Assembly: GCA_036378675.1 (NCBI GenBank)
Contig: DASUWA010000032.1
Coordinates: 1 to 64,000 of the forward strand
Source: Acidimicrobiales bacterium
GTDB lineage: Bacteria; Actinomycetota; Acidimicrobiia; Acidimicrobiales; Palsa-688
Direction of reading: 5' to 3'
DNA: 64,000 bases
The position numbers and the translations under genes were made by a program. Positions 1 to 64,000 of this stretch are shown here, piece after piece. The notes beneath the pieces are model-generated. The model was not told the DNA's origin. It did no database searches and saw only the letters and a program-made list of their open reading frames with translations. Numbering within the stretch: the first letter of the stretch is position 1; each line of letters starts with the position of its first letter.

Positions 1-1275
1 CGCCCCAAGTCGGGTCAGGCATCCCGACGATAGCGACGTCTGCAAGGCCCGGCATTCCGGCAAGAGCAGCCTCCACCTCGGTAGGGGCGACGCTTTCGCC
101 CCCGGTCCTTATCACCTCCCGGAGGCGCCCGGTTATGTACACGAAGCCGTCGTCGTCCATCACCCCGACATCGCCCGTGTAGTACCACCCATCCCTGACA
201 GCGGCGGCAGTCACGTCCGGCAACCGGTAGTAACCGTTCATGACCGTGGGGCTGTGGTAGAGGATCTCTCCTTCGGCCGAAACGATGATGACTCCGGGAG
301 GCGAAGCCCGCCCGACGCTTCCAGGATGGTCGTCGAGTTGGCGCTCGAACAGGGTTGTGTGATGGCCGCCCTCGGACGATCCGTACAGCACCGATCGGGT
401 GGCTTGCGGCATCGCCGACTTGAGCCGGTCGAGAAGGTCCCGGGAAGCGGCTGACGTGCCCGTGTCTGCGTGAAGCACCGAGGACAGGGAATCGCTTCCT
501 TCGGGGAGCGCCGCGAGTACCCGTTGCCAAACGGCCGGGATGCAGTACATCGCGGACGGCCTCCAACGGTCGGCGGTTTCGACGAGGATCTCACCGTCGA
601 AGCGCCGGCAAACGTGGATCGCGCACCGGTGATGCCAGGCCTCGAGAACGTAATGCCATCCTCCGTAGTGAAACAGCGGGAAGCTGGCGAGGATCCCACC
701 GTCACCCCGCAGGCCCGCGGCGAAGGTAGATCCCCCCGGAAACGAGCGAAGCCAGCTTGCCCGGTGGCTGACCTCCACTCCTTTCGGCTGCCCGGTGGTC
801 CCGCTGGTGAGGTAGATGACGTGGGTCGATGAGTCGTCGAATGCGACATCGGCGACGGGGGTCGCAGAACTCGAAGGAGCGCTCGCGCCGACGAGCTCGT
901 CGACCGCGGTTGTCGGGACAGCCAGGGACCGAGCGGCCTCACGCGGCGCGTCGTCGGCGACGACAAGCCGCGGGTCGAGGTACTCGATCACCCCAGCAAC
1001 CTCGTCCGGCTTCAGAGAGGGATTCAACGGCGCGAAGACCGCGCCGAGACGGGCGGTCGCGGCGAAGCCCTCGATCAAAGTGAAGCTGGGCGGCGAGGAC
1101 CAAACGACGACGTCCCGCGGAGAAACGCCTGCGCCCCGAAGCGCGTTGGCGAGGCGGTTGGCGCCGGCGTCGAGTTCGCCGAAGGTGGTGCTGCGGTCGT
1201 CGATGGTCGCGGCGATGCCCGCCGGTCTGGCTTTGGCGGCGTCCGCCAGGAGGTCCCCGATGAGCAACTGCATCC
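1..1275 (-). CDS. AMP-dependent acyl-CoA synthetase (ANL superfamily), C-terminus cut by window edge
   Basis: An adenylate-forming enzyme that activates a carboxylic acid as acyl-AMP and transfers it to CoA. Reading from the ATG at 1275, the protein shows the ATP-loop motif LTSGTTGQPKG at about residues 154-165, a YGSSEGG segment, and the hinge-region motif YTGDVGVMDDDGFVYITGR near the left edge. The frame stays open to base 1, so the C-terminal lid with the catalytic lysine lies outside the window. It is transcribed divergently from the 2-oxoacid oxidoreductase operon, with about 80 bp between them. That context suggests CoA-ester metabolism of an acid made or used by the oxidoreductase, which is an inference. 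The substrate cannot be read from the sequence. Confidence 0.9.
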
Positions 1276-1355
1276 GGCCGAGAACCTAGCAAGGGTCTCT
1301 CGTGCGAGGTGGAACCGGATTCCAGTCTTGGGGTCGACGTGGTAGCGTTGGCGGG

Positions 1356-1928
1356 GTGCAGCGAGAGGTCCTGTTGACGGGGATTGGCGGCCAAGGCATC
1401 CAGCTGGCCGCGAAGACCCTCGCCATGGCCGCCACGGCGGAGGGGCGGCAGGTGCTGATGAGCTCCCACTACGGCGGCGAGATGCGAGGCGGTCAGACCG
1501 AGGCGTCCGTGATCGTCGCGGACGAGGGTTTGAGAGCGGTTCCGATCGTTGAATCCGCGTGGTCGGCGTTCGTCATGCACGGTCGCTACTGGCCCGGAGT
1601 CGCCGCGCGGATCCGCCCGGGAGGACCCGTCGTGTACAACTCGAGCGTCGCAGGCGACATCGAACCCGGCGAGTGGCCCCTCGTTGGGGTGCCAGCCGGC
1701 GACATTGCCGACGAGATTGGCGCGCCGATGGCGGCCGGGTTCGTGCTGCTCGGAGCGTTCGCCTCCATCACCGGCCTGGTTACTGCCGACGCTCTGGTCG
1801 GTGCGATGAGGGAACTTGTCCCTCCCTACCGCGTCCAGCACATCGAGAACAACGAAAAGGCTATCCGTGCTGGGGCGGCGTCCGCGACGCCCCTCTCCGA
1901 TCCCGCCTGGGCGGTTTCGCCGGCGTGA
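1356..1928 (+). CDS. 2-oxoacid:ferredoxin oxidoreductase, gamma subunit
   Basis: Gamma subunit of a four-subunit pyruvate/2-oxoacid:acceptor oxidoreductase, about 190 aa. The start is taken as the GTG at 1356 because the family signature LLTGIGGQGIQLAAKTLA begins almost at once. The family motif SHYGGEMRGGQTEASV follows at about residues 35-50. It is the first gene of a tightly coupled operon: its TGA overlaps the GTG of the ferredoxin-like delta subunit. Subunits of this type are homologous to indolepyruvate and 2-oxoglutarate or 2-oxoisovalerate oxidoreductase gamma chains. The substrate cannot be assigned from this chain. Confidence 0.9.
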   Translation: MQREVLLTGIGGQGIQLAAKTLAMAATAEGRQVLMSSHYGGEMRGGQTEASVIVADEGLRAVPIVESAWSAFVMHGRYWPGVAARIRPGGPVVYNSSVAGDIEPGEWPLVGVPAGDIADEIGAPMAAGFVLLGAFASITGLVTADALVGAMRELVPPYRVQHIENNEKAIRAGAASATPLSDPAWAVSPA

Positions 1929-2185
1929 GCCCGACTTTCGAAGGCAGGGTCGCCGTAAGCAGAGGCACGGTCACCATCGACGTGGAGCGGTGCAAGGGCT
2001 GCGAGCTCTGCATCACGGCCTGCCGCCCAGGCGTGCTCACCATGTCCGGCGAGGTCAACTCGACCGGTTACCACTTCCCGCTTCTGTCACCGGGATGCAC
2101 CGCGTGTCGCGCTTGCCGCGATGTTTGTCCCGACTTCTGCTTCGACGTCTTCAAGTTCGAAACCCCTCAAGTGGAGGCCGGCTGA
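1925..2185 (+). CDS. 2-oxoacid:ferredoxin oxidoreductase, delta (2x[4Fe-4S] ferredoxin) subunit
   Basis: An 86-residue ferredoxin-type subunit that carries electrons away from the thiamine diphosphate site. Eight cysteines form two canonical [4Fe-4S] motifs: Cys23, 26, 29 and 33 (CKGCELCITACRPG) and Cys58, 61, 64 and 68 (CTACRACRDVCP). The GTG start at 1925 overlaps the previous stop (GTGA), and its own stop overlaps the ATG of the alpha subunit, indicating translational coupling. Small separate delta subunits like this are typical of four-subunit VOR/KOR-type enzymes. Ferredoxin is therefore the likely electron acceptor. Confidence 0.9.
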   Translation: MSPTFEGRVAVSRGTVTIDVERCKGCELCITACRPGVLTMSGEVNSTGYHFPLLSPGCTACRACRDVCPDFCFDVFKFETPQVEAG

Positions 2186-3264
2186 TGCCCGCCAGGTTGT
2201 TGCAGGGGAGCGACGCCGTCGCCCAAGCGGCGATTGCTGCGGGTTGCCGCTTCTTCGCCGGTTACCCGATGCTTCCCTTCACAGACCTGTTGGAGAGCAT
2301 GGCCAAAAGGATGCCGGCGGCCGGCGGGGTTTGCATGAATGCCGAAAGCGAGATCGAGGCGGTCAACATGACCCTCGGCGCCGGAGCCGCGGGGTCTCGA
2401 GCAGCGACGGGCTCGTGCGGGCAAGGGATCGCGCTGATGCAAGAAGCAATTGCCGAGGCCGCGCTTAACGAGGTGCCGTTCGTCGTGTTCAACATGGCGC
2501 GAGGACAGCAGGACTACTTCCAGTGCACCCGCGGCGGCGGTTGGGGCGACTACCGAACCATTTGCCTCGCCCCGAAGGATGTCACCGAAGCGGTCGAACA
2601 GACTCAGCTTCTGTTCCATCTGGCCGACCTGTACCGGGCCCCCGTCATCATGTACGGCGACTATCTCATCTCGCACACCTACATGAGCGTCGACGTGGAG
2701 CCCGTGGAGTTCGGGCCTCTTCCCCCTAAGGACTGGGCACTCGATGGAACCCGAGGCGGAACTGGCCGGTCGAGGCAGATTTGGACCTGGGCGATGGGCA
2801 AGGCCAACGATCCCGGGCCTGGCCCCGACCTTCACTGGCAACGCATCGCCGACAAGTTCGAGGATGTCGCGCGGGCGGAGCAGAGGTGGGAGTCTTTTTC
2901 CTGTGAGGACGCCGACACGGTGATCGTGTCGTTCGGCACCGCGGCGCCCTTCGTCGAGCAGGTTGTCGGCGAGCTGCGCAGCGACGGTTGCCCCGTGGGA
3001 GCCTTTCGCCCGGTGAGTCTCTGGCCATTTCCAGAGGCTGCTCTCTCCGACGCGTGTGCATCGGCATCGAAGGTCCTGGTATTCGAAGTGAATGCAGGGC
3101 AGATGATCGACGATGTGCGCCTGGCGATCGGAGGTCGCGTTCCGGTGGTTCCTATCGGGAGGGTCAGCATCGACTTCAGCGGGATGCGCCAGGGCGAGAT
3201 TCTGACTGTGCCGTGGATCCGTGACCGTGTGAGGGGCTTGATCGGTGAAGGAGCGCTGAGATGA
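2185..3264 (+). CDS. 2-oxoacid:ferredoxin oxidoreductase, alpha subunit (KorA/VorB-like)
   Basis: Alpha subunit of the 2-oxoacid:ferredoxin oxidoreductase, about 359 aa. The ATG at 2185 overlaps the stop of the delta gene. It begins with the family segment LLQGSDAVAQAAIAAGCRFF, followed by GYPMLPFTDLLE and the conserved core MNAESEIEAVNMTLGAGAAG and TGSCGQGIALMQEA. The C-terminal part (about residues 250-350) matches domain II, which helps bind CoA. With the beta chain it forms the catalytic unit that oxidatively decarboxylates a 2-oxoacid to acyl-CoA, or runs in reverse. Sequence style is closest to 2-oxoglutarate or branched-chain 2-oxoacid enzymes, but the substrate is unproven. Confidence 0.9.
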   Translation: MPARLLQGSDAVAQAAIAAGCRFFAGYPMLPFTDLLESMAKRMPAAGGVCMNAESEIEAVNMTLGAGAAGSRAATGSCGQGIALMQEAIAEAALNEVPFVVFNMARGQQDYFQCTRGGGWGDYRTICLAPKDVTEAVEQTQLLFHLADLYRAPVIMYGDYLISHTYMSVDVEPVEFGPLPPKDWALDGTRGGTGRSRQIWTWAMGKANDPGPGPDLHWQRIADKFEDVARAEQRWESFSCEDADTVIVSFGTAAPFVEQVVGELRSDGCPVGAFRPVSLWPFPEAALSDACASASKVLVFEVNAGQMIDDVRLAIGGRVPVVPIGRVSIDFSGMRQGEILTVPWIRDRVRGLIGEGALR

Positions 3265-4037
3265 GTGTTGGCACTTCGGGAGGCCCGCCTTCTGCGGCGG
3301 CCCGCAAGGTCGCCGAAGCGCTTGCGCCGCTTCAGCTTTCCGGGGAGCACCACCTTTGTCCCGGTTGCGGGCATCCGGTCGCATGGCGGCTGCTTCTCGA
3401 GGTGATATCCGAGCTCGAACTTTCGACCAAAGCGATCGGGGTTGTCGGGCACGGGTGCTACACGAACATCGTCTCGTTGGCCGACATCGATTTCCTGCAG
3501 TGTCTTCACGGGCGCGCCCCTGCCGTTGCGACCGGCGTGAAACGGGTGCGGCCCGAAGCCGCCGTCTTCACCCTTCAAGGCGACGGCGATCTGGCAAGTG
3601 AAGGTCTTGCCGAAGTCCTGCACGCGGCCGCCCGGGGCGAGCGCATAACCGTGATCATGCTCAACAACGGCGTGTTCGGGGACACGGGCGGGCAGATGAC
3701 GGCTGCGTCCGTGGTGGGCCAGAGGACCAAGACCAGCCTCGACGGGCGCGAGCCAGAGGATCACGGCTACCCGGTACCCGTTGCTGACTTGGTTGCCGCC
3801 CTGCCCGGAGTCGCTTATGTCGCCCGAGGGGCGGTCAACAACGCCGGCTCGATAGCGAAGACGAAGCGCTACATGAAGAGGGCGTTCCAAGTCGCCGTCG
3901 AGGGTGAGGGTTTCAGCTTCGTGGAAGTCCTCACCATGTGCCCGACGGGATGGTTCCTCCCGACGGCCGACGGACCGGGCTATCTGGAGGGAACGTTCGA
4001 GAAGACGTTTCCGCTGGGAGCGCTCAAGGGATCGTGA
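3261..4037 (+). CDS. 2-oxoacid:ferredoxin oxidoreductase, beta (thiamine diphosphate) subunit
   Basis: Catalytic beta subunit, 258 aa. The ATG overlaps the alpha stop (ATGA). Near the N-terminus it has HHLCPGCGHP (Cys33 and Cys36), then the ThDP/Mg motif LQGDGDLASEG at about residue 105 and the matching LNNGVFGDTGGQMT at about residue 132. These are the hallmarks of KOR/VOR-type beta chains, which lack the extra Fe-S domain of fused PFORs. Its last 58 bp overlap the 3' end of the convergent MarR gene. All four subunits needed for activity are therefore present in one operon. Confidence 0.92.
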   Translation: MSVGTSGGPPSAAARKVAEALAPLQLSGEHHLCPGCGHPVAWRLLLEVISELELSTKAIGVVGHGCYTNIVSLADIDFLQCLHGRAPAVATGVKRVRPEAAVFTLQGDGDLASEGLAEVLHAAARGERITVIMLNNGVFGDTGGQMTAASVVGQRTKTSLDGREPEDHGYPVPVADLVAALPGVAYVARGAVNNAGSIAKTKRYMKRAFQVAVEGEGFSFVEVLTMCPTGWFLPTADGPGYLEGTFEKTFPLGALKGS

Positions 4038-4516
4038 TCGGCTTCGTCCAGCGAGGGGTACGGGTGGCGCTGGACATCCTCGACCAAACGGTCCAGTAGA
4101 GACGAGAGCGTCGCGACGTCGGCGGCCGGCCAGGCGGCAAGTGCCCTTCGCATGTGCCGCCAGATGACTTCGCGCATCCTGTCGAAGGTCTCCTGACCGA
4201 TCTCGGTTGCCTCGACGACGGTCATGCGCCCGTCGTCGTCGTGGCGCCGGCGATTCACCAGCCCGGCTTCGTCGAGCTGGCGTAGCAGACGTGCGACGAT
4301 CGCCGGGTCGAGGTCGAGCATCACGGCGAGCTGACCGGGAGACGTCGGTCCCGACTCCACGACCCGTCCGAGGAGCCGGTAGGCCTGCTGCGATATCGAC
4401 ACGCCGGCGGCCGCGGCCAGCTGTTGATGGATGCGTCTGCTGCCCTCTAGCCGGAACAGCGTCTGGATCGCGGCGGTGACGGCGTCGGTTGTATCGCCGG
4501 TTTGATCGTCGCTCAC
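3980..4516 (-). CDS. MarR-family transcriptional regulator
   Basis: A 178-residue winged-helix regulator. The MarR core is visible: a helix with QQAYRLLGRVVESGPTSPGQLA, the recognition-helix region LDLDPAIVARLLRQLDEAGL (about residues 68-88) and the wing VNRRRHDDDGRMTVVEAT. MarR proteins usually repress neighbouring genes and respond to small phenolic or carboxylic ligands. It is convergent with the oxidoreductase operon and overlaps the end of its beta gene by 58 bp, so each transcript is partly antisense to the other. It reads away from that operon, so its target is not clear from position alone. Confidence 0.85.
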   Translation of the reverse strand: MSDDQTGDTTDAVTAAIQTLFRLEGSRRIHQQLAAAAGVSISQQAYRLLGRVVESGPTSPGQLAVMLDLDPAIVARLLRQLDEAGLVNRRRHDDDGRMTVVEATEIGQETFDRMREVIWRHMRRALAAWPAADVATLSSLLDRLVEDVQRHPYPSLDEADHDPLSAPSGNVFSNVPSR

Positions 4517-4561
4517 CTCAACCAGGGTACCGGTTAGTTGACCTCGGTCAAGGAACGGCGA

Positions 4562-5461
4562 TCAGATCCTCTCGAGGTCGGCGCCGTCGAACAGGGGCAC
4601 CATTTGGAGTCGTTCGACATCGTCGTGCATGGTGCTTGCATCTTCCCCCGGTCCGTACGGAGACGATGCCGCTCGTGAGCCCGCTTCCAGGGTCGGCCGC
4701 AAAAGCCGGGCGTCGCTGGAAGTGTTGAGGAACGCCTGGGGGTTCGACATCACCCAGCGCACCGATCGCTCGATCGAGTCCGGATCGGTGATCGGCTCGT
4801 ACCAGCTGTACCTGGGCGCGGCGTCGGCACCCCACCGCCTGCGCGCGACAGACTTGATCGTCTGAACCGCGACGCGCCTCTCCGCGCAAGTTTCGAGCAG
4901 CCGTTCGACATCCTCCCGGTAGCGAGGAAGGGTGAGCAGCAGGTAGCTGTAGGGGAGCAGGACCGAGTCGAAATCGAACCGATCGAGGCTCCTGCTGTGC
5001 ATCGAAGCGATCCGCAACCCGTGCCCGGTGACCCCGATGAACCGAACGAGCCCTTCGTCCCGGGCGCGTGCCAAGCCCTCGACTGCGCCACCCGGACCGT
5101 GGGCGTGCTGCCACTCGTCCTCCTCGACCAGGTTGTGGAGCTGGATCAGGTCGACGTGGTCCACACCTAGTCGGGAGAGTGACTGCTCGAGTTCGGCTCG
5201 TGCGCCGTCTGCCGATCGCTCGCCGGTCTTGGTGGCGAGGAAGAAACGGCCTGGGTGCGCCGTGAGCCACGGGGCCACCCGTACTTCCGAGTCGCCGTAC
5301 GAGGCCGCTGTGTCTACGTGGTTGATGCCGAACTCGAGAAGCGTCTCGAGGATCTCGTCGGCTCGTGCCTGTCGCATCCTCGCAAGCGCGGCAGCGCCGA
5401 ATATCACCCGGGTGCTGCGGTGACCTGTCCTACCGAAGTCCGCTTGCTGGATAGTTGTCAC
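4562..5461 (-). CDS. Aldo/keto reductase
   Basis: A 299-residue NAD(P)H-dependent reductase of the aldo/keto reductase superfamily. The catalytic tetrad is readable: Asp50 and Tyr55 in HVDTAASYGDSE, Lys78 in LATKTGER, and His109 in LIQLHN. The TIM-barrel pattern continues through GLVRFIGVTGHG and the C-terminal cofactor segment. It lies 45 bp upstream of the MarR gene start, on the same strand, so the two may be co-transcribed. The physiological carbonyl substrate cannot be deduced. Length is normal for the family. Confidence 0.88.
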   Translation of the reverse strand: MTTIQQADFGRTGHRSTRVIFGAAALARMRQARADEILETLLEFGINHVDTAASYGDSEVRVAPWLTAHPGRFFLATKTGERSADGARAELEQSLSRLGVDHVDLIQLHNLVEEDEWQHAHGPGGAVEGLARARDEGLVRFIGVTGHGLRIASMHSRSLDRFDFDSVLLPYSYLLLTLPRYREDVERLLETCAERRVAVQTIKSVARRRWGADAAPRYSWYEPITDPDSIERSVRWVMSNPQAFLNTSSDARLLRPTLEAGSRAASSPYGPGEDASTMHDDVERLQMVPLFDGADLERI

Positions 5462-5587
5462 TTCGCGACTCTCCTCGGCGTCGCGGTAACAGTCAAGGCC
5501 CGTTCGAAGCCTTATGGAGCAGTTCGGTCGGAGGGATACCGCTCACATGGTCGAAATTGGAGGCGTAGGTAGTGTGGGGAGATGAGC

Positions 5588-6463
5588 ATGAGGGATGGCG
5601 GGATAGTCCCGGATCTTGACGGTCAGCGCTCCGCTATTCCTAAAAATACGCCAGGCGATACCGCGGCTCTTTTGGCATCGAGTCGAGAACTCATCGCCGA
5701 GGCACGCCGGATTCTCGCCGAGGCTCCAACCGCTCATGCGGGAAGCCGTGTGGAGCCGGTCTTGTATCGGTCGCTTCCCGACGATCCCGGGTTTCTTACG
5801 CGGCCCATTGGCGAACCGACTCATGGCCTTTCTCGCCGTCTGCTCGCTCTTGTACCGGCGGCGGCCGGTGTCGCCCTTCTCGGAGCCGGGCTCGCTGCTC
5901 TGACGGGTAGCCACACAGACCACGCGCTCACCGTGGAGCTTCAGCGTCCTTCGGGCGGTGCCGGCACAACCCAACCTCCACTCACCTCGCCGCCGACTTC
6001 CACTCCGGCAGCTGTGTCGGAGCCGGAGGCCCCGGCATCGCTTTCAGTGCCGCGCCTCCGCACGCATGCGGCGGTGGCCGGCGAGGTGCATGTGCAAACG
6101 ACCGGACCAGAAACGGGCCTTCTCGACGCTCCGACCAACTACCACCAGCTCGGTTGGTACCGCCACGGCGATACCGGGGCGCTCGTCCTGGACGGCCATG
6201 TCGGTTATCGCAATGACCCAGGCCCGCTGGCCTTCATTGGTTCGCTCGCCGCCGGCGACGTCATCGTCGTGGGCTTCCCTTCAGGCGATCGGGCGTTTGC
6301 CGTCAGCGTCGTCGGCCGCGCGGTGAAAGGAGCATTACCGCAGCAGTACTTCTCCGATCAGTACGACCAGGACTTAATGCTCATCACGTGCGACTACACA
6401 TCGCCGTTCCGCGCCGGTCACTTCGCCGACAACGTCTATGTCGTTGCGTCCCCGAATCCGTAA
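5588..6463 (+). CDS. Class F-type sortase (actinobacterial wall transpeptidase)
   Basis: A membrane-anchored cysteine transpeptidase of about 290 aa. A single hydrophobic segment lies near residues 80-100 (LLALVPAAAGVALLGAGLAAL), followed by a Pro/Ser/Thr-rich linker and the sortase barrel. The catalytic residues are visible: His204 in LDGHVGY, Cys268 in LITCDY and Arg275 in SPFRAGHF. The GHFADNVYVVA ending resembles actinobacterial class F sortases more than class E. The start at 5588 is favoured because GGGGAG lies six bases upstream; an ATG at 5582 is the alternative. The next gene encodes a likely wall-anchored substrate. Confidence 0.85.
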   Translation: MRDGGIVPDLDGQRSAIPKNTPGDTAALLASSRELIAEARRILAEAPTAHAGSRVEPVLYRSLPDDPGFLTRPIGEPTHGLSRRLLALVPAAAGVALLGAGLAALTGSHTDHALTVELQRPSGGAGTTQPPLTSPPTSTPAAVSEPEAPASLSVPRLRTHAAVAGEVHVQTTGPETGLLDAPTNYHQLGWYRHGDTGALVLDGHVGYRNDPGPLAFIGSLAAGDVIVVGFPSGDRAFAVSVVGRAVKGALPQQYFSDQYDQDLMLITCDYTSPFRAGHFADNVYVVASPNP

Positions 6464-6615
6464 GGATCGAGCCGAAAGTACTTATTGACCTGATTAAGCA
6501 GGAAATTCGGACTCTTCGCCTAATACCTTGATGGGTATACTCCGGGGCAAAGCGGGGGAGAGGGGCGAATCCGCCAACTTACCCACTTACCTCGGAAACA
6601 GATCGCGAGGTGGGC
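6464..6615 (+). promoter_or_regulatory. Promoter and structured 5' leader of the surface-protein gene
   Basis: A 150-bp gap. A good -10 hexamer TATACT is at 6536-6541. The likely transcript then starts with a G-rich leader holding a GGCG-AATC-CGCC hairpin (6564-6575). A second stem follows: ACCTCG (6589-6594) pairs with CGAGGT (6606-6611), and CCC (6582-6584) with GGG (6612-6614). This second stem hides the GAGG ribosome-binding site of the ATG at 6616. The stretch GCGAATCCGCCAACTTACC resembles the 3' part of some actinobacterial c-di-AMP (ydaO-type) leaders, but I recall that only loosely and the rest does not clearly fit. Confidence 0.45.
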
Positions 6616-7584
6616 ATGAGAAGGGCGCTGGGAGTGGCGGCAGTACTCCTTGGAGTGGCCGCAATGTCGGTGGGTTCCGCCGGCTTGGCAGCCGCGCAGG
6701 GATCGGGGGGAAAAGGCAACAAAGGCGGGGCTCCTCCCGGAAACAACGGGACCATCAAGATCGACCAGAACGTGCTGACGGACGTCGGAAAGGTGGATCA
6801 CGCCAACCATCCGCACGTGTCGTGCCAGTTCGCGCTCTCGTTCTTTGGTTTTGATACAGGTCTTCGCCAGACCACCGTCGCTTATTCGGCTCAGCCGCCC
6901 AGCGGCAAGTTCGGGCCGGTGGCGCCGACACTCGGCCGCGGGAGCTTCGCGTTCCAGGGACACGGACCTGGCCCCGCACTCGACTGGAGTGAGCCGTACA
7001 AGCTCGACGTGACCGGGCTCAAAGCCAACCCCAACCAGGGGTATCACATCAAGGTCGACGTCGAAGTGACCGGTTCGATCGGGTCCGACGACAAGTACAA
7101 GGTCTTCTGGTACAAGCCGTGCATCGTCCCGACGTCGACCACGTCAAGCACGTCGACGACGTCGACGACAGTGAAGCACCGAGGTACGACGACGACAACC
7201 ACAACAACGGTGCCGCCGGTCACCAACAGCGTTCCGCAGACTGGATCGACGACCACGACCAGTCCGACGACAGCTCCCCGGAACCCAACCACGTCGACAT
7301 CGACGCCACCGACCACTACACACGGAGGCGTGGGTCAGATCGCAAGCACGACGACCACCACGCTGAAGCCGGCGGCGGGCGCGGCGCCTGGATCTCGGTC
7401 CGGGCTCGCGTTTACCAGCGGACCTACTCCGTCGGGCGCCGGGACCGATCTTGGACTCTTCCGTCCGATCAATGCATCGCCGCTTCCTTGGGTGCTACTG
7501 ATCGTGGGCGGCGTGCTGTTGGGAGGTGCCGGAACCTTCAGTCTCACCGGAACTCGCATCAAGAAGTGGGTGAGGGGAGCATGA
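6616..7584 (+). CDS. Secreted Thr-rich surface protein with C-terminal membrane/sorting segment
   Basis: A 322-residue exported protein with no recognised family. It has a signal peptide (MRRALG start, hydrophobic core, AAAQG cleavage region). A globular region follows to about residue 170, with two cysteines (HVSCQFAL and YKPCIVP). Next comes a long Thr/Ser/Pro linker built from ACG/ACC-rich codons, typical of wall-spanning stalks. The C-terminus has a hydrophobic span (PWVLLIVGGVLLGGAGTF) and a basic tail (RIKKWVRGA), like a sorting signal. A near-motif LAFTSG precedes it. The sortase gene just upstream suggests it is the substrate. ATG 6616 is chosen for its GAGG site. Confidence 0.7.
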   Translation: MRRALGVAAVLLGVAAMSVGSAGLAAAQGSGGKGNKGGAPPGNNGTIKIDQNVLTDVGKVDHANHPHVSCQFALSFFGFDTGLRQTTVAYSAQPPSGKFGPVAPTLGRGSFAFQGHGPGPALDWSEPYKLDVTGLKANPNQGYHIKVDVEVTGSIGSDDKYKVFWYKPCIVPTSTTSSTSTTSTTVKHRGTTTTTTTTVPPVTNSVPQTGSTTTTSPTTAPRNPTTSTSTPPTTTHGGVGQIASTTTTTLKPAAGAAPGSRSGLAFTSGPTPSGAGTDLGLFRPINASPLPWVLLIVGGVLLGGAGTFSLTGTRIKKWVRGA

Positions 7585-8351
7585 CGGCATCAGTCAACGA
7601 TCCCGGACGTGTTTCTGCCGACGGAATCGCCGGTCGTTCCTTCACCGGTGCGTTCCGTGGCTACGACAAGAACGAAGTCCGCAGTTTTCTGGCCGACCTC
7701 GCCCGACAGCAGAAGGCTCTGATCGATCGAGCCTCTGAAGCCGAGAACCGGCTCGACGATCTACGGGCCCGTCTCGAGTCTGTCGAGGGCCTGTTGCAGT
7801 CGGCTGACGAGAAGTATCAAGAGGCCCAGGCGCGCCTGGAGGATATGGAATCGGAACGGCGATCAGCCGAGCCGGAATCCGTTCCCGACTCGCAGCAGGA
7901 CGCCGTGAGGGCGTTCGGGGAAAAAGTCACCGAAGTTCTGCAGATCGCAGTCGCCGCAGGCAACTCCATACGCGCGGAGGCAGAGGCGTGGGCTTCCCAG
8001 CGTCGGCAAGAAGCCGACCAAGAGGCCGCCGACACCCTCTCCTCCGCGCGACAGGAGGTGGCGAGCATCGTCGCCCGCGAGGAGACCAACGTCGAGCAGC
8101 TCAGGACGACCGAGGAAGCGCTGCGTACCTGGCTCCGCGCAGCTCATGCGGCGATCGGACAGGTCCTCGATCAACCGGTCGTCGGGACGGGCGAGCTCGC
8201 GGCGGTGTTAGGCAAGATCCGCGAGATCGGGCCGTCGACGGAACCCGGCAGTCCGGAGTCGGTCGAGACCGAAGTTTTCGGACCTGTCATGACGGACGAG
8301 AGTCAGGCGTTCATACCAATGCCAACCGTCTTGACGTCTTATCTCGGCTGA
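7581..8351 (+). CDS. DivIVA-domain coiled-coil protein
   Basis: A 256-residue cytoplasmic protein. The N-terminal DivIVA/Wag31-type domain shows FTGAFRGYDKNEVRSFLADL at about residues 15-35. A long coiled coil runs to about residue 190 (repeated EAENRLDDLRARLES and ARQEVASIVAREE patterns), ending in a less structured tail. DivIVA proteins mark curved membrane and organise polar or septal wall growth. The ATG overlaps the stop of the surface protein (ATGA), so the two are translationally coupled and may link surface display to growth sites, which is an inference. It is shorter and more divergent than the main Wag31. Confidence 0.8.
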   Translation: MTASVNDPGRVSADGIAGRSFTGAFRGYDKNEVRSFLADLARQQKALIDRASEAENRLDDLRARLESVEGLLQSADEKYQEAQARLEDMESERRSAEPESVPDSQQDAVRAFGEKVTEVLQIAVAAGNSIRAEAEAWASQRRQEADQEAADTLSSARQEVASIVAREETNVEQLRTTEEALRTWLRAAHAAIGQVLDQPVVGTGELAAVLGKIREIGPSTEPGSPESVETEVFGPVMTDESQAFIPMPTVLTSYLG

Positions 8352-8630
8352 ATCACAGCGAGTCGACGATCCAAAAGAGCGTGTTCGGGCAAGGTCAAGC
8401 GGATCCGTAACAACCCGCAGGTCCTGGTGGCGCCGGCGACGTTTCGCGGCAAGCCAACCGGAATGGTCGTTATCGGACATGCCCGAGTCCTCGACGCAGA
8501 CGAATGGCCATACGCCGAGAAGACGCTGGAAAGCGCATTCGGCCTCGGCAGGAAGCTGTATCAAAGAGCATTCCCCATGTCCGACCAGACCCGGGCCTAC
8601 ATCAAGATCTCCCCGGTGTCCCCCCGCTGA
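8352..8630 (+). pseudogene. Truncated F420/PPOX-class oxidoreductase remnant
   Basis: The frame directly downstream of the DivIVA stop is open without a convincing start and encodes the C-terminal two thirds of a PPOX-class, probably F420-dependent, enzyme. From about base 8388 it reads SGKVKRIRNNPQVLVAP and then ATFRGKPTG and GHARVLDADEW, ending ISPVSPR. The usual N-terminal 40-50 residues with the first beta strands are missing, replaced by the DivIVA tail. A GTG at 8427 is in frame but falls inside the conserved core and has no clear ribosome site. I read this as a gene decapitated by a deletion. A short functional product is possible but unlikely. Confidence 0.6.
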
Positions 8631-8703
8631 CGCCCGCGCCCACGGGTTATCGGCAGTAAGCTCCTCGGCCGTCTGGAGCGTTTGAGTTGTTCGGGTGGGA
8701 AAG

Positions 8704-9258
8704 GTGAATAGTGGCGTGGACGCCGGCGAAGAACGTCGCGAGGTCCTCCAACTCAACGGTGAGCGAGAAGACGTTCGTGTCGGGCGCCGTTTTCTCGCCC
8801 AGACCCTGATCCAACTCGGTTGGGAGGACAGGCTCGATGACGCTTCACTGCTTCTCTCCGAGCTACTGGCGAACGTGGCCCTGCACGCTCGGACCGGGTG
8901 CTCAGTTGTCGTGAACACGACCGCTGATCGCCTTTGCGTCGAGGTGGAGGACCGGTCGCCGGTCATGCCCCGGGTTCACCACTATTCCATCGACACAACG
9001 ACTGGGCGGGGACTCCGCTTGGTCGATCGACTGGCAGAGTCGTGGGGTACCGAACCCACGGCGGCTGGCAAGAGGGTCTGGTTCTGCCTCGATCACGGAT
9101 CCCCCGGGTCAGCGGTCGAAACGAGGGCCGGAGCCACGGTTTCCGGACAAGGGGTCGGCTCGACGGTTCCCGACCTCGACGACCTGCTTCGTCGGCTGGG
9201 AACGTCAGAAGAAGGCGATTCGCCGTTCCTTTGCTCGAGCTTGGAGCCGGCAACGTGA
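8704..9258 (+). CDS. ATP-binding anti-sigma-type protein (RsbW/HATPase_c_2-like)
   Basis: A 184-residue GHKL-type ATPase like the serine kinases that act as anti-sigma factors. The N-box is LLLSELLANVALHA and the G-box is GRGLRLVDRLAESWG. A C-terminal extension of about 50 residues follows the ATPase fold. No transmembrane or sensor domain is seen, so it works in the cytoplasm. The start could be GTG 8695 or 8704; neither has a strong ribosome site. It is coupled by GTGA overlap to the next gene. Its sigma factor or STAS antagonist is not in the window. Confidence 0.78.
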   Translation: MNSGVDAGEERREVLQLNGEREDVRVGRRFLAQTLIQLGWEDRLDDASLLLSELLANVALHARTGCSVVVNTTADRLCVEVEDRSPVMPRVHHYSIDTTTGRGLRLVDRLAESWGTEPTAAGKRVWFCLDHGSPGSAVETRAGATVSGQGVGSTVPDLDDLLRRLGTSEEGDSPFLCSSLEPAT

Positions 9259-9740
9259 CCGAAGGCCTCGGTGAGGTCCACTTGATGAGGATCCCGCTGG
9301 ACATCCACCGGCAGACGACCGAACACAGTTCTGAGGTGATGCGGGAGTTCGCTCACCTGGCAGAAAGAGGAGCCGACTCGCATGTTCCCTCGCGCCTCCT
9401 CTCGTTGGATCGAGCCCTACAGGAGAGGTACGCCGGGTTCACCAACACAACGTCGAGCGAGCTCGACGAAGCGGTAGCCCGGGGAGACGCCGAAATCGAT
9501 TTGACGTTCACGCTCCCCAAGGATTCCGGTCAGGCGGCGAACGAACTGGGCGAAATGTGGGACGAGGTCGATCGCTACTGCGAAGAGGGCAAGTACCTGC
9601 TTGCGCTGCGGACACCACCTCTCCTCGTGGCATATCGCCGGTGGTTCCTCGGCGAGTTCAGCAGGCAGGCCTCGGGTGAGCCGCCGCGCAGCTGGCCCGA
9701 TTGGGCGATGGACTGTCTCCCGGATCAGGCGGACCTCTAG
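9255..9740 (+). CDS. Conserved hypothetical partner of the anti-sigma ATPase
   Basis: A 161-residue soluble, mostly helical protein with no catalytic motif I can name. Features include LDRALQERYAGFT in the first half, acidic stretches such as DEAVARGDAEIDLTFTLP, and a C-terminal block LLALRTPPLLVAYRRWFLGEF. I recall similar proteins directly after RsbW-like ATPase genes in other actinobacteria, so it is probably a regulatory partner. Its GTG overlaps the stop of the ATPase gene, giving fixed stoichiometric translation. No signal peptide or membrane span is seen. The function is unknown. Confidence 0.7.
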   Translation: MTEGLGEVHLMRIPLDIHRQTTEHSSEVMREFAHLAERGADSHVPSRLLSLDRALQERYAGFTNTTSSELDEAVARGDAEIDLTFTLPKDSGQAANELGEMWDEVDRYCEEGKYLLALRTPPLLVAYRRWFLGEFSRQASGEPPRSWPDWAMDCLPDQADL

Positions 9741-9748
9741 GCGCGATC

Positions 9749-10237
9749 GTGGATGCTCCCTACGAGGACAAGCAGAAGATCTCCGAAGTCGTCCTTCGTT
9801 ATTGCCGCGGCGTGGACCGGCTCGACCTTGCTCTGATCCGGTCCTGCTATCACGACGGCGCGATAGACCACCACACAGGATTCGACGGTGACGCGGACGG
9901 CTACGTGAGCTGGCTCGGGAAGGTGCTTCCCCGGTTTACGGGGACCATGCACATGGTCGGAAACCAGCTGATAGAGGTAGATGGCGACACCGCGCGCAGC
10001 GAGACCTACGGGATGGCCCATCACTGGGGGGAGCCAGCGAGCGATCCCGCGTTGAACTTCGTGTCAGGGTTCCGCTATGTGGACAGGATGGAAAGGCGCG
10101 ATGGCGAGTGGCGCATCGCTGAGCGTTGGGCCGTGCGCGAGTGGACTCGCTCCATCCCGGCTGAAACGGTCCGACCCAAGGAGGCCGAAGGTCCGTCGCC
10201 GAAGCGAGACCGAACCGACCCGCTCTACTTTGGATAG
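9749..10237 (+). CDS. SnoaL-like / NTF2-fold protein
   Basis: A 162-residue protein of the SnoaL/NTF2 superfamily, a cone-shaped fold used by small isomerases, cyclases and dehydratases. It starts with the typical helix (EDKQKISEVVLRYCRGVDRLDL), then the strand and hairpin segment CYHDGAIDHHTGF and a later sheet (VSGFRYVDRMERRDGEWRIAERW). The GTG at 9749 is nine bases after the preceding stop and gives the standard family length. Relatives are often annotated as bile-acid 7-alpha dehydratase-like or ring-hydroxylating beta-like. No substrate can be assigned. It may be carried on the anti-sigma transcript. Confidence 0.75.
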   Translation: MDAPYEDKQKISEVVLRYCRGVDRLDLALIRSCYHDGAIDHHTGFDGDADGYVSWLGKVLPRFTGTMHMVGNQLIEVDGDTARSETYGMAHHWGEPASDPALNFVSGFRYVDRMERRDGEWRIAERWAVREWTRSIPAETVRPKEAEGPSPKRDRTDPLYFG

Positions 10238-10288
10238 CCCACGTCGGATTGATCGCTCGCGGATCGATGCCGCCGGTGATTACCCCAG

Positions 10289-10828
10289 TCAGCGGTTCTG
10301 GACCGTGCGATCCCTTACTCGGTCCCAGAAGGATGCAACCCGCGTCGTCATCGGGTAGACCGGGCCAAGTGCCAGTAGGTGGGGGTGTGGATGCGAAAGG
10401 ATCACGTTTTCAGCACCTCGCATCCTGTCGCCAAGTTCGTCCAGTTCAACTGGCTTGAGCGTTTCGAGCATGGTCGGGATCAGGATGCGCGTACACCGAT
10501 CCTGGTGGGACTCGAACACATTGAGCAGGTCGTTGACAAGGTCGGGCATGTCCGGCGAGTTGATCTTTCGCCGCTCGGTGAGAACGAGCAGGCGTTCCAT
10601 TCGCTTGTAGTCGTGACGGAGGTCGTCGGCCAGCCCGGGCGCGTTGGCCATGCGACGCTTCACTACCGGGTAAATGAAAGTGCGTTCAATGGCAACGTGA
10701 GTGGCTACCTGCTTGACGATCTCCAACCACGCTGCGCCCCTATCTGCGTCCGGATCTCGTACCCGCTCGAACAGCGCGCGCAGGTCGTGATGCTCCCGCT
10801 CCAGGACATCGACCGCTGTTTCCCCCAT
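10289..10828 (-). CDS. Hemerythrin HHE-domain protein
   Basis: A 179-residue four-helix protein with a di-iron hemerythrin-like site. Candidate ligands are His13/His14 in EREHHDL, the His and Glu in HVAIERTFIYP, His in LRHDYKRMERLL and His in FESHQDRCTRILIP. Such proteins bind oxygen or NO, or act in iron or oxidative-stress handling. It ends in an arginine-rich tail (TTRVASFWDRVRDRTVQNR). It is transcribed alone, convergent with the SnoaL-like gene, and its start faces the rnpB terminator. The exact ligand is unknown. Confidence 0.82.
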   Translation of the reverse strand: MGETAVDVLEREHHDLRALFERVRDPDADRGAAWLEIVKQVATHVAIERTFIYPVVKRRMANAPGLADDLRHDYKRMERLLVLTERRKINSPDMPDLVNDLLNVFESHQDRCTRILIPTMLETLKPVELDELGDRMRGAENVILSHPHPHLLALGPVYPMTTRVASFWDRVRDRTVQNR

Positions 10829-10934
10829 AGATCAAATGTACCCACGGGCGCTTCGATATCGAATGGGGGAAATCCTCGAGAATCCCTGCGCCCGTTCTGT
10901 GAATCCCCGCACAAGGTGTGGGCGGCGGGGTCCT

Positions 10935-10956
10935 AAAAATCCCTGCTCAGAGGGCT
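10935..10956 (-). terminator. Rho-independent terminator of rnpB
   Basis: Read on the minus strand, the RNase P RNA end is followed by a short hairpin, CCCT pairing with AGGG around a CTGAGC loop, and then a T run (ATTTTT). It sits right after the conserved 3' end of the RNA and before the hemerythrin gene start. The stem is short, so strength is uncertain. Confidence 0.55.
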
Positions 10957-10960
10957 AGTG

Positions 10961-11306
<346 letters not shown>

Positions 11307-11380
11307 AACCACCATTTTGCCAGACCGGCGGAGTGGGTCGGGGTACGGTCGAGGGACGCCGCCTGGTGGGCCAGACGCGA

Positions 11381-11445
11381 GTTCGGGTGTGGAATCGTGC
11401 GCGATCCGGCCGAATTCCACTCCCAAACGCGAGATTTACGCCCAA
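11381..11445 (-). repeat. 65-bp palindromic element, copy C
   Basis: On the minus strand this starts TTGGGCGT, runs through GCGTTTGGGAGTGG and ends near CACCCGAAC. It aligns without gaps to the copies at 38776-38840 and 56598-56662. It forms an imperfect stem (GGGTGTGGAAT on plus pairs with ATTCCACTCCC). It lies between the RNase P gene and the stop of the MFS gene, in a non-coding gap. Confidence 0.7.
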
Positions 11446-11459
11446 CTCGCTCCGGCCGA

Positions 11460-12995
11460 TCAGCGCGTCGGGGTAGCGGCGCGGTCTCGGGACGCCAGGA
11501 CTGCGGCGAGCACAGCAGAGGCAAGCATGAGCGCCGCCGCGGCTGCGAGCACGAAGTTGAGCCCCTGCGTGAACGCGGACGTCACGCTGGGGAGCACCTG
11601 GCCGACGACCTTGACCAGAGGACCGGTAGTCGGGATATTGCCCGTGGTGATCGCAACGATTGCCTGGTCGCGGGCGGCGTGCGAGAGGCCCGGGATCCGG
11701 TCGAGTTCGTGCAGAAGGTGGCTGGTGATCTGGCCGTAAAGGATCGCTCCGAGCACTGCCACACCCGCAACTGCACCCAACTCGCGGCTGGTGTTGACCG
11801 ACGATGCGGACATTCCCGATCGTTCGGCCGGTACTGCACCCAGGACTGCGCTGGTGACTGCAACCATCACCACGCCCAGTCCAACGCCGACGAGCACCAG
11901 GCTCCACCCGAACAGCTCGATTCCGGACGTCGGCTTGATGTACGCGTTGGTCAGCAGGATCCCCACGCCGGCGGCAATCGAGCCGATGACCATCGGTAAA
12001 CCCGGCCCGTTGCGGCCGATCCAGAACCCGCTGAGCGCGGATGCCGCGATCAGGCACGCCGCCATCGGGATGAAGTCGATCGCGAGATGGTAAGGCGAGG
12101 TATTGCCGAGAAGCCCGATGTAGAGGGGGATGAAGAAGAACACGGAGAAGGTGGAGAAGTATCCGGTGAACGCAAGGGTGTTTCCGCTCACGAACATCGG
12201 GGAGCGGAAGAACCGCAAATCCAGGACCGGTTCTTCGGCTCTCTTCTCCACCCAGATAAAGGCGAGAAACGCAATAGCAGACACGGCGTAGAGGAGCTCG
12301 ACCCAGGCCGTCGAGTAGCCGTTGGTCTCGCCGGCGATGGTCGCGAACGCGCCGCAGGTAATCGTTAGCGCACCGAGAGCGAATCCGGCCACGTCGAAAC
12401 GACGCCGTTGAGGCGTGACGATCTCCGGGAGCACCCCACGCACGCCCGCGATCGCGATGACGCCCACGGCCACGTTGAACACGAAAATGAGCCGCCACGA
12501 CCACAGACCGACCAGTGCCCCGCCCACAACCGGTCCGAGGGCAAGCGCCAAACCGGAAACCGCGGACCACACCCCAAGCGCCTGGGAACGCTCTTCGCCG
12601 CCGGGGTAGAGCTGCCGGATCATCGAAAGGGTCCCCGGCTCGGAGGCGGCCGCGCCGACACCCATGATCACCCGTCCGGTTATCAGTATTCCGGAGGTCG
12701 TCGCGACAGCAGAGAGGATCGAACCGGCCGTGAACACGACGAGGCCGACCACCATCATCCGGCGGCGCCCGAGGTGGTCACCGAGCGTTCCAAAAGTGAG
12801 CATGAGCGCGGCAAAGGCGAGCGCGTACGAGCTCACGATCCACTGCAGCGCGGTAATCCCCGCGTGAAGCTCGTTCTGGATCTGCGCCAGGGCGGCCCCG
12901 ACGATCGTGTTGTCAAGAAAGGTAACGAACAGCACCAGCGACAGAACCGCCAGAGCGAGACGAGGCCTGGTGGTGCCGATTTCGGTCACGGCCAC
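11460..12995 (-). CDS. MFS drug exporter, DHA2 (EmrB/QacA) type, 14 TM
   Basis: A 511-residue integral membrane transporter. It begins with the first helix LALAVLSLVLFVTFLDNTIV; LDNTIV is close to the motif-D1 element of 14-TM drug:proton antiporters. The motif-A loop is LGDHLGRRRMMVVG at about residues 68-81. The mid-protein motif GWRWIF-type segment appears as WSWRLIFVFNVAVG. DHA2 exporters use the proton gradient to expel drugs or metabolites; the substrate is unknown. The gene is divergent from aftD with 68 bp between the starts. A palindromic element lies just after the stop. Confidence 0.88.
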   Translation of the reverse strand: MAVTEIGTTRPRLALAVLSLVLFVTFLDNTIVGAALAQIQNELHAGITALQWIVSSYALAFAALMLTFGTLGDHLGRRRMMVVGLVVFTAGSILSAVATTSGILITGRVIMGVGAAASEPGTLSMIRQLYPGGEERSQALGVWSAVSGLALALGPVVGGALVGLWSWRLIFVFNVAVGVIAIAGVRGVLPEIVTPQRRRFDVAGFALGALTITCGAFATIAGETNGYSTAWVELLYAVSAIAFLAFIWVEKRAEEPVLDLRFFRSPMFVSGNTLAFTGYFSTFSVFFFIPLYIGLLGNTSPYHLAIDFIPMAACLIAASALSGFWIGRNGPGLPMVIGSIAAGVGILLTNAYIKPTSGIELFGWSLVLVGVGLGVVMVAVTSAVLGAVPAERSGMSASSVNTSRELGAVAGVAVLGAILYGQITSHLLHELDRIPGLSHAARDQAIVAITTGNIPTTGPLVKVVGQVLPSVTSAFTQGLNFVLAAAAALMLASAVLAAVLASRDRAATPTR

Positions 12996-13063
12996 ATGAG
13001 AAAAGTACCCATATTGGCCGGTGACTCGGCGGATTCTCGCTCCGCACCTACACTGCCGCCCCT

Positions 13064-16000
13064 GTGCGAAGCCGACGGAGTGACCTGATCCTCGCCGGCC
13101 TGCTCGCCGCGGCCAGCTATATCCCGTTACTTCTCAGCAAGCCGGGGATGGTCGCGGCGGACACCAAGCAGTACCTGTACCTCGATCCCGGGAGGCTCAC
13201 AGAAAGCGCCGCGTCGCTGTGGGATCCGAACACAGGACTGGGGACGGTCACCCACCAGAACATCGGCTACCTATTCCCGATGGGGCCTTTCTACGCCGCG
13301 GCAAGCTGGCTGCACATCCCCGTCTGGGTTGCCCAGCGTCTCTGGATGGGGTCACTTGTGCTGGCAGCCGGACTCGGCGTCGCGTACTGCGCGCGCCGTC
13401 TCGGTTTGGAAGGACCGGGCAGATGGGTCGCAGCCTTTGCCTACGCGTTCAGCCCCTACCTGATCGACTATCTCGGCCGCACGTCAGCCATCGTCATGCC
13501 GTGGGCCGCGCTCGGGTGGATGGTCGGTCTGACCGTTATGGCTGCGAGGTCGGGTCGTTGGCGGCATCCCGCGCTGTTCGCTCTCGTGGTTGCCTTGGTG
13601 GGCGGAGTCAACGCCACGTCGATCGTCCTCGTGCTGGTTGCCCCGGCGTCGTGGCTGATCTACGCCGCGTTCGTGACCCATGAGGTGACCGGCCGTCGCG
13701 CTGCAGCCGTCGGGGGCCGGATCGCCCTGTTGAGCGTTGCCGTGTCGTTGTGGTGGGCCGCCGGCCTCTGGGCGGAGGGCGCCTACGGAATCAACGTCCT
13801 CCGTGTCACCGAGACCGTCCCGACCGTTTCACACACGTCGTCCGCCCCTGAAGTGCTGCGCGGCCTTGGTTACTGGTACTTCTACGGATGGGACAAGGTC
13901 CAGCCTTGGACCCTCGCGTCCGTCCGGTACAGCCAGTCGCCCTGGCTTCTGTCGGTCAGCTATCTGGTCCCAGCGGTCGCGGTCGTACTCGGATTCTTCG
14001 CGAGGTGGGCCTACCGCAGCTACTCGGTCGCTCTGGTTCTCATCGGAACGGTCATCGCGGTAGGCGCTTACCCATATGGGCACGCCTCCCTTTACGGCGA
14101 CCTTCTGAAGAGCGCGTCGTCGGGTTCGACGATCGCTCTCGCGTTGCGGTCGGTCGACCGCATCGTGCCGATCGTCGTGTTGGGGTTGGCGCTGATGATC
14201 GGCGCGGGCGTTTCATCGCTGCGGCTCGCTCGTCCAGGAGTCGGATTGGTCGCGGCCGGCGCTTGTTTCGGGCTCATCGCCGCGGATCTTCCGCCGCTGT
14301 GGTCGGGCAACCTCATCGCCGCGAACCTCGACCGCCCCTCGCAACTCCCAGAGTATTGGAAACAGGCTTCCGCCTACCTCGATTCGGCAGGAAGCGATCG
14401 TGTCCTCGGCCTTCCCGGGGAAGACTTCGCGGCGTACTCGTGGGGCGTGACCCAGGACCCGGTTGCAAGCGGGCTTCTCGACCGGCCGTACGTGCAAAGG
14501 CAGGTCGTTCCCACCGGCACGCCCGCCGCGGCGAACCTGTTGCGGGCTCTCGACGAGCCGCTGCAAGAAGGCAACCTCGACGTGGGCGCGGTCGCTCCGA
14601 TCGCGAGGCTGATGAGCGCCGGCCAGATTCTCGTTCAGTCCGATCTCCAGTACGAGCGTTACCACCTTCCTCTGCCGCAAGTGATGTGGCTACAAATGAC
14701 GTCCCAAAGGGCGGACCTCGGCAATCCCACCTTGTTCGGTGCCCCGAACCCGGCGCCGTTGGTCAGGTACCCACTGAACAGCGAGCAGCGGCTTGCCATC
14801 CCAACGGGAACTCCGCAGCCGCCCGCGCTTGCCGTGTTCAACGTGACCGGTCCGAGGGCGATGGTTCGCGCGGAGCCGGCTTCTCAACCGGTGATCCTCG
14901 CCGGCGACGGGAGCGGCCTCGTCGAAGCGGCTTCCGCGGGGCTCCTCTCGGGTGGCTCTCTCGATCAACCCATCATCTACAGCGCGTCGTACGCCGGCGA
15001 CGCCGCCGGCCTTCGCGCGGCGGCCGCGAATGGCGCGACGCTCGTCGTTACCGACACGAACGCGCTCGCATCGTCGCGTTGGGGAAGCCTTCGGGACAAC
15101 GTCGGCCAGATCGACCAACCGGGCGTTCAGCCGTTGACGAACAACCCGTCGGACTACTCGTTGCCGTTGTTCCCAGGCGCCGGGACCGCGGCCCAGACCG
15201 TGACCGACGTGACCGGCGTCAAGGACGTCCGGGCGACCGGATACGGCGATCCGCTGTCGTTCACCCCCGAAAATCGACCCATCAACGCGCTCGACGGCGA
15301 CCCGTCGACTGCGTGGACGTTCGGCGCGCACTCGCCGGTTGCGGGCGGCCGCATCCGGATCGACCTTCTGCATCAAGTCACCACCGATCACATAACTCTC
15401 TTGCAGGCACAGCTGGAACGACCGAACCGGAGGATCACGAAGGTAACCCTCACCTTCGACGGCAGGAAGCCTGTCGTCGTGAACCTGAACGCGGACTCGT
15501 ACTCGGCGCCGGGCCAGGAGGTGTCTTTCCCGCTGCGAACCTTCGAGCGCCTCGAAGTGACGGTCGACGCTGCGAGCGGCGGAAGGAACAAACGCTACGA
15601 CGGACTTCCCGAGGTCGGCTTCTCCGAGATCGGCATCCCGGGCGTAGAACCGGCCACCGAAACGCTGCGGATGCCTCGGGATCTTCTGTCAGCACTGGGC
15701 CCGGCGTCGGCTTCCGACCCGCTCTATATATTGATGAACCGACACAGGCAGGTCCAAGTTCCGCGCCATGATCCCGAGCCGCAGATGTCCCGGACATTCA
15801 CCTTGCCCACAGGGCGAACGTTCTCCGTCGATGGAACGGCCGAGATCAATACCGGCGATGCCGACGACCTGATCAACCGGTTGATCGGGCTGACCCCACC
15901 GGCAGTGCCAGAAGGGTCGCCGGCCCAGACAACAAATCCGGCAATCGTCGTCGCAGCAAACTCTTCGACCCGGCTCGACGGCGACCGCTTCGCGCGCGCG

Positions 16001-17488
16001 AACGAGGCGATCGACGGCGATCCGTCAACCGCCTGGATCGCGGAGACCGGGCCGCAAGAGGGCGAGTGGCTGGGCTTCCAGGCCAACAAACCGATCACGT
16101 TCGACCATCTGAACCTTCAAGTCTTGAACGACGGTCGCCACTCCCTCCCGGCGCGACTTACCATCGGCACCGAGTCCGGGTCGAGAACAGTCGACGTCGA
16201 AGTTCCGCGCGTGGGCTACGGCCGGCCGCAGAACTCGACCACGCAGGTGACCGTCAACTTCGCACCCATCTCGGGGTCGAGCGTGAAGGTCACGATCGAT
16301 GCGGTCAGGGACGTCCGTTCAGTCGACTACTACTCGACGTTCGCGGGCGTAACCGACGTCATGCCCGTCGGCATAGCCGAGCTCGGCGTTCCCGGAGTGA
16401 TTCAACCCCCATCTCCCACGCAGCTCCCCGAAGCGTGCCAGCACGGACTTCTGAGCATCGACGGGAATCCCGTAGACATCCAAGTTGCGGGTTCCACCAA
16501 CGACGCCCTCACCGGGCAGCCTCTTCAGCTCCGCGCGTGTGGCAACTCAACTAAGGGCATCACCCTCGGGCCCGGCGCGCACAAGGTCTCGACCAGCCCC
16601 CGCCTGCCGTCGGGGTGGTCGATCGACTCGCTGGCCCTTGCATCCGTCTGCCCCAACCAGCTCACGCCAGCTTCAGCACCTCCGGAAACCGGAGTCGCTC
16701 CTCCCGCCACTGTCAAGATCGATCACCACGACCGCACCTCTTGGGACCTCACCGTCCGCTCCGGCGGGCATCCGTTCTGGCTGGTGCTGGGCCAAAGCTT
16801 CAGCAGCGGATGGTCTGCGACGGCAGCGGGGCACTCGCTCGGGGCTCCGAAGCTCGTCGACGGCTACGCGACGGGCTGGCTGGTCCCGGCCGGAGCCCTC
16901 AGGGGCGCAACGGCGGTTCACATCGAATGGCGGCCGCAGCGCGTCGTCTGGGCAGCGATCGCTGCGTCGGCGGCTGCGCTGCTGTTCTGTTTGGGTCTCG
17001 CGGCCTGGCCGGCGCGGGACCGGCGTTCACGGTCTTCGGGTAGCAGGAGCCGAAACCGCTTCTACGAGCCGGGGATCTTGCCGGCTTCATTGCGTGCGGC
17101 TGTCTCACCCGGAGGACTGAAGCCGTCGATCATCGCAGCGGTCGTTGCATCACTTGTCTGGGGCATCGCGATCACCACCGCCAGCAGACCGGCGATAGGT
17201 GCGGCCGCGCTCTCCGCAACGGCGGCCGGATGCCTACTCGCTCGCGGGAGGCTCGCCGTCAGACTCCTCGCCGCGGCTTCGTTCATTCTCCTGCCGGTTT
17301 ACGTAGTCCAGCAGCAAGTCGCCCACGATTACCTGCCCACGATTGACTGGCCGAGCGCGCTGAGCTCAGCCAACGACATCGCTTGGTTCGGCCTGGCAAT
17401 GCTGGGGGCGGACGCCGCCGCCGGCGCCGCCACTGCCTACGCCCGACGGTCCCGCTCGCATACGCTCCCACCGGAGGAAATCCGCTGA
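13064..17488 (+). CDS. aftD: Alpha-(1->3)-arabinofuranosyltransferase AftD-like, DUF3367 protein
   Basis: A very large (1474 aa) membrane glycosyltransferase of the GT-C type. AftD adds alpha-1,3 arabinofuranose branches to the arabinan of the cell wall, using decaprenyl-phospho-arabinose outside the membrane. The N-terminal third has many membrane spans, and an acidic residue pair follows the first helix (MVAADTKQYLYLDPG). Two discoidin/CBM-like modules start near residues 737 (INALDGDPSTAWTF) and 979 (NEAIDGDPSTAWIAE). The C-terminus has about four more spans from residue 1290. GTG 13064 gives the natural helix start. It is followed 1 bp later by the EamA-type gene. Confidence 0.88.
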   Translation: MRSRRSDLILAGLLAAASYIPLLLSKPGMVAADTKQYLYLDPGRLTESAASLWDPNTGLGTVTHQNIGYLFPMGPFYAAASWLHIPVWVAQRLWMGSLVLAAGLGVAYCARRLGLEGPGRWVAAFAYAFSPYLIDYLGRTSAIVMPWAALGWMVGLTVMAARSGRWRHPALFALVVALVGGVNATSIVLVLVAPASWLIYAAFVTHEVTGRRAAAVGGRIALLSVAVSLWWAAGLWAEGAYGINVLRVTETVPTVSHTSSAPEVLRGLGYWYFYGWDKVQPWTLASVRYSQSPWLLSVSYLVPAVAVVLGFFARWAYRSYSVALVLIGTVIAVGAYPYGHASLYGDLLKSASSGSTIALALRSVDRIVPIVVLGLALMIGAGVSSLRLARPGVGLVAAGACFGLIAADLPPLWSGNLIAANLDRPSQLPEYWKQASAYLDSAGSDRVLGLPGEDFAAYSWGVTQDPVASGLLDRPYVQRQVVPTGTPAAANLLRALDEPLQEGNLDVGAVAPIARLMSAGQILVQSDLQYERYHLPLPQVMWLQMTSQRADLGNPTLFGAPNPAPLVRYPLNSEQRLAIPTGTPQPPALAVFNVTGPRAMVRAEPASQPVILAGDGSGLVEAASAGLLSGGSLDQPIIYSASYAGDAAGLRAAAANGATLVVTDTNALASSRWGSLRDNVGQIDQPGVQPLTNNPSDYSLPLFPGAGTAAQTVTDVTGVKDVRATGYGDPLSFTPENRPINALDGDPSTAWTFGAHSPVAGGRIRIDLLHQVTTDHITLLQAQLERPNRRITKVTLTFDGRKPVVVNLNADSYSAPGQEVSFPLRTFERLEVTVDAASGGRNKRYDGLPEVGFSEIGIPGVEPATETLRMPRDLLSALGPASASDPLYILMNRHRQVQVPRHDPEPQMSRTFTLPTGRTFSVDGTAEINTGDADDLINRLIGLTPPAVPEGSPAQTTNPAIVVAANSSTRLDGDRFARANEAIDGDPSTAWIAETGPQEGEWLGFQANKPITFDHLNLQVLNDGRHSLPARLTIGTESGSRTVDVEVPRVGYGRPQNSTTQVTVNFAPISGSSVKVTIDAVRDVRSVDYYSTFAGVTDVMPVGIAELGVPGVIQPPSPTQLPEACQHGLLSIDGNPVDIQVAGSTNDALTGQPLQLRACGNSTKGITLGPGAHKVSTSPRLPSGWSIDSLALASVCPNQLTPASAPPETGVAPPATVKIDHHDRTSWDLTVRSGGHPFWLVLGQSFSSGWSATAAGHSLGAPKLVDGYATGWLVPAGALRGATAVHIEWRPQRVVWAAIAASAAALLFCLGLAAWPARDRRSRSSGSRSRNRFYEPGILPASLRAAVSPGGLKPSIIAAVVASLVWGIAITTASRPAIGAAALSATAAGCLLARGRLAVRLLAAASFILLPVYVVQQQVAHDYLPTIDWPSALSSANDIAWFGLAMLGADAAAGAATAYARRSRSHTLPPEEIR

Positions 17489-17489
17489 G

Positions 17490-18419
17490 TTGAGCACCGT
17501 CGTCACAGCAGCGCTGGCGCCCGCCGGCGGCCCAAAACTGATCGCAGGGACGGCGGTGGCTGTTGTCTCCGCGGTCCTGTACGACGCCGGGTACATTCTC
17601 GAAAAGCGGGCCCTCGTTCAAATTCCGCCACTAGGGGCAAATCCGGCAACGTTGATCAGAACGGTGAGCCGTTCCCGCCTGTGGCTTGCCGGATTCTCGG
17701 CGATGGTTGCCGGCCTGCTGCTGCAGGTCGCCGCGCTGACCATGGCCCCTGTCTCGGTGGTGCAACCGGTACTCGCGGCCGGGCTCGTTGCTCTCGTAGT
17801 GGTGGGCGGGCCGCTGCTGGGGGAGCGATTGGGTCGACGGGAACGATCTGCTCTCTTCCTCGTGATCGGGGCGGTGGCGGCGATCGCCGTTTCCTCCAGA
17901 CCCGGGGCTCATTTGGCGAGCTCCGTGCCAACAGGTTCGCTCACGGCGCTGGCCATCCCGGTTGCGTTGGCAGCAGCAAGCGCGGCTTGGCTCGGTGCCC
18001 GCGCCAAGGCGGCGCCAGCCCTGTCGGCTGTCTCGTTCGCGGCGTCGGCCGGAATGCTCTACGGCTTGGGAGCGGTCGCCGAGAAAGCCGTCGCCGCGAA
18101 AGTGGTCGGGCAAGGCATTGTGAGCGGTTCCCTGTCCTCGCTGGCGTCCCCTTATCCGTGGGTCTTTGTCATCGTGACCTTCGCGGGAATGGTGGTGTTC
18201 CAATTCGCTTTACAACGCCACGCCGCGTCCATGGTTGCCACGATCTCGAATGTCGTCTCGAGCGTCTGCGCGCTGGCTGGTGCGAGCATGGTGTTCGGAG
18301 AGATGCTTCTCCCTTCGGGCTGGTGGTCGCTTGCGAGGCTGGCTGGATTCGCCGGGGTAGCCGGAGCCCTTCTTCTGTTGGGGGCTGATCGTCGTCGGGT
18401 CGAGGCGGCGTTGTCGTAG
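17490..18419 (+). CDS. EamA/DMT-superfamily membrane transporter
   Basis: A 309-residue membrane protein with about ten hydrophobic spans and the internal duplication of drug/metabolite transporters. Residues 20-30 contain AVLYDAGYILEKRAL, like the start of DMT proteins. The second half repeats the pattern (FAASAGMLYGLGAVAEKAV). The TTG start at 17490 is supported by GGAGGAAA ten bases upstream, at the very end of aftD. The stop overlaps the next GTG (TAGTG). The operon with aftD and a glycosyltransferase suggests a role in lipid-sugar or envelope precursor movement, which is only a guess. Confidence 0.78.
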   Translation: MSTVVTAALAPAGGPKLIAGTAVAVVSAVLYDAGYILEKRALVQIPPLGANPATLIRTVSRSRLWLAGFSAMVAGLLLQVAALTMAPVSVVQPVLAAGLVALVVVGGPLLGERLGRRERSALFLVIGAVAAIAVSSRPGAHLASSVPTGSLTALAIPVALAAASAAWLGARAKAAPALSAVSFAASAGMLYGLGAVAEKAVAAKVVGQGIVSGSLSSLASPYPWVFVIVTFAGMVVFQFALQRHAASMVATISNVVSSVCALAGASMVFGEMLLPSGWWSLARLAGFAGVAGALLLLGADRRRVEAALS

Positions 18420-19828
18420 TGCAAACCAAACCCCGGCCCGCGCCCGAACAGCTGAAGGGGTGGGAACGGAATTGGCGAGCGTTCCTCGCGGCCGCCTTCC
18501 TGCTCGGTCTCGCAATCCGTTTGGCTTCGGTTCTTGCGCGACCTCATCTCGCCGCGGGAGGCGATCCACTCGAATATGTGGGCCAGGCGAATCTTCTTTC
18601 GGACGGAAAGGGCTGGATCGAGCCGCTCGTCTATGCCCACACAGGCGCACACTTCCAGACCGCGAAGCTCCCGCCGCTCTTCACACTGCTCATGGCGGTT
18701 TGCTCCGTCGTCGGGTTGAAGAGCTTCTTCGCGCACCGGATCTGGTCTGCGATCCTGGGATCGCTTGCCGTTCCCGTCGCCGCTGGACTCGGAAAAGAAG
18801 TAGCCGGCCGCAAGGTCGCAGTTGTTGCCGCGTTCGGTATCGCGGTTTACCCAAACATGTGGATGAGCGACGGGCTTGCAATGTCCGAGACCGTATCGCC
18901 GATCCTCACCATGCTCGCGCTTTGGGCCGCCTACCGGATGTGGCGCAGACCGACGCGGACCGCAGCCGCTTTGCTCGGCCTGTCCGTCGGTCTCGCAGCG
19001 CTGGCCCGTGACGAGCTCATCCTGCTCGCCCTTCTCGTGCTGGTGCCCGTCGCTTGGCTGGCGAAGAGCACGAGCCGACCGGAGCGACTGCGTCTCGCGG
19101 GAATCGGCGTGACAGGCGTGGTGGTTGTGGTCGCCCCGTGGATCGGATTCAATCTCAGCCGATTCTCCCACCCGGTGCTCATCTCGGATCGCTTCGGAGT
19201 GACAGTCGCCGCGGCGAACTGCGACTCGATGTGGCACGGCCCGCTGCGCGGGTACTGGTCCATGGAGTGCGCAGCCCGGTCGGCGGTCGGTGTTCACGGG
19301 GACGAATCGGCAGTCGACCCAGTCGCGCTCCGTCGCGGCCTTCACTACGTGAGCGGTCACCTGAGCGGACTGCCGGCCATCGAGGCGGTGAGGCTCGGGC
19401 GAACATTCGGTTTCTACGCTCCGGAAAACCAGCTCCAGCTCGACAGTTTCATCGAGGGCCGTCCGCTGTTGTGGGCGCAAGTCGGCTTGGGCTCGTTTTA
19501 TGGGTTCGCCGCGCTCTCGGTAGCTGGGGCGGTGGTCCTGCGGCGCAGAGGAGTACCTATTTTTCCGATGGCCGCCGTGGCTGTCGACGTGGTGGTGGCG
19601 GTGCTGCTGACTTATGGCCAGACGCGCTTCCGTGCGACCCTCGAGCCGGTGCTCGTCCTGTTGTCAGCGGTTGCGGTCGTAGAGGCCGTCGGCGAAGCCC
19701 AGCTCCTCCGGCGTCGATGGAAGCGACTTAGACGGATCCTGCGCGCGCGCGGTTTCGTGCGCCGAGTTTCGGCGTGGCGGCAGACGCGAGCACTCGCATC
19801 GATTCGAATGCCGCTCGATCCCAGCTGA
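18419..19828 (+). CDS. GT-C membrane glycosyltransferase (ArnT/PMT-like, GT39/GT83 type)
   Basis: A 469-residue multi-span membrane protein. The first luminal loop carries an acidic motif (HLAAGGDPLEYVGQANLL), typical of GT-C enzymes that use polyprenyl-phosphate sugars. A second conserved stretch is KLPPLFTLLMAVCSVVG. The C-terminal basic tail (RRWKRLRRILRARGFVRR) is cytosolic. It probably transfers a sugar to a wall or protein acceptor on the outer face. It starts at a GTG overlapping the preceding stop. Its last 101 bp overlap the 3' end of the convergent GT4 gene. Confidence 0.8.
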   Translation: MQTKPRPAPEQLKGWERNWRAFLAAAFLLGLAIRLASVLARPHLAAGGDPLEYVGQANLLSDGKGWIEPLVYAHTGAHFQTAKLPPLFTLLMAVCSVVGLKSFFAHRIWSAILGSLAVPVAAGLGKEVAGRKVAVVAAFGIAVYPNMWMSDGLAMSETVSPILTMLALWAAYRMWRRPTRTAAALLGLSVGLAALARDELILLALLVLVPVAWLAKSTSRPERLRLAGIGVTGVVVVVAPWIGFNLSRFSHPVLISDRFGVTVAAANCDSMWHGPLRGYWSMECAARSAVGVHGDESAVDPVALRRGLHYVSGHLSGLPAIEAVRLGRTFGFYAPENQLQLDSFIEGRPLLWAQVGLGSFYGFAALSVAGAVVLRRRGVPIFPMAAVAVDVVVAVLLTYGQTRFRATLEPVLVLLSAVAVVEAVGEAQLLRRRWKRLRRILRARGFVRRVSAWRQTRALASIRMPLDPS

Positions 19829-20969
19829 GTCGCCCCGCGTTGGCTATGGCCCCTTGGCGCATGCGGCGGCGCAGGATGTCGTTGTCGAGAAGCGCTCCGA
19901 TCGCGGCGACCATCGCGTCACCAGGTTGCGCGAGGTATCCGCTGTAGCCGTCCTGCACCGCGTCGGAGTGGCCGGCGATTGGGCTGGCGACTGCGGGAGT
20001 TCCGCAGGCGGCCGCCTCGCTGATGGTGAGGCCCCATCCTTCGTAGGCTGAGGTCGAAGCCAGCACCCACGCGCCTTGGTACAGAGCGACCAGCGCGTCG
20101 TCGTCGAGGTGACCGGGAAGGCTGATCCACTCGGCGGCCCCGTGGCGGGCGATCAGTGCCTCCAGCGCCGTGCGCTCCGCGCCCTCGCCCGCTATCACGG
20201 CTTCCATAGTCGGGTGCTGCTCGCGCAGCCGAACCAGCACCTCGATGAGCAGGTCGAACCTCTTGTAGGGAACAAGACGCCCGACAGCGACAACCAGCGG
20301 TCGAGGATTGATGTGGCGTGCCGGGCGGAACCGGTCGTCAACGCCGGGAGGCACGACCGTCACGCGCGAAGGATCGAGGCGGAGCTTTTCCACGATCCCG
20401 ACCCGTGACGATTCGGACAGGGTGACGACGGGATCGTGGCGGTAGAAGCGCGGCGCGACGCGAGCCTCCAATGCCTTGCCCAGCGAGGCGAGCGGCGCGG
20501 GCATCACCAGATTCCACATCTGTCCATGCACATGGTGGAGGAACGTCATCCTCGGTCGCCGGCTCCAAACAGGGGTGAAAAAGGGCATGCCGTTCCACAC
20601 CTCGACCACCCCATCAGCGGGCGCGCTGCGCCTCGCAATTCGCCTTGCCGCCGCGGCCGGGAACACCAGGTACCGGCCTGCGGGGCGCGCCACGCGGTAG
20701 CCGTCTCTCCCGTGGTTCCGGGGCGCACCAGGAGCCCGCGAAGCGATGAGCGTCACGTCCAGACCGGCTGCCGCCCACCTTTCCGCGATGCGCGCTGCGT
20801 GCACTTCCGACCCGCCCGCTTCGGGATGGTCGAGATCCCTCCACGCGAACATGTCGATGCTTCGCAAGCCTGACGATGCGGCGATGTCGCCGATCTTCGA
20901 AGCGCCCGAGTCGACCGCGACCAGTGGAGTCCCGCGGAGGTCGGCCCCGAGCATAGGGTCTTCGCTCAT
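19728..20969 (-). CDS. GT4-family glycosyltransferase
   Basis: A 413-residue cytoplasmic retaining glycosyltransferase with two Rossmann-like halves. The N-terminal acceptor side holds HPEAGGSEVHAARIAERWAA. The donor side has VAVGRLVPYKRFDLLIE, then the nucleotide-sugar motif EGWGLTISEAAACGTPAVAS, the usual E-x7-E element. It likely moves a sugar from a nucleotide donor to an envelope lipid or polysaccharide. Its start overlaps the stop of the acyltransferase gene (4 bp), so the two are coupled. The 3' end overlaps the opposite-strand GT-C gene by 101 bp. Confidence 0.87.
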   Translation of the reverse strand: MSEDPMLGADLRGTPLVAVDSGASKIGDIAASSGLRSIDMFAWRDLDHPEAGGSEVHAARIAERWAAAGLDVTLIASRAPGAPRNHGRDGYRVARPAGRYLVFPAAAARRIARRSAPADGVVEVWNGMPFFTPVWSRRPRMTFLHHVHGQMWNLVMPAPLASLGKALEARVAPRFYRHDPVVTLSESSRVGIVEKLRLDPSRVTVVPPGVDDRFRPARHINPRPLVVAVGRLVPYKRFDLLIEVLVRLREQHPTMEAVIAGEGAERTALEALIARHGAAEWISLPGHLDDDALVALYQGAWVLASTSAYEGWGLTISEAAACGTPAVASPIAGHSDAVQDGYSGYLAQPGDAMVAAIGALLDNDILRRRMRQGAIANAGRLSWDRAAFESMRVLASAATPKLGARNRARAGSV

Positions 20970-22204
20970 GTGGCGGCTCCCACGGTGGCGACGTTCGATG
21001 CAGCCGTATCGGGTTCGGTGTTCACCGCGGAGACGGGGATCGCTCGGGGCCGCCTCGGGAGTCTCGGTATGCGGATGCTTCCGCGCAGCATCGGACGTTC
21101 AATCGCGAAATAGCTGACGCTCGCTGCGGCCGTCGCCGTGGCGACGACGAATGCGAGAAGTTCGAGGAACGACATCGTGAACAACCGATCACCGCTCCAA
21201 TGCAGGAACCTGTCGATCCACGCCTCGTGCCACAGGTATATGCCGTACGACACGGTGCCCAGGAACACGAGGGGCCGTGTCTGAAGCAGTCGCCGCACCA
21301 GGCCCTCATCCTGCGGGCCGACGACCGCCGGCGCGACGAGGAAGAACGCGAACAGTGCGTAAAGGGTCTGGCGGGCCAGGCTCAGGCCGAGCGGAGATGC
21401 CGTCACCGGTTTGACCGGTAGACCGATGTTGGAAACCCACACGAACAAGCCTCCGGCGATCGCCCAGCTGATCCAGGGAACAGACGGATGGTCGAGAGAC
21501 CTCGGCGAGCGTCCGGTGCTCGCAGTCCACGCGGTGAAGACCGCCAGAAGCATCCCCAGGGCGAACAGATCGGTGTAGCCCGGCAGCCAGTTGGGCATGG
21601 TGAGCGCAAGCTGCCCGTGGGCGGTGAGGACGATCGACCTGTAGACGAAGCTGACTGCGACCCATCCGCCGAGGCCGAGAAGCTCCAACCGCAGTTGGCT
21701 GTCCGGGCTTCGCCGGCGACGGCCTATGCACCAGGCCCACAGCGGCAGCGCCAGATAGAAAGTCATCTCCGTGCACAACGACCACGCCTGGGTGATGCCA
21801 GACAGGGCGTAGTAGGGCGAGTAGATCTGGGCGAAACCTAGATACACCGGCACCGCCGCCCAGCCGTGGCGGATCTTGTCCGCATGCATCACGTAGGTGA
21901 CCACGATGAAGGCCGCCCAGTACGCGGGGATGATCCGCTTGAGCCGGCGTGTCCAGAAGCGCGGGATCGACACGTCTCGCCCTTCAAAGTGCGCGACCGC
22001 GAACGGCCGGTAGAGGAGGAACCCCGAGATCACGAAGAAGACCGAGACGCCGATCTCGAGCCGTGAGGTGTAGTTGCCGATCCCGCTCCGGCCGGTGAAC
22101 CCGGAGACAAAGGTCGTGTGAACAGCCACAACGGACAGCGCGGCCAGCGCTCGAAGACCGTCGAAACAGGGAAAACGGGACGCGTTGATGGGGCGGGTAA
22201 CCAC
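20966..22204 (-). CDS. Acyltransferase-3 family membrane O-acyltransferase (OafA-like)
   Basis: About 412 aa with some ten membrane spans. The family N-terminus is clear: FPCFDGLRALAALSVVAVH, with the active-site His at its end, then VFFVISGFLLYRPF and FWTRRLKRIIPAYWAAF. Late motifs are FLGTVSYGIYLWHEAW and FAIERPMLR. Such enzymes O-acetylate or acylate sugars and glycolipids at the membrane. The start at GTG 22204 puts the motif near the N-terminus. A TTG at 22315 would add 37 residues and overlap sbcC. It is coupled to the GT4 gene, implying modification of the same glycan. Confidence 0.85.
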   Translation of the reverse strand: MVTRPINASRFPCFDGLRALAALSVVAVHTTFVSGFTGRSGIGNYTSRLEIGVSVFFVISGFLLYRPFAVAHFEGRDVSIPRFWTRRLKRIIPAYWAAFIVVTYVMHADKIRHGWAAVPVYLGFAQIYSPYYALSGITQAWSLCTEMTFYLALPLWAWCIGRRRRSPDSQLRLELLGLGGWVAVSFVYRSIVLTAHGQLALTMPNWLPGYTDLFALGMLLAVFTAWTASTGRSPRSLDHPSVPWISWAIAGGLFVWVSNIGLPVKPVTASPLGLSLARQTLYALFAFFLVAPAVVGPQDEGLVRRLLQTRPLVFLGTVSYGIYLWHEAWIDRFLHWSGDRLFTMSFLELLAFVVATATAAASVSYFAIERPMLRGSIRIPRLPRRPRAIPVSAVNTEPDTAASNVATVGAAT

Positions 22205-22287
22205 GGTGTCCGGGGCACAGTAGTGGACGCCCGCGCTACGTAGAGCGCCATGTCCACCACCGTCCGATAGGTCCGGAATCAGCGGCT

Positions 22288-24618
22288 TCAGTCGCCCCAG
22301 CCCCCGACGACACAAGCGGCGGCGCGCCTGCCGGTGAGCTTGACCACCTCGATCGCCCCGGGGAGCTGCTCCTTGATCTCCGAGTCGTGGGTCACCACCA
22401 GCACCTGGCGGAAGCGCCCCCTCAGGCGTTCGAGCGCGAGGAGCATGCGTGCCTTGCGGTCCTCGTCGAGGGGTCCGAACACTTCGTCGAGCACGAGCAG
22501 GCCCACCGATCCGCCGGACTGGAAGTGAATGTGCTCGCTGATGGCGACCCGAAGAGCAAGGTTGGCGAGGTCCACTTCAGACCCGGAGAATCTCTCGAGG
22601 CCGAACACCCGGCCCCCGTCGCTTATCTGTAGCTGGTAGGTCTCGGGGTCGACGAGGAGCTCGTCATACTCGTGATCGGTCAGCTCCGAAAAGAGCTGCG
22701 CCGCGTGCAGCGACAGCCGCGGTCCCACCGACGCGACGACCGTGTTGCGGAACTCGGACAGGAGATCGGCGACCCTGCTTACGTGCCGGGCCTCCGATTC
22801 GACGCCGGCCAGCTTGGCGTGCTGCTCCTGGGCATCGGCCAGCCGCTGAGCCGCCGCAGACGCGCGCTCCCTCTGCGTGGCCGCGCCAAGAGCGGCCTCC
22901 CTTGCCGCATCCGCCGAGGCCCTGGCCGCGCTCGCCGCGGAATCCCGCGCGGTTTCCGCGGCCTGCAGAGCGGACCGGTCGAAATTCAGTTCGCGTACTC
23001 GGACCCGGAGCTGTTCGACCCTCTCTTCGGCGGCCCCGACTTTTTGCACGTCGTCGGCCAGCGATTGCTCCAGCACCGGGCGGCGTTCCAGCCGCCCGCG
23101 CACCCGGTCCGCCGCCGCCATGGCCGAGCGGATCCGCTCGACGGCTCGCCGGAGCTCGGCCACCTCGCCGGCGAGCTGCCCTGCCAGCGGGGGGAGCGCC
23201 GGGCGTTGCCTCGCGGGCGGCGAAGCATCCAGGACTTTGACCCAGGCGCCGGCAAGAGCCGCGCTTGCCTCGGCGTGGCGGTTGGCGGCCTGCTCCCACG
23301 CCGCGCGCTCGGCGCGCCGGGCGTCGGCCTGCTTGACGAGCGTGGCCAACCGACCCTCGGCCTCGCGTGCCAGGCGCAGGGCTTGGGCCTTCTGCTCGGT
23401 CAGCTCGGCCTTTCGCTGCTCGGCCTGCTGCAGTTCCTCTGCGCGGTGCGCCTGGACCTTCTCGAACGCGGTACCGAGGGCCTGGCCGCATACTGGGCAG
23501 TCCGCTTCTCCGGACAGGCTCTCGGATCGCCGGAACAGCTCGTTCGCCCCATCCGCGTCAGCGACTGCCGCGTCGACGAGGGCGGTAAGCCGTGCAGATG
23601 CGTCGCGAGCTTCTCCCGCCTCGGCTCGAGCAGCCTCGATGGCGGCTTCATCGACGGGCGGCACCTCGGTCGGCAGCGGCGCCTTGGCCAGGCGTTCGGC
23701 CGCGGCAGCGGCCTCGCGCATCGCGTCGAGCTCCGTTTCGGACTCCTCGAGACCGGAGGACTCTGCTTCTAGACGGACGAGGTCGCCGGCGGCAGCTTCG
23801 AGCTCGGCGAGCTCGGCGCGTTCGGCGGCTACGCGGTCCTTCAGCAAGTCGAGCTCGCCGCGAGCGGCTTTGCCCTCCTGAACGAGAGACTCGTGGACCT
23901 GGCGGGATCGGTCCAGCACGGCCAAGGCGGCTTCGGCCGCGGCGAGTCGTTCCTCTGCTGCGGCTGCCGCAGCCCGCTCCTGCTCGGCCAGCACCTCTGA
24001 AGCCTGGGCTTTGGCCTCGGCGTCCTCGGCCTCGACCTGGCGGACCGCTAGATCGGGAAGCGTTCTGCGAACCTGTTCGTGGCGATCGTTCAGCTCGCGG
24101 GCGTCGCGCCGGGCCGCGTCCCTCGCCGCGTCGAGGGGAGTTACCCCGAGCAGCTGAAGAACAAGTCGGCGACGATCCGCGGGCGACTGGTTGGAGAAGG
24201 CGGCGAGCTGCTTCTGCTCCGCAAACACCGATGCCCGGAACGCGGAGTCGTCCATGCCGAGCACCGATTCGACGTAACGCTCGGCGTCGCGCGTCCCGGT
24301 GGACATGACCAGACCATCGCATTGGACTTCCACCGAAACGGTGGAGTTGATCCCGCGCAGCACCCGCCGGACCAGGTAGAGGTGCCCCTCGTGCTCGAAC
24401 TCCACCTCGGCAAGGCAATCTCCGCCCACGCCTGTCGAGCGGATCTGCTCCTTGGTGGTGCGAGCCTTGCCCCACAAGGCGAAGAGGACGGCTTCCAGGA
24501 GCGTCGACTTGCCCGAACCGTTGGGCCCGTAAATCCCGACCAGCCCCGGAGGGATCTCCAGTTCGAGCTCGTCCTCGTAGACCCGGTAGTTGCGCAGGTA
24601 GATCCTGGTGAGGAGCAT
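22288..24618 (-). CDS. sbcC: SbcC/Rad50-type SMC ATPase
   Basis: A 776-residue DNA-repair ATPase that partners SbcD to open and trim hairpins and protein-blocked DNA ends. Walker A is GPNGSGKST at residues 31-39. A long coiled coil is rich in Ala/Glu/Arg, with the zinc-hook CPVCGQ near residue 373 for dimerisation. The head domain returns with the signature LERFSGSEVDLANLALR and Walker B LLVLDEVFGPLDED. The D-loop and H-loop (VVTHDSEIKEQLPG) follow. The ATG at 24618 has GAGG upstream and overlaps sbcD; a GTG at 24633 is the alternative. It is somewhat shorter than E. coli SbcC, as is usual in this phylum. Confidence 0.92.
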   Translation of the reverse strand: MLLTRIYLRNYRVYEDELELEIPPGLVGIYGPNGSGKSTLLEAVLFALWGKARTTKEQIRSTGVGGDCLAEVEFEHEGHLYLVRRVLRGINSTVSVEVQCDGLVMSTGTRDAERYVESVLGMDDSAFRASVFAEQKQLAAFSNQSPADRRRLVLQLLGVTPLDAARDAARRDARELNDRHEQVRRTLPDLAVRQVEAEDAEAKAQASEVLAEQERAAAAAAEERLAAAEAALAVLDRSRQVHESLVQEGKAARGELDLLKDRVAAERAELAELEAAAGDLVRLEAESSGLEESETELDAMREAAAAAERLAKAPLPTEVPPVDEAAIEAARAEAGEARDASARLTALVDAAVADADGANELFRRSESLSGEADCPVCGQALGTAFEKVQAHRAEELQQAEQRKAELTEQKAQALRLAREAEGRLATLVKQADARRAERAAWEQAANRHAEASAALAGAWVKVLDASPPARQRPALPPLAGQLAGEVAELRRAVERIRSAMAAADRVRGRLERRPVLEQSLADDVQKVGAAEERVEQLRVRVRELNFDRSALQAAETARDSAASAARASADAAREAALGAATQRERASAAAQRLADAQEQHAKLAGVESEARHVSRVADLLSEFRNTVVASVGPRLSLHAAQLFSELTDHEYDELLVDPETYQLQISDGGRVFGLERFSGSEVDLANLALRVAISEHIHFQSGGSVGLLVLDEVFGPLDEDRKARMLLALERLRGRFRQVLVVTHDSEIKEQLPGAIEVVKLTGRRAAACVVGGWGD

Positions 24619-24625
24619 CCGGGCC

Positions 24626-25750
24626 TCACGCACCTCCGCCGGCGGCGAGTATGGCCTGGTCCAGATAGTCGTGCCCGAGCGACCGGATCCGGTCCCTGTC
24701 CAGCCCGGTCAGGTCCTGCCCGCCGATGTAGCCGTCCCATTGCGCTCCAAGCGTGGTGACCTTCGGAAGCTCCGCGTGCATCGTGGTGGCTACGAACTGG
24801 GGCTCGAGCTTGAGGTGCAGAGCCGCCGACGCAGCTTCGCGGATCGCGTGCATGTCGAGCATGCGGTACACCTCGGGATCGACGCCGTCGATATAAAGGC
24901 GGGCGACCGCCCCCGCCGGCACCTGGGCGGCCCGGGTCATCACGCGGTCCTGCACCTCCGCCGGCGACAAGCCGAGAGCGAAGACCGTCTCCACCGTTAC
25001 CAGGGGGCGGCAACCGCTCAGCGGGAGGTGCGTGCAGTCGCCGGTGTCGGTATCGAGAACCACCACGCCCTTCGCTTTGTCGGGGTCGTCGGCGAAGGTG
25101 AAGGTGTCGGTCGAGCCGGCATACCAGAGACCTGTATCGACCTTGGCGAAGGTGTGGTAGTGGCCCAGCAGCACCAAGTCGGACTGCAGCCTCCCGGCGT
25201 CCACCTCGATTTCGTTGATGTCGGCGTGCCTCGGTTGGAGCTGGGTGATCCGCGGGTGAGTGATAAGCAGATTGGTCTTCCCGGGCTCGCGCCTGCGAGC
25301 GGCCTCGTCGAGGGCTTCCAGCGCCGCGTCCACCGTCATCATCTGCGGCACTGCGTGGACGACCAGGCCGGGAAAGTCGAACTTCTCGTACGCCAACCGG
25401 TGGGCGAAGTGCATCTCAGGGAAGGTGTCGGCAAGCGCGGAGTAGGGACTGCCTGTCCCGGGAAGCCGCGGCGTGTCGTGATTCCCGCTGATGACGACGG
25501 CCTTGATCCCGTGGTCCCGGACTCGGGAGAGGCCGCGCTGGGCAACCCGGTAGGAGCGATAGGTCGGCCGGGGATGGTCGAAGATGTCACCGAGCCACAC
25601 GACCAGGTCGGGCGACTGGGCCAGAGCGAGCTCCACCGCTGCCTCGAAGGACCGCTCGAAGTCGTACTCACGCTGGTTGACCCCACCCTCGGTGGTGAGC
25701 GGGAGATAGGAGCGGCCGAGGTGGGCGTCTCCGATCGCAGCGATCCTCAT
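24626..25750 (-). CDS. sbcD: SbcD/Mre11-type nuclease
   Basis: A 374-residue Mn-dependent metallophosphoesterase, the nuclease half of the SbcCD complex. All five phosphoesterase motifs are visible: IGDAHLG (Asp8, His10), WLGDIFDH, ISGNHDTPR, LITHPRI and LGHYHTF. The start is the ATG at 25750, directly before the first motif. The open frame extends upstream to 25867 but that part is not family-like. The 3' end overlaps the sbcC start, giving the usual sbcD-sbcC coupling. The gene is divergent from the NERD gene with a 39-bp gap. Confidence 0.93.
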   Translation of the reverse strand: MRIAAIGDAHLGRSYLPLTTEGGVNQREYDFERSFEAAVELALAQSPDLVVWLGDIFDHPRPTYRSYRVAQRGLSRVRDHGIKAVVISGNHDTPRLPGTGSPYSALADTFPEMHFAHRLAYEKFDFPGLVVHAVPQMMTVDAALEALDEAARRREPGKTNLLITHPRITQLQPRHADINEIEVDAGRLQSDLVLLGHYHTFAKVDTGLWYAGSTDTFTFADDPDKAKGVVVLDTDTGDCTHLPLSGCRPLVTVETVFALGLSPAEVQDRVMTRAAQVPAGAVARLYIDGVDPEVYRMLDMHAIREAASAALHLKLEPQFVATTMHAELPKVTTLGAQWDGYIGGQDLTGLDRDRIRSLGHDYLDQAILAAGGGA

Positions 25751-25789
25751 CGACTCCAGGAAACCAGAGGGGTGTGACGAATCACAAGC

Positions 25790-26560
25790 ATGTTGTTTCG
25801 ACCCTATCCTGGTGGGGTGGGGTCGCGGGGTATCGCTGGAGAATCGGCTCGGGAGGGCTACCAGCACGCACGCGGTCGCCGGCGCCGAAAGGACGGGCTG
25901 AGGGTCACCCTTGCCGCCGGAGTCGTGGCGGCCGGTTGGCTGGTTTACCGGATGGCCGCTGGCGAGAGGCGTCTCGTGATCGAGGGCTCGCTGGCTCTTT
26001 TATTGGTCGGGGTTCTCCTGTGGCGGGGTGATTCCGATACGAAACGGTGGCTTCGCGGCGCCGGCGGCGAGGTCGCCACCGCGTCGGTTCTCGAGGAGCT
26101 TCCGCCCAAGCGGTGGGAGATTTTTCACGACCTGGCCGTCCCGGGCAGCAAAGCCAACATCGATCATCTCGCTATCGGGCCGACCGGGGTTTGGGTGATC
26201 GACAGCAAGACGACCCGGGCCCCGGTTCGCATAGGAGTGCTCTCCGTGCGTTTCGGGGAGCGCCGGCTGGAAACCGACGCGGTCAGGTGGCAGGCGGAGA
26301 TAGTTGGCGAACGGCTCGGCGTGAAAGCGAGGCCGGTGATTGCCATCCACTGCGATTCGCCTGCGGGTGCCCCCCGTTTCTCGCGGCAGGGCGTAAGGCG
26401 GGGAGGAGCTCGCATCATTCTCGCCGGCGACCTCACCCGACGGCTCGAGCGCGGTCGCCGGCGGCTCAGGCGGGGGGACGTCCAGTCGTTGGCCGGGGAT
26501 GTGTTGGAGCATTTCCGGCCCGCTTCCGCGTCTGCCCGGCAGAATTGGGTCCGTGACTGA
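25790..26560 (+). CDS. NERD-domain (nuclease-related) membrane protein
   Basis: About 256 aa. A basic N-terminus is followed by two close hydrophobic spans (about residues 39-78: LAAGVVAAGWLVYRM and SLALLLVGVLLW), then a NERD domain (about 90-200). It contains NIDHLAIGPTGVWVIDSK, the Asp and Lys of the PD-(D/E)XK-like core, plus WQAEIVGERL. NERD domains are predicted nucleases linked to DNA processing. The C-terminal basic stretch (RRLERGRRRLRRGD) may bind nucleic acid. The start is uncertain (ATG 25790 or GTG 25817). It is divergent from sbcD, so it may share its promoter. Its 3' end overlaps the NUDIX gene. Confidence 0.75.
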   Translation: MLFRPYPGGVGSRGIAGESAREGYQHARGRRRRKDGLRVTLAAGVVAAGWLVYRMAAGERRLVIEGSLALLLVGVLLWRGDSDTKRWLRGAGGEVATASVLEELPPKRWEIFHDLAVPGSKANIDHLAIGPTGVWVIDSKTTRAPVRIGVLSVRFGERRLETDAVRWQAEIVGERLGVKARPVIAIHCDSPAGAPRFSRQGVRRGGARIILAGDLTRRLERGRRRLRRGDVQSLAGDVLEHFRPASASARQNWVRD

Positions 26561-27242
26561 GCCCACACCCGCGGCGACGGTTGTCCCGCTTCGCGACGGC
26601 CCGGGCGGAATCGAGGTTCTGCTTCTCCGCCGGAACTCGCGAGGTGCGTTCGGGGGGATGTGGGTGTTCCCCGGTGGGCAGGTCGATCCAGGCGACATGG
26701 CGCTGGAGCCGGGAGGCGTGACCGGACACGACGAGAGCGCCGAGATCTCTGCTGCAAGGCGGGCCGCGGTGCGCGAAGCCTGGGAGGAGGCGGGATTGGA
26801 CCTCTCCCACCGGGAGCTGGTGACCCTGTCGTTTTGGATTCCCCCGCCCGCAGCCCCAAGGAGGTTTGCCACCTGGTTCTTCCTCGCTGAAGCCGACGGC
26901 GAGGTGGTGGTGGACCAGGGAGAGATCCACGACCATCAGTGGATGTCCCCATCGGCGGCGATGGCAGCGAGGGATGCCGGCGAGGTGGAGCTGGCGCCGC
27001 CCACCTATACGACGCTGTGGTGGGTGGGCCGCCAGGACGACGTGAAGTCGGCGCTGTCAGAAGCGGCGTCCCGGACGCCAGAGCGGTTCGCAACACACCT
27101 CGGGTTCGAATCGGACGGGTCGCTCGCGGCGACCCTTTGGCAGGGGGATGCGGGCTACGAGGACGGCGACATCGGAAGGCCCGGCCCGCGCCGGCGGCTG
27201 TGGATGCAACCCGCAGGGTGGCGGGTGGAGATCGACGGGTAG
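26553..27242 (+). CDS. NUDIX hydrolase (NUDT19-like)
   Basis: A 229-residue pyrophosphohydrolase. The Nudix box is split by a short insertion, as in the NUDT19-like group. FPGGQVDPGDMALEPGG is followed by AARRAAVREAWEEAGLDL, which holds the metal-binding REAWEEAGL. Relatives hydrolyse CoA or acyl-CoA derivatives, but the substrate is not certain here. GTG 26553 lies inside the last codons of the NERD gene, giving a coupled start; upstream codons are not family-like. It is followed 11 bp later by a MarR gene. Nucleotide-pool cleaning would fit the repair context, but that is a guess. Confidence 0.82.
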   Translation: MTEPTPAATVVPLRDGPGGIEVLLLRRNSRGAFGGMWVFPGGQVDPGDMALEPGGVTGHDESAEISAARRAAVREAWEEAGLDLSHRELVTLSFWIPPPAAPRRFATWFFLAEADGEVVVDQGEIHDHQWMSPSAAMAARDAGEVELAPPTYTTLWWVGRQDDVKSALSEAASRTPERFATHLGFESDGSLAATLWQGDAGYEDGDIGRPGPRRRLWMQPAGWRVEIDG

Positions 27243-27253
27243 GTTCGCCCGGC

Positions 27254-27769
27254 ATGGCCCGCCCCCGACCTTTGCGATTCGATCCGATCGCCGAGGCGCG
27301 GCGTCAGTGGGAGGCCCACGGCTGGGCGGAGGCGGCCGGTGGGATGGCGGCGGTGACTTCCGTCTTCCGCGCGCAGCAGATCTTCCTTGCACGGATCGAC
27401 GCGGTCCTACGTCCTCTCGAACTGACTTTCGCGAGGTACGAGGTCCTGATGCTTCTGTCGTTCAGCCGGACGGGAGCCCTCCCGTTGAACAAGGTCGGCG
27501 CCCGGCTACAGGTCCACCCGACCAGCGTGACCAACGCGGTCGACCGCCTCGAGAGGCAGGGCCTTATCCGCCGGGTCCCGCACGCAACCGACAAACGCAC
27601 CACCCTTGCGGAGATCACCGAGGAGGGCAGGCGCGTCGCCCTCAAGGCGACCGATGCGGTCAATCGTGAGGTGTTCGACCTGCCGGGGCTGACTGCGGCT
27701 CAGCTTGACGAGCTCGTCGGCCTGCTTGGTGAGTTGCGCGCCGGCGCCGGGGATTTCGAGTCCACTTAG
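27254..27769 (+). CDS. MarR-family transcriptional regulator
   Basis: A 171-residue winged-helix protein. The core is VLRPLELTFARYEVLMLLSF, followed by the recognition region RLQVHPTSVTNAVDRLERQG and the wing LIRRVPHATDKRTTLAEIT. A longer than usual N-terminal helix (RFDPIAEARRQWEAHGW) precedes the dimer helices; this RxxWxxHGW style is common in actinobacterial MarR proteins. It is the third gene of the NERD-NUDIX-MarR unit and is convergent with herA, 30 bp away. The ligand and operator are unknown. Confidence 0.85.
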   Translation: MARPRPLRFDPIAEARRQWEAHGWAEAAGGMAAVTSVFRAQQIFLARIDAVLRPLELTFARYEVLMLLSFSRTGALPLNKVGARLQVHPTSVTNAVDRLERQGLIRRVPHATDKRTTLAEITEEGRRVALKATDAVNREVFDLPGLTAAQLDELVGLLGELRAGAGDFEST

Positions 27770-27799
27770 CGCGGCAGCGAGGCTGTTCCTATTCGACTC

Positions 27800-29437
27800 C
27801 TAATCGACCAGCGCTGCCGTGTTGGCGGCAGCGGGCGGCCTGGCTGCGGGAGGCGCCGGGGTCCGCTTGACCAGATCGCTGTAGAGATCGATGAGCGCGG
27901 GGACTGCGAACGGTGCGTGCAGGTTGACGAGCAGGCACTCGCCGGGCATAAGCGTCTGTATCTCGGCGCTCTGCGCGCCGATGTCCTGCTTCGACGACGA
28001 GCGAAGCATGTTGCGGTCCTTCTCGTCGGCGAGACCGAGAATGAAGAAGGTGTTGAACTGGCTGAGCAATTCGTCCTCGAGCAGCTTCGGCTGCTGCGTG
28101 ACCGCGCACAGCCCGACGTTGAACTTCCTTCCCTCGCGTGCGACTCGCGGGAAAACATTCGACTCCCTGTCTTTGCTCGCCCCTAGCACTCGTTGAGCCT
28201 CTTCGAGCGCGATAGACACGACCGGCATCCGTAGGTGTCGATCCGGGTCGTCGAGGTACGCGCCCTGCCAGGTCTCGAGCACACGCCTCGCGAGGAACGA
28301 TGCAACCAGCACTTCCTCCGTCGAACCCAAGCCGCTCACGTCGACAAGAACCACCCGCCCGGCGAGCAGCTCGTCGATGATCCGTTGACCCGCTGACAAC
28401 CCGCTGTCCGTCGCGATGCACCGAAGGTCCACTATCCGGCGGGCGCGCCGGTGGACCACCTGCAAGGTGTTCAGCGCGACCCTCGACGAGATCTCCACGT
28501 CCCTGAAACCGGCGAGGTCCTCGATGGCCGCGAAGTCGGCAAGCCAAGAGAGACCATCGACGCCATAGTGCCGTTCGAGTTCGTAAAGTGCCTCCTCTTG
28601 GGGACGGCTCCACTCGTAAGCCGTTCTCAGGTCGTCCACGGTCAGCTCGCCGAGGCTTATGCGCAAGGCCGAAGAACCCGGTAGCGAGCGGTTGGCGTAG
28701 ACCCGCAGCATCTCGCCGGCCCACGGATGCCTGGCCAGCGCGTTTCGGTACTCGCCGTGAGGATCCACGAGCAGCAGCGAGTAGCGCCCGTTCGCCCGCA
28801 TCACCCCGGCGGCCAAGACCTGCATCAGGTTGGACTTGCCCATGCCGGTGGTCGCGAAGATCCCCACGTGGGTGGCGAGCGACTCTCCCGGGATCCCGAC
28901 GGTGAAGTCGACGACGGCCTCGCCGCTGCGCAGCCGTCCGATCGGAAGGTCGCCCATCCTTCCCGCCAGGAACGCGAAGTCCTCCGCCTGCGGCGCGACG
29001 ACAGCTGCGAATTGCGAGGGCAGGCTCTTCGGCTTTCGAAACGCCGTCCGCACCCCGCCCGATCCCGGTTCAGGTGGGGCCAGATATCCGAGGCAGCGGC
29101 ACTCCGCCACCCGGTAGGTTCGCCGGCCCTGCTCGTGCAACGGGTGGAGGCCCGATTCACCGCGCTCGTCATCGGCAAGCAGCGTCCCGGCGACGCGCTC
29201 CGCCCATCCGGGCTCGCGGTGCTCGCTTCCGTAGGTGACGTCGACAACCCGGAACAGGTAACGCCGGTCGGTCGCCTCGTCCACCGCGACGAGCAGCTCG
29301 CCGATGAACAGGTCCTCGTCCGGCGCTGCCCTGAACACCCCCTCGAGCACGCTGCGCCCGTAGAGGCGGCCGCGGATGTGGCGCGCGCCGGCGAGCAGGT
29401 CCGGTCGTGTCTGGTCGGCCACGGTCAGGTCCGTCAC
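27800..29437 (-). CDS. herA: HerA-type hexameric DNA translocase (HAS-barrel/DUF87 ATPase)
   Basis: A 545-residue RecA/FtsK-fold ATPase. The N-terminal beta barrel (HAS type, about residues 15-120) precedes Walker A ATTGMGKSN at 195-203. The Walker B region is VSIALEEAQRVLG, and an Arg-finger or sensor segment follows (VTQQPKLLEDELLSQFNTFF). HerA pumps double-stranded DNA and drives the NurA nuclease for end resection. nurA lies 238 bp upstream on the same strand, which is the diagnostic pairing. HerA-NurA is best known from archaea and Deinococcus-Thermus, and less often reported here. It is more likely repair than a stand-alone defence system, since Ku-LigD and SbcCD flank it. Confidence 0.87.
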   Translation of the reverse strand: MTDLTVADQTRPDLLAGARHIRGRLYGRSVLEGVFRAAPDEDLFIGELLVAVDEATDRRYLFRVVDVTYGSEHREPGWAERVAGTLLADDERGESGLHPLHEQGRRTYRVAECRCLGYLAPPEPGSGGVRTAFRKPKSLPSQFAAVVAPQAEDFAFLAGRMGDLPIGRLRSGEAVVDFTVGIPGESLATHVGIFATTGMGKSNLMQVLAAGVMRANGRYSLLLVDPHGEYRNALARHPWAGEMLRVYANRSLPGSSALRISLGELTVDDLRTAYEWSRPQEEALYELERHYGVDGLSWLADFAAIEDLAGFRDVEISSRVALNTLQVVHRRARRIVDLRCIATDSGLSAGQRIIDELLAGRVVLVDVSGLGSTEEVLVASFLARRVLETWQGAYLDDPDRHLRMPVVSIALEEAQRVLGASKDRESNVFPRVAREGRKFNVGLCAVTQQPKLLEDELLSQFNTFFILGLADEKDRNMLRSSSKQDIGAQSAEIQTLMPGECLLVNLHAPFAVPALIDLYSDLVKRTPAPPAARPPAAANTAALVD

Positions 29438-29675
29438 GGGGCCAGTCTGTCAGCCCGGTGCGACGCTCCTGTGTGACCGCTTGTCTCGTCGGGGGTGCCG
29501 AGTTTTTGTGGTGCATCCGGTTTCTGTGGGACAAACGACGAGGTTTAGGTCGCGTATGTACCGGAGAAACCGGATGTACCAGATTTCGCAGCTCACGAGG
29601 CCCCACACCGCCCGCACCAGAGCAGGACCGCTGGGCGCGCTGGGCGCGATAGGCCCGCTAGGCCCGCCAGGCCCG
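29438..29675 (-). repeat. herA-nurA gap: 17-bp inverted repeat plus 9-bp tandem repeats
   Basis: A 238-bp gap between the nurA stop and the herA start. TGGTGCATCCGGTTTCT (29509-29525) and AGAAACCGGATGTACCA (29565-29581) form an inverted repeat with one mismatch around a 39-base spacer. Nearer nurA, six 9-bp units follow (GCTGGGCGC twice, then AGGCCCGCT-type four times, 29632-29686), running into the last codons of nurA. No gene is seen here. Confidence 0.7.
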
Positions 29676-30638
29676 CTAGGCCCGCTCCATCAGCCGGTGA
29701 CGGTCGGCGAAGGCCCTTTCCCGGACGTCGAGAGGCACGCCCAGACGGTCGAGCTCCTCCTCGATCTGGTTCCACACCTCTTCGCGTACGTGTGAGCCGC
29801 ATGCGGCGAGCCGGTCGGCGACGCTGAGCGGGTACGGGTATCCGGGGAAGGCAGCGTCGTCGCAGAGGGCCGACAAAGAAGACAACGCCGGCGCGGGATC
29901 GCAATCCGCAGGCAAGTCGACCCTGAACGAGAAGCGGGCGTCAGGATCCATCCTCGCCACGACAACCTGGATGCCGGCGCCCACATCCGGACGCGTCCGC
30001 GCCACCGGGACCCACCAGCACTGACGCTGTCCCAGTGACTCGTCCGCGATCCGCTCCAGCTGGCCGAGAAGCGGAGCGCCGTTCCACGAAAGTGAGGTGT
30101 GCTTGGTGACGCCGGCGACCAACACCTCGCGCTCCGCCGCCCGGGCCAACAACGACGCCAGCCACGACGAGGGAATCCGCCAATCCGGTTGAAGGTCGCC
30201 GTCCACGAGGACCATTCCGCCCGGGTCCGCCTCTTCCACGCAACGGGCGACCATCGACCATTCCTTCCAGTCCCTCACCAGGTTCACGTCGACAGGAGAG
30301 TCGGGCGAGACCGGAGCCCCCAACGCCGACAAAGATCGCCTTTCCTCGCCCAAACCGAAGAGGAACGCTTGCAGGGTTCCTTCGTCCTCGAGGACCGAGC
30401 TGCCGCCAGTCCAGCGGACGCGGGCCGCTCTGGCCGCGTACACCTGCAGGCACCGGGCGTCGGCGATCAGCGCCTGACCTCCGTCCACCGCCCACACGTC
30501 CATCGGGGCGGACCCACGACCGAGGGGCGACAGCGCGATCCGCTCCTCGAACACCAGATCGGAGCCGGACGGGTCCCGAAGGCCGCTGGCAACCGCACCG
30601 CTGAGCAGTTCTGCGATCCGGGCGCCGGCCGCGCTCAC
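29676..30638 (-). CDS. nurA: NurA-domain 5'-3' nuclease
   Basis: A 320-residue nuclease that works with HerA to resect DNA ends. NurA landmarks are MDVWAVDGGQALIADARC (the metal-binding aspartate after a beta strand), GMVLVDGDLQPDW and GVTKHTSLSWNG, which match the DGS, DG-L and K-T motifs of the family. The C-terminus (VREEVWNQIEEELDRLGVPL) is helical. It ends with four codons formed by a 9-bp repeat. It is divergent from ku; the 165-bp gap holds a tandem repeat array. Sequence divergence from archaeal NurA is high, so motif positions are my reading. Confidence 0.8.
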   Translation of the reverse strand: MSAAGARIAELLSGAVASGLRDPSGSDLVFEERIALSPLGRGSAPMDVWAVDGGQALIADARCLQVYAARAARVRWTGGSSVLEDEGTLQAFLFGLGEERRSLSALGAPVSPDSPVDVNLVRDWKEWSMVARCVEEADPGGMVLVDGDLQPDWRIPSSWLASLLARAAEREVLVAGVTKHTSLSWNGAPLLGQLERIADESLGQRQCWWVPVARTRPDVGAGIQVVVARMDPDARFSFRVDLPADCDPAPALSSLSALCDDAAFPGYPYPLSVADRLAACGSHVREEVWNQIEEELDRLGVPLDVRERAFADRHRLMERA

Positions 30639-30650
30639 GGAGGGGTCAGG

Positions 30651-30768
30651 ATGCCCGCCTTGCGGCTCAAGGAAATGCCCGCCTTGCGGCTCAAGGAAAT
30701 GCCCGCCTTCCGGCGTCAGGATGCCCGCCTTCCGGCGTGAGGAAATGCCCGCCTTCCGGCGTGAGGAT
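30651..30768. repeat. Five-copy 22-24 bp tandem repeat in the nurA/ku divergent promoter
   Basis: Units start at 30651, 30675, 30699, 30721 and 30745 (periods 24, 24, 22, 24). Each has ATGCCCGCCTT followed by GCGGCTCAAGG or CCGGCGTGAGG; a degenerate sixth start is at 30769. GCC-GGAA-GGC on the minus strand is a small hairpin in each of the last three units. The array fills most of the gap between nurA and ku. It could be a protein-binding array or simple slippage. Confidence 0.85.
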
Positions 30769-30803
30769 ATGCAGAGCGTCTGACATCAGGGAAGAATGTT
30801 GTC

Positions 30804-31592
30804 ATGCCTAGGGCCATCTGGAGCGGTTCGGTCAGCTTTGGGCTGGTCAACGTACCGGTCAAGCTTGTCACCGCGACATCTCCGAAAGACGTCCGGTTCC
30901 ACCAACTGCACGACGAGGACGGCGGCCGCATCAACCAGAAGCGAGTGTGCTCGATCGACGGTGAGGAGGTCGCCTACGACCACATCGTCAAGGGTTACGA
31001 CATCGGCGGGGGCCGGTACGTGACGGTGACCCAGGAGGAGCTGTCCGGCCTCGACCCGGCGGCGACGAGAACGATCGACATCGAGGAGTTCGTCGATCTC
31101 TCCGACATCGATCCGCTCTTCTTCGAGCACAGCTACTACCTCGTTCCTGACGGGCGAGCAGAGAAGCCGTTCGCCCTGCTCGCGGAGACGATGGCCCGGA
31201 CCGGAAAGGTCGCCATGGGCCGGTTCGTGTTGCGCACCAAGCAGTACCTCGCCACCATCCGCGCCAAGGACGGCGTTCTGGTTCTTTCCACCATGTTGTA
31301 CGCCGACGAGGTCGTCGACACTGGGGAGCTCGAAGTGCCGAAGACTGCGGACACTCAACCGAGCGAGCGGGAGCTGAAGATGGCGGAGCAGTTGGTCGAG
31401 TCGTTGTCGGCGCCGTTCGAGCCCGAGAAGTACCACGACGATTACAGGGAGAAGGTTCTCGCGATGATCGACGCCAAGGCCGAGGGTGAGGAGGTCGTGG
31501 CTCCGGAGGCGCCCGAACCGGCTGCACCGGTCGTCGATCTGATGGCGGCGTTGGAGGAAAGCCTCGCCCGGGCGAAGAAGAGGTCCGCCTGA
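30804..31592 (+). CDS. ku: Ku protein (NHEJ end-binding homodimer)
   Basis: A 262-residue bacterial Ku that threads onto DNA double-strand ends and recruits LigD. It starts MPRAIWSGSVSFGLVNVPVK, the universal bacterial Ku opening, then RFHQLHDEDGGRI and KGYDIGGGRYV. The core ends with KYLATIRAKDG-like LRTKQYLATIRAKDG and the SAPFEPEKYHDDYREKV block. A short acidic then basic tail (LARAKKRSA) follows, shorter than the lysine-rich tails of some Ku proteins. The LigD polymerase gene begins four bases downstream. The repeat array lies directly upstream. Confidence 0.95.
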   Translation: MPRAIWSGSVSFGLVNVPVKLVTATSPKDVRFHQLHDEDGGRINQKRVCSIDGEEVAYDHIVKGYDIGGGRYVTVTQEELSGLDPAATRTIDIEEFVDLSDIDPLFFEHSYYLVPDGRAEKPFALLAETMARTGKVAMGRFVLRTKQYLATIRAKDGVLVLSTMLYADEVVDTGELEVPKTADTQPSERELKMAEQLVESLSAPFEPEKYHDDYREKVLAMIDAKAEGEEVVAPEAPEPAAPVVDLMAALEESLARAKKRSA

Positions 31593-31596
31593 TCCG

Positions 31597-32490
31597 GTGC
31601 CGCAGCCACAGCGTGTAGAAGTTCGTATAGGGCAGCGGAGCCTCAGCCTCTCCAATCTCGACAAAGTGCTATGGCCCGAAACCGGTTTTACCAAGGGTCA
31701 GTTGATCGATTATTACTCCCGGATCGCGCCGGTGATGGTTCCCCACTTGACCCGGCGACCGATAACGCTTCGAAGGTGGCCGAACGGCGTCAACGCGACG
31801 TCTTTTTTCGAGAAGAACTGCCCGTCGCACAAGCCTCCCTGGGTGGAGTCGGTGCTCATGGGGGACGTCAACTACTGCCTCATCGACGAGCCGGCCGCGC
31901 TCGTGTGGGTGGCCAACCTCGCTTCGATCGAGGTCCATCCGAGTCTGGCCCAAGCCCCCGACCTGGAGGTGCCCACCGCTGTCGTGTTCGATCTCGATCC
32001 GGGCGCCCCGGCCGACGTGATCACGTGCGCGGAGGTTGCGGTCATCCTTCGCGACGCCCTTCACCGGCTCGGGCTGCAGGCCTGGCCGAAAACATCAGGC
32101 AGCAAGGGAATCCAGGTCTACGCACCCCTCAACAGCGGCGCCGACTACGACCGGGTGAAACCCTTTGCCCAGGCGGTTGCGCAGCTGCTGGAGCGGGAGC
32201 ATCCGGACCTCATCGTGAGCGTGATGGAGAAGTCCCGAAGGAAAAAGAAAGTGTTCATCGATTGGAGCCAGAACACCGCATCCAAAACGACAGTCGCGGT
32301 GTACTCCGTGCGGGCGTTGGAGCGTCCGAGCGTCTCAACACCGGTCACGTGGGACGAGCTGGATAACGCCTTGTCGTCGAAGGACGCATCGATGCTGCGC
32401 TTCGAGCCCGAGCAGGTCGTGGAGAGAGTCGACCGTCTCGGGGATCTTCACGCCCCGGTGCTCGATGTTCAGCAGGAGCTCCCGGTTTAG
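31597..32490 (+). CDS. LigD-type NHEJ polymerase (stand-alone Pol domain)
   Basis: A 297-residue archaeo-eukaryotic primase-fold polymerase that fills gaps at broken ends. Catalytic aspartates appear in VVFDLDPG (about residues 132 and 134) and later in FIDWSQN. The substrate loops FFEKNCPSHKPPWV and KTSGSKGIQVYAPL match LigD Pol domains. No nuclease or ATP-dependent ligase domain is attached and none is elsewhere in the window, so the system is split. The GTG start is five bases after the ku stop region. It is convergent with the glpK-like gene, the ends overlapping by 4 bp. Confidence 0.92.
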   Translation: MPQPQRVEVRIGQRSLSLSNLDKVLWPETGFTKGQLIDYYSRIAPVMVPHLTRRPITLRRWPNGVNATSFFEKNCPSHKPPWVESVLMGDVNYCLIDEPAALVWVANLASIEVHPSLAQAPDLEVPTAVVFDLDPGAPADVITCAEVAVILRDALHRLGLQAWPKTSGSKGIQVYAPLNSGADYDRVKPFAQAVAQLLEREHPDLIVSVMEKSRRKKKVFIDWSQNTASKTTVAVYSVRALERPSVSTPVTWDELDNALSSKDASMLRFEPEQVVERVDRLGDLHAPVLDVQQELPV

Positions 32491-33932
32491 AAGCCGAGTT
32501 CGCTGAGCTCCGGGTACCAGCGAGCGGCTTTCTCCGTTGCCGCGCGCCAGCGGTCCCGGTTTGAGGGCCGTCCGCTCGGTTCGATCACGGCGCGGGGCTT
32601 CCATGTTGCCGCGATGTCGTCGAAGCCGCTCCACGCGCCGGTTGTCAGGCCGGCTAGCAGTCCGGCGCCGAGGGTGGTCGCTTCGAGCTCCCGGGAGATC
32701 TCCATCGGACGGTCGCACGCGTCGGCGAGTGCCTGCACGAAGACGACGTTGGCGCTCATGCCTCCGTCAACCCTCAGGTGCTCGACGTTCAGCTCGGCGT
32801 CGCGTTCGGCGGCTTCGAGAAGGTCCGCTCCGGAGTGAGCGATGCCTTCGAGCACTGCCCGTACCAGCTCGGGTTTTCCCGATCCTCGGGTGAGGCCGAA
32901 CACGGCGCCGCGCGCGCCGAAGTCCCATTGAGGCGTCCCATAGCCGAGAAGAGCAGGGACAGCCACGACGCCGCCCGTGTCGTCGCATTGCGCGGCGACC
33001 GTCTCAGAATCTGCGGCGCTGGAGAGGATGCCAAGGTCCTCGACCATCCAGTCGACTGCTGTCCCTGCAGCGAGCATGATCGCTTCGACTCCCCAGGTCG
33101 GTTTGCCTTTCCGGGTCCAAGCGATGATGGGAAAACATCCACCTCGACCGCGCGTGGCGAAACTCGGTCGCGCATCCCCGGTGCAGACATCGAGCATCGC
33201 TCCGGTGCCGAAGGTCACTTTGGCAAGCCCGGCCTTGGTGCATCCCTGGCCGGCAAGCGATCCTTGCTGATCTCCGATGAGGGAGCAGATCGGCAACTCG
33301 CCGGCCAGCTCGCCGGCGGTCCCTAGGTTGCCGGTCGAGTCGACGACTTGCGGCAGGGCCGAAAGAGAGATGCCGAGACGTTCGGTCAGCGCCTTGTGCC
33401 AGCCACTCCCGTCGGTGCTGTAGAGACCAGTGACCCCTGCGTTGCTCGGATCGGTTATGTGCAGACGGCCGCCGCTCAGTGTCCACGCGATCCACGAGTC
33501 GACGGTGCCGAGCTTCGCGTTTTCTCGTTGTTCGGGGGCGAGTTGGTCGAGGAGCCACGCGAACTTCGTCGCCGACTCGCTGGGGGAGAAGCGGATTCCT
33601 TCGGCCTGAAGCTCGAGGCAGGTTCCGACCGTGCGCAGATCCTGCCAGCCGAGTCCCGGCCCGAGAGGTTGACCTGTGTTCGAATCCCACGCGATCGCGG
33701 AGGCTCGCTGCGCGGTTATGCCGACCGCCTCGACCGGGCCGCCGGCAGCGAGCGCCTCGCGCGCAGTTTCAAGGACTGCTGTCGCCATCGCGGCAGGGTC
33801 GAACTCGACCAGTCCCGGCATGGGAACCGATGGCGGAAGGGACCGGCGCCGGACTTGTTCGACGGTTGCGTCGGGTCTGACGATTGCGGCACGGACACTG
33901 CTGGTTCCGACGTCCACCACCAGGATGCTCAT
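32487..33932 (-). CDS. glpK: FGGY-family kinase, probable glycerol kinase
   Basis: A 481-residue sugar or polyol kinase of the ASKHA fold. Landmarks are the phosphate loop VVDVGTSSVRAAIV at the N-terminus and VEAVGITAQRASAIAWD with GLGWQDLRT, typical of glycerol-kinase-like FGGY enzymes. TFGTGAMLDVCTG, VPALLGYGTPQWDFGARG and LRVDGGMSANVVFVQALAD follow. The ATG at 33932 directly precedes the first motif; an upstream start at 33980 would overlap the flavoprotein gene by 20 bp. It is the third gene of a glpD-containing operon, which supports glycerol as substrate. It is divergent from classic GlpK, so another polyol is possible. Confidence 0.78.
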   Translation of the reverse strand: MSILVVDVGTSSVRAAIVRPDATVEQVRRRSLPPSVPMPGLVEFDPAAMATAVLETAREALAAGGPVEAVGITAQRASAIAWDSNTGQPLGPGLGWQDLRTVGTCLELQAEGIRFSPSESATKFAWLLDQLAPEQRENAKLGTVDSWIAWTLSGGRLHITDPSNAGVTGLYSTDGSGWHKALTERLGISLSALPQVVDSTGNLGTAGELAGELPICSLIGDQQGSLAGQGCTKAGLAKVTFGTGAMLDVCTGDARPSFATRGRGGCFPIIAWTRKGKPTWGVEAIMLAAGTAVDWMVEDLGILSSAADSETVAAQCDDTGGVVAVPALLGYGTPQWDFGARGAVFGLTRGSGKPELVRAVLEGIAHSGADLLEAAERDAELNVEHLRVDGGMSANVVFVQALADACDRPMEISRELEATTLGAGLLAGLTTGAWSGFDDIAATWKPRAVIEPSGRPSNRDRWRAATEKAARWYPELSELGF

Positions 33933-33960
33933 CGGTTGCTGGTCACCCTTTCGAGTTGCG

Positions 33961-35463
33961 TCATAGCAGCGGGCCATCACCGAACGGCGAGGAGAGACCG
34001 AGCTTGCCTGGGTTCAGGATTCCGTTGGGATCGAGAGATTCCTTGAGCTTGGTGAGGAGCCCGAATCCGGCGCCCAAGTGATGTTCGAGGTACAGGGCTC
34101 GGTTGAGACCGATCCCGTGATGGTGGGAGATCGCACCCCCGTTGTCCTCGGTCGCCCCGGTGACCGCGTCGAACGCCGCCCGGTAGTAACGCTCCTTCTC
34201 CTCGATCACGGCCGTCGCCGGCCTCCCGGCGAAGGTGAAGTAAAGGCACGCCCCGTCGGTGTACGCGTGCGACTGATGAGCGGACACCGCGAGGGTGGCT
34301 TCGATCGCGGTGACTCTCGCGATCGCGTCGTTGTAGATGCCGGGCAGTGCGGCCCACTTGGCAGATATCTCGATCGTGTCTGCGACGACGCCCGCGCGGG
34401 CGAGCGACTCGAGAGGCGGAAGGTTGTTGCGGTGGTCCAGCCACCGCTCGGCGATCACGTCGTCGAGGGTGCTGGCGCCGGCGGTGAGGCATTCCTCGTT
34501 CACGACCTTCATGACCGAGTCGATGAGACCAGGGTCGCCTTCGTCGACCACGATCAGCACAGCCGTGCCGTCGATCTCGAAGTTTCGCTGCGTCTCGGTG
34601 GGGTCGTAGAGCCGGAGCACCGCCGGTGTGGCTCCGCGACGGAGGATCGTTCGGCACGCTTCGAGCCCATCGTTGAAGGTTGGAAAACCGTAGGCCGCTC
34701 GCCGCTCCGCCGGCGGGACGGGGTGAACCCTGAGGAGCACCTCGGTGATAACACCGAGGGTGCCTTCGCTTCCTACGAACAGCTGGGTGAGATCCGGTCC
34801 AGTCGCGGCGCGGGGCGCCTTCCCTCCGGTGTGAAGTACGGACCCGTCGGCGAGTACCACTTCCAGGCCGGCGACCATGTCCTCGATTTTCCCGTAGCGG
34901 GTGGAGTACTGGCCGGCGCCGCGGCACGCCACCCAGCCACCGACGGTTGACAGCGCGATCGACTGCGGCCAATGACCTGCGGTCTTCTCGTACTTCGAAC
35001 GAAGCGTCGCCTCGAACTCGTCTCCCCAGGTTCCGGCCTGGACTCTCACGAGGAGGGAAGTGTCGTCGACTTCGACGATGCCCGCGAGTCCGGTCAGGTC
35101 GAGCGCCACCCCACCGAAGACGGGCAAGCTCCCGCCGCAGACTCCGCTGCGGCCCGCGAAAGGCACGACCGGAACTCTGGCTTCGTTGCAGAGCTTCAGG
35201 ACTGCAGCGACTTGTGCGGCATCGCCGGGTGTCGCAACCACCGCGGGAAGGGTCGGGTTGACGCCCTCGACCGCCCATTGCACCGACAGCGGCCACCAAT
35301 CGCGGCCCGCGATAACTCTGGCTGCGGCGCCGTCATCGATTTTGGCGCACTCGCCGGCGAGCCGGTCCAGGAACTTTCCGTCGAGTTCGGCCGGTTTGCC
35401 GAACCTCGGAGGCGTCGCTGCCGCGTCGGGCCCGAGCTCGGCAGGAAGCGGTGGTCGGGTCAC
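33961..35463 (-). CDS. FAD-binding oxidase, alkyl-DHAP synthase (AGPS)-like
   Basis: A 500-residue VAO/PCMH-type flavoprotein. The FAD domain shows VPVVPFAGRSGVCGGSLPVF and AGHWPQSIALSTVGGWVACR, with GSEGTLGVITEVLLRVHPV, as in AGPS and its bacterial relatives. The C-terminal GGAISHHHGIGLNRALYLE matches the AGPS histidine motif. AGPS exchanges an acyl chain for a fatty alcohol to make ether lipids. Bacterial relatives may instead oxidise hydroxyacids. GTG 35463 overlaps the glpD stop (GTGA), so the two are tightly coupled. I recall a similar pairing of an AGPS-like flavoprotein with glpD in mycobacteria. Confidence 0.8.
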   Translation of the reverse strand: MTRPPLPAELGPDAAATPPRFGKPAELDGKFLDRLAGECAKIDDGAAARVIAGRDWWPLSVQWAVEGVNPTLPAVVATPGDAAQVAAVLKLCNEARVPVVPFAGRSGVCGGSLPVFGGVALDLTGLAGIVEVDDTSLLVRVQAGTWGDEFEATLRSKYEKTAGHWPQSIALSTVGGWVACRGAGQYSTRYGKIEDMVAGLEVVLADGSVLHTGGKAPRAATGPDLTQLFVGSEGTLGVITEVLLRVHPVPPAERRAAYGFPTFNDGLEACRTILRRGATPAVLRLYDPTETQRNFEIDGTAVLIVVDEGDPGLIDSVMKVVNEECLTAGASTLDDVIAERWLDHRNNLPPLESLARAGVVADTIEISAKWAALPGIYNDAIARVTAIEATLAVSAHQSHAYTDGACLYFTFAGRPATAVIEEKERYYRAAFDAVTGATEDNGGAISHHHGIGLNRALYLEHHLGAGFGLLTKLKESLDPNGILNPGKLGLSSPFGDGPLL

Positions 35464-37127
35464 AGGTTGGCGGCTGCGCGCTCTTCGGGCTCGGCGCTCA
35501 TCGCCTGCCGCTCCGTTTCGACCGCAGCTCGGAACGCCTGAACCTGCCTGGCCTGCTCGGCCTCGTCCCAACCGAGTTCCTTCGCCACGAGCTTCGCGAC
35601 GGCGGGCGCCACCTCGGCTGCCGCGTCCCGGTTCAGGATCCGTGCCCGGGTTCGTCTCGAGAGGATGTCGTCGAGGGTTTGGGCCATCTCGTGCCGGGCC
35701 GCGTATACCGCTTCCGCCCCGATGTATGGAAGATTCTCCGAGATGGGCTCCGCGAACACGGACTCATCACGGGATAGCGCGAGGACATCGCTCACTTCGG
35801 TCCCATACCGGTTTTCCAGAAGACCGTTGCAGGCTCGCCCGCTCGGCGTTCCCACTAGGCGAAGACGTCTCGTGCGGCTGGCCCCGATTCGACGGTGCGG
35901 GCTCAGAACCTTCGCAGCCGCGTCGACCGTGTCGGCGGCCATCAAGCGGTAAGTGGTGAGCTTCCCGCCCGTGACCGTGATGAGACCGTTTGCGGAGGTA
36001 GTCACGCTGTGCCTGCGGGAGAGGTCGGCGGTCCGCGCGCTCTTGGCGTCGCTGATGAGCGGCCGCAGACCGGCCCAGCTTCCGGTGACGTCGTCGGGCG
36101 TTATGCCGGCGGTCGTCCAGGCGTTCACCGCGCGCAATACGTACTCGACGTCATCGAGGGTGCACTGGGGATCGTCCAGCGGCCCGTCGTAGTCCGTGTC
36201 GGTCGTGCCGATGTAGGTGTAGCGCGCCGGGCCGGATCGATTTTCGCTCGATGGGCCGATCTCGTTAGCCGCCCAGGGAACGACGAAGACCGATCGCCGG
36301 TCACCGGGAACCGTAAGTACCGATGCGAAGTCGCACGGCAGCTTCTCGGCTGGGACCGCGACATGGATCCCCTTAGCGGGACGGATCTTGACCGGGCTGC
36401 CGGCGCTATGCCCCCCGAGGGAAGCGATCTGCTCGGACCATACGCCGCCGGCGTTGATCACGACTCCGGCGCGGATCCGGGTTCCGTCTGCGAGTAGGGC
36501 ACCCCGCACGCGCCCGCCTTCCTCGATCAGCTCGGCGACGGGGGAGTAGTTGGCGATCGCCGCTCCGTGTGCGGCGGCCGTTCGGGCCACGGCAAGGGTG
36601 AGCCGTGCGTCGTCGGCCTGGGCATCCCAGTACAGGAAGGACGCGACCAGGCGGTCCGTCCGCAGCATCGGGATGTGCCTCAAGGTTTCGTCCGAAGCGA
36701 TCCTGCGGTGACGGTGCCCGATACGTAACCCGCCGGTCAGGTCGTAGGTCCACAGGGCTACGGAGTAAGCCTTAGCCACGGAACTGGCGATGACACCGTC
36801 CTTGCCGAAGAGAGGAATCAGGAAGGGCAACGGATGCACCAGATGGGGAGCGTTCTCCAGGAGGCGCTGGCGCTCGTGCAGGGCTTCGTACACCAGGCGG
36901 TAGTCGTGCTGCTGCAGATAGCGGAGTCCTCCGTGGACCATCTTCGATGACTTCGACGACGTTCCCGAAGCGAGATCCCGGGCCTCGACCAGCGCAGTTC
37001 GAAGTCCTCGGCTGGCGGCGTCGAGCGCCACACCGCAACCGGTGATTCCGCCGCCGATCACGAGCACGTCGAATTCCTCGCCGGCGATTCGCTCAAGCGA
37101 CAACCGACGGTCGAAGGGGGGCGGCAC
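35460..37127 (-). CDS. glpD: Glycerol-3-phosphate dehydrogenase (FAD)
   Basis: A 555-residue membrane-associated flavoenzyme that oxidises glycerol-3-phosphate to dihydroxyacetone phosphate. The FAD loop is VLVIGGGITGCGVALDAASR at about residues 21-40. GTSSKSSKMVHGGLRYLQQ is the GlpD signature, and YTYIGTTDTDYDG and TVTGGKLTTYRLMA complete the family pattern. The C-terminal domain (VAKLVAKELGWDEAEQARQV) is the usual helical cap. It is the first gene of the glpD-AGPS-like-glpK unit. Electrons would go to the quinone pool. Confidence 0.93.
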   Translation of the reverse strand: MPPPFDRRLSLERIAGEEFDVLVIGGGITGCGVALDAASRGLRTALVEARDLASGTSSKSSKMVHGGLRYLQQHDYRLVYEALHERQRLLENAPHLVHPLPFLIPLFGKDGVIASSVAKAYSVALWTYDLTGGLRIGHRHRRIASDETLRHIPMLRTDRLVASFLYWDAQADDARLTLAVARTAAAHGAAIANYSPVAELIEEGGRVRGALLADGTRIRAGVVINAGGVWSEQIASLGGHSAGSPVKIRPAKGIHVAVPAEKLPCDFASVLTVPGDRRSVFVVPWAANEIGPSSENRSGPARYTYIGTTDTDYDGPLDDPQCTLDDVEYVLRAVNAWTTAGITPDDVTGSWAGLRPLISDAKSARTADLSRRHSVTTSANGLITVTGGKLTTYRLMAADTVDAAAKVLSPHRRIGASRTRRLRLVGTPSGRACNGLLENRYGTEVSDVLALSRDESVFAEPISENLPYIGAEAVYAARHEMAQTLDDILSRRTRARILNRDAAAEVAPAVAKLVAKELGWDEAEQARQVQAFRAAVETERQAMSAEPEERAAANL

Positions 37128-37191
37128 GGCGCTCCACCCTAGCTAGCCCGGTTCTTTCGCGGCGTGGTTGCGGATCAACTACAAATCAAGA

Positions 37192-37683
37192 GTGGCCGAA
37201 CTGGTGGGCGGCGCCGCCCGGGTTGCGGAAGAACTGCGTCAGCTGGGTATGGCGGGGGACGTCATGGAGATGCCGGAAAGCACCCGATCCGCCCCCGAGG
37301 CAGCCGCGGCTATCGGTTGCGAGGTGGCCCAGATCGTGAAGTCCCTGGTATTTCGTGCCGTCGAGCGCGACGAACCAGTGCTGGTCCTCGCATCTGGATC
37401 GATACGCGTCGACGAGGAGAAGCTGGCGGCGCTGGTAGGGGAGCCGGTCGAGCAGGCCAGCGGAAAGTACGTGCGGGATCGCACCGGATTCGCGATCGGT
37501 GGGGTCGCGCCGATCGGCCACTCGCAGCCCTTGGCGGTCTACATGGACGAGACGCTTCTTGACCACGACGAGGTCTGGGCCGCCGCCGGCACTCCACGGT
37601 CGGTGTTCCGGATAACTCCGCCGGTCCTACAGCGGCTGACCAAGGCCAAGGTCACCGACCTCGCGGAGGTGAGTTCTTCGTGA
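37192..37683 (+). CDS. YbaK/EbsC (ProX-type) aminoacyl-tRNA deacylase
   Basis: A 163-residue trans-editing protein that hydrolyses mischarged tRNA, such as Cys- or Ala-tRNA(Pro). The core is VAQIVKSLVFRAVERDEPVL with the conserved lysine, followed by SIRVDEEKLAALVGEPVE. GFAIGGVAPIGHSQPLAVYM has the glycine-rich GGVxPxG loop. GTG 37192 gives the standard family start; a TTG at 37168 would add eight residues. No strong ribosome site is seen. It is divergent from glpD with a gap of about 65 bp and lies 53 bp before the Fur gene. Confidence 0.85.
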   Translation: MAELVGGAARVAEELRQLGMAGDVMEMPESTRSAPEAAAAIGCEVAQIVKSLVFRAVERDEPVLVLASGSIRVDEEKLAALVGEPVEQASGKYVRDRTGFAIGGVAPIGHSQPLAVYMDETLLDHDEVWAAAGTPRSVFRITPPVLQRLTKAKVTDLAEVSSS

Positions 37684-37702
37684 GAACTTGGCCCAGGTTC
37701 TG

Positions 37703-37736
37703 CCAACAATGATTGTTATCTACTAATATTTGTCGT
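37703..37736 (+). promoter_or_regulatory. Fur/PerR-type operator before the regulator gene
   Basis: AACAAT-G-ATTGTT (37705-37717) is a perfect 6-1-6 palindrome in an AT-rich patch, the shape of Fur-superfamily boxes. An AT-rich stretch (ACTAATATTTG) follows and could hold the -10 element. It ends about 20 bp before the regulator's ATG, so binding would block its own transcription. The base composition contrasts sharply with the surrounding high-GC DNA. Confidence 0.65.
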
Positions 37737-38195
37737 ATGAGGTCGCCGGCGGAGATGGTTGAGCTCTTCCGGGAGCGGGGCCTGAAGGTGACCCCGCAAC
37801 GGGAGTGCATCTTCGACGTCCTGTGGGGCGCGGAAACCCATCCGACCGCGGAGTCCGTGTACGCGGAGGCAAGGACCCGGATGCCGACGATGTCGCTGAA
37901 GACCGTTTACCAGACTCTCAACGACCTCGCCGATATGGGCGAGATCCATCAGCTGGATCTCGGGACCGGCTCCAGCCGATTCGACCCCAACGTCGACGTG
38001 CACCACCACCTCGTCTGCAACCGCTGCGGGAAGGTTCGCGACCTCTACGCCGACTACACCACGGTGGAGGTGCCGGCGTCGGCACGTCAAGGCTTCGCCG
38101 TCGGCAGCGCCCAGGTCGTACTCCGGGGGCTGTGCGCCGACTGCCAGGCCCTCGAGGCCTCTGCAGCCGGCACCGGAGGCCCCGGGTCCGGATAG
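37737..38195 (+). CDS. Fur-family metalloregulator (PerR-like)
   Basis: A 152-residue Fur-superfamily repressor. The winged helix is [19 protein letters not shown] followed by the recognition helix in [19 protein letters not shown]. The metal-binding hinge is [15 protein letters not shown], and the second cysteine pair is CADCQ, forming a structural zinc site. Peroxide-type sensing is favoured because a rubrerythrin gene follows; Fur-type iron sensing cannot be excluded. The palindrome at 37705-37717 just upstream suggests autoregulation. ATG 37737 is chosen because the operator lies right before it. The C-terminal tail is Gly/Ala rich. Confidence 0.88.
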
Positions 38196-38258
38196 CCCGG
38201 GTAGCCCAAGCAGCCAAACCAAGATCTCGAGCAACAAAACAAAGGAGAAAATCAGCTG

Positions 38259-38678
<420 letters not shown>

Positions 38679-38775
38679 GCGTTTTCTTCGTCCGAACTTC
38701 GAGCGGGTGCGCGAACCGTCGCTGGTGGCGGTTCCGCCCCCGCTCGCCGTCGAAAACACCGGCCCGATCCGTGGA

Positions 38776-38840
38776 TTGGGCGTGGAATCTGCGTTTGGGT
38801 GTGGGTTCGGACCGAACCCTGTCGAAATTCACGCCCAAAC
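38776..38840 (+). repeat. 65-bp palindromic element, copy A
   Basis: It starts TTGGGCGTG and ends with CACGCCCAAAC, so its ends are inverted repeats. The centre has the perfect palindrome GGGTTCGG-A-CCGAACCC (38802-38818). It aligns gap-free over 65 bp with the copies at 11381 and 56598. It lies in the 219-bp gap between rubrerythrin and the Fe-S gene, where nothing else was seen. Confidence 0.75.
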
Positions 38841-38897
38841 GGCGGAACCTACCTCCGATGCCTGCGCTTCCGCCTTGGATCCTCTCTGGAGTAGCCG

Positions 38898-40211
38898 TTG
38901 ACGACCACATACGACCCTGACCATCCGGCATATTTCGACGAGGCGGACCTCCGCGGTGAGCTGACCCGCGTCTACGACCTTTGCCACGGGTGCCGGCTGT
39001 GCCTGTCGCTGTGCCCGTCGTTCCCGACCATGTTCAACCTGATCGATGCCAAGGACGGCGACGTCGCTGCTCTGACATCGCAGGAGCAGGACCAGGTCGT
39101 CGACGAGTGCTACCAGTGCAAGCTCTGTTATATCAAGTGCCCCTACATTCCTCCGCACGAGTGGCAGCTCGATTTCCCGAGGCTGATGTTGCGTGCCGAA
39201 GCGGTCAAGAACAAGACCGGTGGCACGCTTCGCGGGAAGCTGGCCACACAGGCGCTCGGCCGGACCGACCTGCTCGGCAGGGTCGGCACCGCGAGCGCTC
39301 CGGTCGTCAATGCCATGACCGGCAAGCCGGGGTCACTTGTCCGCAAGATGATGGACAAGACCATCGGCATCGCCTCCGAGCGCTTGCTTCCCCCTTACGC
39401 GCGGGTCCGCTTCTCGACGTGGTTCAAGAAGCGTGTCGCGCGGAGCGGTGAACTGTTGGGCAGGTCCGAGCAGGCGAAGGTCGCCATTTTTCCTACGTGC
39501 ATGGTCGAATACCAGAACCCGGACGTGGGCAAGGATCTTGTCGCGGTGTACGAGCACAACGGGGTCAATTGTCAGCTCGCCGAAGGCGTCGGTTGCTGCG
39601 GCGCCCCCTGGTTGCACAGCGGGGAGTTCGAGCCTTTCCGAAAGCAAGCGGCTCGCAATGTTGCCGCTCTCGCCGACGTGGTTCGTCAGGGTCGGGATGT
39701 GGTTGTGCCGCAACCCACCTGCGGGTACGTGTTGAAGCGTGACTATCCCGAGTACCTCGGCACCGACGAAGCGCGCCTCGTTGCCGAGCACACCTACGAC
39801 GCTGCCGAGTTCGTCTGGCGACTGCACAAGGCTGAAGAGACGAGCATCGACACGGAGTTCAAGGGCGAGGTGCCCGAGAAAACGGCCTACCACGCCCCGT
39901 GCCATCTTCAGGCGCAGAACATCGGCCTTCGCAGCCGAGACCTGATCAAGCTCACCGGGACCCAGGTGATCCTTGTGCAGAAGTGTTCCGGGATCGACGG
40001 GACTTGGGGCTTGCGCAGCGAGAACTACGAACTGGCCCGAAAGGTGGCGCAGCCTCTCCGCGAGGCCATAGAGCGGGCGGAACCCGATGCTGTGGTGGGG
40101 GATTGCCATCTAGCCAACGGCGCGATAGCGCAGGAGACGGGGCGAAACGCGCTCCACCCCCTGCAGTTCATCGCGCGGGCCTACGGAATCACCGCCGACG
40201 AGGAGGCGTGA
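38898..40211 (+). CDS. Cysteine-rich Fe-S oxidoreductase (GlpC/HdrD-like)
   Basis: A 437-residue redox protein. Two [4Fe-4S] sites are present near the N-terminus: [15 protein letters not shown] and [16 protein letters not shown]. Two CCG-type cysteine-rich domains follow (about residues 195-260 and 330-410: [40 protein letters not shown] and [11 protein letters not shown]). These build the special cluster seen in HdrB/D and GlpC. It probably passes electrons to rubrerythrin. The start is TTG 38898, chosen because the family-type N-terminus begins there. It is coupled to the DUF3501 gene 3 bp later. Confidence 0.85.
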
Positions 40212-40214
40212 CGG

Positions 40215-40826
40215 ATGTCGCCGGCTAGCACCCCGCTGACCCTCGGCGATATCGCCGACGCCCGCGCCTACGAGCGAGAGCGCGCCGAGTTTCGCGACCG
40301 CATCATCCAGCTGAAGAAGGTCAGACGAGTGCCGGTGGGCGCCATCGTGACGTTCGTTTTCGAGAACCGCGACACGATCCGGTTTCAGATCCAGGAGATG
40401 GCGCGAGCCGAGAAGCTTTATAGCGACGAGGCAATCCAGGAAGAGCTCAACACCTACAACCCGCTGATTCCCGGCGTCGGCGAGCTTTCGGCGACCATGT
40501 TCATCGAGCTCACCTCCAAGGAGGAGCTCGAGTACTGGCTGCCTCGTTTGACCGGGATCGAGCAAGCTCCCCGGTTGGTGATCGGCGAAGGTTCTGGCGC
40601 CGAGATCGTCCCGGCCAGGGTCGATACATCCCACGCAGCGCAGCTGACCAGGGAAGAAACGACCGCCTCGGTGCACTACGTGGCGTTCTCTCTAGGTCCG
40701 GCGCAGGTGGCGCGTTTTCGTGATGAACCGGTCAAGCTTGGTATCGATCATCCCGAATACAGGGAGGAGACCCTCCTTTCCGAGGACACCAAGATGAGCT
40801 TGCTAGAGGACTTGTCGGGGAAATAA
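40215..40826 (+). CDS. DUF3501-family protein
   Basis: A 203-residue protein of a family without a proven function. The conserved part includes RIIQLKKVRRVPVGAIVTFV and ENRDTIRFQIQEMARAEKL, then ELNTYNPLIPGVGELSATMF and VHYVAFSLGPAQVARF. There are no cysteines or membrane spans. DUF3501 genes are, to my knowledge, usually next to a rubrerythrin and a cysteine-rich Fe-S gene, as here, which suggests a role in that electron chain or its assembly. It follows the Fe-S gene by 3 bp and is the last gene of the module. Confidence 0.85.
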   Translation: MSPASTPLTLGDIADARAYERERAEFRDRIIQLKKVRRVPVGAIVTFVFENRDTIRFQIQEMARAEKLYSDEAIQEELNTYNPLIPGVGELSATMFIELTSKEELEYWLPRLTGIEQAPRLVIGEGSGAEIVPARVDTSHAAQLTREETTASVHYVAFSLGPAQVARFRDEPVKLGIDHPEYREETLLSEDTKMSLLEDLSGK

Positions 40827-40910
40827 CGGGCTAGACACCCACAGACCGTTCGGCCAAACTACGGTTTCCGACCGGTTGACCCCGGAAAGACCGGCACGAC
40901 GGGATCGCTG

Positions 40911-41162
40911 ATGAGTGACTTGAAGGACAACAGGGCGCTTGCGTGGCGGCAGAAGGCAGCGTGCCGTGGCGTGGATCCGGACATCTTCTACCCGGTGTCG
41001 GATGAGGACGCCGAGGACGCCAAGGCGATCTGCGCCTCGTGCCCGGTGCAGCGAGCGTGTCTGGAATGGGCTCTGGCGGTCCGGGAGAAGGACGGCGTGT
41101 GGGGCGGGGCGACCGAGCGCGAGCGGCGGCGGATCCTTCGCCGGCGGCGTCGCACTGCCTGA
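40911..41162 (+). CDS. WhiB-family [4Fe-4S] transcription factor (WhiB1-like)
   Basis: An 83-residue actinobacterial regulator that binds a redox- and NO-sensitive [4Fe-4S] cluster and works with the primary sigma factor. All four cluster cysteines are present (Cys18, 41, 44 and 50: AACRGVDPD and AICASCPVQRAC). The GVWGG turn is at residues 62-66, followed by the basic tail ERRRILRRRRRTA that contacts DNA. Size and motif spacing are closest to WhiB1. The gap before it (about 85 bp) has no clear leader structure. trpD follows after 20 bp. Confidence 0.93.
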   Translation: MSDLKDNRALAWRQKAACRGVDPDIFYPVSDEDAEDAKAICASCPVQRACLEWALAVREKDGVWGGATERERRRILRRRRRTA

Positions 41163-41182
41163 GCCGAGAGACGGCGCACCGG

Positions 41183-42286
41183 TTGAGCGACACGGAGCGT
41201 CCGGGAGCCGGCCTGACCATCGACGATCTGGGCGGCTGGCCAGGCGTCCTGGGTAGGATCGCCACCGGTTCGGATCTCACCAGCCTCGAGGCGGCGGTCG
41301 CCCTCGGTGAGGTGCTCGAGGGGAATGCGACGCCGGCGCAGGTGGCCGCGTTTGTTTTCGGGTTGCGCTGCAAGGGCGAGACCGTCGAGGAGATGACCGG
41401 TCTGGTGTCCGCCATGCTCGCAGCGTCCGAGCGGGTGGTCGTCGCACCGGAGCTGGCAGACCGGTTGGTCGATACCTGCGGGACCGGCGGCGACCGGAGC
41501 GGGACGATCAACATCTCAACCATCGCCGCGCTGGTTGTCGCCGGCGCCGGCGTGCCGGTTTGCAAGCACGGCGGGCGGGCGGCCTCGTCCAAGGCGGGCT
41601 CGGCTGACCTTCTCGAGGCACTCGGGGTGGTGATCGATCTTGGGCCAGAAGGGGTCGCCCGTTGTATCGAAGAGGCGGGTATCGCATTCTGCTTCGCGCC
41701 CCGTTTCCATCCCGCGATGAGGCACGCGACCCCGGTGCGGCGCGAGCTCGGAGTCCCGACTGCGTTCAACTTCCTGGGGCCGTTGGCCAACCCGGCTCGG
41801 GTTCGCAGGCAGGTCGTCGGTGTGGGCGACCCGGCGATGGCACAGAAGATGGCTCGAGTGCTTGCCGCCGGCGGCGCGGCAGAAGTGATGGTGGTCCACG
41901 GCGCCGACGGTCTGGACGAGCTGTCGACCACCGGCCCGTCGACGATGTACCGGTGGCGTGCTTCGGATGGGTTGGACCCGGCGGCGGAGATCAAACCGGA
42001 GGTGGTCAATCCCGTGGGGTTGGGTCTTGCGCCGGCGATGTTGGATCAGCTCGTCGGAGGAGACCCAGCCACCAACGCCGGGTGCGCCCGCGCAGTGCTC
42101 GCCGGTGATGAGGGACCCCACCGTGACATCGTCGTGCTGAATGCAGCCGCTGGTCTGGTCGTGGCCGGGATCGCCGGTGATCTGGAAGAGGGTTTGGCTC
42201 AGGCCGCAGCCTCGCTTGACAGCGGGGCGGCGGCTGAACGGTTGGACCGGTTGGTTCGGGTGTCGATGAAGCTGGGGCGCCGCTAG
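41183..42286 (+). CDS. trpD: Anthranilate phosphoribosyltransferase
   Basis: A 367-residue enzyme that joins anthranilate and PRPP in tryptophan synthesis. The PRPP-binding motif is DTCGTGGDRSGTINIST at about residues 97-113. KHGGRAASSKAGSADLLEAL and FCFAPRFHPAMRHATPVRRE match the anthranilate site. TTG 41183 is the start that gives a normal N-terminus; the frame is open much further upstream into whiB, which is a composition effect. It stands alone, without other trp genes nearby. It ends 16 bp before the stop of the convergent surface-protein gene. Confidence 0.93.
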   Translation: MSDTERPGAGLTIDDLGGWPGVLGRIATGSDLTSLEAAVALGEVLEGNATPAQVAAFVFGLRCKGETVEEMTGLVSAMLAASERVVVAPELADRLVDTCGTGGDRSGTINISTIAALVVAGAGVPVCKHGGRAASSKAGSADLLEALGVVIDLGPEGVARCIEEAGIAFCFAPRFHPAMRHATPVRRELGVPTAFNFLGPLANPARVRRQVVGVGDPAMAQKMARVLAAGGAAEVMVVHGADGLDELSTTGPSTMYRWRASDGLDPAAEIKPEVVNPVGLGLAPAMLDQLVGGDPATNAGCARAVLAGDEGPHRDIVVLNAAAGLVVAGIAGDLEEGLAQAAASLDSGAAAERLDRLVRVSMKLGRR

Positions 42287-42302
42287 GCGGAACAGGCGCT
42301 GA

Positions 42303-45300
42303 CTAGAGAGCGGCGCACTGCCCCGACTTGCTCGACGCGGTATTCGGTTGGTTCGCGTTGGTAACACCGGGCTGGTTCTTGTCGCACGACAGGGAGCCGG
42401 CGATCGAATCGCCCGCGACCTCTGGTTCGGCTGGGAGACCACTGTTCGATGAGGTCGGCCCCGTATTGTTGCTCACGGTCAGAGATCCGTTCACCGAGGT
42501 GTTGGCGATCTCCACGCCGTCGGTGTTCTTGCTGAGAGTCGTAGTGCCTCCGACAGAACTCGGCGCGCACCCCGTTCCCATTCCTCCTCCGATGAATACG
42601 AACCCGGTGCTGCCGTTGACGGACAAGGAACTACCGAGAGTGGCGTTGCAGAGTATGAAAACAACTGCGCCATTCGAGCTGACTGCTCCAGAGATTGATC
42701 CGCCGTACACCTCGAGGCCGCCGCCAGAGTTGACCGTGACTGACGAAGTGACGTGCCCGGTTATAAGCACTAATTGACCGCTGTTGATCGTCAGGCTGCC
42801 GGAGCGCGTGCCACTAATCACTTGCGTGAATGCGGTTACGTTTACAGATGCTGCAGACGATGTCGAGGCCAGGTAGTCCGGGTCTGTGGCGTTGTAGGTG
42901 CCACCCGGTAGCGGCGTTGTGCTCGACCCGAAGTATGCCGTCAGGCTGTAACCGCCTGCGCCGGTACCTGGGACAAAGTTGATGATGCCTGCCTGAGCGA
43001 CACCCTTGCTGTTGGTGATCCCTACGGAGGCACCGATCGGCGTCCCGGACTGTGAAATGACGAAGTACACCGCCTTCTGTGCGAGGGGAGTGCCTCCTGA
43101 GGTCAGCGTGGCTTTGGCGCCACTATTGACACCAAAGGAAATCTGGCCGGTCGGCGGTGAGAGCGTGAGGCTTGTAGCTGCTTTGCTGATCTGGAAGCTC
43201 TCATGAGCCGCTGCCGGCTGGTCGCTGGCGTCCCCGGCGAAGCTTGCTGTAAGCGTATAGGTCCCGGGAGGCTCAATTAGCGGGATCGTGGCGGTAGCCA
43301 CGCCGCTCGAATTGGTGGGTGCCGTCACTGAAGACGGGCCGAGGTCGAAGGTTATCGGGGCGTTGGTCAGGCCCGGCGAGAGAGTCGCTGACACGGTGGC
43401 CGAACTCAGGAAGGTGCCGCTTGTGCCTCCGCTCAACGCCAGCGTGTGGGGCGTTAGGTTCTGTACGACCGCTCCTACAGTGACGCCCGGAGTGAAGTAG
43501 TAGCCGTTGTTGTTGTCCATGCTGACCTCGCCCACGCCGTTCACCGCTTGCACCATGAACACGATGCCGCTCGGGTTGGGGAAGGACATCTGCGCGGTCC
43601 ACAACGTCGAGTCTGATGCGTTCTGGGTTAGGTCGAGCGATTGCCACTTGCCGTGGTTCGGATCTCCCGGAAGACCCGTATACGTCACCCAGACATCCTG
43701 GATGCCGGCTGACAGATCACCGGTCACGTTGGCCGAGAAGGTGACAGTATTGCCACTAATCGAACCGGTCACATTGCTGACCGTGGGTGGCGCGGCAAGC
43801 GCGGGGGTGTTAGCTCCGTACTTCTGAGTGTTGTTGCTGTAGAAGAGGCGAAGGCCTTCATCGCTGAAGGTACGCATCGTGTCCGTTGAGGCGCCATTTG
43901 AGTCCGACATGTACTGGACGGGCGTCAGGGCCAGCTCGGTGTCGCCGCCATTCAGGAGGGTCCCGAAGTAGTTCGGGTTCCATGTGGTCTGCGGGAAGAA
44001 CACGGGGGATCCGAAGGGGACCACCTGCGGGTTTCCGGTTTCGGTCGCGGGATCCCCTGTCAACGGATTGGTGCCGGTCGTATCCGTGTAATTGCCGCTG
44101 ACGAAGCCCACGCCCCTCAGGGTCTCGTTAGTGACGTTGACGTTGTAGGTCTGGACGGGGAGCACGGGTCCGCCAGGCGCCGCGGTCACACCTTGGGCAC
44201 CCGAGTCGTAGGTAAACGAAGTGTTGCTGCCCGGCGGCGTAACTGTGGTCGGACTAAGGCTGAAGCCAGAGAAGTCGATATTGGCCTGTTGCAGGCCCAA
44301 CAGGTTGGCGGGATTCGGGGGATTCGGGGGATTCGGGTCAACGGGGGAAGCGGTCGCGACGCTCGCAGAGCCTCCGGGAGCCGGTGCCTGATGCGGTTCC
44401 TGCACGCCGATCATCGGCAGCCCGTACAGGGTGGTCTCTAGGAGCGCCTTCTCCTCGATACCGCCGAGGTGGACCACGCCGGCCAGGTATTTCTGCTTCG
44501 CGGCAAGCATGGCCAAGCCCACAGGAACCGGACCTGGCCCGCTGGACGGCTGGTAGCCCAGCTGCTGCGCGATGTCCACGTACAGCTGGTCGCTGTAGGC
44601 CACGTAGTTCGTGTCGCCGTACTGGTAGCCCGAGCCGGCGATCAGGGTTGAACCCGCTTGGGCGAACGTCTGTGGCCAGGCCAGGGGGTCGGTAACGCCG
44701 GGGATGGCGTCAGCGGGGTCGATGTTGTATCCCGCGTGGCAGCCCGCGCCGAGGACAAGGGAGTTGCGAAGCGTCGTGCCGACGAGAGTTGCGAACTGGT
44801 TCGTGGTCATCGTCGTGGCTTGATCGGCCGCGAGGAGGTTGTTGGCGCTGAAGTGCGCCGCCAAGAACGCGAGATCATGGTGGCTGCCGAACAGAGCGCT
44901 TTGCAGGTTTGACGCCGTCCAACCGTTGTTGATGAGGGTCGAGTTGTTCGTCCCGCCGATACCCGACTGAAATGCGCTCGCAACCTGTGTGGCAGGCGGG
45001 CCCATGAAGTCGTAGCCGACCGACAGTGACGAGGTAGGGGAAATCGTCCTTGCGCCCCCGAGGTAGTTGTTAACCGTGGCAAGGATGTCGGCCGGGGTCT
45101 GGACCAAGCGGCCCACCGCCGCCGTCGACAAAGGCACGGTTACCCCTTGGATGGTCAGCTGGTTGGCAGCCCCATACTGGTCGTCGCTGACGTAGTAGTT
45201 GTTGACCAGCGCAGCTTCTGGCGATGACGTCGACAACAGCGGAGGCTGGTAGTTGGATTCGCCCGCAAGCCCGGCGTTGTCCGGATAGCGGAAGAACGGG

Positions 45301-47201
45301 ATGACGTCGTCGTCACCGACGATGACAACGTTCTTGAGGTTGGTGGGGGTCACTCGGTACGAGTTGATGATGTTCTGTATCGCGGCCGCTTCGAGATCGG
45401 GCGCATAAGGGCAGCCTGGATTCGCTGCTGCCTGGGCCTGAAGGTCGTTGACCATCTGACTCTTGCCGACGTCGACCACGACACCGCCCGTCGCCAGCGC
45501 CAGTTGCTGCAACGGCGTGTACAAGGGGTTCCCCCCGGTGTACGTCTGACCAACGTTGGGCATGAGAGTTGAATCAGCGATTATGACTGTCGAGTAGCTC
45601 GGCCCGCCGGCGCCGCTAATGGTTGGATCGCCAGAGAAGCTGCTCAAGCCGCCGCCACACGGCCCACCCAAGTTCGTCACGGTAAGTGTGTAGGGCGAGA
45701 AGGGCACGAAGGCGCCATTGTTTCCGGTAATTCGGACGTAGAAGTTGCCTGTGTTGTTCCAGGTATTGACGGTGACGGACTTATCCACGGCTCCCGGTGC
45801 TGTCGACACGGCCAACAGGCTGTCGAGCTGCGCGCTTGAGTAAGCGGCCGAGAAGGCCGACGGGCTGAACGCCGACGGGCTGAAAGCGCTGGGTGAGAAT
45901 GCGCTCGGGCTGAATGCCGAAGGTGAGAAGGCAGACGGCGAGAAGGCGCTCGGGCTGAACGCGGACGGGCTGAACGCCGAGGGGCTGAACGCCGAAGGGG
46001 AGAAAGCCGACGGCGACGCGGCGCTGCCGGGCGCTTCCGCTCCTAAAGCGGCGAGGTTAGGCGTCGAATTGTTGAGCGCATTGAAGGCCTGGCTGATATC
46101 CGAGAAGACAGCGATGTTGTAATCGCCAGCAACATTGCTGAGTGAGACCTGAAGTTGCTCTCCGGGGGTGACTGAGAAGTCGTACCAGAGGGCTTCCCCC
46201 TGGAAGTTGAGGGACTGGCTTGCGCCGACCTGGCCCGGAGTGCCGAGGTACTTGGCGGTCAACCACGAAGTGTTGGAATCCTGGGCCGCGGCTGGTGTGA
46301 GCGACACGCCATCGACGAAGTCACCCAAGCTGTTGTCCGGGAAACCCAGGCTGGGGTTTTCCGTGCTGTCGAACTCGATGGCCGCTGTTGTCGCAGTCGC
46401 AGTAACCGCATACTGCGCAACCGTCCAACCTGTACCGCCTTGAAGTCCGCTTCCCGGCTGAGCGCTGCCCACCAAATACGATCCGTTCCACTGCACTGCC
46501 ATCGTGTTGTCAGCCGGACTGGTGTTCGGGCGGGCTTGATATGCGAACTTGAAAATGTACTGCGTCCCGGGAACGGTGGCGACCGTCTGGGTGATGCCGC
46601 TCACGCAGTTGGAGTTGAGCTCCGCGTACTGGTTGCCGTCGAATGGGGTCACACCAACGGTTGCCTGCGTTTGAAGCTCTATCCCGCATCCGTTGGTCGC
46701 TGCCCAGTCCGGGATTCCCGTCGAGAAGTTCGACCAGTTCCCGTTGAAGGTTTCTCCAGGGAAACCATGGCCGATCACTGGCTGCTCGAACGATCCGTTC
46801 GTCGCCACCTGGTTGCTGGTCACGTTCACGTTCACGGGGGGAGCAGACGCAGGGCCCGTTTGCCCCGAGACGGTCTGCTCAGCGGTGAGCGAGTGGTTCC
46901 CCTGCAACAGATTCAGGACGGTGGACCAATTGCCGGTCTCAGAGTCGGCAGTAGCTGTGCCGACCAGGACTCCACCGTCGAGAACGCCGACGGATGCTCC
47001 GGTGGACGCGGTTCCACTCACGGGGACCGTAGGTGTCGCGCTGGAAGCGGGGGCGGTGATGGTCGGTGCCGGCACGCCGCCGTCCGCGAAAGCGGCGGAA
47101 GTTGGTTGCACCAGAAGACTCGTACCGACGATGGTCGATGCAGCCGCGAAAGCTGCCAAGTAGGCAGGGATTCCCCGGCGATAGGTACGAACCGACCTCA
47201 T
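42303..47201 (-). CDS. Giant secreted protein with gingipain-like (peptidase C25) domain and SPSAF repeats
   Basis: A 1632-residue exported protein. It begins with a signal peptide (RGIPAYLAAFAAAS to SAAFADG). Next come a bacterial Ig-like domain, a DUF642-like domain (ATNGSFEQPVIGHGFPG) and a pre-peptidase C-terminal-like domain. Eleven SPSAF repeats lie at residues 394-450. The caspase-fold peptidase follows: His783 in FLAAHFSANN and Cys821 in LGAGCHAGYN form the C25 dyad, with VVIVGDDDVIPFFRYPD upstream. Then come Ig-like domains and a C-terminal region rich in SLTINSGQLVLITG-type beta-helix strands. No sorting signal or membrane anchor is seen. Catalytic activity is inferred. Confidence 0.8.
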   Translation of the reverse strand: MRSVRTYRRGIPAYLAAFAAASTIVGTSLLVQPTSAAFADGGVPAPTITAPASSATPTVPVSGTASTGASVGVLDGGVLVGTATADSETGNWSTVLNLLQGNHSLTAEQTVSGQTGPASAPPVNVNVTSNQVATNGSFEQPVIGHGFPGETFNGNWSNFSTGIPDWAATNGCGIELQTQATVGVTPFDGNQYAELNSNCVSGITQTVATVPGTQYIFKFAYQARPNTSPADNTMAVQWNGSYLVGSAQPGSGLQGGTGWTVAQYAVTATATTAAIEFDSTENPSLGFPDNSLGDFVDGVSLTPAAAQDSNTSWLTAKYLGTPGQVGASQSLNFQGEALWYDFSVTPGEQLQVSLSNVAGDYNIAVFSDISQAFNALNNSTPNLAALGAEAPGSAASPSAFSPSAFSPSAFSPSAFSPSAFSPSAFSPSAFSPSAFSPSAFSPSAFSPSAFSAAYSSAQLDSLLAVSTAPGAVDKSVTVNTWNNTGNFYVRITGNNGAFVPFSPYTLTVTNLGGPCGGGLSSFSGDPTISGAGGPSYSTVIIADSTLMPNVGQTYTGGNPLYTPLQQLALATGGVVVDVGKSQMVNDLQAQAAANPGCPYAPDLEAAAIQNIINSYRVTPTNLKNVVIVGDDDVIPFFRYPDNAGLAGESNYQPPLLSTSSPEAALVNNYYVSDDQYGAANQLTIQGVTVPLSTAAVGRLVQTPADILATVNNYLGGARTISPTSSLSVGYDFMGPPATQVASAFQSGIGGTNNSTLINNGWTASNLQSALFGSHHDLAFLAAHFSANNLLAADQATTMTTNQFATLVGTTLRNSLVLGAGCHAGYNIDPADAIPGVTDPLAWPQTFAQAGSTLIAGSGYQYGDTNYVAYSDQLYVDIAQQLGYQPSSGPGPVPVGLAMLAAKQKYLAGVVHLGGIEEKALLETTLYGLPMIGVQEPHQAPAPGGSASVATASPVDPNPPNPPNPANLLGLQQANIDFSGFSLSPTTVTPPGSNTSFTYDSGAQGVTAAPGGPVLPVQTYNVNVTNETLRGVGFVSGNYTDTTGTNPLTGDPATETGNPQVVPFGSPVFFPQTTWNPNYFGTLLNGGDTELALTPVQYMSDSNGASTDTMRTFSDEGLRLFYSNNTQKYGANTPALAAPPTVSNVTGSISGNTVTFSANVTGDLSAGIQDVWVTYTGLPGDPNHGKWQSLDLTQNASDSTLWTAQMSFPNPSGIVFMVQAVNGVGEVSMDNNNGYYFTPGVTVGAVVQNLTPHTLALSGGTSGTFLSSATVSATLSPGLTNAPITFDLGPSSVTAPTNSSGVATATIPLIEPPGTYTLTASFAGDASDQPAAAHESFQISKAATSLTLSPPTGQISFGVNSGAKATLTSGGTPLAQKAVYFVISQSGTPIGASVGITNSKGVAQAGIINFVPGTGAGGYSLTAYFGSSTTPLPGGTYNATDPDYLASTSSAASVNVTAFTQVISGTRSGSLTINSGQLVLITGHVTSSVTVNSGGGLEVYGGSISGAVSSNGAVVFILCNATLGSSLSVNGSTGFVFIGGGMGTGCAPSSVGGTTTLSKNTDGVEIANTSVNGSLTVSNNTGPTSSNSGLPAEPEVAGDSIAGSLSCDKNQPGVTNANQPNTASSKSGQCAAL
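45855..46019 (-). repeat. Eleven 15-bp tandem repeats coding SPSAF pentapeptides
   Basis: Eleven units of 15 bp, each a variant of CTGAACGCCGACGGG or GAGAAGGCNGACGGC on the plus strand, encode SPSAF in the giant protein. Synonymous changes vary freely while the peptide stays constant, so the repeat is under protein-level selection. The block sits within the pre-peptidase-like domain. Confidence 0.9.
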
Positions 47202-47326
47202 TTGCGACCCCCATACGGTGGGGGACGAGCCTCTCTCGCCCCTTCAAAATCGTCAGTGCGGGGGGACGGTAGTTCAGACACAGGTGGCGCCTGGGGCGAA
47301 ATGGCCGTTTGTCTTAGGCGTCCTAT
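47202..47326 (-). promoter_or_regulatory. Leader of the giant protein gene with two competing hairpins
   Basis: On the mRNA, GGGGCGAG pairs with CTCG-T-CCCC (47221-47242 on plus). The same CCCC can instead pair with the downstream GGGGG (47208-47212) that serves as the ribosome site, six bases before the ATG. The two folds exclude each other. No clear promoter hexamers were found in the rest of this 125-bp gap. Confidence 0.45.
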
Positions 47327-50300
47327 CTACTGGTTGGACGTACAGAGGCATATAGCCAGGTCACGAGCAGCGTCCTCGTCGAGGTCCCGTCCCGCCGCAT
47401 CCTGCTTGACGGCGTCTTCGCCCAGTCGCTGCCGGACCTTGGAAAACTGAGCCTCTATCTCCGCCTCCTGTGCCGCTACCCGGGGCGATCCGATCGATTC
47501 GCGCAGCGCCGACGCCGCACCAAGGAGCTGGAGAGCCGAGAGGGGATCCGATTCCGCGGCCATCATTGCTATGTCCTCAAACAAGAGGCACTGTGCCCAC
47601 TTGTCTCCGGCGATGCTGTAGGTGCTCAGCGCATCTGCATAGTGGCGGCCTGCCGCTGATTTATCCTCAAGCTCACGTGAAGCGTTACCCAGGTTGTGCC
47701 GCGCGATCGCCATCATCCATGTATCACCGACCTCCATCTCGATTCGGAGCGCTTCCTCGAGGTGATCTCTCGCCGAGGGGTAATCGTGGCGGAGGAAGGC
47801 GATCATCCCGAGGTTGTTTCGTGATACGCCGATTCCCCATCTGTCGCCGATCCGGGTTCGGAGCGCCAGCGCCTGTTCGTTGAGGGACTGCGCTTGGTCG
47901 TAATCCTCCTCGTACTCCGCAACGATGGCGAGATTGCTGAGAACGGATGCCTCGGCCTTGTGGTCGCCCAAGGAGACGCGGATGCTCAGGCTCTTCCCGT
48001 ACTGGTGGCGGGCCTCCGGGTAATCGCCGGTCTGGGCTGCGATGGTGCCGCGGAGGTGGGCAACCCGTCCGAGCCCGGCAGTGTCACCTAGCGAATCGAA
48101 GCTTTGGCCGGCGATGTCGAGTTCGTCCACCGCGAGGTCGAAGCGCCCTTGCTTTCGGATTGGGTCGGCCCTGGCGGTCCGGGCCTGCGCTGCAGCACGG
48201 TCGTCGGCGAGCGTGTCTGCTAGCTGAAGGGCTTCGGTAAAGGCTGCTTCTGCCTCGGCCCACTCTCCTTTGAGCTCGAGCACTGCGCCGAGCTTCATCA
48301 GCACCGCAATTCGATCGACATCGGTCAGCAGCGGCGCGACTCGACGGAAGTAGTCGACCGCTGCCTCGTTCGCATACTGAGCTTGAGCTGCGTCGCCGGC
48401 CCTGACCAGATACTCCCGCTTCTTGTCATCGTCGCTGCTGAACCAGAAGTGGTGTGCGAGAAGGTCGAGCGCTTCCGGGCTGGTGTTTTCGAGCCAGCTC
48501 CCGACCCGACCGTGAAGGACGGCTCGTTGAGCAAAGGGGAGACTGTCGTAGGCAACCTCACGGGTCACTGCGTGTTTGAACGCGTAAGCCGACTGTGCGG
48601 GGTCCTCTGGCTGCACCAAGTCCTCGGTGCACAGATTGCGCAGGTAGCCGTCGACCTTCCTTTTTCGGCCTAACTCCGGGTACGCGCCAATAAGAGTCCC
48701 CACAGCGAACTGGCGCCCGACCACGCTGGCGACCTTCAAGGTTCGTCGCGGAGACTCCGCCAGCATGTCGATGCGCGACAACACCAGGCTCGCGAGACTG
48801 TCGGGCAGCTCGACCGACGCAGCCGACGTCCTGTCGCTGATGTCGACGTCGTGCGCGCGCAGGTAGTTGACCAGCTCTTCGAGATAGAAGGGATTGCCGT
48901 CGGCCAAATCGGACAAGCGATCGAGCAGGGACTCTGGTGGAGTGATCTCGCCGAAGAGTTCGCTCAGCCGCGAAGCGAGCAACTGTCGACTGCTCGCGTG
49001 ATCGAGCCGGGTGAGATCGAGAACGGTGGAATTTCGGAGGCTCTCTGCGGTGAACGAACCCGGGCGGTAGGTGAGTAGTACCAGCACAGGAATCGCTTGC
49101 ACGACTCGACTGAGAGCTTCGAGGAGATCCAAAGAGAGCGCGTCAACCCAATGACAGTCCTCCAAGACCAGCAGGAGCGGCTCCTGCGCAGCCCGGAGGG
49201 TCAAATACCTGAGCAGGAGCGACTCCAACGACTCCTTGCGCAACTTGGCCTCGAAGGTCCGGGTCAGGTCGTTGTCGTCGATTGTCATCCCGAGCAAGGG
49301 CCCCAACAACGGCAGGCGAGGAAGCAGACCGGGGTCGATTGCGGCGATGGCCCGGGTTGCGGCGGCCAGCGGATCGCCATCTGCGCTTACCTCCAGGAGG
49401 CCGGTCCATACGTCCCGCCAAACGAGGTAGCTGGCAGATCCGACCGACGACGCTGCCCCAAGGAAGACTCTCAGGGCACCGTCTTCGAGCACTTTGACTG
49501 CTTCAGAGACGAGACGCGATTTTCCCATCCCGGCATCGGCCACGACGCCAACGACCCGGCCCTTTCCGAGACGAGCCTGTTCGGCCACATCGAGGAGGGT
49601 GTTCAGCTCGGAGGCGCGACCAATTAGCTCATGTGATGGACGCCGATTTCTGGCAAGAGACGACCGGCTTCTTTCTGCGAGCCTTCTCACCCGGACCGGA
49701 GCCGCTTTACCCTTAACCGTGAGATCCGGAAGCTGCTCGAACACGAAGCTGCCGCCCGCCTCATCGACGATCCCGGCGGTGACGTAGGCCTGCCCGATCG
49801 GTGCGTTGGACATCAGGCGAGCGGCAAGGTTCACCGCGTCGCCGACGCAGGTGAACGCCCGCCGGTGGTGATGGCCGCACGTGCCGCTTCGCAGGCGACC
49901 CTGCGAGATCCCGACCTGAATGTCGGTCGCCGACGTGACCCCCTCGAGAGCCAGCAGGTCCAGAGCTGCAGCGCAAGCTCGTCCCGCGTCGTCTTCGTGG
50001 GCTACAGGAGTTCCGAAGACCGCGTGCAGGTATGCCCCTTTGTCACCGATGATCAGTTGAAGCACGCTCCCGCCGTAACCGTGTACCACGCGCTGTGCGC
50101 TTCGAATGAACTCGTCGAGCAGTTGCTGAGCGTCGGGATCGTTGTCGTAGTCGATGCCGCCGAAGTGGACGAACATCGGTACCGAAGGCCTAAGTTCGGC
50201 GAGGAAGTCACCGTGCCCGGCCGCAACCCGGTCGTAAACCGGCGGAAGGAGCCACTCTCGAATGATGGAGGTGGACAGCTCCGGGTACGGGGGAGGGGGC

Positions 50301-50950
50301 GCAAGACCAGGAGGGGGGCCCTTCAGCGACATGACGACACCGACGCGCTCGAACGCCTCGCCTCGTATTAGGGCGAGGTCAAGCTGTCCGGCCAAGCGGT
50401 CAAGCGTGGCCGAGTCGACGACCACCTCGCCTGTCTCCGAGTGATGTTCGGCGTTGGCCAAGCGGTCCATAAGCGATCCCGCCAGCACGTCGATCCTCTG
50501 GATCTCGGGATCTCCGGCGACGAACCGCCGGGCGTTTCCGGTCGCTATGGCCACCTTCATTCCCAGCTGGACGGTTCTGCCTCCGGGTGTCGTGATGGTT
50601 TCCACGCGGGTCATGGCTTCCTGCATCGCCAAGCCGCATGCCACCCCCAACGAGCCGTCGTCCCCGTCGAGCCAGCATGTGACCGCGTCGCCTGCGAAGT
50701 AGATCACACTTCCGCCGAAACGGTGAAGCTCGCCGAGCACCGCGTCGAAAACGCGATTGATCGCGATCGTGATCTCCTCCGCACCTCGACGTGGTCCGAA
50801 TTCGTCGACAAAGGCCTCGGTGAGCGGTGTGTACCCGGAAATGTCCGCGAACAAAGCCGATCCGCTGACTCTGTCCGGCATGACGCGGCGGTCTGCGAGG
50901 GCTCTCCTGCGATCCCCGGCTATGTAGGCGTCGATGTTGTCTGCATCCAT
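47327..50950 (-). CDS. Tandem class III cyclase - AAA/STAND ATPase - TPR signalling protein
   Basis: A protein of about 1207 aa. The first cyclase domain has SGSALFADISGYTPL and VIYFAGDAVTCW, the two metal aspartates. The second (MFVHFGGIDYDND, LIIGDKGAYLHAVFG, CVGDAVNLAARLM) lacks the first aspartate in the usual place but keeps the NxxxR pair, so the two may form one active site. A P-loop ATPase follows (VVADAGMGKSRLV, LLVLEDCHWVDALSLDLLE). TPR-like repeats fill the last third (ARHQYGKSLSIRVSLGDHK and similar). ATG 50950 begins just before the first domain; an upstream start at 51133 would overlap the Lrp gene. It lies upstream of the giant protein, same strand. Confidence 0.85.
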   Translation of the reverse strand: MDADNIDAYIAGDRRRALADRRVMPDRVSGSALFADISGYTPLTEAFVDEFGPRRGAEEITIAINRVFDAVLGELHRFGGSVIYFAGDAVTCWLDGDDGSLGVACGLAMQEAMTRVETITTPGGRTVQLGMKVAIATGNARRFVAGDPEIQRIDVLAGSLMDRLANAEHHSETGEVVVDSATLDRLAGQLDLALIRGEAFERVGVVMSLKGPPPGLAPPPPYPELSTSIIREWLLPPVYDRVAAGHGDFLAELRPSVPMFVHFGGIDYDNDPDAQQLLDEFIRSAQRVVHGYGGSVLQLIIGDKGAYLHAVFGTPVAHEDDAGRACAAALDLLALEGVTSATDIQVGISQGRLRSGTCGHHHRRAFTCVGDAVNLAARLMSNAPIGQAYVTAGIVDEAGGSFVFEQLPDLTVKGKAAPVRVRRLAERSRSSLARNRRPSHELIGRASELNTLLDVAEQARLGKGRVVGVVADAGMGKSRLVSEAVKVLEDGALRVFLGAASSVGSASYLVWRDVWTGLLEVSADGDPLAAATRAIAAIDPGLLPRLPLLGPLLGMTIDDNDLTRTFEAKLRKESLESLLLRYLTLRAAQEPLLLVLEDCHWVDALSLDLLEALSRVVQAIPVLVLLTYRPGSFTAESLRNSTVLDLTRLDHASSRQLLASRLSELFGEITPPESLLDRLSDLADGNPFYLEELVNYLRAHDVDISDRTSAASVELPDSLASLVLSRIDMLAESPRRTLKVASVVGRQFAVGTLIGAYPELGRKRKVDGYLRNLCTEDLVQPEDPAQSAYAFKHAVTREVAYDSLPFAQRAVLHGRVGSWLENTSPEALDLLAHHFWFSSDDDKKREYLVRAGDAAQAQYANEAAVDYFRRVAPLLTDVDRIAVLMKLGAVLELKGEWAEAEAAFTEALQLADTLADDRAAAQARTARADPIRKQGRFDLAVDELDIAGQSFDSLGDTAGLGRVAHLRGTIAAQTGDYPEARHQYGKSLSIRVSLGDHKAEASVLSNLAIVAEYEEDYDQAQSLNEQALALRTRIGDRWGIGVSRNNLGMIAFLRHDYPSARDHLEEALRIEMEVGDTWMMAIARHNLGNASRELEDKSAAGRHYADALSTYSIAGDKWAQCLLFEDIAMMAAESDPLSALQLLGAASALRESIGSPRVAAQEAEIEAQFSKVRQRLGEDAVKQDAAGRDLDEDAARDLAICLCTSNQ

Positions 50951-51111
50951 ATCGTCAGCGTTCGAGCCCGGCCGGCCGGCCGGCTGGAGCGTCGCTGAGC
51001 TCGTTGAAACATGGTTCCCCCGCGCCACCGCAGGACAGTACATCGAGCGATCCCGTTGATACCGGCTGTTTGACCTTTTAGCCCGAACGCTTCGGTACGG
51101 TCCCGGGGGTC

Positions 51112-51390
51112 CTAGTCCGATCCCAGATCCCACATGGCTTCGAGATCGTGGCGGCTGTAGGCCTGGAAGGCGATCAGAGTGCGGGTGTCGACCACACCCT
51201 TGAGCTGAGATATCCCTCTTGTGACGACATCGGCGAGTTCGTCGTGGCGCCGCACCCGGACGACCGCGACGATGTCCGCGTGCCCGGCCACCGAGTACAC
51301 CTCAGCCACTCCGGGGAGTTCGGCTAGCTCGACGGCCAGATCGGCGACCCGTGCGGGCTCCCCGTCAATGAGCACGAAGGCGTGAACCAT
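51112..51390 (-). CDS. Stand-alone Lrp/AsnC ligand-binding (RAM) domain protein
   Basis: A 92-residue protein made only of the alpha/beta RAM effector domain of Lrp regulators: FVLIDGEPARVADLAVELA, EVYSVAGHADIVAVVRV and ISQLKGVVDTRTLIAFQ. It has no helix-turn-helix. Such short forms form ring-like oligomers and may sense amino acids or modulate full-length Lrp proteins. It is divergent from the NYN gene; three 21-bp repeats lie just upstream of its ATG. It is followed by the cyclase-ATPase gene on the same strand, about 160 bp away. Confidence 0.85.
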   Translation of the reverse strand: MVHAFVLIDGEPARVADLAVELAELPGVAEVYSVAGHADIVAVVRVRRHDELADVVTRGISQLKGVVDTRTLIAFQAYSRHDLEAMWDLGSD

Positions 51391-51410
51391 GGCCGTCGAG
51401 GCTATCTCTT

Positions 51411-51473
51411 GGTCGAAAGGTGCAGGCCCTTGGTCGGAAGGTGCAGGCCCTTGGTCGGAAGGTGCAGGCCCTT
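51411..51473. repeat. Three 21-bp tandem repeats between the Lrp-domain and NYN genes
   Basis: Three units (51411-51431, 51432-51452, 51453-51473) begin GGTCGGAAGGTGCAG, or GGTCGAAAGG in the first, and end GGCCCTT. They lie 20 bp upstream of the Lrp-domain start on one side and 64 bp upstream of the NYN start on the other, so they occupy a shared promoter region. No spacers are seen. Confidence 0.85.
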
Positions 51474-51536
51474 CGTTCGAACTGCGCCGGCCTTGTCCTG
51501 CGCCGGAAACTGGCTCGCGCCGATACGATCCCCCGG

Positions 51537-52916
51537 GTGGCAGCGGCGGAACCTCCGGTCTCCATGTTGCGGCCTGCGCTGGAGTTGGCTTGGGCGGTGG
51601 CCAAGGTTGGCAGCCAGTCGAGGCCGCCTCTGCCGGTGCCCGGCCGTCTGCGCCCTCTTATGAAGGCCAGCAGGCTTCCGGATCGGATGCTGAACACGGT
51701 CCGCGACGTGCTGGAAGGCGACGGCGCCTTTCGCGAGCGGGTCGTACACGCGGCCGAAGAGGAGATTCTCGGTCGGCCCTCATGGCTGTGGCTCACCCGG
51801 CCGGAAGGCTGGGAGGAGGAACTCGGACAGCTGGTCGACGAAGCTGCGCGGTTGGAGGAAGCCGAGGAGGAAAAAAGGACCACGAGGGCGACGCAGCGCC
51901 ATCTCGACGAAACCAACGCCGCGCTCCAAAAGTTGCGAGCTGAGATGGCATCGCTTCAAACCCTCAACTCTCAACTTGAGGTTGAGGTGAGCCTGGCCAG
52001 AAAGGGCCGCCGAGAGGCGGAGGAGGCGGACACGAAGATTAGGTCCGCCCTCGAGGACGCCCGAGCCGGGCAGGAGGAGCTCCGGGCCACGGCCGCCCAA
52101 CTCGCAGCTCGTGTAGAGGAGCTCCAAAACGACGAGCGCGCCGCTCGCGATCGAGCCACCAAAGCCGACCGCGAGCGGGACGAGGCTCGTCGCGAAGTCG
52201 AGGTGCTGGACCTGGCCCTGGCGCAGGCGCAGCGGCAAACGGTTTCAGGGAACGCCGAAGCCGACTCTCTCCGCCGGTTGCTGGCGGACGTCCTCGCTGC
52301 GGCTCGTACGGCGGCGTCCGAGGCCGGAATCGACGCTGAAACAATCGACGCTGAAACAGAGACTCGGGCGGAATACGGCGCCGGCGCAGCGCCCGAACCA
52401 CCGCCGCGGGTTGACGAGATGCTGTCCGGACCGGTCCCGGGCTCTGCGCGGCGGGTCCCGGCTCGCCTCCCGCCCGCGATCTTCGACGAGTCGCCGGAGG
52501 CAGCGCAGCACCTGGTCCGCTTGCCGGGGGCCGTTCTCGTTGTCGACGGGTACAACGTCACCCTCTCCTCGTGGTCGGGTAGCGATTTGCCGTCGCAGCG
52601 CCGGCGACTCGTCGACTCGCTCGCCGAGCTCTCGATGCGGGCAGGCACGGAGGTGCTTGTGATCTTCGACGGGATCGACGACGGGAACCGTCTGCAGATG
52701 CCCTCGTCGGTGCGAGGCCGCATGCGGGTCAGGTTTACGGCGTCCGAGGTCGAGGCTGACGAGGCGATCGTCGATCTGGTGGACTCGCTGCCGGCCCAGA
52801 GAGCTGTGGTCGTGGCCACCAATGACCGTCAGGTCCGGGAGAGCGCGGCAAGGAGGGGCGCCAACGTAATCACCGTCGATCAATTGCTCGCCGTTGTGGG
52901 GCGGGGACGGACCTGA
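51537..52916 (+). CDS. NYN-domain (YacP-like) ribonuclease with long coiled coil
   Basis: A 459-residue protein. The N-terminal 80 residues are globular and helical. A coiled coil follows at about 90-245 (LQKLRAEMASLQTLNSQLEV and DRATKADRERDEARREVE), then a Pro-rich linker. The C-terminal NYN/PIN-like domain (about 325-455) has VLVVDGYNVTL, VLVIFDGIDDGN, SEVEADEAIVDLV and VVATNDRQVRESAARRG, giving the acidic residues of the nuclease site. YacP/Rae1-type NYN proteins cut mRNA. The GTG at 51537 is preferred because the open frame before it reads through the 21-bp repeats. Fusion to a coiled coil is known in actinobacteria. Confidence 0.85.
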   Translation: MAAAEPPVSMLRPALELAWAVAKVGSQSRPPLPVPGRLRPLMKASRLPDRMLNTVRDVLEGDGAFRERVVHAAEEEILGRPSWLWLTRPEGWEEELGQLVDEAARLEEAEEEKRTTRATQRHLDETNAALQKLRAEMASLQTLNSQLEVEVSLARKGRREAEEADTKIRSALEDARAGQEELRATAAQLAARVEELQNDERAARDRATKADRERDEARREVEVLDLALAQAQRQTVSGNAEADSLRRLLADVLAAARTAASEAGIDAETIDAETETRAEYGAGAAPEPPPRVDEMLSGPVPGSARRVPARLPPAIFDESPEAAQHLVRLPGAVLVVDGYNVTLSSWSGSDLPSQRRRLVDSLAELSMRAGTEVLVIFDGIDDGNRLQMPSSVRGRMRVRFTASEVEADEAIVDLVDSLPAQRAVVVATNDRQVRESAARRGANVITVDQLLAVVGRGRT

Positions 52917-52955
52917 CGGGGGTAGACCGTCACATCCGCCTGAGATGATGCGGGC

Positions 52956-53153
52956 ATGACCTCCCTGACGATCAGCTGCGACGACTGCGTCATGCGCCAC
53001 ACCGAAGCGTGCGACGGCTGCGTCGTTTCGTTCATTTGCGATCGCGAGCCCGATGACGCGGTGATTATCGACGTGGCAGAGGAGCGGGCGATCCGACTCC
53101 TAGGCCGGTCCGGGCTCGTTCCTCCGCTGAAACATCAGACTGCGAGCGGTTGA
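52956..53153 (+). CDS. Small Cys-rich conserved protein
   Basis: A 65-residue protein with two CxxC pairs, CDDCVM at residue 8 and CDGCVV at about residue 19, plus a later Cys (FICDRE). It probably binds zinc or an Fe-S cluster. The C-terminal half is acidic then neutral (VIIDVAEERAIRLLGRSGL). Small proteins of this type occur in actinobacteria, but I know no function. ATG 52956 has only a weak ribosome site. It lies between the NYN gene and the membrane cyclase. Confidence 0.65.
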   Translation: MTSLTISCDDCVMRHTEACDGCVVSFICDREPDDAVIIDVAEERAIRLLGRSGLVPPLKHQTASG

Positions 53154-53189
53154 GGGTTCCGCCAGGCATCCGAAACCTAGACTCCCAAC

Positions 53190-54719
53190 ATGGGGGTGAC
53201 ACTGAGTGCGCCAGAGTTCGCCGGTGTCAGGCGGGCAATTCTGGTGCGTGGCGCGACGGTGGCCGCACCGGTCGCCTTTTTCGTCTCCGCATACTTCGCC
53301 ATATGGCAGCCGGTGTTCGGCAGCTACCCGTGGATTGTGCAGCTTCTCATCAACGTCGGCGAGTCCGTCGGCTACCTGATTCTGATTCTCGGTATTGGCA
53401 ATCTGGTGCTACGGCAATGGCTCAAACCGCACGACAGATGGGCGGTTGACGGAGAACCCATTACCCCCGAGCTAAGAGAAGCCCTTGTTTCACTGCCAGC
53501 TCGGACCGCGACCTGGATCTTCTGGGTCAATATCGTCGCCGTGGTCTTCGGAGCCGCGGGTAACTTCGCTGCTGGCACGTCCACCCGCCAGGAGCTTGCT
53601 TACGTAATCGGTTTCCTCCTGACCGGTTTCACTTTCGCAACGATCGTGTACCTCGAGACAGAGCGGGCTCTCCGGCCGCTCTACCGTCTGGCATTCGCGA
53701 CATCCCTTCCCCGCCGACGAACGGTCGGAGTCCTGCCCCGGCTCGTCATCTCCTGGGCGGTCGGGTCGGCTGTACCGCTCGTATTCATCGCGGTCATCCC
53801 TTTGCGGCCAGGGCACCGGAAAGAACTGCCGATCGTTGCTCCCATGCTGTACATGGCAATTGGCGGAGTCCTCGTCGGAGGCGTCACGGCCGTTCTGGCT
53901 GCCCGATCGGTGACCGAGCCCATAAACGCGGTACGTACAGGACTCGAACGGGTGCGTGACGGAGAGCTCGATGCGGCGGTGACGGTCACCTCCCCGGGAG
54001 TGCTCGGCGCCCTTCAAGCCGGATTCAACGACATGGTCGAAGCGATGCGGTCCCGCCAGTACCTGGAGGACCTTTTCGGACGCCACGTCGGAGAGGAGGT
54101 CGCCCGCCAGGCGCTCGATTCCGGCGTCGAGTTGGGGGGCGAGGTGCGAGACGCTTCGGTGCTCTTTGTAGATCTGATCGGGTCAAGCGCATTGGCCGAG
54201 CAACAGGAGCCGACGAAGGTCCTCGCCGTGCTGAACGCGCTGTTCGATGCGGTCGCGGCGGAGGTCGCGGCGGAGGCCGGATGGATCAACAAGTTCGAGG
54301 GAGACGGGTGTCTTTGTGTGTTCGGCGCGCCCACCCGCCTCGAGGACCATCGCGCTCGTGCTCTCCGGGCAGCTCGGTCTCTGGCTGCTCGCCTCGCAGC
54401 CTCTGGAATCGAGACCGGGATAGGAATTTCCTCCGGAGAAGTTGTCGCCGGCAACGTCGGGACTAGCCGCCGCTTCGAATACACCGTGATCGGTCGCCCC
54501 GTCAATGAGGCCGCACGGCTGACGGATGCCGCCAAATCCACCGCGGCCGGTGTGCTCGCATCTGCGCGAACCGTCGACTCGGCCGGTCCAGAAGGGGTGA
54601 ACTGGGAGTCACAGGGATCGTTGGTCCTGCGCGGATTAAGTGATCCGGTCGAAGTTGCCTCGCCACGCACGGCGGACACAGTCGTTGGAAGACCGGCTGC
54701 GGGCACGCGCTCCAGCTAG
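53190..54719 (+). CDS. Membrane adenylate/guanylate cyclase with HAMP domain
   Basis: A 509-residue class III nucleotide cyclase. About six membrane spans fill the first 250 residues. A HAMP linker follows (SVTEPINAVRTGLERVRDGE), then the cyclase domain. Both metal aspartates are present (ASVLFVDLIGSSAL and NKFEGDGCLCVFGAP), and the transition-state residues are in VIGRPVNEAARLTD. It therefore looks active on its own as a homodimer, most likely making cAMP. The ATG at 53190 is right before the first span. Mycobacterial homologues of this six-span HAMP layout exist. Confidence 0.9.
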   Translation: MGVTLSAPEFAGVRRAILVRGATVAAPVAFFVSAYFAIWQPVFGSYPWIVQLLINVGESVGYLILILGIGNLVLRQWLKPHDRWAVDGEPITPELREALVSLPARTATWIFWVNIVAVVFGAAGNFAAGTSTRQELAYVIGFLLTGFTFATIVYLETERALRPLYRLAFATSLPRRRTVGVLPRLVISWAVGSAVPLVFIAVIPLRPGHRKELPIVAPMLYMAIGGVLVGGVTAVLAARSVTEPINAVRTGLERVRDGELDAAVTVTSPGVLGALQAGFNDMVEAMRSRQYLEDLFGRHVGEEVARQALDSGVELGGEVRDASVLFVDLIGSSALAEQQEPTKVLAVLNALFDAVAAEVAAEAGWINKFEGDGCLCVFGAPTRLEDHRARALRAARSLAARLAASGIETGIGISSGEVVAGNVGTSRRFEYTVIGRPVNEAARLTDAAKSTAAGVLASARTVDSAGPEGVNWESQGSLVLRGLSDPVEVASPRTADTVVGRPAAGTRSS

Positions 54720-54814
54720 GAAGTAGCAAGCAGGATCCCCCAGCACATACGCCGCAAGCTGCTACTTTGCCCCAGAAGAGCCCGAACGGCGGGCTCAGCG
54801 CGCCGGGGGCGCCT

Positions 54815-56023
54815 GTGCGACAGCTCCACATCGTCGGATTGACCTCGGACCACGATGGGCTGATACTCGCGGGCCGCCGCGGCGCAAAGAACGGCAACTT
54901 CGTCATCAAGCTCGATGATGATCTGCTCGAACAGATCGAAGAGGCCCGGCTGGCAAGGATCGATGACCTGCCTGCCGCGCCCGCTGCTCCGCCACCACCT
55001 CCCCGACAGCGAGTTGAAAGCGCCCTCAGCCCGCGTGAGATGCAGATGCGGCTGCGCGGGGGAAGAACGGTGGCGCAAGTTGCCGCCGAAGCAGGCGTCG
55101 ATATCGAATGGGTGGAACGGTTTGCCGCTCCGGTTCTCGCCGAGCAGGCCGCGGCGATCGGACGCGCTCAGGAGTTGGTACTGCACACGCCGAGACGAGG
55201 GCAGTCCGATCGGCCTCTCGCTCCGTCGATCAGGCGCAATCTCGCGGATCGCGGAATCCTTCTCTTGGAAGAAGAGTTCGACTCGGCGTGGTCCGCATTC
55301 CAGCTCGGCGACAGCGAGTGGATTATTCGCTTCCGCTACCACGCCAGAGGACGCGATCAGCAAGCCGAGTACCTTCTTGAAACGGTGGCGGGAAGCCTGA
55401 TCCCGAACAACCGGCTTGGCACCGAACTCGGCTACGTGGATCCGGGCCGGCACGCGCCGGCGGTTCGGGAGCTTCCTCCGATGCGAGTTCGTAGTTCGAA
55501 GACGGGTCCAGCAAAGAAGACCGTTGCGGAGAAGGCTGCCGTCAAGAAATCTGCCGCCCGAAAGACTGTTGCCAAGAAGCGGGCGACGCCGGCGAAGAAG
55601 TCAGCGCCGCCTCGCAAGGTCGCGCGGCCGGCGACCCGCCGCCCAGCCAAATCCTCGTCGAGTTCGAAGAAGCGCCTGCCCGCCAAGACGGCCAGAGCAG
55701 CCAGCAAGGCGGCAAGCGGGAAAGCGGCGACCCGCAAAGTGGTGCCGTCCAAGCGGACCGCCGGCGCACGCAAGTCGGCAGCAACCCGGAAGGCCCCGGT
55801 CACCAAGAAAGCCGCGCGCGCCAAGAAGGCGAGTCCTACCAGGAAGGCCGCGGGAGCCAAGAGGGCCGGGAGGCCAAGAAAGGCGACGTCCGCCAAGCGG
55901 GCCGGGATCAGCCCAAACGTCCCCCGCGTACGCCCGCTCCGCGCCCATCGGGTAGAAACGGGCGGTGCCCGAAACGGCTCGACCCACGGTGTCCGCGCCC
56001 TCCAGCTCCGCGCAGCTCGCTGA
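54815..56023 (+). CDS. sepH: Septation protein SepH with histone-H1-like tail
   Basis: A 402-residue actinobacterial division protein. The N-terminal DUF3071 domain starts at RQLHIVGLTSDHDGLILAG and contains a helix-turn-helix region (GRTVAQVAAEAGVDIEWVE). SepH binds FtsZ and aids filament assembly. After residue about 225 the protein turns into a long Lys/Ala/Pro region with KKSAARKTVAKKRA-type repeats, like histone H1. GTG 54815 gives the normal N-terminus. Its 3' end overlaps queG by 59 bp. The tail is unusually long here. Confidence 0.85.
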   Translation: MRQLHIVGLTSDHDGLILAGRRGAKNGNFVIKLDDDLLEQIEEARLARIDDLPAAPAAPPPPPRQRVESALSPREMQMRLRGGRTVAQVAAEAGVDIEWVERFAAPVLAEQAAAIGRAQELVLHTPRRGQSDRPLAPSIRRNLADRGILLLEEEFDSAWSAFQLGDSEWIIRFRYHARGRDQQAEYLLETVAGSLIPNNRLGTELGYVDPGRHAPAVRELPPMRVRSSKTGPAKKTVAEKAAVKKSAARKTVAKKRATPAKKSAPPRKVARPATRRPAKSSSSSKKRLPAKTARAASKAASGKAATRKVVPSKRTAGARKSAATRKAPVTKKAARAKKASPTRKAAGAKRAGRPRKATSAKRAGISPNVPRVRPLRAHRVETGGARNGSTHGVRALQLRAAR

Positions 56024-57332
56024 TCTCGCCGATCTCGCGGATCTCGCCAGCGAGCTTCGCCGGCTGGGAAAGCGAGCCGGGCTCGACGCCGTCGGCGTCT
56101 GCGACGCGGCTCCGTTCGAAGAGGCTCGGGCGGCACTGAACAACGGGCGCCTGCGCGGCTGGGACGCCGGCATGCAATTCACCTATCGCAATCCGGCTCG
56201 ATCAACGGACCCATCGCGGGCGCTTCCCGGTGCGCGGGCCATAGTCGTCGGCGCGCTCACGTATGCGAGACAGCCGCCGGCGCCTCCCGACAGGCAACAA
56301 TCCCACGATAAATCCCGCCCCAAAGGACTGGTGGCTCGTTACGCGTGGGAGGACCACTACGGCACCTTGCGAGGGGCCCTGAACCAGGTGGCCGACCGGC
56401 TCCGCGCGGACGGTTGGCGTGCAGCCGTCCTTGTCGACGACAACGCACTGGTCGACCGCGCGGCAGCCGTCCGCGCAGGCCTCGGCTGGTACGGCAAGAA
56501 CACCAACGTCCTCATCCCCGGCGCCGGGTCATGCTTCGTGCTCGGCTCGGTTGTCACTGACGCTCCGCTCCGCGCCAACGAGCCAGAGCGGGGCGGTTTG
56601 GGTGGTGATTCGTCGTTCGGGAGTGGAAATCGACCGAATACCGACGAAAGTCACGCCCAAAAGGCAGACCCACACCCAAACGAAGCCCGCAAGTGCCGGA
56701 TCGGTGCCACTACCGGCCCCACCACCCGCACGCCGGGCCCAGTCGAAGACGGTTGTGGTGCATGCCGGCGCTGCATCGACGCTTGCCCGACGGGCGCGCT
56801 CACTCACGACGAGCCCGGCCATCTCGACGCGAACAAGTGCCTCGCGTGGCTTGTCCAGGCGCCGGGAATCTTCCCGCGGCAATACCGCATCGCACTACAC
56901 GACCGGATGTACGGATGCGACGACTGCCAGGAGGCCTGCCCGATCAACCGTCTCGCGGAACGCCGTCAGGCGCCACCCGAACCGGCCCAAGACGCTCTCA
57001 CCGGGGTCGACATCCTCTACATCCTCGAAGCTCCAGACCGCGAACTTCTGAACAAGCTCGGCAGGTGGTACATCCCCAACCGCGATGCGAAGTACTTGCG
57101 GAGGAACGCGCTCATAGTTCTAGGCAACACCGGCGACGCAACATCGCCAAGGATAAAGGGTGCGATCGAGCGCGCCATCGCGGACGCAGACCCGATCATC
57201 CGGACGCACGCGGTCTGGGCCGCGGCGCGCCTCGGCTACAACGACCTGATCCCATCGAGAGACAATGACCCGCAAGTTCAAGACGAGATAGACGCAGCGG
57301 CAACGATCCACTCGAGGACGGTCCACGCGTGA
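55965..57332 (+). CDS. queG: Epoxyqueuosine reductase with in-frame palindromic insert
   Basis: A 455-residue cobalamin- and Fe-S-dependent enzyme that makes queuosine from epoxyqueuosine in tRNA. Fe-S cysteines are CGACRRCIDACPTGAL and CDDCQEACPINRL, and a HEAT-like C-terminus (IKGAIERAIADADPIIRTHA) binds tRNA. The catalytic-region segments VLVDDNALVDRAAAVRAGLG and WYGKNTNVLIP are intact. An insertion of about 40 residues follows VVTDAPLRANEPE; it contains the 65-bp element (56598-56662) and then resumes at PVEDGCG. The N-terminus holds three 9-bp repeats (LADLADLADLA). GTG 55965 overlaps sepH. Confidence 0.88.
   Translation: MPETARPTVSAPSSSAQLADLADLADLASELRRLGKRAGLDAVGVCDAAPFEEARAALNNGRLRGWDAGMQFTYRNPARSTDPSRALPGARAIVVGALTYARQPPAPPDRQQSHDKSRPKGLVARYAWEDHYGTLRGALNQVADRLRADGWRAAVLVDDNALVDRAAAVRAGLGWYGKNTNVLIPGAGSCFVLGSVVTDAPLRANEPERGGLGGDSSFGSGNRPNTDESHAQKADPHPNEARKCRIGATTGPTTRTPGPVEDGCGACRRCIDACPTGALTHDEPGHLDANKCLAWLVQAPGIFPRQYRIALHDRMYGCDDCQEACPINRLAERRQAPPEPAQDALTGVDILYILEAPDRELLNKLGRWYIPNRDAKYLRRNALIVLGNTGDATSPRIKGAIERAIADADPIIRTHAVWAAARLGYNDLIPSRDNDPQVQDEIDAAATIHSRTVHA
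56598..56662 (+). repeat. 65-bp palindromic element, copy B (inside queG)
   Basis: Starts TTGGGTGGTGATTCG and ends CACGCCCAAAA. GATTCGTCG pairs with CGACGAAAGTC in a long stem. It aligns gap-free over 65 bp with the intergenic copies at 11381 and 38776. In queG it is read in frame as about 22 residues rich in Gly, Ser and Asp. Confidence 0.75.
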
Positions 57333-58483
57333 TCCATCCCGCGCCCGCCCGGCATGTACTGGTCACGAACGACTTCCCACCGAAGATCGGCGGAATTCAG
57401 TCGTATCTCTGGGAACTGTGGCGCCGGCTTCCCCCGGAAGAGGTGACCGTCCTCACCAGTCCCCACGTCGACGCCGACCTTTTCGATCGCGAGCAATCGT
57501 TCCGAATCGAGCGCACGCGGGAGCCGGTTCTGCTTCCGAATCCTCTACTGAGCAGGCGAGTGCGCGATCTCGCTACGAGGACACGTTCCGACTTCGTCGT
57601 GCTCGACCCGGCCATCCCTCTCGGAATGATCGGGCCGAACCTCGGGCTTCCCTATGCGGTTGTCCTGCACGGCGCCGAGGTCACCGTCCCGGGCCGGCTA
57701 CCTGGGAGCAAGCGCATGCTTTCGAACGTCCTTCGACAGGCGTCGCTGATCATCTCGGCCGGCGGGTACGCCGAAACGGAAGCTCGCCGCATCGAGCGCG
57801 ACCTTCCACCCGTCGTGCAGATCCCCCCAGGTGTCGACATAACCAAGTTCGTGCCGCTGCCTCCAATCGAGAAGGCCAGCACCCGCGCGCGCCTTGGCCT
57901 CCCTGCCACCGGCCCACTGGTCCTGAGCGTCAGCCGGCTCGTTCCGCGCAAGGGAATGGACGTGCTGATCGAGGCGGCCGCCCGTCTCAAGGCTTCGGGA
58001 CGGCAACCGGACCTGCACGTCGCCATAGCCGGCCAAGGCCGCGACCGGACCAGGCTCGAGCACCTGATCCACAAAACGGGTGCCCCCGTGGAGCTTCTCG
58101 GGCGAATCCCGAGCGTTGACCTTGCGGGTTTGTATGCGTGCGCAGACGTTTTCGTTCTCAGTTGCCGGTCGCGCTGGGGCGGACTCGAACAAGAGGGGTT
58201 CGGCATTGTGTTTCTCGAAGCCGGGGCGGCGGGCATACCTGCGGTGGCCGGTGACAGCGGAGGCGCGGCCGAGGCTGTCGTCGACGGCGAAACGGGCATC
58301 GTGATCCGCGATCCGACAGATGCTTCCGCGGTTGCCCGGGCGGTCGATGACCTCCTCTCGGACCCGGCTCTCGCCAGCCGGCAGGGTCAGGCAGCTCGCC
58401 ACCGGGCCGAAACCGAGTACTCCTACGACGTGCTCGCCGGCCGCCTCGCCGAGGCGCTCGCCAAGCTGGCGGGAACGAGTTGA
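57329..58483 (+). CDS. GT4 glycosyltransferase, PimB-like
   Basis: A 384-residue GDP- or UDP-sugar glycosyltransferase. The acceptor side starts HVLVTNDFPPKIGGIQSYLW, the classic opening of PimB-type mannosyltransferases (TxDFPPxxGGIQ). HGAEVTVPGRLPGSK and LSVSRLVPRKGMDVLIEAAA follow. The donor motif is EGFGIVFLEAGAAGIPAVAG, with E-x7-E. PimB adds the second mannose to phosphatidylinositol mannosides in actinobacteria. A paralog with another acceptor is possible. It overlaps the queG stop by 4 bp. Confidence 0.85.
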   Translation: MIHPAPARHVLVTNDFPPKIGGIQSYLWELWRRLPPEEVTVLTSPHVDADLFDREQSFRIERTREPVLLPNPLLSRRVRDLATRTRSDFVVLDPAIPLGMIGPNLGLPYAVVLHGAEVTVPGRLPGSKRMLSNVLRQASLIISAGGYAETEARRIERDLPPVVQIPPGVDITKFVPLPPIEKASTRARLGLPATGPLVLSVSRLVPRKGMDVLIEAAARLKASGRQPDLHVAIAGQGRDRTRLEHLIHKTGAPVELLGRIPSVDLAGLYACADVFVLSCRSRWGGLEQEGFGIVFLEAGAAGIPAVAGDSGGAAEAVVDGETGIVIRDPTDASAVARAVDDLLSDPALASRQGQAARHRAETEYSYDVLAGRLAEALAKLAGTS

Positions 58484-58565
58484 CTGGGAATTGACCTTCC
58501 GATGAGCCTCGGGCGCGGGTATCGGACTACCGTCTCGGCGAAGCGTCACAGGAGGTAAACCGGCA

Positions 58566-59033
58566 GTGCAGGAGCAGGTTACCGAGCGCATGCTCATCCG
58601 GGGCACTCCCGAGCAGTGCTACGCGGTCCTGACCAGGTTCGATGACTATCCGCAGTGGGCCGCCGACATCAAGTCCGTGGTGATCGCCGAGCGCGACGAC
58701 GAGGGCCGGGCGTCGCTCGTTACGTTCAGGGCCGCAGCTTTCGGAAGGAGCACTTCGTACACGCTACGGTACGACTACAGCGAGGCACCCACCAAACTCT
58801 CGTGGAAGCAGGAGCGAGGCGACATAACCCGGCGCCTCGACGGTTCGTACGAACTGCTGCCGTCGGGTGACGGCGGTGCGGAGATCATCTACAGCCTCAT
58901 CGTCGACCTGATCGTTCCGCTTCCCGGCTTCGTGAAGCGCAGGGCGGAAGGCCGGATCATGGGCACTGCTCTACGCGAGTTGAAGGCTCGAGTCGAGAAC
59001 GCCGGCGCGCCCCAGCGCGCGGCGGAGGCATAG
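58566..59033 (+). CDS. SRPBCC (START/polyketide-cyclase-like) protein
   Basis: A 155-residue helix-grip protein of the SRPBCC superfamily, which binds hydrophobic ligands. The pattern is QEQVTERMLIRGTPEQCYAV, then DYPQWAADIKSVVIAERDDE and a C-terminal long helix (FVKRRAEGRIMGTALRELKA). A strong GGAGG site precedes the GTG start. No catalytic residues are known. It follows the GT4 gene after about 80 bp and could serve in lipid handling, but this is not shown. Confidence 0.8.
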   Translation: MQEQVTERMLIRGTPEQCYAVLTRFDDYPQWAADIKSVVIAERDDEGRASLVTFRAAAFGRSTSYTLRYDYSEAPTKLSWKQERGDITRRLDGSYELLPSGDGGAEIIYSLIVDLIVPLPGFVKRRAEGRIMGTALRELKARVENAGAPQRAAEA

Positions 59034-59060
59034 TCCGGCAGGGCGTTCTACTGTGTGGCC

Positions 59061-59546
59061 ATGTCTTTTTACGACGTGGCAATCTCGGGCCTCGACGGCT
59101 CGCCAATGGAACTGTCCAGCCTCGCCGGCAAGGAGGTCCTTGTCGTCAACGTAGCGTCGAAGTGCGGACTGACCCCGCAGTACGAGGGCCTCGAGCAGCT
59201 TCAGCGTCGCTACGGGGACAAGGGGTTCACCGTGCTCGGAGTCCCGTGCAACCAGTTCGCCGGCCAAGAGCCGGGGAGCGCCGACGAGATTCAGACCTTC
59301 TGCTCAACCACGTACGGGGTGACGTTCCCTTTGACCGAGAAGGTCGAAGTAAACGGGGAGGGAAGGCATCCCCTCTACGACCTGCTGACCGAGACGCCGG
59401 ACCCGGAGGGCAAGGCGGGGGACATCCAATGGAACTTTGAAAAATTCCTGGTGTCGCCGGCCGGCAAGATCGTCGGCAGGTTCCGGCCTCTCGTTGATCC
59501 GGCATCGGACGAGCTCGTCGGGGCGATCGAAGCCAACCTTCCTTAG
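59061..59546 (+). CDS. Glutathione peroxidase family (thioredoxin-dependent type)
   Basis: A 161-residue peroxidase with the thioredoxin fold. The peroxidatic Cys is in NVASKCGLTPQY, followed by VLGVPCNQFAGQEPG with the likely resolving Cys, and IQWNFEKFLVSPAG with the Trp and Asn of the catalytic tetrad. Cys in place of selenocysteine and the second Cys suggest thioredoxin or mycoredoxin as reductant, since actinobacteria lack glutathione. ATG 59061 is preferred over GTG 59055. It removes lipid or hydrogen peroxides in the cytoplasm. Confidence 0.93.
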   Translation: MSFYDVAISGLDGSPMELSSLAGKEVLVVNVASKCGLTPQYEGLEQLQRRYGDKGFTVLGVPCNQFAGQEPGSADEIQTFCSTTYGVTFPLTEKVEVNGEGRHPLYDLLTETPDPEGKAGDIQWNFEKFLVSPAGKIVGRFRPLVDPASDELVGAIEANLP

Positions 59547-59552
59547 CCCGGC

Positions 59553-60527
59553 GTGCCGGCACCATCGGCTCTCGGGGTAGACGTCGGGGGCACCAAGCTC
59601 CTCGCCGTCAGGATGAACGCTGACGGGTCGGCGACGACCGAGACGACGCAGCACAGCCCAAAAGACGGACCGTCGCTTGTGGCTGCGATCCGGGACACTG
59701 TCGATCGTTACTGCGACGGTTCCGTGCCCGCGATCGGAGTCGGTGTACCAGGACTCGTAGATGAGGTCGGAACGGTGAGGTTCGCTCCGAACCTCCACGG
59801 GCTCTCCGGCCATGAGTTGAAGCCCGCGCTCGAATCCGCCTTCGCCGGGTCGGCGATATGGGTGGGAAACGACGCGACCGGTGCCTGCTGGGGCGAGCGA
59901 ACCCGCGGCGCCGCCGTGGGGTCGGACGAGGTTCTGATGGTCACCCTCGGGACCGGGATCGGCGGGGGGATCGTCAGCGGGGGGCTGCTGCTGGAAGGCG
60001 CCCACCGCTACGCCGGGGAGTTCGGGCACATGGTCATCGACCCGAATGGACCTCTGTGCCCGTGCGGCAAGAAAGGCTGCTGGGAACGCTTCGCTTCGGG
60101 TAGCGGGCTTGGCGTGCTTGCCCGCGAGGCGGCGCTGGCGGGAACGGCCGACCGGCTCGTCGAGCTGGCCGGCGGAGATCCAGAAGCCGTCCGCGGTGAG
60201 CACGTGACCGCTGCCGCGGCAGAGGGCAATCGGTCGGCTCAGGAGATCATGGACCGCTTCGCGTGGTGGGTGGCCTTGGGCCTGTCGAACCTCGCGAACA
60301 TCCTCGATCCGGAGCTGATCGTGATCGGCGGCGGGCTGATCACGTCGGGCGATGTGCTCATGACCCCGATCCGCCGGGCTTTCAACGAGCTGGTGGAGGC
60401 GCCGGAGGCGAGGACGAGACTGCGGATGGTTCCGGCGGCGCTCGGGGCGGCAGCGGGAGCGATCGGGGCAGCCCTCCGAGCGGAGACGGAGGTTAATGCC
60501 GGGGGAGCGGGGGTGCCGGTCAAGTAG
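59553..60527 (+). CDS. ROK-family kinase, probable glucokinase
   Basis: A 324-residue sugar kinase. LGVDVGGTKLLAVRM at the N-terminus binds phosphate, GVGVPGLVDEVG and VGNDATGACWGE hold the catalytic Asp, and VTLGTGIGGGIVSGG binds ATP. The zinc motif is CPCGKKGCWERFASG, the hallmark of ROK enzymes. GTG 59553 is six bases after the GPx stop, so they are probably co-transcribed. Glucose is the likely substrate, as in Streptomyces GlkA. Confidence 0.88.
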   Translation: MPAPSALGVDVGGTKLLAVRMNADGSATTETTQHSPKDGPSLVAAIRDTVDRYCDGSVPAIGVGVPGLVDEVGTVRFAPNLHGLSGHELKPALESAFAGSAIWVGNDATGACWGERTRGAAVGSDEVLMVTLGTGIGGGIVSGGLLLEGAHRYAGEFGHMVIDPNGPLCPCGKKGCWERFASGSGLGVLAREAALAGTADRLVELAGGDPEAVRGEHVTAAAAEGNRSAQEIMDRFAWWVALGLSNLANILDPELIVIGGGLITSGDVLMTPIRRAFNELVEAPEARTRLRMVPAALGAAAGAIGAALRAETEVNAGGAGVPVK

Positions 60528-60536
60528 TCTTCTCCA

Positions 60537-61712
60537 GTGGAGTTTCGCAGGATTAATGGGCTTCCCCCCTACGTTTTCGCCATCATCAACGAGCTTCGAG
60601 ACCAAGCGCGCCACGCAGGTCGCGATGTGATCGACATGGGGTTCGGGAACCCCGACATCCCGAGCCCCGACGTAGCAGTCGAGAAGCTCGCCGAGGCGGC
60701 ACGCAACCCGCGCAACCATCGCTATTCCGCGTCGCGGGGAATCCCCAAGCTTCGGTTGGCGGTGTCGAACCTGTACCTGAGGCGCTTTGGTGTGGACTTG
60801 GATCCCGATACCGAGGTTGTGACCACGATCGGGGCGAAGGAGGGCCTGTCGCACCTGATGTGGACCCTGGTCGGTCCGGGGGACAGCGCGTTGGTGCCGA
60901 CACCGAGCTACCCGATCCACATCTACGCCCCGCTCTTCGCCGGCGCCGACATCCAGCAGGTGCGGCTCGGCCCGGATCAGGACTTCTTCGGCAACCTCAT
61001 GGAGAGCTGGGAATCGACGTGGCCGCGGCCGAGGGTGATCGTCTTTTCCTTCCCGCACAACCCGACCACCGAATGCGTGGACCTGGCGTGGATGCAGAGA
61101 CTGGTCGATTTTGCTCGCGAGCGCGATGTCGTCCTTGTCCACGATTTCGCCTACTCCGACACGTCTTTTGACGGCTACCAGCCTCCGTCGATCCTCGAGG
61201 TGCCGGGCGCGAAGGACGTCGCCGTCGAGTTCTACACGCTGACCAAGAGCTTCTCGATGGCCGGTTGGAGAATGGCGTTCATGGTCGGCAACCGCGAGAT
61301 CGTTTCGGCTCTCACCAAGCTGAAGAGCTACCTCGACTACGGGACTTTCCAGCCGATCCAGATCGCCTCGATCGTCGCGCTCAACGAGGCATCCGAGTAC
61401 CCGAAGGAAGTCAACGAGATCTACCACTCCCGCCGGAACGCTCTCTGCGAGGGGCTCAACCGGATCGGCTGGGAGCTCGAGAAGCCCAAGGGAACGATGT
61501 TCGTGTGGGCGCCGATACCCGAGCCGTACCGGGAGATGGGGTCGCTCGAGTTCGCCAAGTTCCTGGTCACCGACGCCGAGGTCGCAACGTCTCCGGGCGT
61601 CGGTTTCGGTCGGGGCGGCGAGGGCTTCGTTCGTTTCGCCCTGATCGAAAACGAGAAGCGGATCCATCAGGCCGTCCGCAACCTGAAGAAGTCGCTCACC
61701 AAGCTCGGTTAG
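60537..61712 (+). CDS. Class I aminotransferase (AlaC-like)
   Basis: A 391-residue PLP-dependent aminotransferase. It opens [20 protein letters not shown], and [30 protein letters not shown] and [12 protein letters not shown] line the cofactor pocket. The PLP lysine is in [13 protein letters not shown]. The substrate-binding Arg is in [12 protein letters not shown]. Closest in style to glutamate-pyruvate aminotransferases (AlaC group). GTG 60537 has no strong ribosome site but follows the kinase stop closely (9 bp). Confidence 0.9.
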
Positions 61713-61758
61713 TCAGCTCTTTTCAACACAAGCCGCGCAAAACGCGTAGCTTTCGGCC

Positions 61759-62496
61759 ATGGCCTACTGGGCGTTGAAGATCGTGCTCACACCGTTGCTG
61801 TACGTCCTCTTCCGGGTCCGACGAGAGGGGACGAACCGAGTACCGCGTACCGGGCCCGTCATACTCGCGTCCAACCATCAGTCGTTCATCGACAGCATCT
61901 TCCTGCCGCTGGTGGTGCGCCGGCGGGTCACGTTCGTGGCCAAGGCCGAGTATTTCGAGACCTGGAAGACCGCTTGGTTCTTCCGTGCGGTCGGGATGAT
62001 CCCCTTGAAGCGGGACGGTGGTTCGGCCTCGACGCGCGCCTTGCTGGCGGCTCGAGAGGTCCTCGAGCAGGGCGGCGCCCTCGGCATCTATCCGGAGGGG
62101 ACCCGGTCCCCGGACGGACGCCTCTACAAAGGCCACACCGGAGTCGCGCGCCTAGCCATGCAGACCGGGGCACCGGTGATCCCCGTGGCTCAGTTCGGAA
62201 CGGCCGAGGTGCAGCCGATCGGCTCTCGCGCAATCAAGCCGTTCCGGCGGGTCAGGATCAAGATGGGGGAGCCATTGAGGTGGCCAGGGGAAGTGTCGGA
62301 GGATGGCGGGACAGACGGCTCGTCTCTTCGGCATTTCACCGAGCAGATCATGGATGCGATCCAGGATCTGTCGGGTCAGGAACGCGTCCACCACTACGCG
62401 AAGAGAGACCGCGGTCTGCGGGCTGCACCGGGATCCGAGGCGGAACCGATTCCTCCGGACGCGCCCGAATCGCTCGCTGGACCGGTGTATTCGTAA
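61759..62496 (+). CDS. 1-acyl-sn-glycerol-3-phosphate acyltransferase (PlsC-like)
   Basis: A 245-residue membrane-associated acyltransferase. Motif I is NHQSFIDSIFLPL (HX4D), motif II is near GMIPLKRDGGSAS, motif III is YPEGTRSPDGRLYKGHTG and motif IV is TGAPVIPVAQFG. The enzyme adds the second acyl chain to lysophosphatidate in phospholipid synthesis. One hydrophobic helix lies at the N-terminus (LKIVLTPLLYVLF). The C-terminal tail after residue 210 is long and polar. It may instead act on a PIM or other lipid acceptor. Confidence 0.9.
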   Translation: MAYWALKIVLTPLLYVLFRVRREGTNRVPRTGPVILASNHQSFIDSIFLPLVVRRRVTFVAKAEYFETWKTAWFFRAVGMIPLKRDGGSASTRALLAAREVLEQGGALGIYPEGTRSPDGRLYKGHTGVARLAMQTGAPVIPVAQFGTAEVQPIGSRAIKPFRRVRIKMGEPLRWPGEVSEDGGTDGSSLRHFTEQIMDAIQDLSGQERVHHYAKRDRGLRAAPGSEAEPIPPDAPESLAGPVYS

Positions 62497-62552
62497 TACT
62501 GGCGTGGCCTCTACGTAACAACCGGTTCATACAGCAGCGCTAGCGTCTGGCC

Positions 62553-63233
62553 GTGCCACTTTTCGTCCTGCGCGTCTGGGTCCCCGACCGCCCCGGGGCC
62601 TTGGGGGCGGTGGCCAGCCGCATCGGCGCCGTCCGGGGGGACCTGATCGGTATCGACATCCTCGAACGAGGCGGGGGCCGTGCTATCGACGAGCTGGTGG
62701 TGGAACTTCCGGACGAGGGGCTCGTGCAGCTGCTCGTCTCGGAAGTATCGGAGGTCGACGGCGTCGACGTGGAGGACGTGCGCCGGGCGAAAGATTCCCT
62801 AGCCGACCCGAGGCTCGACGCGCTCGAGACGGCGGCGGGGTTAGTTGGGCAGCAATCGGTGGTGTCGTTGTTGAGGTCTCTGGCGCGCGGAAGCATGCGC
62901 GACTTCCAATCAGACTGGGCCGCCGTCGTCGAGCCGGGAGCACCGGAGCACGTGGTGTCGGTCGGGCAGGTTCCCTCCGGTCAGTGGCTGTCGGCATTCC
63001 TTGCCGGGAGCCGGGCGTCCATATCTCCCAGGGTGGGGGAGAACGGTCCGGACGACGTTGCCTGGGCCGACATGGACGCCGCAGGGCTCGTGCTCGTTCT
63101 TGGCCGGCAGGGCCGTCCGTTTCGGGCCCGGGAGCGCCGGCAGCTCACCGCGCTGACGCGGATCGTCGACGCCCGCTGGTCGGAGTTGGTCGTGCGCGCT
63201 ACGAGGCAGGCTCATCCAAGTGCGCTCCGCTGA
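62553..63233 (+). CDS. ACT-domain protein with GAF-like C-terminus
   Basis: A 226-residue protein. The N-terminal ACT domain is clear (LFVLRVWVPDRPGALGAVAS and GDLIGIDILERGGGRAID), used for amino-acid sensing. The rest (about residues 90-215) resembles a degenerate GAF-type sensor (VVSLLRSLARGSMRDFQSDW and LVLVLGRQGRPFRARERRQL). No DNA-binding or catalytic motif is seen. The GTG start directly precedes the first strand. Its end overlaps the next gene by 14 bp. It may be a small-ligand regulator. Confidence 0.75.
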   Translation: MPLFVLRVWVPDRPGALGAVASRIGAVRGDLIGIDILERGGGRAIDELVVELPDEGLVQLLVSEVSEVDGVDVEDVRRAKDSLADPRLDALETAAGLVGQQSVVSLLRSLARGSMRDFQSDWAAVVEPGAPEHVVSVGQVPSGQWLSAFLAGSRASISPRVGENGPDDVAWADMDAAGLVLVLGRQGRPFRARERRQLTALTRIVDARWSELVVRATRQAHPSALR

Positions 63234-63888
63234 GCTCCGGGTGGAGGCCAACAGGATCCCGCAGGTCGGTCACTTTGCTCAGGCGGAGCGGCAGGCGCTG
63301 TGTGACCTGTTCATCGAAGTCGGTCCCGACGCGCCAACCCTCTGCTCCGGCTGGAGTACTTCCGACCTTGCCGCTCATCTGGTAGTCCGCGAACGGCGTC
63401 CCGACTCCCTTCCCGGCAACGTCCTCTCTGCCCTATCCGGTCACAGCGAGAAGGTTCGGGTTTCGGCGTTGCACGGGCACGGATGGGACGAGCTGGTGTC
63501 GCTGATCCGATCCGGCCCGCCGGCCCCTCTCCGCCTGGTGGACGAACCGTTCAACACGGTGGAGTTCTTCGTGCATCACGAGGATGTTCGCCGCGCCACG
63601 TCCGGCTGGGAGCCGCGGAAAGTCGAGCCGGAGCAAGACGAAGCATTGTGGGGCCGGCTGAAGGTCATGGGGCGCCTGCTGACCCGCAAGTCTCCGGTCG
63701 GAGTTGCTGGCGAATCGCCGGGGTTCGGTTACATGTCACTGAAGGGAGGAGCCCCGCTGGTGGTCCTGCGTGGCTCTCCGGGAGAGCTGGTGCTGGCCGC
63801 CTTCGGCCGTGGCGCGCACGCACGCGTCGTGTACGAAGGCGACGACCTGTCGGTGGAACGCTTGAAGCACACCAGCCTCGGCGTCTGA
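63220..63888 (+). CDS. TIGR03085-type DinB/maleylpyruvate-isomerase-like protein
   Basis: A 222-residue metal-binding four-helix protein. FAQAERQALCDLFIEVGPDA and LCSGWSTSDLAAHLVVRERR match the TIGR03085/MDMPI-N pattern, where His residues bind metal. NTVEFFVHHEDVRRATSGW is the second conserved block. Relatives may work with mycothiol, the actinobacterial thiol. GTG 63220 overlaps the ACT gene; a GTG at 63241 is the alternative. The reaction is unknown. Confidence 0.8.
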   Translation: MRSAELRVEANRIPQVGHFAQAERQALCDLFIEVGPDAPTLCSGWSTSDLAAHLVVRERRPDSLPGNVLSALSGHSEKVRVSALHGHGWDELVSLIRSGPPAPLRLVDEPFNTVEFFVHHEDVRRATSGWEPRKVEPEQDEALWGRLKVMGRLLTRKSPVGVAGESPGFGYMSLKGGAPLVVLRGSPGELVLAAFGRGAHARVVYEGDDLSVERLKHTSLGV

Positions 63889-63891
63889 GAC

Positions 63892-64000
63892 TCAATCCCC
63901 GGCGCGCGAGCGCGCAACGGCTCGCTTCCAGACCTCGTAAGAAGCATCAGCGACCGGTGCGGCTTCCCCAGGCGTCGCGGTGCGGTCACTGCGCCACATG
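63892..64000 (-). CDS. Possible C-terminus of a gene cut by the right edge
   Basis: The minus strand is open from base 64000 to a TGA at 63892-63894 and ends EVWKRAVARSRAGD. The composition and helical look fit the end of a real protein and it fills a gap otherwise empty of genes, convergent with the preceding gene. Too little is seen to name a family. Confidence 0.4.
   Translation of the reverse strand, partial: MWRSDRTATPGEAAPVADASYEVWKRAVARSRAGD

Follow-up and report, generated by a model that had tools for sequence, protein, structure and literature searches.

The 64,000-nucleotide stretch of an Acidimicrobiales genome analysed here (the window) contains a gene for epoxyqueuosine reductase, queG, with a palindromic repeat inside its coding sequence (Table 1). 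The QueG product scored 227 bits against TIGR00276 (cutoff, 200), and its Fe-S cysteines and the other family-invariant residues are all retained. These residues, together with a queA homologue found above its curated cutoff in the same genome, make it plausible that the queuosine pathway is active in the host. QueG matches from named organisms assign the lineage to Acidimicrobiia. The original prediction had proposed a palindromic repeat lying in frame within queG, with reading frame and cysteine motifs intact. This was borne out: the 455-aa frame is uninterrupted, the Fe-S cysteines are present, and the repeat recurs far beyond chance, with 39 copies in the genome. The gene preceding queG (54767-56023) encodes a SepH-like DUF3071 domain followed by an extended tail that is rich in Lys, Ala, and Arg, resembles histone H1, and matches HC2 weakly, below the cutoff. 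Elsewhere in the window, ten 15-bp tandem units (45852-46037, minus strand) encode SPSAF pentapeptide repeats in a 1632-aa secreted-type protein, and short direct repeats lie at 30618-30781 (period 22-24 bp) and 51408-51481 (period 21 bp). An Rfam scan of the window returned RNase P only.

Table 1. Positions in the window of queG, its linker, the palindromic element with its boxes, and the two further copies
Feature	Position	Strand	Remarks
queG, epoxyqueuosine reductase, 455 aa	55965..57332	+	reading frame uninterrupted across the element
Expanded linker, about residues 205-258	56577..56738	+	between cobalamin-binding part and Fe-S domain; short in relatives; mostly disordered in AlphaFold model
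Palindromic element, 86 bp, architecture A-B-loop-b-a	56596..56681	+	codes for residues 211-239; ends GTTTGGG / CCCAAAC
Box A (outer 5' box), GTTTGGGTGGTGATTCGTC	56596..56614	+	
Box B (inner 5' box), GTTCGGGAGTGGAAATCG	56615..56632	+	
Box b (inner 3' box, inverted), + strand reads CGAAAGTCACGCCCAAA	56645..56661	-	
Box a (outer 3' box, inverted), + strand reads GACCCACACCCAAAC	56667..56681	-	half-element pattern match 56652-56680
Second window copy, intergenic	38773..38859	+	94 bp past stop of rubrerythrin-like gene
Third window copy	11363..11447	+	about 60 bp upstream of RNase P RNA gene (10961-11301, - strand)

The element in queG (56596-56681) reads GTTTGGGTGGTGATTCGTCGTTCGGGAGTGGAAATCGACCGAATACCGACGAAAGTCACGCCCAAAAGGCAGACCCACACCCAAAC. 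It had been predicted to measure 65 bp and to encode residues about 212-233; that span proved to be the inner part of an 86-bp element that covers residues 211-239. A repeat search returned inverted arms at 56596-56625 and 56652-56681, and a covariance model of the family matched 56595-56681 with an E value of 3.8e-18. All four boxes are present, and the core (56616-56661) has zero mismatches. Folded as DNA, the element reached z = -3.67, with 0 of 200 shuffles as good, and its RNA folding energy was also better than that of all 200 shuffles. A 21-mer taken from it, with up to three mismatches allowed, has two matches in the window, against an expectation of 0.00. The downstream remainder of the linker (56682-56738) is single-copy; a longer repeat unit taking in 56680-56745 was rejected because that stretch, too, occurs once.

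We aligned QueG from relatives, the check suggested with the original prediction, and found the insert missing from every aligned protein, in the family and among the order relatives compared. The refuting condition set with that prediction, an insert present in all related QueGs with unrelated nucleotide sequence, was thus not observed, in favour of the prediction. From DAPL to PVEDGCG, the linker is 56 residues long, compared with 20 in the nearest relative (G007, where the region reads DAPIEVAEPLATERPTPGDSRTPGPVVDGCG) and between a few and about a dozen in the remaining proteins; the insertion had been estimated at about 40 residues. In Bacillus subtilis QueG (PDB 5d08), the two halves are joined directly. 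At about 60% protein identity, the nearest relative gives no more than an approximate empty site. Its 20-residue linker, set beside the shorter or direct junctions elsewhere, suggests that the element entered a queG linker that had already lengthened in this branch. Compared with the nearest relative, the gene is longer by a net 108 nt; the element accounts for 86 of these, and ~22 nt more changed outside it. The 19 single-copy residues behind the element are also extra. The earlier argument that extra bases must have kept the frame had been built on the inner 65 bp only; 86 is not a multiple of 3 either. An AlphaFold model of QueG (25-sequence alignment) gave pLDDT values mostly above 90 outside residues 210-256 and below 50 within them, and the top ten structural matches to the model were all solved QueG chains (10/10). 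The QueG fold is thus predicted to stay intact, with the element-coded stretch forming a disordered surface loop, and we infer that the enzyme retains its activity despite the insert.

We built the covariance model from 11 diverged copies, which had been found by DNA and pattern searches of the whole genome, and used it to search all 4.14 Mb of this 97%-complete draft (75 contigs). The search yielded 39 distinct full-length loci. All share one geometry: two direct boxes of ~18 bp, a loop, and the same boxes inverted. Copies are 85-89 bp long, apart from one of 79 bp, and a typical 88-bp copy has TGGG at positions 4 and 24 and CCCA at 62 and 81. Pairwise identity between copies has a median of 63% and a maximum of 81%, so that near-identical young copies are absent among the 39. 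Only the boxes and their tails are conserved. The inner core boxes are 78-80% identical between copies, the 3' outer box 66%, and the 5' outer box, the least conserved of the four, 52%; box tails and the short b-a spacer reach 48-51%, and the loop (30%) and the A-B spacer (33%) are at chance level. We also observed, across the 39 copies, that the two facing boxes of an element disagree at the variable base of GGGNGTG more often than chance.

A 46-bp core pattern, searched genome-wide with up to three mismatches, gave 37 matches, every one a family member, distributed as 18, 14, 5, and 0 at zero, one, two, and three mismatches, i.e., with no decayed tail. Likewise, all 35 genome-wide matches of a half-element pattern fell within the family, and the draft genome contained no isolated or truncated half-elements that would hint at a parent insertion sequence. 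Both patterns were derived from the same copies; nevertheless, the searches cover the whole genome within three mismatches, so the missing decayed or truncated copies are informative. The genome gave 0 matches to the Y1 transposase family (PF01797), for which 5 of 14 control genomes were positive. Matches of 4-9 bp between the two flanks, as target-site duplications would leave, were no commoner than in shuffled pairs, and old copies could have lost such duplications.

The placement of copies is strongly biased. Gaps that hold copies are tandem in 22 cases, convergent in 12, and divergent in 1, compared with 31, 2, and 13 for the other gaps of the same loci (convergent versus divergent, Fisher p = 7e-5; gene calls from a simple codon-usage gene caller). 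A stop codon adjoins 36 of the 37 copies outside confirmed coding sequence, at a median distance of 34.5 bp; these 37 include two copies, L110 and L126, that overlap predicted gene starts, which are probably miscalled. Only 2 of 39 copies lie clearly inside ORFs, one in queG and the other at locus L124.

The L124 copy (G000:C53:699-786) lies within a 664-residue stop-free frame that encodes a xanthine-dehydrogenase-type protein with 2Fe-2S domains and a molybdopterin-binding region, the latter below Pfam's cutoff. As in QueG, the copy occupies a linker that is shorter in relatives (about 19 residues in G007), where the element is absent. The two in-gene copies agree in the strand and register that are translated and have FG..N......SH.Q.....PN in common, and this second case strengthens the idea of a palindrome carried in frame. 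The apparent frame preference is suggestive only, because other frames are also largely open: per frame of the element's + strand, 26-27 of the 39 copies are free of stops, compared with 36% for shuffles. The L124 linker (699-786 and the following codons) comprises the element plus Ser/Pro-rich tandem repeats.

The same 87-88-bp design, with different boxes, occurs at other loci in further genera of the family, for example with TTCTTGGAGTG in G008 and TTCTCGGTGCG in G002 and G025. Judged by flanking genes, none of the element loci compared was common to this genus and G008 or the other relatives; G002 and G025, which belong to one genus, appear to share a site, and G002 has two copies that are 83% alike over 198 bp. 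One design, with different boxes at unshared loci, argues that the design is common to the family while the boxes change in sequence from genus to genus and sites come and go. In G008, two copies (L081 and L090) run into the ends of predicted ORFs, to which they may contribute C-terminal residues. When 268 kb of G007 were scanned de novo for four-box arrangements, nothing rose above the shuffled background; a reversed-sequence control was disregarded, since reversing a sequence preserves its symmetry. An order-wide search of 298 genomes, in which few candidates were scored per genome and which was therefore not exhaustive, returned only three, all from the same family. Two exact pattern matches in a viral collection were taken as chance in AT-rich, phage-like DNA, and the element model had no match there.

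In-frame palindromic inserts have been documented for Rickettsia palindromic elements (RPEs), ERIC, the short Correia element, and tagged REPs (PMC10969869, PMC2229807, PMC3733652). RPEs are 105-150 bp long, form several families, and in R. conorii have nearly half of their copies inside ORFs (PMC10969869, PMC2229807). Like an RPE, the element described here is a dispersed palindrome found in frame in unrelated genes for conserved proteins (QueG and the xanthine-dehydrogenase type), adds an apparently tolerated peptide segment, and uses one register in both in-gene copies. Unlike RPEs, it measures 79-89 bp in all 39 copies, has a four-box design, lies in ORFs in 2 of 39 cases, is strongly biased toward 3' flanks, and resides in an unrelated host. 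The likeness to RPEs drawn in the original prediction is therefore apt for an in-frame palindrome that adds a protein segment and does not extend to kinship, given the size, four-box design, scarcity in genes, and 3'-end location. The element works in an RPE-like way and, on the features compared, belongs to a separate family, set apart by length, design, host, and distribution.

ERIC, Correia/NEMIS, and other MITE-like repeats have terminal inverted repeats and, in many cases, target duplications and TA ends (PMC10969869, PMC2229807). With ERIC and Correia/NEMIS, the family shares imperfect palindromes of about 100 bp, tens of copies, a mostly intergenic and partly 3' location, and occasional in-frame copies; with MITEs, it shares short length, terminal inverted repeats, and the lack of a transposase gene. 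In contrast to all of these, target duplications were not detected, and boxes are conserved next to a loop and an A-B spacer at chance level. REPs are 20-40 bp long and carry GTAG or CGTC tags, those of the GTAG type being associated with Y1 transposases (PMC3733652, PMC3116915). REPs, REPINs, and BIMEs resemble our family in that they pair short palindromic modules in inverted orientation, lie in 3' flanks, and include some intragenic copies; they differ in that the unit here is 88 bp with GTTTGGG/CCCAAAC ends, no GTAG/CGTC tag is present, and the genome encodes no PF01797 protein. Integron attC sites, which have core sites GTTRRRY / RYYYAAC and form cassette arrays, likewise contain two nested inverted box pairs around a variable centre, with mismatched stem positions. 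However, the ends GTTTGGG / CCCAAAC misfit these core sites, the boxes exceed those of attC in length and have a spacing of about 20 bp, and the copies are scattered. The literature searched held no description of this element family, which is not proof of absence.

The position of copies past stop codons could suit an element that acts as RNA, i.e., a hairpin at mRNA 3' ends serving as terminator or stabiliser, with the queG copy simply misplaced. Most copies do fold as RNA better than shuffles (mean z -3.7; 32 of 39 below -2). We nevertheless regard this explanation as improbable. Across the palindrome, pairing between box positions is no more frequent than column composition would give, and weak covariation is confined to a few positions near the loop. 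At the variable base of GGGNGTG, the pairing frequency is 0.14, compared with 0.34 in shuffles and below every one of 1000. Furthermore, no U-tract is evident in the listed flanks, and the 3' outer box has persisted despite the degeneration of its partner. Boxes conserved without excess pairing point to recognition of their sequence as DNA by a putative binding protein, rather than to an RNA hairpin, as the selected feature. Less probable still is a coincidental likeness to the repeat, with the insert in queG arising from ordinary expansion of the linker or from an assembly artefact. The linker is variable (20 aa in the nearest relative) and includes extra single-copy residues, but the full-length queG copy, with every box, a perfect core, and its covariance-model E value, excludes coincidence, and the intact frame and cysteines make an assembly error unlikely.

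We favour, with a probability of about two in three, the view that queG carries one copy of a ~88-bp palindromic repeat, non-autonomous and specific to the lineage, that was dispersed long ago and is tolerated in the QueG linker. Its four boxes, two direct and two inverted, would be recognised as DNA by a putative protein; copies would have been dispersed over evolutionary time, probably by an enzyme acting in trans, and would have survived where harmless, chiefly just behind stop codons. One copy would have entered the already loose queG linker that separates the cobalamin-binding part from the Fe-S part. Stop codons are few in the element and the net change in length is divisible by three, so that the element would be translated as a disordered surface loop with the enzyme core preserved. 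The 39 copies with fixed box spacing favour such a dispersed repeat, as does the bias toward 3' ends and convergent gaps, which is seen in many mobile palindromes. Further support comes from the lack of the insert in all aligned relatives, the AlphaFold model, the second in-frame copy, the scarcity of stops on the element's + strand, the absence of a locus common to this genus and G008 among those compared, and the published in-frame palindromic repeats. The lack of a Y1 transposase, of target-site duplications, and of young copies counts against this view, and the empty site is known only approximately. An old neutral repeat should also have decayed evenly, yet the boxes are kept, the loop and A-B spacer are at chance level, and no remnants are found.

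The conservation pattern would also fit if the elements were working four-box binding arrays for a lineage-specific putative protein, selected locus by locus for a role in 3'-end formation, transcription termination, chromosome structure, or the like, with the queG copy translated by happenstance. The contrast between core boxes (78-80% identical) and loop (30%), the core mismatch distribution without a decayed tail or truncated halves, the rigid spacing, and the conservation of boxes as sequence and not through pairing all agree with this possibility. So do the same geometry with other boxes in sister genera, the strict placement past stop codons, and the retention of all four boxes in queG. 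However, no locus among those compared is common to this genus and G008, which makes the sites unstable over genera, and selection at the level of the element, with only good-box copies mobilised, could yield equal box conservation. We hold it to be possible and clearly less probable than the dispersed, tolerated repeat. In a fuller and similarly tentative form, the 39 elements may be binding arrays of a putative DNA-binding protein of one Acidimicrobiia family; the protein and its four boxes would drift together between genera while the 20-38-19 bp geometry stays nearly fixed, and sites would be selected just behind genes and relocate between genera, two of them having become in-frame segments. 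If so, one stretch of DNA would be site and coding sequence at once.

With conserved boxes, a scrambled loop and A-B spacer, and no remnants, the family makes it possible to address whether palindromes of this kind are selfish DNA or serve as working sites. Rickettsia and Wolbachia are the best-known hosts of in-frame palindromic repeats, and isolated examples come from enteric bacteria and Neisseria. An uncultured soil actinobacterial lineage now joins them, in which 2 of 39 copies can clearly be counted as in frame. The tolerant position that the two in-frame copies share is the interdomain linker of iron-sulfur enzymes, of which QueG is a testable example.
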